A stretch of 64,000 bases of DNA from Asterias amurensis (taxonomy: Eukaryota > Echinodermata > Asteroidea > Forcipulatida > Asteriidae): contig NC_092660.1 of assembly GCF_032118995.1 (NCBI RefSeq), positions 3,983,501 to 4,047,500 of the forward strand. Direction: 5' to 3'. The notes under the pieces were generated by a model. That model worked only from the letters and a program-made list of their open reading frames with translations, ran no database searches and was not told the origin of the DNA. The translations under genes and the position numbers were made by a program. Shown here one piece after another: positions 1-64,000 of the stretch (the stretch's first letter is position 1; every line of letters starts with the position of its first letter).

Positions 1-3000
1 GTTCTGCGTCTGGGATCTACGGAGGCTGGATCAAACCAATCAAGAGAAATCCATCAAAGCAGCCCAGGTCAAATCAACGGATGGTCATAAGGTGAGTATT
101 AACAACTTTCAACCTTGGGTTGCTGTAGTGGTATCTTTCCACGCATCCCATCTCTGGGACCCAGTTCGAATCCTGTTGTGGCACTGTGTGTATTGGGTTT
201 TCAGTCAGGTTTGCATAGTTGTATCTTTCCACGCATCCCATCTCTGGGACCCAGGTTCGAGTCCTGCCATTGGCACTGTGTGGATTGGGTTTTCAGTCAG
301 GTTGGCATAGTTGTATCATTCCACGCATCCCATCTCTGGGACCCAGGTTCGAATCCTGCCATTGACACTGTGTGGATTGGGTTTTCAGTCAGGTTTGCAT
401 AGTTGTATCTTTCCACGCATCCCATCTCTGGGACCCAGGTTCGAGTCCTGCCATTGGCACTGTGTGGATTGGGTTTTCAGTCAGGTTGGCATAGTTGTAT
501 CATTCCACGCATCCCATCTCTGGGACCCAGGTTCGAATCCTGCCGTTGGCACTGTGTGGGTTGGGTTTTCAGTTAGGTTGGCATAGTTGTATCTTTCCAC
601 GCATCCCATCTCTGGGACCCAGGTTCGAATCCTGCCATTGGCACTGTGTGTATTGGGTTTTCAGTCAGGTTGGCATAGTTGTATCATTCCACGCATCCCA
701 TCTCTGGGACCCAGGTTCGAATCCTGCCATTGGCACTGTGTGGATTGGGTTTTCAGTTAGGTTGGCATAGTTGTATCTTTCCTCGCATCCCATCTCTGGG
801 ACCCAGGTTTGAATCCTGCCATTGGCACTGTGTGGGTTGGTTTTACAGTCAGGTTGGCATAGTTGTATCTTTCCACGCATCCCACCTGTGGGACCCAGGT
901 TCGAATCCTGCCACTGGCACTGTGTGGATTGGGTTTTTAGTCAGGTTGGCGTAGTTTTATCTTTCCTCGGATCCCATCTCTGGGACCCAGGTTCGAATCC
1001 TGCCATTGGCACTGTGTGGATTGGGTTTTCAGTTAGGTTGGAATAGTTGTATCTCTCCTCGCCTTCCACCTGTGGGACCCTTGTTCAAATCCCGTTGGGG
1101 CACTGTGTGGATTGGGTTTTCAGTCCCTACCCAGCCTCAGTACCATGCGCAGCGCGCCGAATCGATACCTCTTCGATTCGTCACTAACCCCTAGCTCCCA
1201 AGGGTGACTACTTTGCATGCACTCTTGTTAAAATCTTTTGAATGCTTGTAGGACACTTATTACACAAGTTTTTTGACGCAATTCCATCGCGGATAAATCC
1301 TGTTTTTACACAGTCCCTGTAAAATGCATAAAGTTAAGGATATATCTTATGATCGAAGAGGAATGAGGGGGACCATGGCTTGATGTGAGTTACCATACTC
1401 GAGTGTTGATAAAAGATTCATTATTGTTGTTGTTGTTTACAGGGCTGGGTGTGGCATGTTACTTCAAAAGACAATGTTGTTTGTACTTCATCCTGGGACC
1501 AATGGATTAACCTCTGGGATGCTAATTATGATTTTGAGCGTATCCAAGGATTCAAGTGAGTAGAAAACACCGTTTCATCAAAAACCACAAGTATGCAATA
1601 GTTATACCACTTATACCAGGCCCAATATGTGGCAGAAGGCGTACCCCCAAATGTCGCAAAGTTAAACACACTCTATTTCCTCTTGTACCTTCTCTAAAAT
1701 TGTTTTCCTGAGATTTCCAGAACACGTTGAAGACATAATAGGAGGGGGTAGTACATCATGCCACTTATCAGCCACAAAATGAGTTTCAGGGCTTGAAATT
1801 TGTGGGTTTTATTTTGGGGATCTATAAGACCACAGTGGCTCAAAATTTTAAGATTAAAAATTGAAGACACATTTCCTGATCCAGTTTATTACGTTTGTAT
1901 TTGAACAAGCGCTGAGACATGTTTCAGAAAATTTATTTTCTTTGTCTTTATGTGTATCAGGTATACTTTACTGTGTCATTATTGAGTAGAATTGTTATTG
2001 TATTTTATCCAGTATTTAAATTAGTGTTAACTGTTTGTGTTATTTCAGGGGCAGTTCAGCCTTTTTGTGCTCCATTCTTCATGAACGTGAGGTCATTGCA
2101 GGGGCCTACGATAAACACGTCTACGTATTTGACAAAAGAGGTGAGTATAATTTGGTATGTAAAGATGGAGCCGTTAGATGTGTTATACTATCACCAGCTC
2201 TCCTGTACTCATTACCAAGTAAAGTTTTATAATAATAATGATAACCAATTGTTTCTGAAATAGAAACTTTGATTAGCTGTTATTTTCCCGCTTCTTTCTG
2301 GATCCTTCCCTTAATCCCTTTCCCTTCTCTTTTTCTATAAATGGATATGTTTTTGTTTGTACTTGAATATGCCTCTGAAGGTCCGGTTTGAAACGAAAGC
2401 TAAGGCCATCTACCCTATTCATTATTTTTAATAATGATAACCATATATATTCAATACTAAATATTCAATATTCAATAATACGTTTATTCCATACTCTTGT
2501 TGAAATAAAACCAATTGTGAGAACTAAACAGTACATAGAAAATAAACAAATCTAAAGTGCATTAAATTATACAAAAACAATATTTAATCTAAAAGCAAAT
2601 AATGAATTAATAAATTAATAACTAGGAGTTAACTATGTACAAGACAGGAGTGATACCATGAGGCTGTTAGATAAACTGCGGCTTGTTGACCAGATTTGTG
2701 TAGCGCCATTCCAACTAGATCATGGCGCTCAGCAACAACAGGCAATGAACAACAAATACAATTAAAGAGTAACTGGGAACAGGTGGGTTTTTAAGTCGGT
2801 TTTTGAATGACGAAACAGTGTCCAGTGATCTGATGCGAGATGGTATACTGTTCCACAGTTTCATGTTAATAATTATGTTGAGTTGTAAACAACAAAGTGT
2901 CCAGGGGTCGATTTCACAAAGAGTTAGGACTAGTCCTAACTTAGGACTAGTCCTAGGAGATATACAAATTGCATGGATAGTCCTAAGTTAGGACGAGTAA

Positions 3001-5271
3001 CTGGTCCTAACTCGAGATAACACTAGTCCTGACTCTTTGTGAAATCCACCCGAGTGCCTTTAAATTAAATGTAGAAACAAAATTTGACATGACTTGATAG
3101 ATCGGAACGAAGGGAGTACACTCAAGCTACGCATGCACAAGAAACCAGTTCTAGCCATAGCATCGGACGAGAACTACATCATATCGGGAAGCGAGGATTC
3201 TACGATCAATGTGTTCGATCGACGAGCTGCAAAGACCTACAAAACCATCAAGGTATAAAACCACTGTAATAAGGAGTTAATTTTAAAAGAAAATACTAAA
3301 AGCACGCATATCGGTAACTTAGTGATGCTCAAAGACGCTTTAACATACAATATTTTCCTGCAGGGTATGTGGGACTACATTTAAATTATGAGACCTAATC
3401 CTTTTGCATTGCACCATGTAATGGTTTACAAGGTGCTTTGGCGCAATATGCAGTCAATCAAACCAGGAACATCTGGGCAAACCCCTTCTCTTTGCGATAA
3501 GTGCACTGGGTTCTTTTACGTGCCTTACACAACACACGGGACCGATGGCTTTATGTCCCATCCGAAGGACGAAGCAATGGTTAAGTGTCTTGCTTATACA
3601 AGTGTCACGACTGGGATTCGAACCCACACTCTGTTTATCAGAAACACCAGAGTGTGAATCCGACCACAACACTTTAGGGGTATAGGGAGACACTGTTTAA
3701 AAAGTCTATTGTGATGCCCAAGAGTTTTTCTAAGTTGCCTGTAAAAAAAAAAATCCTAATATGCCAAGGCCTGGATTCAATCTTGTAATCTGATAAACTG
3801 ATTGTTTATTACTTTGATGTTTCTTTTGTTCCCCAGCTGGATAAGTTCCCATTGTGTATGTCTTATGATCTCGGTCAGCTATGGGTTGGAAAGAAAAACG
3901 GACAAGTGGATTTGCTTGATCCAACCCATGGGGAGTTTGACGTCGTACAGGTAAGAGTTTTGTCCTAGAGAATTTTTACTTAGTTTTTTTTTTTTTTCAC
4001 CATTATTCACTTACAGAGCTATGCGTATAAGCGAAGAATGCCAACCCATGTGGACTACGCGCAAACACAAGTAGAAATTCCCTGCTAACTTGTGAAATAC
4101 ACTTGATGTAAGGGCATGTAATTCCCTGCATTCATAAGCGCTGTGAACAAAGCGTGCGCAGAATTCCCTGCTTCATTAGCACTGGTTCTTTGCTTACGGT
4201 AAGCAGAGCCATGAAAATTTGACCTTGGTGGCAATCAATTAAGCTAGTTAGCAATTTGTTTTGAAGTTTTCCTGCATTTTCTTTTTCAGACTTACGACGT
4301 TGGACACACAGGGAAAGTCACAGACATCACCCACAGTCTGGGGTCTATAATCACCTGCTCTACCGACAAAAAAATTAGAGTAAGTAATCATTCTTTATGA
4401 TGTCCGGGATGGAAGGGTAGCTGCCTAGCATGTCTAAAACCTAAGCTACGAAAAGTTTTGTAATCTCCAGGGGTTTTGGGCGATCCAGTTAGTAAATGGC
4501 TGGGCGGTTTCGGGGTTGGCACAGAGACTTAGAGGTTATATCACATGTTCATGTGACCAAACAGAGTTCATAAACTCTCAGATGTGTTTATTATCGATGA
4601 TTATTGTTGTGCCTTCTAAAATCAACAGATCCATGAGCCAAACCATAACCCTTCCACATTCCGGGTCATCGACTGTCAGACATCCCTCGCTTCTCTGAAT
4701 ACTAACACCAACGTCTTAGCTGCAGCAGGCAGTGATTGCTGTGTCAAAATCTGGAGACCGATCCGAGAGCCAGAGTCCGAAGGTACGAAGGAACGGAACT
4801 TGGGAATGAAGAAAACAAATGGCAATTGTGATATGACTTATTGGGTCTCGTAGTTTTGCAATAACTTCAAACCTTTTAGCCCCAATGGCCCCTTGTCGAC
4901 TGTGCACTATACTTTGCTTGAGCCCCAATGGCAAAATCTGGAGACCGATCCGAGAGCCGGAGTCCGAAGGTACGAAGGCACGGAACTTTGGAATGAAGAA
5001 AACAAATGGCAATTGTGATATGACATATTGGGTCTCGTAGTTTTGCAATAACTTCAAACCTTTTAGCCCCAACAGCCCCTTGTCGACTGTGCACTATACT
5101 TTGCTTGAGCCCCAATGGCGACTTTAGTCACCCAAGAACACACAAAAACATTTGATAGATTCCAATTCCTAATTCACTCATTGTTTATCTTCAACAGAAG
5201 CTGCAACGGCCAGAGCTTTGGAAAGAAAAGAACAGCATGTACCTCCAGATTTAGTGTGGGTTCCGTTATAA
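1..5271 (+). CDS. FBXW9: F-box/WD40 repeat protein 9, 3' part (last 8 exons)
   Basis: Substrate-receptor subunit of an SCF-type ubiquitin ligase by family. Only the WD40 propeller part is in the window and the F-box lies off the left edge. Exons: 1-91, 1443-1555, 2049-2140, 3101-3252, 3837-3950, 4290-4379, 4629-4782, 5198-5271. All introns are GT-AG and all phases agree, giving 292 residues before the TAA at 5269. WD-type blades are visible: VWDLRRLD in the first exon, SWDQWINLWD, AGAYDKHVYVFDKR, SGSEDSTINVFDRR, LWVGKKNGQVDLLDP, TCSTDKKIRI and AAGSDCCVKIWRP. The C-terminus PPDLVWVPL follows a short charged helix. A 187-bp tandem duplication covers the end of the seventh listed exon and its donor. 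FBXW9 is my recognition of the order and spacing of these blades; another FBXW member is less likely. Confidence 0.82.
119..1125 (+). repeat. 92-bp tandem array derived from a tRNA-SINE, 11 copies
   Basis: Eleven units lie in FBXW9 intron 1, with the GTATC anchor at 131, 221, 313, 405, 497, 589, 681, 773, 865, 957 and 1049. The period is 92 bp except for a first step of 90. Most units carry GGTTCGAATCC, a pol III B-box. A solo copy of the same segment lies on the minus strand at 24300-24415 with a different 5' part. Units with ATCATTCC recur at 313, 497 and 681, showing a 184-bp dimer structure. Confidence 0.9.
2166..2245 (+). mobile_element. Fragment of TTAA-type family A
   Basis: The piece starts just past the donor of the FBXW9 exon ending at 2140. 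It matches the interior of the family A element (see 6431): GGAGCCGTT, then a TATACTATCA block, then CATTACCAAGTAA. Neither terminus is present. Confidence 0.55.
2903..3052. mobile_element. Family B palindromic MITE
   Basis: About 150 bp ending in inverted GGGGTCGATTTCACAAAG. The interior repeats TTAGGACTAGTCCTAA, itself a palindrome. Related copies lie at 10021, 13132, 35927 and 55960. It sits in an FBXW9 intron 50 bp upstream of an exon. Confidence 0.8.
3386..3665 (-). mobile_element. tRNA-derived SINE, family S1
   Basis: On the minus strand it reads from the tRNA-like B-box GGGTTCGAATCCCAG through GTGACACTTG and GGATGGGACATAAAGCC to the ACAAGGTGC region. Copies at 20055 and 33331 share this body. 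The A-box half is replaced or missing. It lies in an FBXW9 intron. Confidence 0.75.
4015..4230. mobile_element. Possible family C-like MITE remnant
   Basis: CTGCTAACTTGTGAAATACAC and GCTTACGGTAAGCAG resemble blocks of the elements at 32163 and 43437. The ends are worn, so this is tentative. Confidence 0.35.
4745..5118 (+). repeat. 187-bp tandem duplication over an exon-intron border
   Basis: Copy 1 is 4745-4931 and copy 2 is 4932-5118, with only a few differences. Each holds the last 38 bases of the exon ending at 4782, its GTACG donor and 149 bases of intron. The second copy has no acceptor of its own, so it is probably intronic. Using its donor would put a stop in frame. Confidence 0.9.
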
Positions 5272-5885
5272 TACCTAGGTTGTCATTTGTATACTATATA
5301 GATTCATTGTGCGAGTGCAAAAAGGGCTTGAAAAGCAGCTTACATAATCTACGTGTTTGTAACTACTGCACAGACCATTACAGAATAGCTTTATTAAAGA
5401 AAGAGGTTAGAATAACACATCCGTTTCCTCTGGCAACTCACACCTGTTATTTCTATTTAATTCGTGTTTTTACAAACAGTGGACTTCACAAAGCAGCAAC
5501 TGACTGCCCCAGGCAGATAAACTAATAATCCATTAAGTTTTATGACCCGTGTAACTCAATGTCAACACACTCACTCATTGCAAAGGATGTATACTTTTCA
5601 AATTTTTGTGACAAATTCAGAAATGTTTTAATGAAGCTTTATCGTCACGCATCGTACTCACTCAAACTGTAACAAATGTGATACCAAAAAAACACATGGG
5701 TATTTGCTGTGTGAGGGTCAGAACAAAAGTAAATGTTTTGCATGTCTGTATAGAACCTAACCATCAACTGTACTCCTATGGTGTTCGCCATATCTCGTAA
5801 CGGCTAACAACATGGTTTGTAATTTCCTGTGTTTAATGTGCTCTCGTCGCATAAGGGGCAGTATCCACCGAAATAATAGTTCAGT

Positions 5886-6053
5886 TGCCGATTTCACAAA
5901 ACTCTTCCTAACTTAGGGTTAATCTTATGACTTAGGACGAGTCCCAACCCTGCACTGTAGCATGCAGACCTTAAGATTAATCCTAAGTTAGGACGAGTTA
6001 CTCGTCCTAACTCGAGATAGGATTAATCCTAGCGTTTCATGAAATCGTCTGCA
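5886..6053. mobile_element. Family B' MITE (subfamily of B)
   Basis: Inverted ends GCCGATTTCAC / GAAATCGTCTGC flank TTAGGACGAGT blocks with a central TGCACTGTAGCATGCAG. The same arrangement is found at 17131 and 37175. Confidence 0.75.
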
Positions 6054-6430
6054 GGTCCATTGCACACATGCTTGAACATTCACTATATGAATGCAAGATT
6101 TCAAGCAGTGATCATACAATCGATATATCAAAGGCGCACCCGTAGATAAGATGCAGTGACTTCTGAAGGTCAGATAAGACTCATCTTGTACACAGGAAAT
6201 TATGGTGACAAGTTTACAAATATAATTATGTTTGTAAAATTACATACAGCATAATTTACCCCTACTATTTGTGTCCAATGTTATGTGTGTGAATTACTAT
6301 GTTTAGTTTATATAAAGTGAGTTTATTATTTTTATCTGTACATAGTTTGGTGTGCAAGTCAACATAAGTCAAATTATGTTCACAGAAAATGATTTAAAGA
6401 GTTCCGATTACTACTGAGCTTTATTTATTA

Positions 6431-6815
6431 TTAAAGGCAGTGGACACTCTTGGTAATTGTCAAAGACTAGCCTACACAGTTGGTGTATCTCAACATATGC
6501 ATAAAATAACAAACCTGTGAAAATTTGAGCTCAATCGGTCATCAAAGTTGCGAGATAATAATGAAAGAAGAAAACACCCTTGTCACACGAAGTTGTGTGC
6601 GTTTAGATGGTTGATTTTGAGACCTCGAGTTCTAAATCTGAGGTCTCGAAATCAAATTTGTGGAAAATTACTTCTTTTCGAAAACTATGTCACTTTAGAG
6701 GGTGCCGATTCTCATAATGTTTTATACCATCAACCTCTCCCCATTACTCGTTACCAAGTAAGGTTTTGTGCTAATAATTATTTTGAGTAATTACCAATAG
6801 TGTCCAGTGACTTTT
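6431..6815 (+). mobile_element. TTAA-type MITE, family A
   Basis: Begins TTAAAGGCAGTGGACAC and ends GTAATTACCAATAGTGTCC with a worn terminus. The body carries AAAATTTGAGCTCAAT and GAGGTCTCGAAATCAA. The family is non-autonomous: about 370 bp, inverted ends, no protein. Confidence 0.85.
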
Positions 6816-7133
6816 AGCAAGTCGGATGAAAAAAATGATGGAAACAAATCGGAAAATTAATGAAAACAAAAGATGATGTAGCTTGGAATGTTTTAATCAA
6901 AAATCAATACATTTCCATTCAATGCCTTCAGTAATGTAACTTAGAACGGTTTATGTGAATAAAGGCTGCAGTAAATTTTACTATAAAAATTAATACAGAA
7001 GACATTTTGGTTTTTTATTTCAAATTTGTTGCTTTTATAATGGGTCCAACTTCATAGAGCTGCCAGAGCGCAAACAAAGTTGCTAAGCGAAAAAAACAAA
7101 ATTATGTTTACCAGAATAAGGTTTCGGAACTTA

Positions 7134-7496
7134 TAGGAACACATTGTCTCGGATTGGACGAGTTGGTCTATAAAAATATTGTAACCGTTTGTTATAAAGT
7201 GCATCTGTTTAGAAAGATTTTGTCAAATACAATGATCCACACAAATTTGCCTCGAAATTGCATGGTTTTCCTTTTACTGTGCGAACTAACACAGTCGGCC
7301 ATTTATGGGAGTCAAAAATTTGACTCCCATGTTAGCCGACAAGGTAAAAGGAAAACCGTGCAATTTCAAGGCATGTTTGCATGGATCATTGTATTCTACT
7401 TTTACAACATCTTTCTAACCATATGCATTTTATAACAAACGGTTACAGAACGCTTTTCAAAGACCAACTCGACCGATCCAAGGCAACGTGTTCCTT
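7134..7496. mobile_element. Long foldback MITE, family F
   Basis: An almost complete palindrome. The two arms, starting AGGAACAC and ending GTGTTCCT, meet at GGGAGTCAAA / TTTGACTCCC near 7310-7328. No protein is encoded. A second copy lies at 23757. A family B' fragment follows directly at 7500. Confidence 0.85.
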
Positions 7497-7499
7497 TTA

Positions 7500-7552
7500 C
7501 TCGTCCTAAGATTAATCTTACGCTAGGAAGAGTTTGGTGAAATCGACTGCAG
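7500..7552. mobile_element. Family B' fragment
   Basis: TACTCGTCCTAAGATTAATC through GTGAAATCGACTGCAG matches one end of the family B' element. It abuts the foldback element. Confidence 0.6.
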
Positions 7553-8072
7553 TATCCTCTCAGCACTATTGTGAAGTAGATCAAACAGCAGGATTTCTTC
7601 GTATCTGGTCAAACTTCTAGTTATTATATTTTATTAGGCAGAGAATAAATTTCAGCTAAAAAGGCTGACAATTCTCATTCCTGCAGTTGTACATTGAGAG
7701 ATGTTTTCATGGACTTTGTGTACAAACTAAACAATTGCACAAAACACTAAACCTAAGATAAATGCACAAACATTGCACAATAAAGTATTTGCATCAAGTT
7801 TGGATTAGTGAAATTCTACAAAGAAATAGCTAAGTTTTAATACTTTCTTGTATTTTTTCTATCATAAGTCATTGCTCAAATATAGTTTGTAATCTCTAAT
7901 GAAAAATACATTCAATCAATTATGAGCACAATGAATCACATACATGTATATACAAACATATATACAAATAACCCGTCATTATCAAACTGTTTGCTAAAAA
8001 AACTATTACAAAGCTAGCAATTAACAAAAACAACAAAGATATTTTTTCTGGATAAATTAGGAATCAAAAGGC

Positions 8073-8381
8073 TTAAGACAATGGAGACATTTGGTAGTTA
8101 CTTAAAATACATACGAGCATAAATACTTACTGGGTAAAAACAATGGAGATTTGTTGATAGTGTAAAACATTGTGAGAAGTAGCTCCCTCTGAGAAGTAAC
8201 ATAGATTTTGAGAAAGAGGTTATTTCTCACTCAAACAATAAAAGACCAGGCCTGAAGCCTTTTTCAGGCATCAAGAAGCACACTTCGATGACCAATTGTT
8301 TGTTATTTTATGTATATGTTGGGATACATTAAGTTAGAATACTGGTCCTTGACAATTACCAAAGGTGTCCAATGCCTTTAA
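8073..8381 (-). mobile_element. Diverged family A MITE
   Basis: TTAAGACAATGGAGACATTT at one end and GTGTCCAATGCCTTTAA at the other, both with TTAA. The interior GTAAAACATTGTGAGAA matches other copies. It is shorter and more diverged than most. Confidence 0.75.
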
Positions 8382-8875
8382 ACAATATATAAACAAATTA
8401 TATAAATTACACCAATTCACTTGTCACTCATTTATAATAATCTATGAACCATTACCGCAAACTTGTTATTGCAGTTCAAACAGTGATTGGATAGCCAGGT
8501 TGAAACAAAAAGCAAGATGAGAAATAAAGCTGTCACTAAATGACTAATTAAAGAGAGTAAGAAATATTTCAGTGTCCAAACCTGTAGATTTATATTTCTG
8601 GTGATGTAGAAGAGTCTTAAAAACACTCCTGAATTATAACCATGGAAAGGTCCGGTTTATAATATAATTATAGGGGGATCCTGGGCCTGAGATTTTCATG
8701 AATTTTCAAATCTGTCAAACCAAAAGTAGGGTTGTTTATTGAAATTACATCAGCATTTTTTCTTTGGATATTAATTTTAGCACCTCGTTGATGTTATTTA
8801 TCTGGAAGTAAGTTGCCAATAAGATATATTTCATGTATTTTGGCAATAATTTAATTTCTTTAATTACACGTTAAC

Positions 8876-8945
8876 CACGTTAATCCGGAGGTCATTGGTT
8901 CGAATCCCACTCTAGTCAATTCTTTGTTCAACCCAAAACATCATT
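8876..8945 (+). mobile_element. tRNA-like SINE fragment
   Basis: GGTCATTGGTTCGAATCCC is a B-box, followed by TCTTTGTTCAACCC. No A-box half is seen and no flanking repeat could be set. Confidence 0.4.
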
Positions 8946-9442
8946 TCAAAATTTATTCAGTCAGTTTCCCCTTGTGGTTTATACTGATATTCTTTAAATT
9001 TAATTCCACACTTTTAGCCAAGTTTTGGCTAGTTTATTTTGGTATTTCTGATGTACAACCCATTTAGCTTGATCGTATCCCAATTTTGTCTTTCTATCAT
9101 GCATGGCACTCTTTGGTCAAGGTCTATAGCTAGTTGTATCTGAAGTTATCGGACATGGCGACATTCATCCGGTGTACTTCACTGTGAGTCAAGTCCTGTA
9201 CATTGAATGGCAAAGGAGTAGCATCCGAACTTTCATCATCTTTCCCTGCTGAAAAAATCAACAGTTGAAGATGGACTTCATAAAACTACAGTCACACACA
9301 CAAAATCCTCTTAAAACTTTCACACAATTTGCTGCTGTAAATGAAAGTATGGAGTGTTTACACCAAAGTAAGTTGTGAGACGATTTTAACGTGACATGGA
9401 ATTTTCTTTTGGAAGATACTATGGCAACATGCATTTAGAGTT

Positions 9443-9822
9443 TTAAAGACACCGAACACTATTGGTAATTGTCAAAGACCAGTCTTCTCACTTGATGTAT
9501 CTCAACATATGTACAAGGTAATAAACCTTTGAAAATTTGAACTCAATTGGTCATCAAAGTTGCGAGATAATAATGGAAGAAAAAACACCCTTGTCACACA
9601 AAGTTGTCACATGCTTTCAGATGCTTGATTTCGAGACCTCAAACTCTGATTCTGAAGTTCTTGAAATCAAATTCGTGGAAAATTACTTCTTTCTCAAGAC
9701 TATGTTACTTCGGAAGGGAGCCGTTTCTCACAATGTTTTGTACTATCAACAGCTCTCCATCACTCACTACCAAGTAAGGTTACAGGCTAATAATTGTTTT
9801 GAGTAATTACCAATAGTTTCCA
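9443..9822 (+). mobile_element. TTAA-type MITE, family A
   Basis: Starts TTAAAGACACCGAACACTAT and ends GAGTAATTACCAATAG with a worn right terminus. Same body as the copy at 6431. Confidence 0.82.
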
Positions 9823-9969
9823 TGATTGAAGCAGGATGTAAAAGTGTTGCAATAGAAGAGCCCAAAAGCGGTTTTTAAAAACTCACCCGTGGTCTAAATG
9901 CGAACATTGTTGATGGCTTATAAACTGCTGCAGCACCCAAAGCTAAAAAAAGGATCTGAACTGCCACTA

Positions 9970-10245
9970 GCTACCTGGCAATCACAGTGGTCTAGCGCCG
10001 CGGTAAGACATATCTGCTCAGGGGTTGACTTCACAAAGGTAGTCCTAACTTAGGACTAGTCCTAGGCAATGCTTAGAGATAGGACTTGTCCTAAGTTAGG
10101 ACCAGAAACTCATCCTCCTAACTTAGGACTGGTCCTATCTCTTAGCATTGCCTAGGACTAGTCCTAAGTCAGGACTACCTTTGTGAAATCCACCCCAGGA
10201 ATGGCAAAAGTAGGGGGTTCGAATCCCAGCCGAGTAATACAAATG
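9970..10245 (+). mobile_element. tRNA-SINE (family S2) interrupted by a MITE
   Basis: CAGTGGTCTAGCGCCGCGG is the A-box half and GGGGGTTCGAATCCCAGCC the B-box half. They are split by the family B element at 10021-10196, so the SINE is the older of the two. Related SINEs lie at 31540 and 60340. Confidence 0.65.
10021..10196. mobile_element. Family B MITE nested in a SINE
   Basis: Almost perfectly symmetrical: GGGGTTGACTTCACAAAGG at the left and CCTTTGTGAAATCCACCCC at the right, with AGGACTAGTCCTAGGCAA arms. The longest clean copy of the family here. Confidence 0.88.
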
Positions 10246-10424
10246 TAATCTTTTTTTTTTTGGGGGGGGGGAAACACAAGTGCTTAACACAAATTGATTT
10301 GAAAGTATTTACTCCATATCTATTCGAGTATCTTTACAACTTGGGACGTGAACTTAGAGCCATTATATTACTAATCTGTGCAGTATATGGTGACATGAAG
10401 CTATAACTGGACCACTTGCAGAGA

Positions 10425-10952
10425 CCCTTCCCGGTTTCATAAAGCCTGTGAAGCACAAAAACTCACTAAGAGAACGAATCCATTTTAAGATTGCTCTCCT
10501 CATTATAGTACCACTTTACCGTCACATTACACTCCTCCACGATTTCTTCGGTCCACACTTGACATCACTCGCTTGAATGTTCCCCGAGCAAACAAAATTC
10601 TAGGTCAAAAGGCTTTCAGTGTGGCTGGGCCAATAATTTGGAACAATCTCCCAACTGCCATTAGGGAATCTAATACTCTATATGCTATTCAGAAAGTCCT
10701 CAAGACTCGCCTTATTCCTAGGTAATTTCTTTCTAGTGCGCTATAATCTAGATGGAATTGCGCCTTATAAATTTTAATTGTTATGTTATGTTTTGTAAGC
10801 ACAGAAAGGTATTGCTTAACAGACACAGGTTACCAGCCAAAATAACATGAAGTTTACATTGTTGTGGCATGTGCCCCATTCAATTATTGCTTAGCAAAGA
10901 AATTTGTCAAGCAGTGTTTTTCTGCTTAAAACAGCCTTTTGAAATTGGGCCC
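10425..10952. mobile_element. Family C-like MITE split by a LINE fragment
   Basis: The left piece, 10425-10464, begins GGTTTCATAAAGCCTGTGAA. The right piece, 10797-10952, ends CTTTTGAAATTGGGCCCA. The LINE fragment at 10465-10796 lies between them. Confidence 0.55.
10465..10796 (+). mobile_element. LINE 3' end, 5'-truncated
   Basis: Encodes the typical tail after a LINE reverse transcriptase: RERIHFKIALLI, then across frame changes LNVPRANKILGQKAFSVAGP and IIWNNLPTAIRES, ending KVLKTRLIPR. The untranslated tail has repeated TGTTA. AAGCACAAAAAC before and AAGCACAGAAAG after look like a worn target duplication. Confidence 0.7.
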
Positions 10953-11164
10953 AGCATATTTACTGGTCCCAGGATGCTGTATCTACCTTTTCACCAGCAC
11001 ACTTAAAGGAGAACATTGATAACAGTAAATTCACAGTAACCCTATCCATAGCAATTAGTACTTTAAAAAACAAACAAAATGGAGCTCCTTCGACTTGCCA
11101 CTAAATTGTGTCCTGATGAGGTCATGCAGTGATACATTGACAGAGCTAAGAATCAGTATAAGCC

Positions 11165-11765
11165 ATAATGATAACTAATGAATATTCAGACAAGAACTGT
11201 GGCGAATATTCAAAAGTTGCTGATGAACGTTCATAGAAGCTAACGGATGAATATTCAGAGATGTATTATTAGAATCAGCATTGAATCAAGCCATGACATT
11301 AACCGCTGAGTATTCAGATGATTTCTGAAGCGAATATTCAATGGTTGCTGATGAACGTTCAAAAGACAACAGATGAATATTCAATGATTGCTGATGAGTG
11401 CTCAGTAGCTAACTAATGAATATTCAGTGATTGGTGATGAATATTCAGATGATAACTGAAGCAAATACTCAATGGTTGCCGATGAACGTTCAGAAGACAA
11501 CTGATGAATATTCAATTAATGCTCAGTGACTAACTAATGAATATTCAGTGAGTGGTGATGAATATTCTGATGATAACTGAAGCAAATATTCAATAGTTGC
11601 TGATGAACGTTCAGAAGACAACTGATGAATATTCAATGACTAGCTGATGAATGCTCAGTAGCTTACTGATGAATATTCAGTGATTGGTGATGAATATTCA
11701 GATGATAACGGATGGATAGCCAGTGATTGGTGAAGAATGTTCGGACGTCTGATGAATATTTAGTA
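11165..11765 (+). repeat. AT-rich minisatellite with TGAATATTCA palindromes
   Basis: The short palindrome TGAATATTCA or a close variant recurs through 600 bp. A higher-order block of about 120-140 bp beginning AGATGATAACTGAAGC recurs near 11310, 11446, 11570 and 11697. It lies in the FBXW9/PGAP6 interval. Confidence 0.85.
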
Positions 11766-12162
11766 CATCATCATCACAAGGCTCATTCAATATCAGTTTG
11801 TAATCACTCTCTGCGTAAATAAACATATAAAAACCATCGTTACTCCGACAGCTCAATAACCTGAAACGCGACACCAAAGTCATTTAAAATTATTTCCTCA
11901 TTTTCAGAATCTTAATATTAATTTAACTGTCTGTAAAATCAAATTTATTGTTAAAATAATATACACATTTTTCAAATAAACATTTGTTTTAATTATTTAA
12001 TCCTGAGCTATTACCTCAACATTGTGTTTAAAAAAAGAGGTCTATTTGCTTAAAAATAAATAGGGGCTCTAAGGTCGATTTCAGTACTTTGTGATGAAGT
12101 TATTTTCCAACAAAATTCACTAACCTCTCACCAAATTGGTGTAAAATTGTAGCTTATAACCT

Positions 12163-12548
12163 TTAACGGAAGTGGACACTATTGGTAGTTACTCGTAATA
12201 ATTTGTATCATACAACCTTTCTTGATTAAGAGTGATGGGGAGAGTTTGATGGTATAAAACATTGTGAGAAACAGCTCCTTCTGAAGTGACGTAGTTTTTG
12301 AGAAAGAAGTAATTTTCCACGAATTTGATTTAGAGACCTCAGATTTAGAATTTGAGGTCTCCAAATCAAGCATCTGAAAGCACACAACTTCATGTGACAA
12401 GGGTGTTCTTTCTTTCATTATTATCTTGCAACTTCGACGACCGGCTGAGCTCACATTTTTACAGGTTTGTTATTTTATGAATATGTTGAGATACACCAAG
12501 TGAGAAGACTAGTCTTTAACAATTAGCAATAGTGTCCAGTGTCATAAA
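12163..12548 (-). mobile_element. TTAA-type MITE, family A
   Basis: GGAAGTGGACACTATTGG at the left and CAATAGTGTCCAGTGTC at the right. The interior is the reverse complement of the copy at 9443. Confidence 0.82.
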
Positions 12549-12584
12549 GCTTGGGTTAAACATAGACAAACTGACTAGAACGAT

Positions 12585-12652
12585 ACTTGACTCTGCGACC
12601 TACAGATTAACGCGCCGGGTTCTACCAACAGAGCTATCTAGCCCTAACGCTG
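12585..12652 (-). mobile_element. tRNA-like SINE head or tRNA fossil
   Basis: The minus strand reads TAGCTCTGTTGGTAGAACCC, an A-box and D-arm, then GGTCGCAGAGTCAAG, a weak B-box. The anticodon region does not fold into a clear tRNA, so a working tRNA gene is not supported. Confidence 0.4.
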
Positions 12653-13131
12653 GCGATCGATTTTATTAATACCTTTGTTCAGGGGTGTCAGTCAGTCAGA
12701 GGCCATTCAACCTGTGTAACTGCCGTATAGCCAGGGATCACATCCAAGTTTGCGATACAACCTGGGAAAGGGCAGCAGAGGTTAGAGACTTGTAATTATT
12801 TCCACTTTCATAAGGAGTCTATCTACTGGGAAATAAGTGCATCACAACACTGAATTTGAACTTAAAGCCCCTTAAGTTGCACACGTTTAGCAGGGGTTGT
12901 CTTGGCACAAAGAATTCTATACATCAGGTGAGCTCTTCTGGTCTTGTAAAATAAGTGATGTCCCTATGAAAAGTTTGAGCTGCATGGCCTGTGGTCTTGA
13001 GGATTTCTCCTACCAAATTTGCCCCCTTTACGGGAGGCATCATATCGGTGAATTAAATTAATTTAAATGGAAATTAAGCGTCATGTATGCGGAATAAAGC
13101 AAGTTGCACATTTCATGAGTATGTGGTATCT

Positions 13132-13264
13132 GGGGTCGATTTCACAAAGAGTTAGGACTAGTCCTAGCTTAGGACTAGTCCTAACTTATATGCAACTTGC
13201 ACGGATAGAGTAATGATCCTAACTCGAGATAAGACTAGTCCTAACTCTTTGTGAAGTCCACCCC
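13132..13264. mobile_element. Family B MITE
   Basis: Inverted ends GGGGTCGATTTCACAAAG and CTTTGTGAAGTCCACCCC with AGGACTAGTCCTA arms. Confidence 0.85.
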
Positions 13265-13288
13265 TATGAATCAGCATTACATTTTTTT

Positions 13289-13370
13289 TTTTTTTTATTT
13301 TATTTATGCAAGTTGCCCAAAACAAGGCTAAAAGCCATTCAAGGTTAAGGGCAACAAGAAAGAAAACATA
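13289..13370 (+). mobile_element. Diverged family E fragment
   Basis: A T-rich stretch then TATGCAAGTTGCCC and GGCTAAAAGCCATTCAAGG, a worn version of the family E start seen at 28968 and 62800. Confidence 0.5.
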
Positions 13371-14259
13371 GATACGCAGAAACTCAGTGGAGCTGAAGGT
13401 AGGAACTGACAGTCCTGTTGTTGACAAAATCAAAATCAATCAATCTATGACCCTGCCTTCAAGCATGGTTTCACCTCCATGCTTTACGCCAGCACAAAGA
13501 ACATAATTGATAACTTAGCTGCGTCATGTTCATGCTCTGAATATTAATGAGCTTGGACAGACCATGTGACCTATGACATCACATAATTGCCAAAGAGCCA
13601 TGGAGCCTGGGCTTCCAGCAGACACGTTTCGAACACAGCCCAATGGAAGCAAACATTAAATCTTCAAAATTGCACTTTATGATTTTTGTCATCTTTTGAT
13701 ATGAATAACGGGGCATAACATTTAAAAACTTGTTCGGCTTGGAAAATTACGACACAACTTGTAAACATTTTCCATAATGACCAGTGTGGTATCTTGCCTG
13801 CCAGCAAAGCCATGGAATGTTCTCTCTCACAAAGTGCACATGGTCTATACAACATTAAACACTTTAACACTGACACATATAAAGCATGCAAATGCCACAA
13901 AAAAAAAACATTTACTGAAAGCGTTCGTCAGGACTGACACTCAAAGCTGTAGCAAGCAAACTGACTGACATAACTACACTGGAATACCAACAGCCTGGCT
14001 GATTCATACCAAAATGGATTGGGGTGATTATTACCAGCGGGTAAGACCTTCCCATTCCATAGGGTCAAATATTAAATATTTTGACAAAAATTAGTATACT
14101 CTGATAAAAATTATCTCAGTTATATAAAATACAATTTGTGTTTATAACATGACGAGAGTCACACACACTGTAATTATTATTGATAATGCACATGAATCTA
14201 GTTCCCAAACCACATTGACCTCAAGTTAGGCCCACACTACTGGGGTCAAAGTTGAAAGG

Positions 14260-25448
<11,189 letters not shown>

Positions 25449-26081
25449 TATATATTACTTGCTTTTTAGCTTCACTGACAGACTAATAGAGATTTAACTA
25501 GCAATATTGTGAAACACTTTCCATGTTGTTTCCTCTTAGAAATGTATTTTTTTATTCTAAGTTCATCGAAGCCAAACAAGCCGCTTGAGGGCGGTATGCA
25601 TCTTACGCAAGCGCAGATTTTTTTATGGTCGAGTACTGTGGCTACGACTAAAGTTATGGGCTGGGTTCGTTGAGTCAGTGGAATAGTTCATTTTATTAAT
25701 GGGTAATTTATAAATTAAATATGAGCAAATAAAAATCTGTAAATAAAAACACAGACTTTTATGAATAAATATTATCACGAATAACTTGTAAAAATACAAT
25801 TTATGTTTTTTTATAAATTAATAGAGAAATATAGGTCAAGTTTGTAAACATTATTAAGGAACTTTGACTAAACAACCCTTGTAACAAGTGGATCATGATG
25901 AAACCTTTAGCGGCTTTGACTACAAATCTTAGCCCAAACATCATGCGCAAAAATATCACACACAAGTCGTGTTTGTATGCAGATTTGTAACCGGGTCACA
26001 GTCCAAAGAACAAACCGGATTTTTTTATCGTAACTTTATGAAATTTTGTTCTTCTGCTGGTCTTTCGGTCAAGCTTGTGTT
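25449..26081. promoter_or_regulatory. Divergent promoter region, PGAP6 / SPTLC1
   Basis: 633 bp separate the two start codons, which point away from each other, so both promoters must lie here or overlap the 5' exons. I could not place start sites and saw no convincing TATA box. The arrangement is seen; sharing is inferred. Confidence 0.6.
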
Positions 26082-29000
26082 ATGAACGACAATATGGAGA
26101 GCGTTTTACCGCTACTCACTCCAGAGCCATGGAGTTTCGAGGAACTTTTCGAGGCGTTTCGGCAGGTGAGTTTTTGTTCACCAATCAATTGGCATTCACT
26201 TCATTGCATCCTATATTCCTACTATATTAAATCATGGAGCAATAAACTAGTTTATTGCTCCATGATTAAATGCAAACACAAGTTAAATTCAAACCACCAA
26301 ACCATAGCAATGGACGGCTGGCTGGAGGTGACTTTCTCAAGTTTCAGTTCAGAGTCCAGTCCACCATCTGACCATGAGTAATGCTAGCCGTAACCTATCA
26401 ATATATATGGGGGTTCATTATTAATTTGTATTGATAAATAATTTGTTCTTTTTATTCATGTATTCTTTTCTTTTTTTCTTTTCCTTTTCATTTTGTTTGG
26501 TTAACTAAAACTTAAAAGGGAGGGGGGAGGTTAAATTCTTAAATTATTAAGGTCAAATTATATTTAGACAAAGACTTGACAGAAAACTACAGCCCCCAGA
26601 AGCAGAGAGGCAAGGCACTTATTATGATAATAATACAAAGAAGTGTCGTTGTCGGGCGGGAGTTTCTGCATGAGTGTGTGAGAATTCAGTCCCCGTAATG
26701 AATTATGGGCTTGAATTTTCCTTTTTACCGGTCAAAATTTCTCAAAAGGAATCTTTTTAAAAGGGAATTTCAAACCAACACTCGATTAAAAGTAAGAATA
26801 TTTAAAACATCAAGTAAATCCCCTAAATAAAAGGTGGTGGCTGAATGCTACCTGAACACGCCAGAACGGACAACAACACTTTGTAAAAGCACTGAAAAAC
26901 CATATTAAATCATAAATTAACCATTGAAGTGGAAAAATTGTAAATATCCAAATTGCCTTCAATCTGTTGAAAAAATGCGTTATATAATCATGGAGTGTAG
27001 GAAAAACAAAAGTTTCCCATTGTGGGGTGTCCAAATTGAAGTGCCCTTTGCAAAATGAAAATGGCCACCACGCCCTTTTCAAAATGTTCAAAGATGAAAT
27101 TCCAGGGCCCAATGTCATAGAGCTGCTAAGCACAAAAATTTGCTTAGCATGAAATGTCTTTCTTGATAAAAAACATGATTACCAACTTAATTTCCATTTG
27201 TTGCATATTATTGCTTTGTGGTATTCAGCTATTCGCTTATCCTGAAAATTATGTAGAAATTTAATTGGTGATCTTGTTTTTATCAAGGAAGAAATTTTAT
27301 GCTAAGCAAATTTTTGTGCTTAGCAACTCTATGAAACTTGGCCCAGGCCTTGAACTGTGACAATCAATTTCATAAGCCTTTTTTAGGTATGGCGGACGTG
27401 ATACGCGCGCGTCACACTCCGCGACTGATGCCACGCTCACCATGTTGGTAGTCATTAGGTTTACTTGTAAACGCCGCGTTGCCTAAAATGCGCACTTCAC
27501 TGAATAACATACGTTCTATTTCTATGGTCAACACGCACAAATTTACCACAACTTTACAGTGTTGTAGCATTGTGTCCGCCATATGTCAAAAAGCAGGCCT
27601 GATACTTCACCGAGGCAACGGAGGCAATTGCCTCCGTTGCCCCTTGCCATTGCCTTGGTGCCCTTGAAATGCTCCAGTAGGAATTTACAATTTCCTCATA
27701 GGGTGCCCTTTGCCAAAGATAAAATGCCTTGGTGCCCTTGCCCTTTCAAAAACGAAGCATACAGCCCTGAAAAAGGCTTATTATATACTCATGATGTGAT
27801 ATGACAATATACAAGGAGCACCTAATGATGGCTCACACTGTGCAGTTAAATGGTTTCAAATGGTAGGTTATCTCGCTGGAGAATCTTACCATGAAAGGTT
27901 CAAACAACTTTTGTGTGGCATGTGGACAAGGCAGCAAGGCTCACTATTAACACTAAACCAGAGGCCAGTGATTTCAGATTTAGGCCAGCGAACTTTGGTC
28001 ATGCAATTTCGGCGGTTTTGTGCTGCCAATAATAACACATCTTGAATTAAAAACATTTTTAATTTTAAGGCAGTAGAGACTATTGGTAATTACTCAAAAT
28101 ATTTATTAGCATAAAACCTTACTTGGTTACAAGTAATGGGGAGAGGTTGGTAGTATAACACATTGTGAGAAACGGGTCCCTCTGAAGTGCCATAGTTTTT
28201 GAGAAAGAAGTAATTTTCCATGAATATGATTTTGAGACCTCAGATTTAGAACTTGAGGTCTCGAAATCAACCATCTTAACGCACACAACTTTGTGTGACC
28301 GGGGTGTTTTTCTCTTTCATTATTATCTTGAAAATTTGATGACCGATTGAGCTCAAATTTTCACAGGTTTGTTATTTTATTGTGAAGGCTCGTCTTTGAC
28401 AATTATCAATAGTGTCCACTGCCTTTAAAACATCTCATTTCTCCCTTTGTCTACAGGCACCAATGTACCATCTCATCTTTGAAGGCGTTCTGATTATCTT
28501 CATAGTTCGCTTACTGTTCTCCAAGAGTTACTCAATTCAGTCTAAAATAGAACTCACTGAAAAGGTACAGTTCTTATAAATGGTTCATATCAATAAATGT
28601 ACTGTTTAAGTCAAGAAATAGAAACGACCCTTCCCATGAAATATGTAAATTGCACACAGCGCGTGCGCACTAACATTTTAGTTAGCAAACATTCGATCCT
28701 CATAAACCATTCCGTCTTTTCGAAGATCTCTCAAATTATACCTCATGTCAAAATCATTTTCATAGTTGGTTTTCTTTTGTCCTCTTTGTTTTCTTTCAAT
28801 AAAGCTGTTAAGCAGGAAACTTTGATTTACAACTTTCTTTGCTTTTTAGCCAGTCACATCAACCCATATTTATCCACATAGGACAGCCAGAGATCAATAG
28901 TGTTTGGGGAAAGCCAAAGGCCGAGAGAGAAAAACCCTCATGGCGTAAGAGAGAACCAACTCGCAATTATTTTTTTATATTTTTTTTTATGCAAGTCGCC

Positions 29001-32000
29001 TGACACACAAGGCCTGAAGGCCACTTCAAGGTGTGGGCTACAATTATTTTTTCCAGAGGTCGTTGCCACCTACTCCTAGGGCTGAATCAGGGTTACCCCC
29101 TTTCACAGTCCATACGATCTGTAGGCTTGGGTATCATCAATTCGAAGCCTGGCCGGTAGAGCAGAAAGCACTACCTCCCAAATTTTATGTGTCACGACCG
29201 GGATCCGAACCCACACCCTGCTGATCAAACACCAGTGCTTGAATCGGGTGCTCTTAACCGCTCGGCAATGACACTGCCACATGGCCCTAGCTGGGTATCT
29301 AACCAGAGCCACATTGGTGAGGGGCGAGTGCTTACACATTGGCCCCCCATGCCACAAAATAAAATTTTTGTGAATTCATTTTTTTCTAGGAGAAGGACCA
29401 GTTGATTGAAGAGTGGACCCCAGAGCCGCTGGTACCCAAGCTACCTGCCGATTATGAACCTGTCAAGTACAAACTCGTCACACAGTAAGAACACAAACAC
29501 AATATCAGCTTCAGTGTTGAAGCCATGGTGGGCGGTCCTGGGCGGGCCTGCCCAGAACTCGCGATTTTTGCCCAGCACTCTGAGAAAAATACATTATGCC
29601 GCCCAGCACAGATTTCAAATATTGTCCACTCTGCATTGATCTGAGACACAGCTTATAATGAAGAGAATCAAATGTCACAGAGCAAGAACACAAACAAAAG
29701 GCCATTCAACTTTCTTTTGTGAGCATAACATAATTTTGCTGATCCCCTTTTGCTGATTTATTTCCCACCACTAAAATTGGTCTAGCTACAACCCTGCTCA
29801 GGCCGTGTCCGAAGTGGTTGCTATGGCTACAGCTGGCTTACCGCGCCATCATGCATTGAAGTATAGGACATACTTGGCAACAGTCAAAGCCATAGCCATT
29901 ACCACAAATTCAAATACGGTTTCACATTCAGTATTGGTGCAAAGTGCTTTGATATCGGTGCAAGAGTAAAGGCGAAATGAAATAAAATCATTCTCAGGCC
30001 TGTCATGCTTCAATTTTGGAGGGCAAAGGCACCAAGGCATTTTCTCCTTGGCAAAGGGCACCCTATGAGGAAATTATGTATATTTATACGGGAGCATTTC
30101 AAGGGCTTCAAGTCAATGACCAGGGGGCATGGAGGCAATCGCCTTCGTTGCCTCCGTGAAGGATCAGGCCTGGCTTCACATTCAATATCGATTCAATGGT
30201 ACTTTGATATCGATGCAAGAGTAAAGCCCAAACAAAATATAAAATTCTTCCATCATTTCCAAATCTTAAAAGAACACTTGCTTCAGACATAATTTTCTTC
30301 CTACTTTACTCTGATTTCCAATTTGTTTGCTCTTGGGAAAAAATCAGACAAGTTGTGATTTAAAAGCCTGAAAAGTCCATTAAAAGCATCAGCATGTGTT
30401 CATTTAGGTCAGCCCATTTACTCTGTAAAATGTTCCTACTTTTTTTTCCGAGGACAAAATATCATGTAATTATTGATTTGTGGTTATTTGTTTGTTACAG
30501 GCAGGGTGGAAGCATGCTGACAGTTGATGGCAAGCAAGGAATCAATCTTGGAACATTTAACTTCCTTGGAATGCTGGGCAGGAAAGAGACAGAGGTATGA
30601 TAAGATTATAATGTTAGCGCGAGCATCTGGGCTTGATTTCCAAAGAGCTAAAATTGATCTTAAGTTTGAATTAATCTTAACTGATGAGCAAAGTGTGGTT
30701 TCAAAACACAAATCACTGTGGTAATACCATAGAAATAGAATCCGGAGAACGCTGAGTGTCTCATTGTGCATGCGGTTTCGTTGTGAGACCATTTTTATGG
30801 ACGCGCATACGCCATTTTTTGTAACGCGTGTATGGCAGAATATTTTGCCATACAATTTTGCCATACAATGACAATCATTGACCAATGCAAACACTAGAAA
30901 CGGTCTATGTGCGCTGACATCTTGCCATTTTGCCATACACACGTCTCGCGCGATGATAATTTTGCCAGATGCGCGTATCGCGGGGTATCTATGCGCCGCA
31001 TTCACAGACGACACAGAGGGTGGCCGAGCTCAGCGTTCTGATAGCTCATCTTATGGTGGGTCTTAGTGCTCTGTGAAGGTAGAAGGATGACCATACTTAA
31101 CGGCACAATATACCTTCATTCATGGATTTCTTAATATTAAGATGACCATCTGTTTTTACTGTTTTTGTTTCTAATATTACAGGACGCTGCCGTCAAAAGT
31201 CTGAAGAAGTACGGAGTTGGAACATGTGGCCCTAGAGGGTTTTATGGAACGATGGGTAAGAGTCCTGTGACGTCATTCTCCAAATCTATTTGACCTCCAT
31301 AATAAATGAGAGAAAGAAAACAAATTCTGAATGTGTATTCCAAAGTTAGTTGGGGAGAGACTAAACATCACTCTCATGTCTTTACCCCCTTTGCATACAT
31401 TGTCATAAGAACTGGATTTTTTTATATTTTTATTTATTATTATTTTTTTATACTAATTTTGGTTTTTACCCATACACCGATGTGTATTTGCACTGTATGC
31501 TCAGTACTTCCCCGAGTCCTGTGAAAAAATATCACAGGCATATTACTCGGGTGGGATTCGAACCCACGACCTTTGCAATTCTAGAGCAGTGTCTTACCAA
31601 CTAGACTACCGAGGTTGCCCGGTAGCTAGAGGCAGTTCGAATCCTATGTTTTGGCAGCGGGTACCGCAACGATATAATAGATGTTAAAATATTATTTGTT
31701 TATTATGCAAGTCGCCTGACACACAAGGCCTGAAGGCCACTTCAAGGTGTAGGCTACAATTATATTTTCTAGAGGCCGTTGCCACCTACTCCGAGGGCTG
31801 AAACAGGGCTACCCCTTTCATAATCCATACGAATGTGATCTCAAAAGATTGTCTGAATTTCTCAGGCCTCTATATCCCCACACACTCAGAGCGAGAATTC
31901 AAATGTCAATGTGTTTCAAGCATTTCCAAGATTTTTACGGACTGTGTAGGGGGTAACGCTGATTGCAGCCCCAGGAGTAGGTGGCATTGTGCCCCCTGGT

Positions 32001-35000
32001 GGCAGTTGGTTTGATTTAGCAGCCCAAATCAGTTAAGTGTAGCCCTCGCCTTAAAGTGGCCTTCCAGCTTTGTGATGTTAGGAGACTTTTCATTAAAAGT
32101 CTTTTTACGGACTGTGTAGCGGGTAACCCTGTTGCAGCCCCAGGAGTAGGTGGTAACTTGCTTGGGCTGATTTTGTGCTTACTGTTCGATTTCCATTTCA
32201 TAGCGCTGCTAACCGTAAGCACAGAAAAGGCATGATAACCTTCCGGTGCTTACTGCTTGAAAATAAATGACGTCACAATGCAAATCCACGGTAAACACGC
32301 AACATGGCCGCCAAATTCTTCTGCTAACCCATGAAGTACGCTAAGGCTTAAGCAAATTTTTCTGCTACAGTAAGCAGGCAAATTTGCTTACCATTAAGCA
32401 GCGCTATGAAATTGGGCCCAGGTGAGGCTTTACTTGTGTCAACAGCCCAAATAGAGTAGCCCTCGCCTTGAAGTGGCCATCAAGCGTTGTTATGTTAAGA
32501 GATTTCTCATAAAACGTATTGTGTAAATTGTTTTCTTTGTAGATGTACATTTGAACTTTGAGCAGCGTATTGCTAGTTTCTTCGGCATGGAGGAAGGGAT
32601 CCTGTACTCTTACGGATTCTCAACTGTCGCTAGCTGCATCCCAGCCTACTCCAAGAGAGGAGATATCATATTCTGGTAAGAAAGTAGTAAAATTATTACT
32701 TAATATCAACGGTAAGCTTTCCATATCTGTGCTTTGATTTGTCCGAGGTGATGTTTGTCATCTGCTCGTTAGGTCGTCCGCATCATCCAGCAGTGGCATT
32801 TGTTTGTGTGTATGTACATAAGATTTGACTGAACATCTCTAAGTGAAATGACTGCAAGGTGAAAGGTGATTATGGACAGGGATTTATGTAGGCTCAAGGT
32901 TACACTGAGACGTACTAATTGAAGTTTTGTCAGTTGGAAGTGTAGTATGATTGATTGGGTTTTTCATTTGGTTCTTGATTAAGCGTACCATGATTTACAA
33001 TGTTGTTACTATACACTCCCATACCTCACCACTTCTAAGATAACTACACTGGATCCCAATAGCCCAACGCATTGAGTTCCGCACGCTGGTCCATACCTAC
33101 AAATCATTAAACCACAGTGCTCCAGATTATCTCTCTTCACTTTTTGAAATCCATGACTGTCCGTACTCCCTTTGAAGGTATGATGCGATCTCACGCAAAC
33201 AAGCCGGTTAGAGAGCTTTTTCCACTGCTCCCTCCCGCCTATGGAACAGTCTTCCTGTCCTCATTAAAAAGGCTGAGACTGTGTTGTCCTTCAAAAAGGG
33301 TCTCAAGACGCACCTGTTCTCCAACTCCAACAGAGTGTGGGTTCGAATCCCCAGCCGTGACACTTGTGTCCTTAAGCAAGACACTTGACCATTGCTTCGT
33401 CCTTCGGATGGGACGTAAGGCCGTTGGTCCCATGTGTTGTGTAACGCATGTAAAAGAACCCAGTGAACTTATCGAAAAGGGAAGGGGTTCGCCCCGGTTT
33501 TCCTGGTTGTGGCTGCTTAATGCGCCGTAGCACCTTGTAAAGCCTTATAAGGTGCTAACTAATTGGGTCTCAAAAATTCATCACTGCAATAACCTATCTT
33601 TCTGAAAGTTTGTATATACTCAGCGCCTTATTATTATTTGATGTAGCGATGAGGGAGTGTGCTTCGCAGTACAGATGGGCCTCTTAGCTTCACGCAGCCA
33701 GATTAAATTCTTCAAACACAATGACATGGAGGATCTAGAAAGATTGCTGGAAGAACAAGCAGTTGAAGACAAGAAGGTATCCCCCAACTCTCTTGCCTCC
33801 CCCCCCCCCCCAACTCCACATCCTCCAAAACGGCTTCGCTCCTCATCTAACCTGCTCCTCAACACTCAACATTCAACTTTGCTTGCACTCATGTGGTAAT
33901 TGTTGTTTCTCACATGTGGTTTGGTGTGTTAATGGGACAATATCCACAAAATTCTTTAAAGGCAGTGGACACTATTGGTTATTGTCAAAGACTAGCCTTC
34001 ACAGTTGGTGTATCTCAACATATGCATGAAATAACAAACCTGTGAAAATTTGAGCTCAACCGGTCATTGAACTTGGGAGATAAAAATGAAAGGAAAAAAC
34101 ACTCTTATCACACGAAGTTGTGTGCAGTTAGATGGTTGATTTCGTGACCTCAAGTTCTAAATCTCAGGTCTCAAAATCAAATTCATGGAAAATTACTTCT
34201 TTCTCGAAAACTATGGCACTTCAGAGGGAGCCGTTTCTTACAATGTGTTATACCATCAACCTCTCCCCATTACTCGTCACCAAGAAAGCTTTTATGCTAA
34301 TAAATATTATTACCAATAATGTCCACTGCCTTTAAAAGACAGCTAGTAGACAAAAACAAATAAAGTACATACAAGAATCATAAAATCTGAGGAAATAGAC
34401 ACCATGTAAAAACATGCTCGGCCATTTCCTTAGAACCTCTTCCCACTTGAACTCAGACAAGAAACTAGGAAGGCACTAAAAACTAACCTCTACAGCGGTT
34501 CGGAACTTTTCTTGTCCTCCCGGAATATTCCAGCACGGTTCGTGACAATCCCCCACGCAGCAGGTTTGGGGAGTTGTTACATAAGAGTGGACTAACCACT
34601 AGGACCTGGTTGTTAATATTTTCATGTTTAAAAGATGCAAGCACTGCTTCAGACCTCTTTATTAAAATACATTTGTAGCAGCAGGTTTGGGGAGTTGTTA
34701 CATAAGAGTGGACTAACCACTGGGACCTGGTTGTTTATATCTTCATGTTTAAAAGATGCAAGCACTGCTTTAAACCTCTTTATTCAAGTACTTTTGTAGT
34801 AGCAGGTTTGGGGAGTTGTTACATAAGAGTGGACTAACCATTGGAACCTGGTTGTATATATTTTCCATGTTTTTAAAAAGATGCAAGCACTGCTTCAGAC
34901 CTCTTTATTCAAGTACATTTGTAGCAGCAGGTTTGGGGAGTTGTTACATAAGAGTGGTCTAACCACTAGGACCTGGTTGTTAATATTTTCATGTCTAAAA

Positions 35001-38000
35001 GATGCAAGCATATGCAAAATGACATCATAAGGTCATTCTCGCTCGGGTATTCTCCGATGGGCCGAACCGCTGTGGAGTTTAGTATTTAGTGCCTTCCAAG
35101 AAACTATCTATTTTGAAAATCATATCTTTTGGCCTTTGGTTGTCTTTGTGTATAGCAGAGTTCTTTTCAGACCAATTGCGGATGCAAACAATTGGTGACA
35201 CAACCAATTGAGAATGAAACCAATTGTGAATACAACAACTTGGTGAAGCAACCAATTGAGAATACAACCAATATTGAGAATACAACCATTATTGAGAATG
35301 CCATCAACTGAGGATGAAACCAATTGAAAATGCAACCAGTTGAAAATGCAACCATTTGAGAATGCAACCTCTTGAGAATGCAACCAGTTGAGAATGCAAC
35401 CAGTTGAGAATGCAAAATGTACCCAAATAATGTTGGTCTTAATAACATCTTCTTGTGTATCTTCTATGCAGAATCCTAAAAAGGCTAAGAAGACTCGCAA
35501 GTTCATGGTCGTCGAAGGGCTGTACACAAACACAGGCCAAATCACACCCATCGATAAACTGGTAAGTGCTTTAAGAATTTGTGTATTAAATGACAAATAA
35601 AGTTCTATAGAAACTAAAATGAAACGTTTCAAAATTATATACTCTAAAAATGTTATACGTAAAACTGTCAAATTTTAAATATGATTTTACACAGCTGCTT
35701 CTCGTAACCAAATTGGTTCTATGCATTTTTATTCCCCCCCACCCCCCAGGTGGAATTCAAATACAAGTACAAAGTGCGTATCTTTTTGGATGAGAGTATG
35801 TCCTTCGGTGTTCTTGGTAAAACAGGACTTGGTGTCACCCAGCACTGCGGAATTGATGTAAGTTTAGTTTGAGATAAATTTAGTTTGAGATCAAGTTATT
35901 TCTTGATGCCCTGTACAAGTAGACCAGGGGTGGATTTCACAAAGGTAGTCCTAACTTAGGACTAGTCCTAGGCAAAGCTATGAGATAGGACTAGTCCTAA
36001 GTTAAGCCCAGTAACTCATCCTAACTTAAGACCAGTCCTATCCACCCCAGGCCTGTGATCTATCAGCAATACACTGCATGTTCCTTAAACTCGCCTAGCT
36101 AACTTCGGGGGCAGGGTCTTTTCCAACATAGCCACAAGACTCTGGAGTTCACTTCCAGAAGACCTCAGACACAGCACAGCATCACTCTTTTTAAGCAGAA
36201 GCTTAAAACACTCTTGTTCAAGCTCGCTTGCCCAACATATTGACAATACTTGAACTTAACGTGACCGGCACCTTTAAATTGTTTACAGGAATGTGCGCCT
36301 TATAAAAGCTTTATTATTATTTTCATAGTGGCTTCAAAGTTTCTTCTGAAATCGTGACAACCGCCAACCGTCAAAATTCTGATCAAAACCTACCAAGATT
36401 ATAATTTTTTGGCATTTGTTTTGTAGTGCATAGGTTACGCTAACAATGAAATTTGCCGGCAGTAATAATCTGTGAATGTATTTGTTGATTGTATTGCAGG
36501 TGACTGATGTCGATCTTATTTCTGCTTCAATGGAAACTGCTCTGGGAACCCTCGGAGGATTCTGTGTTGGCTCCAAGTTTGTTGTTGATCACCAAGTAAG
36601 TCATTTTTCTTTAATTTCTTTGAAGCCATTACGAAGAGAAACACTACATTAATTAACTCTGACGTAAAGCTCAATGAATCTCAAAGCTTTTTGATATGCA
36701 TTTCTTCACACAAATTCCTTCCAACGAACCTTGATCCAGGCCTGATACCTCGTGGGGGCAACAAAGGTGCTTGCCTCCAAGCCCCCTGGTCATATCCTTA
36801 TTGCCATTGAAATGCTCCAGCAGAAATTTACAATTTCCTCATGGGGTACTACTGTATATCATCTATTTTGTTATATTTATTACTTACAGCGTTTATCGGG
36901 TCTTGGGTATTGCTTCTCCGCCTCGCTTCCTCCAATGCTTGCGTCGGCCGCTATGGCAGCGTTAGACTTGATGGAAGAAGACCCTACTATGGCAGTCAGG
37001 TTACAGAAGAGATCACAGTTTGTACATGAAGAACTCTCAAAGTAAGACAACCCTCTCAACTCTAGTTTAATTTCCAAAACCACCAATGATGATAAGTCCA
37101 ATGATGATATTTCTATACTTCCACTGAAGACAATCAGAGCATACTGAAAAAAGCGATGAATTGTTAACTATACTGCAGCCGATTTCACAAAATTATCCTA
37201 ACTCAAGTTAGGACGAGTAACCCGTCCGTACTAAGGATGGGTTTATTTCGTCCTACGTATTTGGATGCCGGACTCAACTCATCCTAAGTCCTAAGATTAA
37301 TCTTAAGTTAGGGAGAGTTTGGTGAAATCGACGGCTGGTTCTTTTCAGTTAACCAACACTTCTCAAAAGAGATCTTCACATGGTGAAACCCGCAAACCTC
37401 TCATAGTTAATTACTTCCACCATGCAAAGTTCCATATCCTACTTATTTCTGTAGTTGTTGACAGAAATTAAGCTTATCGTTTTCATAAAACGCCAGTCAT
37501 AAGTTAACCGTAAGTTGAAAATTCAACTGTGTTTATATTGCATGTTTAAACATGGCCACATGATCTTCTCCCAACCAATCAGAATCTATAACTTGTCCCA
37601 GGTATTTATGAGTAAAATTTTACTTCATGTGTTATTTGTTCTGCGTTGAGCGCTGGGGAACTCTTATAGCGAGTAAAAGTTATTAAAGTTTTGATTATTT
37701 TGGACACAACAGGATTGCAGAGTTGAAGTTAGTCGGTGAGCCCGTATCACCAATCAAGCATCTACAAGTACGAGAGTGTGGGGACAAGACTCGTCCGGAA
37801 ATAACCAAACTCTTGGAGTCCATCGTAGACAAGGTACATATTGTGTGTTGTCAATTTTGCGTAGCAAGTGTCACGACCGGGACTCGAACCCACACTCTGC
37901 TGGTCAAACACCAGAGATTGAATCCAGTGCTCTTAAAGGCAGTGGACACTATTGGTAATTACTCAAAATAATTATTGGCATAAAACCTTACTTGGTGACG

Positions 38001-39754
38001 AGTAATGGGGAGAGGTTGATGGTATAATACATTGTGAGAAACGGCTCCCTCTGAAGTGCCATAGTTTTCAAGAAAGAAGTAATTTTCCACGAATTTGATT
38101 TCAACCATCTAAACGCACACAACTTTGTGTGACAAGGGTTATTTTTTCTTTCATTGTTGTCTCGCAACTTCGATGACCGATTGAGCTCAAATTTTCACAG
38201 GTTTGTTATTTTTTGCATATGTTGAGATACACAAACTGTGAAGGCTAGTCTTTGACAATTACCAATAGTGTCCACTGCCTTTAACCGCTCGGCCATGACA
38301 CGCTATGTCTGTTGCTAAGGATTTTACTCAGGATGTCTTATACTTCAAAGCATGATGACGAGGTGATCTAGCCGTCGCCATAGTTGCCTATTCAGACACA
38401 GCTAACTGTTTTTGTAGTTTTAGTTTTGTTGATTTTAGTTGGTGTCCCAAACTAAACATTAGATTGACTAATTTCCGAATGACTTTATCTCAACAGGCAT
38501 TGGATGAAGGTGTGGTTCTTACTACAGCGTGTTATTTAGAAGAAGAAGAAGCCTTTCTTATTCCTCCAAGGTAAGTCAGGTCCGAGTGGTTCATGTCCGA
38601 GTTGTTGGTGTGTTTTTTTTAAATTCTTTTAAGTTGAACTGTATCGGTTTAAATGTTGGCTTTTCTACCCACAATGTGTCCCTTTGATTACGTTGATTTT
38701 TGTAAAGTCTCTTTCTGTTTGGTTAAGTGCTGGTCGATTGTTTGTTGTTTTGATTGTTTTTAATACTTGCTAATTATCTATTGTGTGTTTAAACTGTTTT
38801 TAAACCTTTTAGCTTCTTTTTAATAATTTTTTTATATTGTACATGTTCTAGTGCAATTCAACCATACATGCCATATTGGTTGTCATACTGTTCATTCCTT
38901 TGTAATGTTTTTATGAAATAAACCAATAAATATAGAAAATGTAATACAAAAAAATTAGATCAAGGCCCTGGGTAGTGGGGCATCTATGGAAAGCTCATGT
39001 CACTGTGCATGTTAATCCAACGATATCATTGTATCCAATGGAATCACTGGATCTGAGTAGTAGGTACTTGTCTTTACCCTTGCGAATACAGACGGAAGCC
39101 AAGTCTATAAGTCAAGTAGGACTTCACATATAAACGCTAAACTTGGTGTGTGGATTGGTCTTGGGATCCCCAGAAGGCTTTGGGATCATCTAGGTACAAT
39201 ATCAAGAAACAGACTGGCTTGCGGGGCATTTGTGTTAAAGACACTGGACACTATTGGTAATTGTCAAAGACCAGTCTTCTCACTTGGTGTATCTCAACAT
39301 ATGCATAAAATAACAAACCTGTGAAAATTCGAGCTCAATTGGTCGGCAAAGTTGCAAGATAATAATGAAAGAAAAAACACCCTTGTCACACAAAGTTGTG
39401 TGCTTTTAGATGGTTGATTTTGAGACCTCAAATTCTAAATCTGAGGTCTCAAAATCAATTTGTGGGAAAATTACTTCTTTCTCGGAAACTACATTACTTC
39501 AGAGGGAGCCATTTCTCACAATGTTTTATACATTCAACCTCTCCCCATTACTCGTCACCAAGTAAGGTAATATGCTAATAATTATTTTAAATACTTACTA
39601 ATAGTGTCCACTGCCTTTAACTAAACCCAATTTTGCTTTCTTTTCTTACAGCATCCGTATTGCAGTGGGTATAGCCCCAACCGATGATCAAATCGTCATG
39701 GCAATGCAAGTTATACAAAAAGTAGCCTCTGAAATTCTGCAAAATGTTGTTTAA
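26082..39754 (+). CDS. SPTLC1: Serine palmitoyltransferase subunit 1, complete, 14 exons
   Basis: Non-catalytic large subunit of ER serine palmitoyltransferase, which joins serine and palmitoyl-CoA as the first step of sphingolipid synthesis. Exons: 26082-26165, 28457-28564, 29390-29484, 30501-30594, 31183-31255, 32543-32675, 33647-33776, 35472-35561, 35750-35857, 36500-36595, 36890-37041, 37713-37833, 38497-38570, 39652-39754. 486 residues (human 473). A transmembrane helix sits at about residues 29-51. [14 protein letters not shown] follows, with C142 equal to the human C133 mutated in sensory neuropathy. Also visible are [24 protein letters not shown] and [18 protein letters not shown]. 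As in other SPTLC1 proteins the PLP lysine is absent; the active lysine is in SPTLC2. The start gives a family-like N-terminus. Confidence 0.95.
26230..26267. repeat. 38-bp perfect palindrome without spacer
   Basis: Two 19-bp arms meet at CTAG (26247-26250). The right arm reads AGTTTATTGCTCCATGATT. One mismatch further out it extends by 2 bp on each side. It lies 65 bp into SPTLC1 intron 1, and no related copy was seen elsewhere in the window. Confidence 0.92.
27105..27344. mobile_element. Family C MITE
   Basis: GGGCCCAATGTCATAGAGCT at the left mirrors AACTCTATGAAACTTGGCCC at the right, with AAAATTTGCTTAGCATGAAA inside. Copies at 52239 and 61123. Confidence 0.82.
27592..27774 (+). mobile_element. 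Family D short repeat
   Basis: CAGGCCTGATACTTCACCGA, GGCAATTGCCTCCGTTGCCC, TTGCCTTGGTGCCCTTGAAA and AATTTCCTCATAGGGTGCCC run in order. No coding potential and no clear target duplication. Confidence 0.75.
28065..28428 (-). mobile_element. TTAA-type MITE, family A
   Basis: TTAAGGCAGTAGAGACTATT at the left and AGTGTCCACTGCCTTTAA at the right, both with TTAA. In SPTLC1 intron 1, 28 bp upstream of exon 2. Confidence 0.85.
28968..29121 (+). mobile_element. Family E short repeat
   Basis: A T-rich start, then TGCAAGTCGCCTGACACACA, AGGCCTGAAGGCCACTTCAA, GTTGCCACCTACTCCTAGGG and CAGTCCATACG. Copies at 31695 and 62800. Probably a SINE-like non-coding element. Confidence 0.75.
29180..29282 (-). mobile_element. 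tRNA-like head of SINE family S1
   Basis: The minus strand reads GTGTCATTGCCGAGCGGTTA, AGAGCACCCGATTCAAGC, ATCAGCAGGGTGTGGG and TTCGGATCCCGGTCGTGACA. Both boxes are present but the body is lost. A family S3 head follows on the same strand. Confidence 0.65.
29283..29355 (-). mobile_element. Head of SINE family S3
   Basis: The minus strand GTGGCATGGGGGGCCAATGT, CACTCGCCCCTCACCAATGT matches the first 70 bases of the fuller S3 copy at 39899. Confidence 0.5.
29785..29895. mobile_element. Diverged short palindromic MITE (family I)
   Basis: GGCCGTGTCCGAAGTGGTTG and GCATTGAAGTATAGGACATA, with GTCAAAGCCATAGCCATTAC as a partial inverse. In SPTLC1 intron 3. Confidence 0.5.
29996..30172 (-). mobile_element. 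Family D short repeat
   Basis: Reverse copy of 27592: GGGCAAAGGCACCAAGGCAT, AAGGGCACCCTATGAGGAAA and GAGGCAATCGCCTTCGTTGC, ending GATCAGGCCTG. Confidence 0.72.
30728..31042. mobile_element. CpG-rich MITE, family G, both ends
   Basis: AGAACGCTGAGTGTCTCATT at the left and GGCCGAGCTCAGCGTTCT at the right are inverted. The interior has AAACGGTCTATGTGCGCTGA and ACAGACGACACAGAGGGTGG. In SPTLC1 intron 4. Confidence 0.75.
31535..31668 (-). mobile_element. tRNA-derived SINE, family S2
   Basis: The minus strand reads GGCAACCTCGGTAGTCTAGT, TGGTAAGACACTGCTC and GTCGTGGGTTCGAATCCCAC, a full A-box/B-box pair, then CCGAGTAATATGCC. Copy at 60340. Confidence 0.75.
31695..31834 (+). mobile_element. Family E short repeat
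   Basis: TTATGCAAGTCGCCTGACAC through CCTGAAGGCCACTTCAAGG and CCGTTGCCACCTACTCC to AATCCATACG. Confidence 0.72.
31930..32520 (-). mobile_element. Two reverse family E copies, one split by a MITE
   Basis: Copy one, 31930-32095, runs TTTTTACGGACTGTGTAGG, CAGCCCCAGGAGTAGGTGGC, CTCGCCTTAAAGTGGCCTTC. Copy two begins at 32102 and resumes at 32423-32520 with AGCCCTCGCCTTGAAGTGGC. The family C-like MITE at 32163-32422 interrupts it. Confidence 0.6.
32163..32422. mobile_element. Family C-like MITE nested in family E
   Basis: GGTGCTTACTGCTTG, TTCTGCTACAGTAAGCAGGC and AGCAGCGCTATGAAATTGGG. Related to 43437. It interrupts family E, so it is younger than it. Confidence 0.65.
33015..33330 (+). mobile_element. 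LINE 3' coding fragment, 5'-truncated
   Basis: Across frames it reads [20 protein letters not shown] and [11 protein letters not shown], then a [15 protein letters not shown] block, then [10 protein letters not shown], the typical LINE tail after the reverse transcriptase. It is joined directly to a 5'-truncated S1 SINE. Confidence 0.78.
33331..33632 (+). mobile_element. tRNA-derived SINE, family S1
   Basis: Begins inside the tRNA-like part at AGAGTGTGGGTTCGAATCCC and runs to CTTTCTGAAAGTTTGTATA, CTCAGCGCC and TTATTATT. Its T-rich tail ends within 20 bp of SPTLC1 exon 7. Confidence 0.82.
33956..34335 (+). mobile_element. TTAA-type MITE, family A
   Basis: TTAAAGGCAGTGGACACTAT to AATGTCCACTGCCTTTAA, with TTAA at both ends. 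In SPTLC1 intron 7. Confidence 0.87.
34459..35106. mobile_element. 630-bp inverted-repeat element with 9-bp target duplication
   Basis: The element is 34468-35097. Ends are GGAAGGCACTAAAAACTAAC and, inverted, GGAAGGCACTAAATACTAAA, followed in both by CAGCGGTTCGG. The direct repeat AAGAAACTA flanks it exactly at 34459-34467 and 35098-35106. Inside are nearly four copies of a 121-bp unit. A 9-bp duplication fits Mutator-like elements. No transposase is encoded. Confidence 0.85.
34555..35010 (+). repeat. 121-bp tandem repeat inside the inverted-repeat element
   Basis: Units begin GCAGGTTTGGGGAGTTGTTA near 34560, 34681, 34801 and 34927. The last is partial. Differences between units are few. Confidence 0.9.
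35165..35415 (-). repeat. 15-16-bp minisatellite upstream of SPTLC1 exon 8
   Basis: About 15 imperfect units of the type ATGCAACCAGTTGAGA, ending 56 bp before exon 8. The reverse strand has an accidental long frame with no protein character. Confidence 0.85.
35927..36048. mobile_element. Family B MITE with a deleted arm
   Basis: GGGGTGGATTTCACAAAGG at the left with AGGACTAGTCCTAGGCAA. The right end keeps TCCACCCC but lacks the CTTTGTGAAA block. Confidence 0.75.
36056..36325 (+). mobile_element. LINE 3' end, 5'-truncated
   Basis: Reads [20 protein letters not shown] then RHSTASLF and [10 protein letters not shown] across a frame change, the SFS..A..LWNSLP motif of LINE tails. A short 3' tail with TTATAAAAGC and TTATTATT follows. 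In SPTLC1 intron 9. Confidence 0.72.
36737..36845 (+). mobile_element. Truncated family D repeat
   Basis: CAGGCCTGATACCTCGTGGG, GAAATGCTCCAGCAGAAATT and TACAATTTCCTCATGGGGT. It stops 45 bp before SPTLC1 exon 11. Confidence 0.7.
37175..37336. mobile_element. Family B' MITE
   Basis: GCAGCCGATTTCACAAAATT to TGGTGAAATCGACGGC with TTAGGACGAGT arms. The centre is shorter than at 5886. Confidence 0.75.
37865..38302 (-). mobile_element. SINE S1 head split by a family A MITE
   Basis: The B-box half, TCACGACCGGGACTCGAACC, lies at 37868 and the A-box half, CCGCTCGGCCATGACA, at 38285. Intact heads at 18256 and 29250 read GTGCTCTTAACCGCTCGG across the break. Confidence 0.85.
37933..38284 (-). mobile_element. 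TTAA-type MITE, family A, with proven target duplication
   Basis: Element 37937-38280, AGGCAGTGG to CCACTGCCT, flanked by TTAA at 37933-37936 and 38281-38284. The unfilled SINE sites have a single TTAA. In SPTLC1 intron 12. Confidence 0.93.
39235..39620 (+). mobile_element. TTAA-type MITE, family A
   Basis: TTAAAGACACTGGACACTAT to AGTGTCCACTGCCTTTAA. It ends 31 bp upstream of SPTLC1 exon 14, so its right edge is close to the branch-point zone. Confidence 0.87.
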
Positions 39755-39898
39755 TCTACAGGTACTATGTATTTACACCAAGCATTTGAGGTAGGCCTTA
39801 GAATTTTCCGAAGAGGATATCATCCTAGGGTCTGTAGTTGTTTGTTTTTATGTATTTATTCTTTTTTTCTTTTTTCTTCATTTTATTGAGTGGATTTA

Positions 39899-40245
39899 TT
39901 AGGGTGGCACGATTGGCTTGTGCGTAAAGCGCTCACCTCTCACCAAGGTGACCCCGGTTCGATTCCCGGTCCGGGCCATATGTGAGTTGAGTTGTGCGTT
40001 GGTTCTCTGCTGTGCCGCGAGGGTTTTCCAGACTATCCCGTTTTCCTCCCTCAGGAAAAAATCAAACACTTTCGATCTTGGCTGTGCTCCGTGGTCATAA
40101 TGGGTTGATGTGGCTGGCAGCTGAATGCGCCCTTGCATGCCTGCTTCTCGAACACGTCGTAGCCGTGTCCTTCGCAATTCAGCTCTTAGCTGCGAGTAAG
40201 GACGATTAGCCCCGCCAAATTATTATTATATTATTATTATTATTG
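39899..40245 (+). mobile_element. tRNA-derived SINE, family S3, near complete
   Basis: A-box TGGCTTGTGCGTAAAGCGC and B-box CCCGGTTCGATTCCCGGTCC, then a 200-bp body, then the tail ATTATTATTATATTATTATT. The most complete S3 copy here. Confidence 0.82.
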
Positions 40246-40299
40246 AAAACTGTTTGTTATTATTAAGTAACCTCTCAATTGAGTGTTCTGAACGGCCCC

Positions 40300-40490
40300 T
40301 TTAAGCCGAGTCACACTGCAGTGATAACGAAAACGATAACGATCACAACGCAAGGAGAACGCATTCTGTTGGTTGAATTGCTCAACGCAGAGCACGCGCA
40401 CGCTCATGCAACCAATAGAATGCGCGATCTTTGCAGCGTGATCATTATCGTTTTCGTTACCGCTGCAGTGTGACCCGGCCTTTACACTGC
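40300..40490. mobile_element. Palindromic MITE, ACACTGCAG type
   Basis: GAGTCACACTGCAGTGATAA pairs with TTACCGCTGCAGTGTGAC. Inner AACGAAAACGATAACGATC pairs with GATCATTATCGTTTTCGTT. Second copy at 42550. Confidence 0.82.
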
Positions 40491-40644
40491 TCAATTGACA
40501 ATGGTTTTTAATAGAGTTATTGAAAACTGCAGGAAATTTTTACAAGTTAATGAAATGTATAAGGTACATGTAGAATTTGTATTTTCCCAACAAGTCTGTG
40601 GTGTAAATACTGGAATCTTAAGTAGGATTTGAAGCTTTAATAAT

Positions 40645-40765
40645 AATATCAAAGTCTTATATAGCGCATGTATCAACCAAACAAGGCACCCAAGGCGCTG
40701 AGTATATACAACCTTTCAGAAAGATAGGTTATTACAGTGATCAATTCTGGGACCCAATTATATGC
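40645..40765 (-). mobile_element. 3' tail of SINE family S1
   Basis: Reverse of the SINE end: AGTCTTATATAGCGCATGTA, CAAGGCGCTGAGTATATACA and CTTTCAGAAAGATAGG. Confidence 0.68.
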
Positions 40766-40792
40766 ATTGCATGGTGGAATTACGATATGGAA

Positions 40793-40975
40793 ACAGGCCC
40801 GATACTTCACGGAGGCAACGAAGGCGTTTGCCACCATGTCCCCTGGTCATTGCCTTGGTGCCCTTGAAATGCTGCAGTCAGATTTGCAATTTCATCATAG
40901 GGTGCCCTTTACCAAGAAGAAAATGCCTTGGTGCCCTTGCCCTCTCAAAAATGAAGCATACAGCCCTGTGGAAAG
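40793..40975 (+). mobile_element. Family D short repeat
   Basis: CAGGCCCGATACTTCACGGA, CATTGCCTTGGTGCCCTTGA, ATCATAGGGTGCCCTTTACC, ending AAGCATACAGCCCTG. Confidence 0.75.
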
Positions 40976-41631
40976 GTTTGCGGTAACACCATGTATTGAC
41001 TCTAGTATGTTGGGGTGGTTCTGAAAAGAACTGTTGGTTTTAACTCACTGGAATCTTTGTATATAAAAATGTGCACACAGAGGTAGACTTTTGAGACACT
41101 GCACAATGTAGATATAACACAATTTGTATCTCAACTTCACAGTTGTCTTTTTTTTAAAGATGCAATAACTGAACTTTTGTTTCAGCTTGTATCCCCCCCC
41201 CCTTCCCCCTGTGTACCTTTCACTTTAAATCATTACTGTGGTCATGAATTGCATAATTAAACAATCATGCAATGATACCACAGTTCAGTGGTGTAGTATA
41301 AATTAGTTTTTGGAGTTTGTTATCAATTTAAGTTATTTATGTTAAGGTGATATTTGTTGATTTAATTTGATTGCATATATTTACCCCACCTAATGCTTTC
41401 TGATAATTCTTTTTTTTTAACAATATAAATTATTCAAAAATATAACTGGTAATTTGAAGATCATTGAGTTGCTGATTAACTGTTGGAATAGAAAGAATGT
41501 TAAATTATGCTGATAATGTATTCAAAGGGACATGACACTTAATTTTACGAATTTAATCAAACATGTTCAATAGCGTTAACAGATCCTTTGGTTTGTAACA
41601 ATGTACTATAAATTACTTTCAATTACTAACA

Positions 41632-41827
41632 TTAAAGGGTCTATGTAACTTTTGTAGGACAAAAAACACAATAATCAGTTTTACACTATTCTCTCGCGAC
41701 CCAGATGGCCGATCGATCTCAAACTTTTTCAGATTTGCCAGTTTATGTATATCGTGGATTACATAAAGTGCTTACATTGCCAGCAACTGTTTCATTAGCA
41801 AAAACCAATTCTGTAATGTTCCTTTAA
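41632..41827 (+). mobile_element. TTAA-type MITE, family J
   Basis: TTAAAGGGTCTATGTAAC at the left and TTCTGTAATGTTCCTTTAA at the right, TTAA at both ends. The interior has GGCCGATCGATCTCAAAC. Unrelated in sequence to family A except for the ends. Confidence 0.8.
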
Positions 41828-41934
41828 ACATTTAAATTCCACAGTAAATGAAGTCTCAACAGAGTAATGATAATACCAGTGTAGTATGTGATATGAACCC
41901 ATTGCACAACACCCATTTTGTCCACCTCTTCGGC

Positions 41935-42226
41935 AGTCGAATTATTCACTCCGAAAAAAGACTGCCTCTGTATAAAAACCCACCCGTATTCACTGTGCGT
42001 AACATCGCACGACACGATGCCCCCGTACACTATCCGCATGCGTCGGCCGTCAGGCCTCCGCATGCGGTTAGTGGTACGAGTGCGGATGACTTGTGTGCAC
42101 AGTAGTCGTACGATGTGACAGTGTGTATACGGGTGGGTCATGCGGTGTGATCGCACGCACCACGCACAGGGTATACGGGTGAGTTTACAGCGGCGTCTTT
42201 TCGGAGCGAATAATGCGACTGCCTTG
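41935..42226. mobile_element. Foldback element with CpG-rich centre
   Basis: ATTATTCACTCCGAAAAAAG pairs with CTTTTCGGAGCGAATAAT, and AACCCACCCGTAT with ATACGGGTGAG. The centre has palindromic GCATGCGTCGGCCG and GCCTCCGCATGCGG. A flank CCATTTTGGGAGTTAAG may add an outer arm. Confidence 0.65.
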
Positions 42227-42549
42227 AGCAAGGCTACCATTTTGGGAGTTAAGAAAAGGTACACCAAGAACCTGACTCCCGAAATGGTGGAAACGGTAGA
42301 TGCGTATTGTGTGAAGCTGCGTCCATGTTATGCTAGTGGGCAATAGGAGTAATGTTTGTTTTGTTTTTAGATTTTTATATAATTTTCAAAAGAAAGAAAC
42401 ACAAGGATGGAAGCACTGAAATGGGGGGAGTTTGACCTCTCTTTCACAAAATTTAATTTGTAAAGGCGTATTTTTCAGTAAGAAGTGGTTTGTTTATATG
42501 TCACTCAGGTGTTGGAAATAAATTCTCTGCATGCTTGGTTCTTGTACTA

Positions 42550-42727
42550 TTGTAAAGGCAGAGTCACACTGCAGCGAGAATGATCACGACGCACAGAGGA
42601 CAGTTTGTATTAGTTAAATTGCTCCACGCAAAATACGCACAAGCTCATTCAGCCAATGGAACGCGTTCTCTTTGCGTCGTTATCATTATCGTTCTTGTTA
42701 TCGCTGCAGTGGGACCGGGCCTTAACC
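42550..42727. mobile_element. Palindromic MITE, ACACTGCAG type
   Basis: AGGCAGAGTCACACTGCAGC pairs with GCTGCAGTGGGACCGGGCCT. Second copy of the 40300 element. Confidence 0.8.
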
Positions 42728-43436
42728 ATGCCAAGCAAGGCATGTAAGATTGTTTATGTTTGATTCACTGCGAAACAATCATGTGGGGGTAAACAAAAAC
42801 ACCGTTGAACAGACACTTTTTGTTTGTCAAGCTTTTTATTGGCAATCTGGGTTTTTTTTCTTTCACCTTTAGTGAAAAAAAGTATGGTCTAGAAATTCAG
42901 CATTAAATACAAGAGCTTGGTTGACCATCTTTACTTGGTACTTGGTATTCAGGTGTGCATACATACACTATTGGTTGGTAAACGCCTGAATTGTTGTGCA
43001 CAAGGCAGACATCAAAAATTGTCTTTTTGTTACGCCAGAATCGGCCCCATACAAAAAGGCGCCATGTGGCCTTATTTTGCCTTCCAACAGTGTTGGTGCG
43101 AAACTTGACTTGCGATGTACATAATCTATGGTAATGGCTATGTACAAATGATTTTTTTTTTTAATGCTTTATTTAGCGATATTCTGTCAAATAACTAACT
43201 TGTACTTCATATCTGTAATGTATTTATTACACTATCATTGGAATAAAACACTTCAAACAATTTTATTTAAATTGTGTGATATTTATTTTGTCCTATGCAG
43301 GTTCCCTTTTTTACATAAACTATGCTTATTTACAGAAAAAACCCCAAAGATAAAACTTGCTATTTACAATACTGTAAAAAGGATGTACGGTATTTTATAA
43401 TGTTCAAAGTTCTTTGACCATCTCTACATCAGGGCT

Positions 43437-43661
43437 CACTTTAATAGCGCTGCTTAGCGGCCGATTTTGTGCGTACTGTGCGATTTCCATTTCATAGCGC
43501 TGCTTACCGTAAGCACACGAAAAGGCTTGCTAACCTTCTGTTGCTTACTGCCCAATTTTTCTGCTAACCTGTGAAATGCGCTTGCAACATAGCCAAATTT
43601 TCTGCTACAGTAAGCTTGAAAGTTTGCTTACCGTTCAGCAGCGCTATTAAATTGGGCCCAG
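43437..43661. mobile_element. Family C-like MITE
   Basis: TTAATAGCGCTGCTTAGCGG at the left and CAGCAGCGCTATTAAATTGG at the right, with TTCTGCTACAGTAAGC. Lies between the SPTLC1 and FBXO4 3' ends. Confidence 0.7.
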
Positions 43662-44213
43662 GTCTTGCGGGGCCAGCAGTCTCGCAAGAATACCGGGGGA
43701 ATCGCGGGGAGATTCGGAATATAGAGTCGGAACGCTATCACCACGACAGACATTTAATGACTTGTCCACAAGTCTATATCAGGACTTGGTAAGGGTTTTT
43801 TTCCCTCAATTTGACTCTGGTCTTGTACAAAAATGTCTGGTGCATTAAAAAAATGTGGAGCTACCATTCGTGCAGTCATTTGGAATTTTCACCAAAATTT
43901 GAGCCTTGCTCTATTTGCAAAAGAAAAGGACAACAGTTCCTATGGAAGAATGTTGTGATTTCGAAGCTTGGAGTTCAGGATTTTCACTTGAGACAAACAC
44001 ATTTGTGTCACACAACAAACTTGTTTTTCTTTGCTTACTATCTGTAGCGACTGGTAATAGAGCCACATCAACAAAGTGTTACTCATAAAAATAACCTGAA
44101 AGCATTTTTTTTTTACACCATTGGACCTATTTGGTTGTGAGTTTACATAGCTGATATAATTAATACAAAAATAAAGTCCTTGTTTTATAAGATGTGCTGT
44201 GATTGGCTGAAAA

Positions 44214-47200
44214 CTACCTCCCTTGAGCACTTCCAACCAACCAGGTTATTGCTTCTACAGCTCCTGACAAGCTATTGACATCCACATCAAACATCTGTAA
44301 ATGATAAAGAAATTATTTAATTTTTAATTTGACAAAATCAAATAATCGATTTGGTTTATGAATTAATTAAACTTTCAAAAAGAAAAAGCTTTCACTGAAG
44401 AAGATAAATTATAGCAACTTCACTTAAAGCCATTGGACCCTTTCGGTACAGAAAAAAAAAAAAAAGTTCACAGATTTACAAATAATTTACAGGGTTTACA
44501 GAAGGTAATGGTGAAAGACTTCTCTTGAAATATTAGTCCATGAAATGCTTTACTTTTTGAGAAAACGGTAAAACAATATAAATTCTCGTTAACGAGAATT
44601 ACGGATTTGTTATAAACACATGTCATGACACGGCGAAACGCGCGAAAACAGGAGTGGGTTTTCCCGTTATTTTCTCCCGACTCCGATGTCCGATTGAGCC
44701 TAAATTTCCACAGGATTATTATTTTATATATAAGTTGTGATACACGAAGTGTGGGACTTGGACAATACTGTTTACCGAAAGTGTATAATGGCTTTAAGCA
44801 GAATGGGACATTAACTTTCAAAATCTTTTAAATGATACATCAAATACAATGTTTCTCCATATTATATTTTGTAAAGTGATGAAAAAGTGCAAAATAATAT
44901 GCTGACTCAATGTGAGTTTTACTCCAGAACAAATTCTCTGCATAAAAAAACATAATTTGTTGTTTATATATTGAAAAGTAAAGAACTAAAGGACAGAAGA
45001 AACTCTCCTTTACAAATGAAATAACGTTGAAATTTTACAAAGAACAAAACCAGCAATGCAAAAAAAAAAACTCTACAAAATTATACTACCAAGAACAGTA
45101 AAGATTTTGTCGCCAATATTTTTGGAAGTTCACAGGAAAACTGACTCATTTTAAGTTAACTTACTTTCCATGTTCTGTTGAGTTTATGAAGATCCAGCTG
45201 TTTAGCGAGAGTAACACATGGCACTTTGCTTGTTGTTGAATCAGGAACGCACGACAGAATCACAAGAGGGCACTTTGAGCTTGTCCAACGCTCCTCCATC
45301 AGAGCGAAAAGCTCCGGCTTCGCATCCGCTGCTGTTAAGAATGAAAAAATAGTCATTGGTTTACAGTTTTCTCTTTTTGACAGTTGTTATTTCCATCTTA
45401 CCCTTTTAAATAATTGTCGTTTAGAAAAAAAGGCGGATTAAGACATGGGATTAAGACATGTTTATAACTCTTACTTATTTGCTGTTGAAGTGATGCATCC
45501 ACCACAAAAATAAATGCATCAACATTCCTGCAGAGTTCTTTGATTGTTGACTTGGGTTCATAGTCTATACTATCCGAACATCCTTCTTCCCCACTTGGAG
45601 AAACAGACCCCGATAGGACCGGTTGCAATAGACGATTTCTCTGAGCTCGGTTACCAGCCGCTGCTGTATTCTCTCGATCTTGCCTGAAACAAAATAGAAA
45701 AAAAAAGTTTACAAAATATACTACAATCATCATCAGTCACCATCATGCATTGCTGACCCAGTTTCCCGACTGGGCCCAATTTCATAAAACCTGTAAGCCC
45801 CAAAACTTTGCTTAGCACAGAAAAGTTTTGCTCTACATTAACTTTACATTGCTGTGACTGGTGCCCTACTCAATGTTTGCTCAGCGAAGCAATTTGTCTA
45901 ACAGAATTTTCTGCTAAACAACTTTATGTAAATGGGCCCTTGTGAGCAGCTTCCAAATAGACTAATCTTGAGCTGCCACTTCTGCCTCCTCCACAGACCA
46001 CCCAGTGCCTAGTCTGGAGAGGTCCCTTTTGATTACATCCATGCTGTCCAACTATGTTCATATGTTTAATTATCTTATGACTCTTAAAGTCAGTGGACAC
46101 TATTGGTAATTGTCAAATACCAGTCTTCTCACTTGGTGTATCTCAACATATGCATAAAATAACAAACCTGTGAAAATTTGAGCTTGATTGGTCGTCGGAG
46201 TTGCGAGATATAACTATGAAAGAAGAAAAACACCCTTGTCACACGAAGTTGTGTGCTTTCAGATGCTTGATTTCGAATTCTAAACTTGAGGTCTCAAAAT
46301 CAAATTCGTGGAAAATTACTTCTTTCTCTAAAACTATGTTACTTCAGAGGGAGCCGTGTCTTGCAATGTTTTATACTATCAACCTCGCCCTATTACTCTT
46401 CACCAAGAAAGGTTTTTTGATGATAATTATTTTGAGTAATTACACACATGTACCAATAGTGTCCACTGTCTTTAAAGATAGAGCCATAGTTTGCTTTAAG
46501 GCATATAAGAAACACACAATAAAAGTCACTAGTGAGTTTCAGCAGAATTACTCCTGTAAACAGCGAAAAACTTTCACTGTATTTCCCCATCAATAGTGAG
46601 CTGACCAAACCTCATAAATCTGAGAGACTAATCATTTCAGATTCAAATGTTTAGGGGTGAACATTTTGTCAAAACTATTTACTTTTAGGGGATCTGAAAT
46701 CCTTTCTCGAAATAGTCTTTGCTTTCAATAGCTGCAGTGCTTCTCACCAATTTAAGTTTTTGGGGTAAGTAATTTTGTAGATTAATTTACTGGAATAATC
46801 CTAAGTAAAAAGCAATGAGCATGACAGACATATTGTTTTATTGGGTAGATGGAAACTACACAATATTAAGTGTCAGAATATGAATACAAATAATAAAGTT
46901 AATAATTACCTTGTTCCAGAGTACAATGTAATTAACTTCAAGTCCACCTTGCCATTCATTGACACGTTAAATCCAGTTCCAACACCTGATGACAAACAAA
47001 TCAATGAACAGTAAAATTTAAAATTTAAACAATAATACGAATGTTTGAAAAGTGTACATACTATTTTTATTTTTGATAACATTCTACAATTGTTGTACAC
47101 TGTGACGGGATCCGTGGCGTTTTGTACACCCGCGGGGGAAAATGGCACCCGAGGCAAAGCCGAGGGGGCCATTTGCCACCGAGGGTGTACAAAACCCATG

Positions 47201-49240
47201 GACCCCAGTCACTAGGGCACTGAGGGTATAGATGACCCAAAGCAGTCTAAAAAAGTAGTGGGGGGGGGGGCTAATACTAGGTTGAAAGGTTTGGGCCTAG
47301 GGGAGTGACCGTGGATAAAGAAGATCCAGCTCTATGAAACTGGGCGCAGGTAACTAACTACAGCATGTGCAAAACATGGTGATAGTTGATTGATGTACAA
47401 CTACCTGGTAACTCCGCCGGAAAGACTCCACGAACCTTGAAGACATCTGAGGCTTCACCGAGGAACTTCCTGACTAATGTGGAGGTGCTGGACTCTAACC
47501 CGGGCCCAAACATGACAACTTTAGGAGGTTTGTGCGGAATGAAAGACCAGAGAAGCTGAGGAAGCTTCAAAAGGTTAAAGCCGGATGACTCCTGCTGGAA
47601 TTGAGGACTGCATCTCATATAGCTGTATAAAAATATAAAAATAAAAAATCAATCTTATTTGTATTCTTAATCATACACCAATATTTTTAATCATACTGTA
47701 TCCTTTCCTCAGTCCTGCGGACAATCATTTACAGGCGTGGGGAGGGGTTTGAACCAACGACTTCTGCAATAAACCGTTCCGGCTTTCTACTAAGCTCCGC
47801 CCACCGCGCACGTGAGCAAGACACGTGTACGAGCACTCCCAGTGACATTCTGCACGATTCTGCCGCGCGTGCCAAATATACGCGCACGCCGCGACCGAGT
47901 TTGTCCGACCACAATCATTGCTGTGATTGGACAAATGGGTGAACGCGCACAGTTTGATTGACAGGCGGGATCGGTTCATTCTGGAGGAGTACCACTAGGC
48001 CACCAAGATTGCCCAGTAGCTACTAGAGGTAGTATTGTATACACTATTGTATTCTAGCAGAGGGTACCACAACAATTTAAATAGTATTTTGGCTGAGGAA
48101 AAAAACACTAATTTTTGTATTTTCATTCATGATTCAAAAATAGTTATAAAGAAAGAAACATTCTATATTTAAAACCAGAGGAAGGAGAATGTTAAAACTT
48201 AAGGCAGATTGTCGGCCACATCTACGGCTACTGCTAGGTCGCCGCGTCACCATGCGTTTTACTATAGGACATCCTTAGCAACACCCTTACAACAGTCGTA
48301 GCCTTAGGCGTAGCTGTAGCCGCCATCTCAGAAACTAATATTTAAATTATCTTACATCTCTCTGTATGTGAGGTCAGAGTTCACAGCCTCGAAGAGAGCC
48401 GGGTTGGAGCGATGGCTGACTTGTTGCCATAGCAACTTATCTTTCTCTAGGAAGTCCCTCCATAGTATTTGATCAGCACAGAGGCTGTAGCATTGCCGGC
48501 AGGTAGATCCAACGGTCGAGATGTCTCTGGCATCCAAGAAGGAGAATATGTGAAGCATGGCTTGGATCTGGGAAGAAGACAAGTAACAAACTCAAGAACA
48601 TCAGTGTTTATGGATTTAATACACTTAGTAATTGTTTGCACAGTGAGAAACAATTTAAACGCAGACATAAATTGAGCGGCAAGAATCAGGATGTGAAAAT
48701 AAGATGTGAAAATAATGTATAGCATTTGTAAATCAAGTATTATATCAAGACACTACTGAGAAGAATTTAAACTAGAAACTAAAATATGAACATGAAAATC
48801 AGATGAAAAGAACTTACAGGTAGCTGCAGTAAATGAAGCCCATCATCCTCCTGAGTGTTTTCTTGACTGCACTGACATTCCTCATCATGTTCTTCGTGGA
48901 TTGCAACTTGTCCTCTGTCTGTTGATGGTGTTTCTCCAATTATTGTTCTACTGTTCTGCTCCAGCTGTGGCACCATCTCGGTCCTGATGAGGAAGTTGTC
49001 TTGTCTTGTCTCAATCCTCCCTTCACCCTCGATCTCTTCATCCTCAAACCCAGCCTCAACATCACTGTTGTCTTCTTCACATGCAAGCATCTCACGGGGT
49101 GAATTCATCAGGTATCTTAGAGAGTTGATGAGGGTTGATTCCAAACTTTCCAATCCCAGCGAATAATACAAATCGGTCGGGGTGTTCTGCTTGGCTAGGA
49201 GACGACGCACGTCGGCAACTGTACCGGAATCACCAAACAT
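44214..49240 (-). CDS. FBXO4: F-box only protein 4, complete, 7 exons
   Basis: Substrate adaptor of an SCF ubiquitin ligase. Vertebrate FBXO4 binds TRF1 and has been linked to cyclin D1 turnover. Exons in order: 48818-49240, 48356-48567, 47405-47622, 46910-46985, 45475-45683, 45165-45331, 44214-44294. 1386 nt, 461 residues (human 387). Residues 1-141 are an acidic extension not matched in human. The F-box follows: IQAMLHIFSFLDARDIST then ILWRDFLEKD (about 142-185). The C-terminal small-GTPase-like domain shows KVVMFGPGLESSTSTLVRKF, GVGTGFNVSMNGKVDLKLI, VDAFIFVVDA and LVILSCVPDSTTSKVPCVTL. The last exon LSGAVEAITWLVG matches the human C-terminus. The exon at 45331 has a tandem AG acceptor that could drop three bases. 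Confidence 0.93.
44424..44797. mobile_element. TTAA-type MITE, family K
   Basis: TTAAAGCCATTGGACCC at the left and GTATAATGGCTTTAA at the right, TTAA both sides. Inverted tips AGCCATTGGACCCTTTCGG and AGCCATTATACACTTTCGG. In an FBXO4 intron. Confidence 0.8.
45772..45942. mobile_element. Family C-like MITE
   Basis: GGGCCCAATTTCATAAAACC at the left and CTTTATGTAAATGGGCCC at the right, with TTTGCTTAGCACAGAAAAG. Same type as the split copy at 10425. Confidence 0.72.
46084..46475 (+). mobile_element. TTAA-type MITE, family A
   Basis: TTAAAGTCAGTGGACACTAT to AGTGTCCACTGTCTTTAA, TTAA both sides. In an FBXO4 intron. Confidence 0.85.
47098..47215. mobile_element. Short GC-rich palindromic MITE
   Basis: TGACGGGATCCGTGGCGTTT then TGTACACCC pairs with GGGTGTACAAAACCC then ATGGACCCCAGTCA. 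The inner AATGGCACCCGAGGC also pairs with GGGGGCCATTTGCC. Confidence 0.72.
47735..48065 (-). mobile_element. SINE S2 split by a CpG-rich 200-bp segment
   Basis: GGGGTTTGAACCAACGAC is the B-box half and CCACTAGGCCACCAAGATTG, CCCAGTAGC the A-box half. Between them, about 47785-47985, lies an unrelated CpG-rich block with CACGTGAGCAAGACACGTG that I could not assign. Confidence 0.5.
48185..48335. mobile_element. Palindromic MITE (family I)
   Basis: TCGGCCACATCTACGGCTAC pairs with GTAGCTGTAGCCGCC. TATAGGACATCCTTAGCAAC lies inside. The best of three diverged copies; 21 bp from an FBXO4 exon. Confidence 0.6.
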
Positions 49241-49673
49241 GATTACAAAATACCGTTAGTAATATGTTCCTGTTCAGTGTTGGTCACTGACTGACGTGTT
49301 TCCTGTCTGCTGGATTTATTGTGTCTCTATTAATGGATGTCTAGAAAAAAAATCTGCAAACCTAGCAAATTGTGGCTTGTTTCTCGATCTGTTCTGACTT
49401 GTAACTTGGTATTTCACTGCAACAGCAAGCTCCTTTTATACAAAATTACAACCACGACGTGTAATCTCAACGTTGTCACTATCAACGGATTCCCTAGTGA
49501 CTCAAAAGTCGTTACGTGTTTCTCTCCACGTGGCCAAGGTTTGGTTTTGTGTTTACTTCAACTATTGAATATTCATGAAATCAACGTCACCCGTACGTGT
49601 CGCGCCGCCCCCAAGACCATGACTAAAATTGGTCAACAGATGGCGCCCTCTTCATTGGAAAGCCGTGGCCAAG
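49241..49673. promoter_or_regulatory. Divergent promoter region, FBXO4 / RPL37
   Basis: 433 bp between the two outward-facing start codons. A CCACGTGG E-box lies at 49527-49534. CCCTCTTC at 49646-49653 is a candidate 5'TOP start for RPL37, which would give a leader of about 25 nt. Both sites are by eye only. Confidence 0.55.
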
Positions 49674-52600
49674 ATGGTGAGAATTAATTGTAGTTAGGTT
49701 AAAATCCATATCATCCTTTACTTTTAAGAATTCAAATTGGCCAAAATGTTTCATAAAAGTGGAGAGGGAGGGTTACTTTATATGTTGAATTAAATTTTAC
49801 TACTGTAAGGATCCATTTAGTGATAAAAAATGCAGATATTATATACGCGTTAAAATTTCATATACGACTGCGGTATGAGATACATCACGTTAAACGTTGC
49901 ACCACACAAGAAGTGTATCGTGCATCCGGATTCGTGTTCAGAAATTAGCGTTGTGTTTTCTTAGTTTTACAGTTTTTCATTAAAGGTAAACTAAACCTGC
50001 GTTAATTTGTTTTTTTTTAATTTAAAATCTATCATCAAAAGTCTTATCTTTCAAAAACAATCTTCCGAAAAAGAAGAAAATAAACTGGTTGTCAAGTTTT
50101 CGATTTTTGGCCTACCGTCTTTTTTATTTTAAAGCTTAACAGAAACCCGGACCATAATACATGACATGCTGAACATGTCCCTTAACTTTTTATCAGATTA
50201 GTGTCTTTAAACTCAATAATGTTGTCTCAGTGATTTTCATAGAACTACATCAGCAAGCCTCAACATTTTTGTTAAAATGTGCTCTCCGCAAGTGATTGCA
50301 CAGTCGCGGTGAGGGAAAGTTTCTGGATCCGTATCCTGAACCATGTGAACTTTTTCATTGGTTATAAAATAAAGTAGTATCTAATTCTAATTTACCTTAT
50401 TGAGATAGGCCTTATTCCTGTTTGTAAAAATTAATGAAAGAGTGGTGGCAAAAGTTATAACTAGGGGGAAATTTCAGCAAAAATAAGCTTTTATTTCTAA
50501 TCAAAAATCATCTTGCCGCCTGAATCTTTTACTTGAGGCAAGTAATTAGTGATGAAGGGAGTCTGAAGTATAGATAATTATTGCCACTTTTTATTGGGCA
50601 AGGGGTTGTTTGGTTATTTTCCCAATGTCACAATAACATGAATTTGGGATTTTTGTTCTGTTTGTAGGGAGTGACTGATAACAATCCGAGTCTATGATGA
50701 TATCCCATGCACCACTCTTAAAGTGTCATGATGATTTACCTGACCAACCCACACCGGTCTTTCTGAGACTCATGCGTATCAAAAAAACTAAATATTTTGA
50801 CAAAATTAAAACAATTTCCTCCTAGTATTCCACACGTGTGATACACTGTGTTAAACATGCAGGCCTATATGCTTCGTTTTTGAAAGGGCAAGGGCACCAA
50901 GGCATTTTCTTCTTGGTAAGGGCACCCTATGAGGAAATTGTAAATTTGTACTGGAGCATTTCAAGGGCACCAAGGCAATGACCAGGGGACACGGAGGCAA
51001 TCGCCTTCGTTGCCTCCGTGAAGTATCAGGCCTGAACATGGTTGATGGTAGTGCATGTCTCGGGACAATTTTAAGTGTTTTATTTTGTTCCCCCTTCCAG
51101 TTCCAGTGTTTTGTGACAATTTACCCCAATCAATCATGCATTTCTTTTAATATGACTATTTGTTATTGTTTTTTACTTCTAACAGACCAAGGGTACATCG
51201 AGTTTTGGTAAGCGGCATAACAAGACCCACACCTTCTGTCGTCGGTGTGGGCGCCGTAGCTACCACATTCAGAAGAAAAGATGCGCTAGCTGTGGCTATC
51301 CAGCAAAAAAAATACGCAGTTGTGAGTAATAAATCCCTTCTCTGAAAAAAAAAAATAGCGTGTTTTTAATTTGTTTTTTTCCCCGATGTTATCAAAATTC
51401 CTTTGCCTTCAAATGTTCTTGAAAGAAGTGAGACCGGCCATCAAAGGGAGAAAGAAATAGTCCACAGTGTGTTGTATTTCCGGTGATGCACAGTCTGTAA
51501 ACCTCCTGAGTATCAAAGTCACAATCCATTTTCGTGATTCTTCTTATGCGCCACACCTCATCCCAGCTGTTCAATCTATTTCAAGTGAAGAAAATAAATT
51601 GCTGACGTGTTGTCAAACTTAACACTGGCCTGTTCATGCTAGATTTTGGGGGGTAACACGGGACTCCAATTACATTTGTACAAAATCGGCAGACCGATTA
51701 TCATAATTTATATTATACAAGCTGCAATCTGAGTCTATGATGATATCCCATGCACCACTCTTAAAGTGTCGTGATGATTTACCTGACCAACCCACACCGG
51801 TCTTTCTGAGACTCGTAACTAACCCCCAAAAAACTTGCAGCATAACTTCAAATCATCTAAACGCAAACAGATAATCAGGATAGTAGAAATGGGATGACAC
51901 CGTTTCTTTTCATTCGGCAGATAACTGGAGTGAGAAGGCAAAGAGAAGAAAGACAACCGGTACCGGGCGTATGCGTTACCTCAAGATTGTGCACAGGAGG
52001 TTCAAGTAAGTTTGTGTTTCTTGGTTTCTTCTGTTGACCACTTGTGCAGTTAGACGCGCCTATCCTGTCCGCCATTCTGGGATTCAAAATTTATTCAGAG
52101 GAATTAACTCCAAAAATGGCAGAATTGGCAGACACACATTGTGTGGAGCAGGCCTGGAATTACACCCAGGCCACGAAGGCCATCTTGGTGCCCCTTCAAA
52201 AGTTTCACATTGACTTTAAAAGATGAAATTCCAGGCCTGGGCCCAATTTCATAGAGCTGCTAAGCACAAAAATTTGCTAAGCATGAAATTCCTTCCTTGA
52301 TAAAAACAGTATAACCAGCCAAATTTCCACGTGATTTTCAGGATTAGCAAACAACAGCTGAATACCAGTAACAAGCAATATGCAACAAATGGAAATTTAG
52401 TAGATAATCCTGTTTTTATGAAGGAAGAAATTTCATGCTAAGCAAATTTTGGTGCTTAGCAGCTCTATGAAATTGGGCCCTGGAGGTGTGTTCTGCAAGG
52501 GGTCAATACTAAAAAAAAAAACTGTCTCAATGTTGGTAAAGTTAGAACAAATACTTTGGTTATAAATTTGTTACTGGAGCAAAAGCAACGCCTCTTCTTG

Positions 52601-53275
52601 AAAATCACTATGTGTAAATAATATAGCGCTTTTATTTGCAACAGTGTTTTGTTATGGTGTATGTATGGAGTGTAAGTTCATTTCAGAAAGACCTGTACAG
52701 TTGTCGTCCTACTAGATGTTTATTGCGAGTCAATGATGATAACCCATGCACCACTCTTAAGTGATGTGATGATAATATGACCAACCCACACCGGTCTTTC
52801 TGAGACTCAATTATTAACTTAAATATTAATATCAAACAATTGCCACTCAAAAAGAAAAAATTTAGCCACTCAAGGTTTTAGCCAGGATTTGTTAAAGGGA
52901 TTCAAAAAAAGCTTAACAACTCAAAACTGGATGTTCAAATTGTTCATTTTAAATAATGGATAGACCAGGGTGCCCAAAAGACACCAGACACCCTCTGGCT
53001 GACACTAAGCCGATGTCACAAAGCACAGAGATTCATCTTAAGATGGGTCGTCTCAACTAGGACTGATTTTTTTTTTGGTGAAGTTTGAGTCCAGACCTCT
53101 CCGAACCAGTTCAGAGCATTTCCTTTAAGGAGTTGACTTTCTGTTTACTTACCGTTGTAAACCCCGATAGCTGACATTTTATTCTTTGACTATTTTCAGG
53201 AATGGTTTCCGTGAGGGAACAAAGCCCAAGCCTAAGCAGAGAGGAGGTGCCGCAGCCGGTGCTGCTAAACCGTAG
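49674..53275 (+). CDS. RPL37: Ribosomal protein eL37, complete, 4 exons
   Basis: Large-subunit ribosomal protein. Exons: 49674-49676 (the start codon alone), 51186-51321, 51921-52005, 53200-53275. 300 nt, 99 residues (human 97). The protein begins [21 protein letters not shown]4 zinc finger has C19, C22, C34 and C37. [20 protein letters not shown] and HRRFKNGFREG follow, then a Lys/Ala-rich tail. A first coding exon of only ATG is common in animal ribosomal protein genes. Each of the three introns holds a box C/D snoRNA copy. Head-to-head with FBXO4. Confidence 0.97.
50688..50771 (+). ncRNA. Box C/D snoRNA, copy 1 (RPL37 intron 1)
   Basis: 84 nt closed by a GAGTC/GACTC terminal stem. C box ATGATGA at 50694-50700, C' box ATGATGA at 50728-50734, D box CTGA at 50763-50766. 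The guide stretch CCCATGCACCACT sits just before a weak D' (CTTA). 415 nt lie between it and the next exon. Confidence 0.88.
50860..51036 (-). mobile_element. Family D short repeat
   Basis: Reverse copy: AGGGCAAGGGCACCAAGGCA, AGGGCACCCTATGAGGAAAT and GAGGCAATCGCCTTCGTTGC, ending AAGTATCAGGCCTG. In RPL37 intron 1 between the snoRNA and exon 2. Confidence 0.75.
51731..51814 (+). ncRNA. Box C/D snoRNA, copy 2 (RPL37 intron 2)
   Basis: 84 nt, differing from copy 1 at one position (C' is GTGATGA, 51771-51777). C box 51737-51743, D box 51806-51809, stem GAGTC/GACTC. It ends 106 nt before the next exon. Confidence 0.9.
51875..51920 (+). other. RPL37 intron 2 3' end
   Basis: A T-rich tract and TTCGGCAG acceptor lead into the exon at 51921. 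Nothing else is seen between the snoRNA and the exon. Confidence 0.5.
52149..52236 (+). mobile_element. Truncated family D repeat
   Basis: GCAGGCCTGGAATTACACCC, CACGAAGGCCATCTTGGTGC and AAGATGAAATTCCAGGCCTG. It runs straight into the family C copy. Confidence 0.6.
52239..52480. mobile_element. Family C MITE
   Basis: GGGCCCAATTTCATAGAGCT mirrors AGCTCTATGAAATTGGGCCC. The interior has TTTGCTAAGCATGAAATTCC. In RPL37 intron 3, upstream of snoRNA copy 3. Confidence 0.87.
52727..52808 (+). ncRNA. Box C/D snoRNA, copy 3 (RPL37 intron 3)
   Basis: 82 nt. C box ATGATGA 52733-52739, C' GTGATGA 52766-52772, D box CTGA 52800-52803, stem GAGTC/GACTC. It keeps both conserved blocks, CCCATGCACCACTCTTAA and CCAACCCACACCGGTCTTTC, but differs around C' and has ATGA where copies 1 and 2 have an internal CTGA. 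Confidence 0.87.
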
Positions 53276-53517
53276 ACTCGTACCCATCACTTCCATGTCA
53301 GATCACCAACCATCACAAACAGATAACAGTTCTTAACAAGCGGAGTCATCCAAAACGCGCATTATATTCTGATCAGCACGAAACTCGAGCCAACAGTGTT
53401 ATTTTGTAGACTTAACACCGCAAATACGGCCAGTGGCTATTGTTGTACTTGTAATTTTTATAAGTTGAGATTTGTCGCTGAGACTGGTCAGAGAAACATG
53501 CTCTTTACAGAGTTGCA

Positions 53518-53523
53518 AATAAA
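53518..53523 (+). terminator. Poly(A) signal of RPL37
   Basis: AATAAA 242 bp after the stop codon, followed by a GT-rich stretch (GTTGATGTAC). The position is usual for a short ribosomal protein mRNA. Confidence 0.65.
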
Positions 53524-53903
53524 TAGTTGATGTACAAGGTTAACTTGAGTCCAAATGTTTCATTCTGTTTGTCCATCTACTAAGATTTAGGGTAGGCTTT
53601 TGACTATTGAGGGCTTACAAATAAAGTAGGAAGAATATTATGCCCATTGTACACACATTCATTCTATAAGGCAAGATAATCTTCCTACTGTTATAGTCTG
53701 CTTTTGTTTTGTTTTCTCCCTTGGTAGAAATCTTTAAAATTGTGATCAAATGGCCAAAGCTCTCACTATGTGAACATATGTAGGTCAGCCCTTATATTCA
53801 ACATCATGCCGTCTTATGAAGAGATAATTTGTTCCTTGACAAATTGTTCACAGAAGCATGGGTGGATGAAAACCAACTTTTAAGAAAGACAATATAGACT
53901 TAT

Positions 53904-53925
53904 TTTATTGAACGCAAGTTTTATT
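53904..53925 (-). terminator. Poly(A) signals of ARMC7
   Basis: TTTATT on the + strand at 53904-53909 and 53920-53925 gives AATAAA on the minus strand, about 365-385 bp past the ARMC7 stop. RPL37 and ARMC7 transcripts converge with a gap near 380 bp. Confidence 0.5.
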
Positions 53926-54017
53926 CCAGAAGCACAAGTATATTTTAGTAAAAACAATAATGAACTTGTAAAGCAAGTAAACGATCGCCTAGTAAGAAAA
54001 CTCTGCTAAACGCCCGC

Positions 54018-54148
54018 CTGCCCCATAAGCCTATTCGCAATATACATGATACCTGCTGGTATTGTCAAACGGTCACGGAAGATGCACAAATTGCGTTGTC
54101 CGCAGCAACGGACATGCGCAGCTGCAATTGCGAATACGCTTATTATAA
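54018..54148. mobile_element. Short palindromic MITE in ARMC7 3' untranslated region
   Basis: ATAAGCCTATTCGCAATATA pairs with TGCAATTGCGAATACGCTTA. About 130 bp, no coding potential, no other copy noticed here. Confidence 0.65.
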
Positions 54149-54287
54149 ATAAATAAAAACAATACGTGCATGACTTGACTAAAATTAGGCTACAGGAACA
54201 CCCCCACCCTCCCAATCTTGTTTTGGGCAAACAAAAATCAGTCCCTTGAACTCTATCTGCATTTAGGAAGTTCCAAAACGAATCCGA

Positions 54288-57200
54288 CTACAATCTACGT
54301 GTGTTAGTAAATATCCTGTTAAACCAAGCTAGAGACTCCAGAAGATGGTAGTTGATCTGGTAGAGGTATGCCAAATACTTGTAAACTACTGCCGTCTTCT
54401 GTCTGCGCTTGGAGTCGCTGATGGTCTGAACAATAATCCTAGTGTCGGAAGAAATTAAAGGAAACATTTCAATTGCCTTGCAAATGTCAATCCAACTCCC
54501 CCCCCCCCCACACACACACAATTGTTTGTTGACCAGGATCCAATTTCAAAGTACAATAAATAACTTGAGCACAAAAATGTGTTGGGTCGGTTAGCAGAAA
54601 TAGATCACAAGTCAAAATACAAATTCACATGTAAAACATGGTGTTAAGCAGAAATTAAAGGTAGTGGACACTATTGGTAACTACTCAAAATAATTATTAA
54701 TAGCATAAACCCTTTCTTGGTACAAGTAATGGGAAGCTGTTGATAGTTTCAAACATTGTGAGAAATGGCTCCCTCTCAGTTAATTTGATTTCTAGACCTC
54801 AATTATATTTTGAGGTCTCGAAGTCAAGCATCTGAAAGCACACACCTTCGTGTGACAAGAAGGGTGTTGTTTCTCATTGTTATCTGGCAACTTCAACGAC
54901 CGCTGACGACCAAATGAGCTCAAATTTTCACAGGATTTTTTAATGAAATGTTGAGATACACCAAGTGAAAAGACTGGTCTTTGACAATTACCGATAGTGT
55001 CCAGTGTCTTTAAGCAATTCTCCCCCCCCCCCAATCTCTTTTGGTAAGTCCTTTGTCTCAATGGGTAGACTCACTCGTGTGAAGGAAAAACTTGCAAAAT
55101 AAGTAATACCTGTAGAAATACATTTGCGAGGTTGCTTAATCTCTTGTTAGTTGCCTGGGAAAACCTTTGCATGCACTGGACAACAGAGGGCGCTGTGATC
55201 TCTGAAATAAAAATTACAAAAATCATATACAATCTTTAGCATCAACAAATTATGGGGACATTTCAAGTGAATGAAACTGTAAACGCATAATGATTATATT
55301 ATGAATAAAAAAATGAGCACTCATCTACGGAGCTCCAAAAATGCCATACCATTTATCAAAATAAGAGCATTGAGACATGCACTTCACAGCTTATGGTTTC
55401 TCAGCTCTGCCAATAACAGTTGCAAGACACCGTACAAATCTTTGTTTTTTTTACCTGGATTTAGGGACTTGAAGCTTGTGCTAATTTGCCTCTTTTGACA
55501 GGAAAACTCTTAAAATTGGTGATGAGGGACCGGTTGTATATAGTCAATGATTGGTTGGACCAGTTGGCAGAAATAGGTTTACAGATAATAATATTAACAA
55601 TAATACAAAACATTTTTAGGGCGCTATACAAAAAACAGAGCGCCTAACATTAACAAAGGGAGGGCAACAAAAACAAAAACAAAAGTCACCTGCTTTAGAT
55701 TGTGGTGTCATCAGAAACATAAGAGTGGTGATTGCGGAGACCAGTATTTCCTCTTCAGTTCTGAAAGCAACAAGAGAGCACAATGTGTGAACACACGGGG
55801 AAACTTAATCTTATTATTATTATTTATTGGTCAATTTCACATGTGTTAGTGCCTGGGATGACCTTTGCATGCACTGAACAACACAGGGCGATATGATCTC
55901 TGAAATAAAAGTTACACAATTCACAATCTTCAGCACGCTAGGTTGCTGCAAACTTACCAGGGGTCGATTTCACAAAGAGTTAGGACTACATGTAGTCCTA
56001 ACTTAGGACTAGTCCTAAGAGATATACACATTGCATGGATAGTCCCAAGTTAGGACGAGTAACTGGTCCTAACTCGAGATAAGAGTAGTCCAAACTCTTT
56101 GTGAAATCCACACCAGGTACGTTGCCATTCATAACAGTTTTGAACATGTGCACATAACCGAGAGCAATGGATTAACCTGCCAAGTCTGCTGCCACCTAGA
56201 GTCCCAAAAGTCCCCTATTATGAATGCAGATTTTTCCGAAGTGGGAAATGATATTAAAGGCAGTGGACACTTTTGGTCATTGTCAAAGACCAGTCTTCTC
56301 ACTTGGTGTATCTCAACATATGCATTAAATAAAAAACCTGTGAAAATTTGAGCTTGATTGGTCATCAAAGTTGCAAGATAATAATAAAAGAAGCAAAACA
56401 CCCTTGTCACATGAAGTTGTGTGCGTTTAGATGGTTGATTTCGAGACCTCAAGTTCTAAACCCGAGGTCTCATAATCAAAGTCATGGAAAATTACTTCTT
56501 TCTCAAAAACTACTTCACTTCAGAGGGAGTTGTTTCTCACAATGTTTATACCACCAACCTCTCCCCATTACTCGTCACCAAGAAAGGTTATATGCTAATA
56601 ATTATTTTGAGTTATTACCAATAGTTTCCACTGCCTTTAATTCTGAATGGAGTCCTACCTGGATAATACATCAATGATGAGTTTGACACCACCAGAACTG
56701 ATGATGTAGTCCTTAATGCCTCGTTCTGAAAATACAAAAAACATTCTTATTAGTAGTGAGATTCATAACTTAGAGGGTCTATGTAACTTTTGTAGGACAA
56801 AAAACAAATGTCCACAGATTTACACTAAACTCACACAGTTTGAAGATATTGATAGTAGAAAGCTTCCCTGAAAATATTACATGCCGAGGTGCTGTAGTTT
56901 TGGGGGAATGAGTACAACAATGTCATGAAAATAATTTTCGTCTCATGAGACGAAAACTATTTTAATCATTTACAACTGATTTTCATGACATTGTTTTACT
57001 CATTTCTCAAAAACTACAGCACCTCAGTTAATAATATTCGAAAGGAAGCTTTCCACTATCATTATCTTCAAACCCTGTCAGTTTAATGTGAATCTATGGA
57101 CATTTTGAAAAAGTACCCGAATCCTTTAAGGATCCCCGAGTAAACCGTGACAGGCAAACTTTCCTTTTCCCCTTTCTATTTGCATTAATTTTTTTTTTAG

Positions 57201-58773
57201 CAAAACATTTCCTGTCTAATCTTTGTTTCTGTTATTTATCATTTGTTTTTGCTTTCCCTGTCAGTCACTGTTTGTTGGGTTTTAATTGTAATATTAAAAA
57301 CAAGGCTGGTCGTACCGAGGGCAACATTGCAAAGTCCGCCGAGGCCAAACTCAACCTGCTTCTCATCAGGCTCAGTCAAAGTATCTATAAAATGAAAAAA
57401 TGTCAATTAAAATAACACAACTTATTAATGATAACTGAAAATAAGATATTCAGGAAAAATTTACATAAAATGAAATGAATGAAATGAAGGGAAATTCCTT
57501 TTCAGAGATTTTTTTATTATATCTTAGGTCGGGGTCCCGAATTCAAATGGGCATATTCAACTCATTCGCAAACAAGTGTTATGAAGATGTGTTTAACTGC
57601 TTGGTCATGTAGGACCATCATGATCGAGTGTTCCAATTATTGTAGCAATATTTAGCAAAATTTTAGCAATATTTACAGCAGCAATCTTTTTCATAACTTA
57701 CCTAAAAATAAATCTACAACATTTAGTTTTCGGAGATGTTCATAATTAATTGGATCGTAGGCAAAGTTTGCTAGATTTGCCAGAACTTGATTCTTTCCAC
57801 CTGTACAAAAAAGGAAAAATGAGAGAGAAATTGTAAGTCGTTGGCCTATTCACCCACCCCACTTCACATGTAACGCACTAATATTAACGCGGGCCTATCC
57901 TGTCCCCCATTTTGAAAGAATTAACCCCCAGTGTTTTATGCAATAGCCGGTGCGTACGTTTAGCTTCCCTGGGTCGATCCTGGTCTGCCCTGGTACGTTC
58001 GAATAGCTTTGACGTCATTCCAGGGGCTCACACCGGTCAGCCCCAAGTGCCCTGCTTGTGGAGTGGGTCACTTGGGGGTGACCTGAGGTGCATGCCGTCA
58101 CCAAGAGAGGGAGAGTGTGATCGTTTGATTAGCTCTTGTCAGGGGCTCACCCGAGTGAGCACCGCGGGGTAGACCACGGGAAGCTAAACGAACGCACCCA
58201 GCATGGGTCAAATCAAAAGCAAGACCGGAAAATTGTCCAAATCCTGCCACCACTTGTTCACTAATTTTTACAAAAAGGAATAGGGCCAAGGGGGGCCTAT
58301 CTCATTTGACTCTCGAGTAATTTAGATACATTGTACTACTTTATTTAATAACAAATGAAAAGGTGGTGGCAGGTTACATACTTTTCCAAAGCAAAAGGCC
58401 AATCAATATTTAAGCATGGAGGAAGAAGTTAACAAATTGTTAAAATATTCTTCATGATAGAATATTAACAATAACATTAACAACAGGATTTTAAGTACTA
58501 TTTGTATTATTAATTATTAACATGTTTAAAAGTTCAAATATTGTAAATCAAATCTCTTTAAAAACCTCCTCACACAAATGAAAACATTTTATTTTGAACC
58601 TTTGCAAATTTAATTTGACCATAAGAATATTATAAAAAGAATACGACAAGAAATTAATACGAGCCATTGTCATTTGAAGTCTGGAATTCGGTCACAAGCT
58701 GTTGCAAGAATTCCAATCTCCCCACCCCGTCAACGGGTGTTTTTGTCTCCAAATGTCTCTTCGATGAAAACAT
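54288..58773 (-). CDS. ARMC7: Armadillo repeat-containing protein 7, complete, 7 exons
   Basis: Small armadillo-repeat protein; the vertebrate protein has been found with spliceosome components. Exons in order: 58665-58773, 57702-57800, 57316-57384, 56659-56725, 55690-55760, 55110-55201, 54288-54425. 645 nt, 214 residues (human 198). It begins [27 protein letters not shown] and [20 protein letters not shown] match the human N-terminus almost word for word. [44 protein letters not shown] and [11 protein letters not shown] follow as successive helices. The last exon, about 45 residues, is poorly conserved. Intron 1 has a GC donor instead of GT. Confidence 0.92.
54655..55012 (-). mobile_element. 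TTAA-type MITE, family A
   Basis: TTAAAGGTAGTGGACACTAT to AGTGTCCAGTGTCTTTAA, TTAA at both sides. In ARMC7 intron 6. Confidence 0.85.
55605..55670 (-). mobile_element. Worn retroelement tail fragment
   Basis: GGGCGCTATACAAAAAAC and AGAGCGCCTAACATTAAC resemble the 3' tails of S1-type SINEs or LINEs. Too short to assign. Confidence 0.35.
55960..56113. mobile_element. Family B MITE
   Basis: GGGGTCGATTTCACAAAGAG to CTCTTTGTGAAATCCACACC with TTAGGACTAGTCCTAA arms. In ARMC7 intron 4. Confidence 0.86.
56254..56640 (+). mobile_element. TTAA-type MITE, family A
   Basis: TTAAAGGCAGTGGACACTTT to AGTTTCCACTGCCTTTAA. It ends 18 bp past the donor of the ARMC7 exon at 56659-56725, on the intron side. Confidence 0.87.
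56771..57129. mobile_element. TTAA-type MITE related to family J, palindromic
   Basis: GAGGGTCTATGTAACTTTTG at the left as in family J. The centre ATTTTCGTCTCATGAGACGA is a palindrome and long arms (AAACTACAGCACCTC) mirror each other. The right end CCTTTAAGG holds TTAA. Confidence 0.7.
57945..58205. mobile_element. Palindromic MITE, GGGTGCGTTCGTTTAGC type
   Basis: GGTGCGTACGTTTAGCTTCC at the left, and the inverse of GGGAAGCTAAACGAACGCAC at the right. The inner CAGGGGCTCAC occurs twice. About 250 bp. hAT-like by my memory of similar ends; no target duplication was resolved. Confidence 0.7.
58663..58664 (-). other. Non-canonical GC donor, ARMC7 intron 1
   Basis: The exon ends AATG and the intron begins GCTCGT. 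The acceptor at 57801-57802 is AG. No GT in reach keeps the reading frame and the human-like length. Confidence 0.7.
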
Positions 58774-59246
58774 CTCCACACAAAAGGGCAAATCACTTAT
58801 TGTCCGAAGGCCCCAGAAACATTCTTGCCCCGTTGGGGTTGACCTGAAATTACGTAAGCACACAATAAAGAAACTGCTTTCCGATTGTAAACAAGTCTCC
58901 AAAACAACAGCTCTACTACTTAAATAGGACATGTGCGCGCGCCTCGTGTGCAATGTAAGAGAAAAGAGTTGTAAACAGAACGTGTGGGGGCGTTTTCCTA
59001 GGACAACCTCGAACGATTTTGATACATTATATTATAAATATTCAACACATTTTGAACTGTTGCTACATTTAATAAACTTCAACTCGTAACATATTTTATA
59101 AACAATCATTGAGGGGCTTAGTTGATTTAAAAACTTATACATTGTAGCGAAATTGAAGACGAGACAAATCAACTCACCTTGACCTATTTAAGGTCAGATT
59201 ATTATTTCCCAGGCAAAACGAAGTCAACATCGCAAATAACTTTACA
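58774..59246. promoter_or_regulatory. Divergent promoter region, ARMC7 / PRKAA
   Basis: 473 bp between outward-facing start codons. A short CpG-bearing patch (GCGCGCGCCTCGTGTG) lies near 58930. No start sites could be fixed. Confidence 0.55.
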
Positions 59247-61032
<1,786 letters not shown>

Positions 61033-61122
61033 TAAGTTCAATTCTCAAAACTAAACTCTCAGGGATGTATTCCTATTTATTTACACAACCTAGGCTTGAT
61101 GCTTCATGGAGGCATTTGCACA

Positions 61123-61360
61123 GGGTCCAATTTCATAGGGCTGCTAAGCACAAACATTTGCTTAGCATGAAATGTTTGCCTTGATAAAAACAGGATTTCC
61201 CAACCAAATTTCTACGTGATTTTCAAGATGACCATACAACAGCTGAATAATTAGGAAATGCAACAAAATGGAAATTCGGTTGGTAATCCTGTTTTTACCA
61301 AGGAAGAAATTTCAAGCTTAGCAAATTTTCGTGCTTAGCAGCTCTATGAAATTGGGCCCA
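61123..61360. mobile_element. Family C MITE
   Basis: GGGTCCAATTTCATAGGGCT mirrors AGCTCTATGAAATTGGGCCC, with AACATTTGCTTAGCATGAAA. Pieces of family D flank both sides, suggesting insertion into it. Confidence 0.8.
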
Positions 61361-61369
61361 GGCCTTGAA

Positions 61370-61785
61370 CTTCTTTCTTGAAGGGCCACAGCATTTTTCC
61401 TCTGGTAAAGGTCACTTCGCAATGGGCACCATGGCAATTGCTGTGTGTGCCGGAGGTTAATTGAAGGCCTGACTCGAGCCTGATGTTTCATTCAGGCTAC
61501 AGAGGCAATTGCTTGGAAAAGGGCACAACAGCAAAGGCACAGGGCACCATGGCAAGTGCTGTGGGTGCCGTAGGTAAATTAAATTAAAGGCCTGACTCAG
61601 GCCTGATGCTTACACCAAGGCAACAGAGGCAATTGCTTGAGTGCCCCTGGTTATTGCCTTGACTGTGCCAATTGAAACATTCTAATTCAAAGTCTACAAC
61701 TCCCTTACAGAGGTGCCCTTTTCAAAAGAGAAAACGCCTCGGTGCCCTTTCCCTTTTAAGAACGAGATAACATCAGGCCTGCTAT
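61370..61785 (+). mobile_element. Cluster of diverged family D repeats
   Basis: Repeated GGCACCATGGCAA, GAGGCAATTGCTTG, GGCCTGACTCAGGCCTGATG and GAGAAAACGCCTCGGTGCCC. At least three overlapping partial units, more diverged than elsewhere. Confidence 0.6.
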
Positions 61786-62038
61786 CTAGAGGGCTATCAA
61801 GATTTTGAGCTTTGCCTTGGTGTTGGAACTTAGAATTGTAAGAACTGAATAGGGCTATGGTTCATGGTTTACAGTATGAAAAAATGAACCCATTTGGTAA
61901 ATTGAACCGTAAATGATGAATCAACATGCAGCCTGCCTTTAAAATTGCCACACCTGACTTTATGCTAACATAAGAGGCATGACAGCCTTCCTTCATGTAT
62001 AAGAGTCTGACATGTAAATTCTTTTCTTTTTTGCCCTC

Positions 62039-62075
62039 GGGGGGGGGGGGGGGGGGGGGGGGGCGGCGGGCGGGG
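62039..62075 (+). repeat. Poly(G) run
   Basis: More than twenty G in a row followed by GGCGGCGGGCGGGGG. Length in such runs is often misassembled. Confidence 0.9.
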
Positions 62076-62502
62076 GAAATCAATAAGATTGTTATTAAAC
62101 AGGCCTGGAATTTCATAGGGCAAAGCTAGTTTCATTTAGTAAAGAGCAATTCAACTGGGAACATTTGTACATGCGGTTGGAAACTTTTGAAGGGGCACTT
62201 GTACAGCGAATGCCGTGGCCTATTCCCTGATTGAACAGCCTATCAGAGCCCAAAATGAATTTTGTTGGTCAGCCCTTCTTGTACACAATCAATGCATCTA
62301 GGATCTACTGTGTAGATGTGTCCACCTCATGATTGTGTTTTCTGTCATTCAAATTCTCAGTAGATGGTATTGAATGGTCAGACAGTAGGAGGGTTTTAAC
62401 TGTAGTGTACCCAATGTAGATGCGATAACAACATGATATTAAACTGCAGGCTTGGATAGTGTATCATTCAAAACCATGTGGATGAACTGGCTCTGGTGCT
62501 TC

Positions 62503-62632
62503 ATTCTTGAAAGGGCAAGGGCACCAAGACGCTTTCTCTTTGGTAATGGGCACTTCTATGAGGAGATTGTAAATTTCTGTGTGAGCAATTCAAGGCACAA
62601 TTGCCTCAATTGCCTCTTGGAAGTATCAGACC
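62503..62632 (-). mobile_element. Family D repeat embedded in the tandem repeat
   Basis: GAAAGGGCAAGGGCACCAAG, GGGCACTTCTATGAGGAGAT and GCCTCTTGGAAGTATCAGAC. Shorter than the full repeat. Confidence 0.6.
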
Positions 62633-62799
62633 TGTGACTGATATCAAATCGTCAGTTAGTAGGAGGGTTATAGTGAACAGTGTAGATGCATTCATCACGT
62701 ATGGTATCATGTTGCAGGCTGGCATCAGTTTAGTTGTCATTTAAAATCACTGTTGAAGGTATGATCAAACAGTAGGAGGGTTAACTGTCAACATGTATT

Positions 62800-62948
62800 T
62801 TTTTTTTTTTTTTTTGCAAGTCGCCTGACACACAAGGCCTGAAGGCCACTTCAAGGTGTGGGCTACAATTAATTTTTTCCAGAGGCCATTGCCACCTACT
62901 CCTAGGGCTGAAACAGGGTTACCCCTTTTACAGTCCATACGGATGGAG
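62800..62948 (+). mobile_element. Family E repeat embedded in the tandem repeat
   Basis: A T run, then GCAAGTCGCCTGACACACAA, GGCCTGAAGGCCACTTCAAG and GCCACCTACTCCTAGGGC, ending CAGTCCATACGG. Confidence 0.75.
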
Positions 62949-63539
62949 GCTTGGGTATCATTATGACAGTTCAGTTTGAGGATTACCTGTGTACTGTGGA
63001 AGATACATTCACAATTTTGTATGGTACATGTAGTTTGAATTATCATTCAACAGTTTGAATGGTCAAACAGTATGAGGGTTAACTATGTACTGTGAAGATG
63101 CATTCACCATATGGGATCATGTTGCAGGCTGGCTTAGTTTACTTGACATTTAAAACATGAACGCTTGAACGTTTGGAATTGTCAAACAGTGGGAGGGTTA
63201 ACTGTGTACTATGCATTTATTATATGGTATCATGTTGCAGGCTGGCTTAGTTTACTTGTCATTTAAAACATGAATGCTTGTACATTTCGAATGTTCAAAC
63301 TGTAGGAGGGTTGGTTGTGTACTGTGAAGATGCATTCACCATCAATTACAATTCAGTCAACATCTGTTTCCATATTGGTGAACTAAGAAGAATAATGAAT
63401 ACATTATCATTAAGTGTGTACAATTATTTAAGTCAAAGAAAGTCAAGGACTGGTCAAGAAAAATAGTTAATGAAAATGAAATAAAGGTAATATAAAGCGT
63501 ATGTCTCAAATTAAGCTACAATTAACAGTGCAATTGGTG

Positions 63540-63672
63540 TCAAGTAGCCATTGTTTGGCCAGATTGTCTAGCTCTTTTAGAGATTTCTCGCCAGGGCATC
63601 TGTGATAAATGCAGTCACTGAATGATGTTTGGAGGGCAGCTCCACACTCACAGGCTGGACTTGCAATCATTC
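63540..63672 (-). mobile_element. LINE C-terminal fragment (possible)
   Basis: The minus strand reads SPACECGAALQTSFSDCIYH then EKSLKELDNLAKQWLLDT. The CxCG plus late C/H pattern is that of the Cys/His end of Jockey/I-like LINEs. Short, no other domain. Confidence 0.45.
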
Positions 63673-63926
63673 AAGCCCATCCTGAACTATAAAGTAATGG
63701 ATAGGCTATGGAGCAGATCAATGTATGAGGGCATTTACAGAAGCCAAAAAGGCTTGTTTTAAAATGCCCACTGACACATACAAAACGAAAGAAATTACAG
63801 CAAAAAGGATTTAAGCAACAAACAAACAAAAAGTATGACAAAAAACTAAACTGAAGGTGGTACAACAATTTCTTAACCTTATGTTGCACCTCACTTTAAA
63901 GGACTTGGAGTATTGCTTACAAGTGT

Positions 63927-64000
63927 GTTTTTGTTTTTCAAGACAAACTTAAAATCTCACCTGTTCAAACAAGCATACTCACACAATCCTCAGTCCTAAT
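63927..64000 (+). mobile_element. LINE 3' coding fragment at window edge
   Basis: Reads FFKTNLKSHLFKQAYSH, the F(K)xxLKxxLF block that ends many LINE tails. It continues beyond the window. Confidence 0.5.

Follow-up and report, generated by a model that had tools for sequence, protein, structure and literature searches.

In X. laevis, all introns of the gene for ribosomal protein S8 contain the same snoRNA, U17 (PMC7601244). Intragenic duplication has been described as a source of snoRNA paralogs spread over several introns of a host (PMC2653536), snoRNA copies lie in neighbouring RPL13A introns of sponges (PMC3412847), and a one-snoRNA-per-intron mode has been described (PMC2780460). A system with the same host gene is HBII-240 (SNORD72), tabulated for intron 3 of chicken RPL37 with 28S U4075 as its target (PMC2653536). 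A partial literature search found no publication on an echinoderm RPL37 snoRNA.

Here, we describe the RPL37 gene of an echinoderm, in which each intron carries a copy of the same box C/D snoRNA. The same-snoRNA-per-intron arrangement is already known from other animals, and RPL37 is a clean, well-formed echinoderm example of it. Like S8 of X. laevis with its U17 copies, RPL37 encodes a ribosomal protein and harbours a single kind of snoRNA in all of its introns, but U17 is an H/ACA RNA and no methylation guide, and both host and animal are different. The original report of the X. laevis case is said to be that of Cecconi in 1994. Like chicken HBII-240, the RNA is a C/D snoRNA hosted in RPL37; the chicken RNA differs in its tabulated target and in being tabulated as a single copy. 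RPL37 thus offers a compact, well-bounded case for studying snoRNA multiplication inside ribosomal protein genes.

Three snoRNA copies in the introns of RPL37

The window, that is the whole stretch of 64 kb that was analysed (C13:3983501-4047500), belongs to a single genome of 491.5 Mb in 23 contigs, considered without relatives. The coding region of RPL37 starts with ATG at 49674, stops at 53275 and comprises four exons; joined, they translate into a product of 99 aa, which is matched by Pfam Ribosomal_L37e (E 1.2e-29) and by L37 proteins in the PDB:

49674..49676, forward strand: RPL37 coding exon 1, ATG only
51186..51321, forward strand: RPL37 exon 2 (exon joining, Pfam, PDB)
51921..52005, forward strand: RPL37 exon 3 (exon joining, Pfam, PDB)
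53200..53275, forward strand: coding part of RPL37 exon 4 (exon joining, PDB)

The three introns (49677-51185, 51322-51920 and 52006-53199) all have GT..AG borders, and all three snoRNA copies lie inside them in sense orientation, as intronic snoRNAs do. Their elements are as follows:

50688..50771, forward strand: snoRNA copy 1 in RPL37 intron 1, 84 nt
51731..51814, forward strand: snoRNA copy 2 in RPL37 intron 2, 84 nt
52727..52808, forward strand: snoRNA copy 3 in RPL37 intron 3, 82 nt
50694..50700, forward strand: C box ATGATGA of copy 1 (copies 2 and 3: 51737-51743, 52733-52739)
50705..50716, forward strand: D' guide CCATGCACCACT, 12 bp to the animal's own 18S (copies 2 and 3: 51748-51759, 52744-52755)
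50717..50720, forward strand: D' box CTTA, degenerate (copies 2 and 3: 51760-51763, 52756-52759)
50728..50734, forward strand: C' box ATGATGA of copy 1 (GTGATGA in copies 2 and 3: 51771-51777, 52766-52772)
50743..50762, forward strand: D guide, 20 nt, same in all copies (copies 2 and 3: 51786-51805, 52780-52799)
50763..50766, forward strand: D box CTGA (copies 2 and 3: 51806-51809, 52800-52803)

The C, D', C' and D boxes occupy fixed places in all three copies, and each copy has a 5-bp GAGTC/GACTC stem. An initial annotation of this DNA had proposed that each RPL37 intron holds one of three paralogous box C/D snoRNAs, and coordinates, boxes, stem and a motif scan all agree with it, as does the match of a guide to 18S at a known methylation site. 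It had named the C, C' and D boxes and the stem, all of which are present, but had passed over the degenerate D' box; we call CTTA the D' box because applying the 5-nt rule to it leads to a known site (see below). The RPL37 snoRNAs are real and, judged from their sequence, probably functional.

A scan for C/D RNAs (RTGATGA, CTGA 45-110 nt further on, terminal stem of at least 5 bp) on both strands of the 64 kb returned exactly three matches, the RPL37 copies; its criteria were set after the elements had been seen, but they equal the general C/D definition without guide sequence. Forty dinucleotide shuffles of the window gave a mean of 0.025 matches (maximum 1). Alignments between copies score 82, 62 and 64 against shuffled maxima of 17, 14 and 13 (200 shuffles each). 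The copies might in principle be chance repeats or belong to an unrelated mobile element, and dispersed repeats do occur in RPL37 introns. However, searching the genome (491.5 Mb) with the 90-nt unit, with very common words skipped, yielded three matches at E <= 0.001 among the best candidates scored, all in RPL37, and the canonical C/D anatomy exceeds shuffles, so that we regard an origin of this kind as next to impossible. Three properties of the copies are less favourable or mixed. RNA folding of copies 1, 2 and 3 is unexceptional (z -1.48, -1.35 and -0.82), which was counted against the snoRNA reading; an unremarkable folding energy is expected for C/D RNAs. The distance from the copy to the 3' splice site, about 414 nt in intron 1 and 391 nt in intron 3, is long and was also counted against it. 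The external stem is better than in shuffles for copy 2 only (0/500), with 291/500 and 215/500 for copies 1 and 3.

The similarity between the copies ends abruptly. Copies 1 and 2 are alike in 88 of 90 nt (98%), whereas their flanks 7-46 nt away agree at 8/40 and 11/40 positions, which is chance level. Over all copies, only 8-16 of 40 positions in the flanks 7-46 nt outside are identical, and the scores of the 200-nt upstream flanks stay below the shuffled maxima, bearing out the earlier statement that the surrounding intron sequence is unrelated. The extents first given for the copies hold for the RNAs themselves, but the shared unit is larger, at about 90 nt, with copies 1 and 2 sharing five of six further nucleotides upstream. 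A stretch of 88/90 identical nucleotides inside unrelated flanks suggests that a short unit was copied or converted, and argues against a recent whole-intron duplication. Copying within the gene, also put forward in the initial annotation, gains support from the fact that all copies found are in RPL37 and that homology stops at the RNA ends.

Across 84 alignment columns, copies 1 and 2 differ in 1, copies 1 and 3 in 10, and copies 2 and 3 in 9. The linkers account for most of the change between copies 2 and 3: 8 of their 20 columns differ, compared to 1 of the 64 columns in boxes, stem and guides (Fisher p 2e-5, with the column classes drawn after the alignment had been seen), and the single differing functional column is a gap of ambiguous placement. 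The diverged linkers of copy 3 might indicate that only one copy is functional and the others are decaying or non-expressed duplicates. We consider this improbable, given that none of the three copies has lost a box, the stem or a guide, and that changes are concentrated in the linkers.

Predicted targets of the two guides

The D' guide pairs over 12 bp (including one G-U) with positions 1275-1286 of the 18S rRNA in the animal's own rDNA, placing position 5 opposite G1279, as expected of a methylation guide. The duplex has an energy of -22.3 kcal/mol, and 0 of 40 shuffled guides were as good, in a test that slightly favours real guides (shuffled ones scanned at step 8, real ones at 5); when contiguous pairing was scored instead, the guide was equalled or bettered once among 60 shuffled guides. 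SNORD33 has five copies in this genome; these are complementary to 18S 1273-1285 and are directed at U1277, two bases 5' of G1279. Target tables assign U33 to Um1326 and U32 to Gm1328 (PMC3511168; PMC8817022). In the second table the human guide is printed as U232A, and the yeast number of the Gm1328 site differs between the two papers (Gm1269 vs Gm1271). Because the 2-nt spacing is the same as that of Um1326 and Gm1328, G1279 can be equated with human Gm1328, which places the RPL37 snoRNA in the 18S Gm1328 guide class (U32/snR40/snoR21). Hence, the RPL37 snoRNA most likely directs the conserved 18S mark at G1279, and its D' guide, by pointing at the Gm1328 equivalent, suggests a functional counterpart of U32, snR40 and snoR21.

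The likeness to U32 (SNORD32A), yeast snR40 and plant snoR21 lies in the same 18S G being targeted by the 5-nt rule. In human U32, the Gm1328 guide is the D guide and the host is RPL13A. The RPL37 copies, by contrast, carry the Gm1328 guide upstream of D' and in another host, suggesting that this guide can occupy a different host gene and a different guide position than in human U32.

At gathering threshold, Rfam models found only a tRNA in the 64-kb window and no family for any RPL37 copy. Below the threshold, two families show weak similarity to all three copies through the D' guide. RF00300 (snoZ221_snoR21b, plant) scores 31.7, 27.9 and 27.1 bits with a cut-off of 44, and RF00533 (snoMe18S-Gm1358, fly) scores 28.8, 26.8 and 26.4 bits with a cut-off of 50. 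Both have the D' guide block CATGCACCACTCT, the C box and the D' placement in common with the RPL37 copies, whereas the rest of the RNA is unlike them. RF00133 (SNORD33/SNORD32) reaches 20.4 bits against a cut-off of 44, with copy 3 alone at E <= 10, while the five true members elsewhere in the genome score 57-65 bits. A homology of the RPL37 snoRNA to SNORD33 was considered and dropped, as the C box accounts for most of the agreement in the alignment.

Further Gm1328 guides were sought genome-wide with the exact pattern CATGCACCRYTCTKA, a search that would miss variants; it occurs at five places, three of them in RPL37, and the reversed-pattern control gave none. For the other two places (C15 and C6), inspection by eye of about 100 nt on the upstream side revealed no C box. 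The locus labelled L030 scores 20.8 bits for RF00300 (E 0.86).

The D guide is the same over 20 nt in all three copies while the linkers differ as described above, and its conservation therefore suggests a second role. Scans of the animal's own 18S, 5.8S, spacers and 5' part of the 28S yielded no convincing target for it. A 28S segment (L025:3665-3677), which we take to be an expansion segment, forms 12 of 13 pairs with the D guide at -24.6 kcal/mol and was rejected, as 5 of 40 shuffled guides match this energy. The 3' part of the 28S was not found in the assembly by the queries used, one of which was partly inaccurate. Several rDNA units end in N runs; in the unit whose 28S is longest, the sequence is interrupted at CTCTTAAG and followed by an R2-like element. 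Comparison with the 3' part of human 28S, U1, U2 and U6 gave nothing convincing.

In the RPL37 mRNA, the best stretch for the D guide comprises 11 contiguous pairs (two of them G-U) at GTCGGTGTGGG in exon 2. Its contiguous score was equalled by 2 of 1000 shuffled guides and by 5 of 1000 shuffled mRNAs, and its duplex energy by 6 of 100 shuffled guides. Position 5 of the guide falls in a G-U pair. Pairing of snoRNAs with their own host transcripts has been discussed, with SNORD2-EIF4A2 as the model (PMC10324135). That the D guide would bind or methylate RPL37 transcripts and so feed back on its host, an idea formed after the match had been seen, appears very doubtful.

Taken as a whole, our explanation is that these are intronic C/D guides for G1279 and for a second RNA, encoded by a unit of about 90 nt that was copied within RPL37, and we give it a probability of about 0.88. 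According to this model, the copies would leave with the introns of the RPL37 pre-mRNA by splicing, and the excised introns would be trimmed to about 84 nt, the snoRNA being protected by C/D proteins. The D' guide of each copy would then direct 2'-O-methylation of 18S G1279 (human Gm1328), and the conserved D guide would act on the second RNA. The unit copied between introns would consist of the snoRNA plus about 6 nt, and extra copies plausibly raise guide dosage.

Parallel loci and routes of copying

Four other snoRNA families, chosen for known multicopy or ribosomal-protein hosting and hence a biased sample, were searched genome-wide, and all four have several copies in one locus:

SNORD33: 5 copies in 6 kb of contig C14
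SNORD36: 3 copies in 1.7 kb of contig C15, plus 1 on contig C8
SNORD18: 7 copies in 8.5 kb of contig C5
SNORA73: 3 copies in 2.6 kb of contig C12

Hosts were located by tblastn with human proteins. Six exons of RPL13A were matched; each of the five introns between them holds a single SNORD33 or SNORD34, and the remaining two SNORD33 copies flank the matched exons, one on either side. RPL4 carries one SNORD18 in six of the seven introns between matched exons, with the seventh copy past the last match, and RPL7A has SNORD36 in three of five introns between matched exons; the SNORD36 locus on C8 has no RPL7A match by tblastn. These loci resemble RPL37 in that copies are spread across the introns of one ribosomal protein gene. 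They differ in the snoRNA families involved, and their occupancy is complete only between some exons. Because other families are also multicopy per locus, the RPL37 case is one of several in this genome. A full intron set had at first been taken as surprising, a view that is weakened by these parallel loci together with the published precedents. The clear unit of about 90 nt and several parallel loci in the same animal should make copying routes and copy-number selection comparable in related echinoderms.

Two routes might have produced the copies. In the first, a processed snoRNA would have been retroposed into introns of its own host gene as a snoRNA retroposon; both PMC2653536 and PMC3412847 name this route alongside one other. 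A target-site duplication and a poly-A tail are expected of such a retroposon. The similarity between copies ends within about 6 nt of the predicted ends of the RNA, and copies 1 and 2 are followed, at a distance of 10-14 nt, by 6-7 consecutive A that may represent such a tail. Copy 3, however, has no comparable A run; the longest words common to both flanks measure 4, 4 and 5 nt, so that no target-site duplication is visible, and retroposition would be expected to scatter copies, while the only copies found sit in RPL37. We therefore treat retroposition as a tentative possibility.

The second route would be recombination or ectopic gene conversion between introns at the DNA level. Neutral drift would then have eroded the flanks, and conversion would have kept copies 1 and 2 alike. 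The confinement of the copies to one gene is consistent with this. Moreover, six SNORD18 copies in RPL4 share a 118-nt unit, compared to the 64-nt core common to all seven, and two RPL4 introns share a further upstream block of 56 nt, as copying at the DNA level would leave. On the other hand, intron duplication alone does not fit RPL37 copies 1 and 2, which are almost identical within flanks at chance level, and conversion must be added. We put the odds of this second route at about even, and between the two we lean tentatively towards recombination or conversion.

The assignment of this animal to the echinoderms, taken from the initial annotation, fits the code used on the mitochondrial contig C23: at conserved positions of COX1, AAA stands for Asn and AGA for Ser. 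A mitochondrial code with AAA for Asn and AGA for Ser is also used in flatworms.

Box C/D and U17 snoRNA copies elsewhere in the genome

All five introns between the matched exons of RPL13A (exons found with the human protein by tblastn) carry one SNORD33 or SNORD34 copy each, and one SNORD18 lies in each of six of the seven introns between the matched exons of RPL4. Six of the seven RPL4 copies have a 118-nt unit in common. The two stretches hold, in total, five SNORD33 and two SNORD34 copies in RPL13A (L023, C14:2197500-2206500) and seven SNORD18 copies in RPL4 (L043, C5:1158600-1168500). SNORD36 occurs three times in RPL7A (L035, C15:1617000-1626500) and a fourth time on a different contig (L036, C8:12558500-12567500). 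Three SNORA73 (U17) copies lie inside 2.6 kb (L044-L046, C12:8540271-8542880), and their likeness ends close to the RNA ends.

Repeats in the RPL37 introns and a tRNA gene

Features (window positions unless marked L043, the RPL4 stretch)
50884-50940: block with GGGCACCAAG...TTTTCTYCTTGGTA, RPL37 intron 1, seen by eye
L043:3480-3543 and L043:8476-8539: similar GGGCACCAAG...TTTTCTYCTTGGTA block, twice in RPL4 introns, seen by eye
52236-52483: inverted repeat of two 94-nt arms, 88% complementary, RPL37 intron 3, near snoRNA copy 3
31543-31615 (-): tRNA gene, the sole Rfam match above the gathering score (family cut-off) within the window

The block found in RPL37 intron 1 and in RPL4 introns is probably a dispersed repeat. 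The inverted repeat is MITE-like, and its match to MIR7996 is sub-threshold (71 bits vs 119).

Interrupted 28S rDNA and COX1 matches

In the C12 rDNA (L025, about 3900-7670), a 28S copy is broken at the CTCTTAAG site. An ORF there has a zinc-finger and reverse-transcriptase look and is, judged by eye, putatively R2-like. A lone 67-nt 28S fragment (L016/L024, C17:1232382-1232448) begins just beyond the R2 site; around it, no rRNA match was found at the gathering score.

Beyond the COX1 match on C23, two further matches with TGA codons lie on the 28-Mb contig C5:
C5:658874-660214
C5:675294-676634
These might represent either mitochondrial DNA copied to the nucleus or a misassembly.
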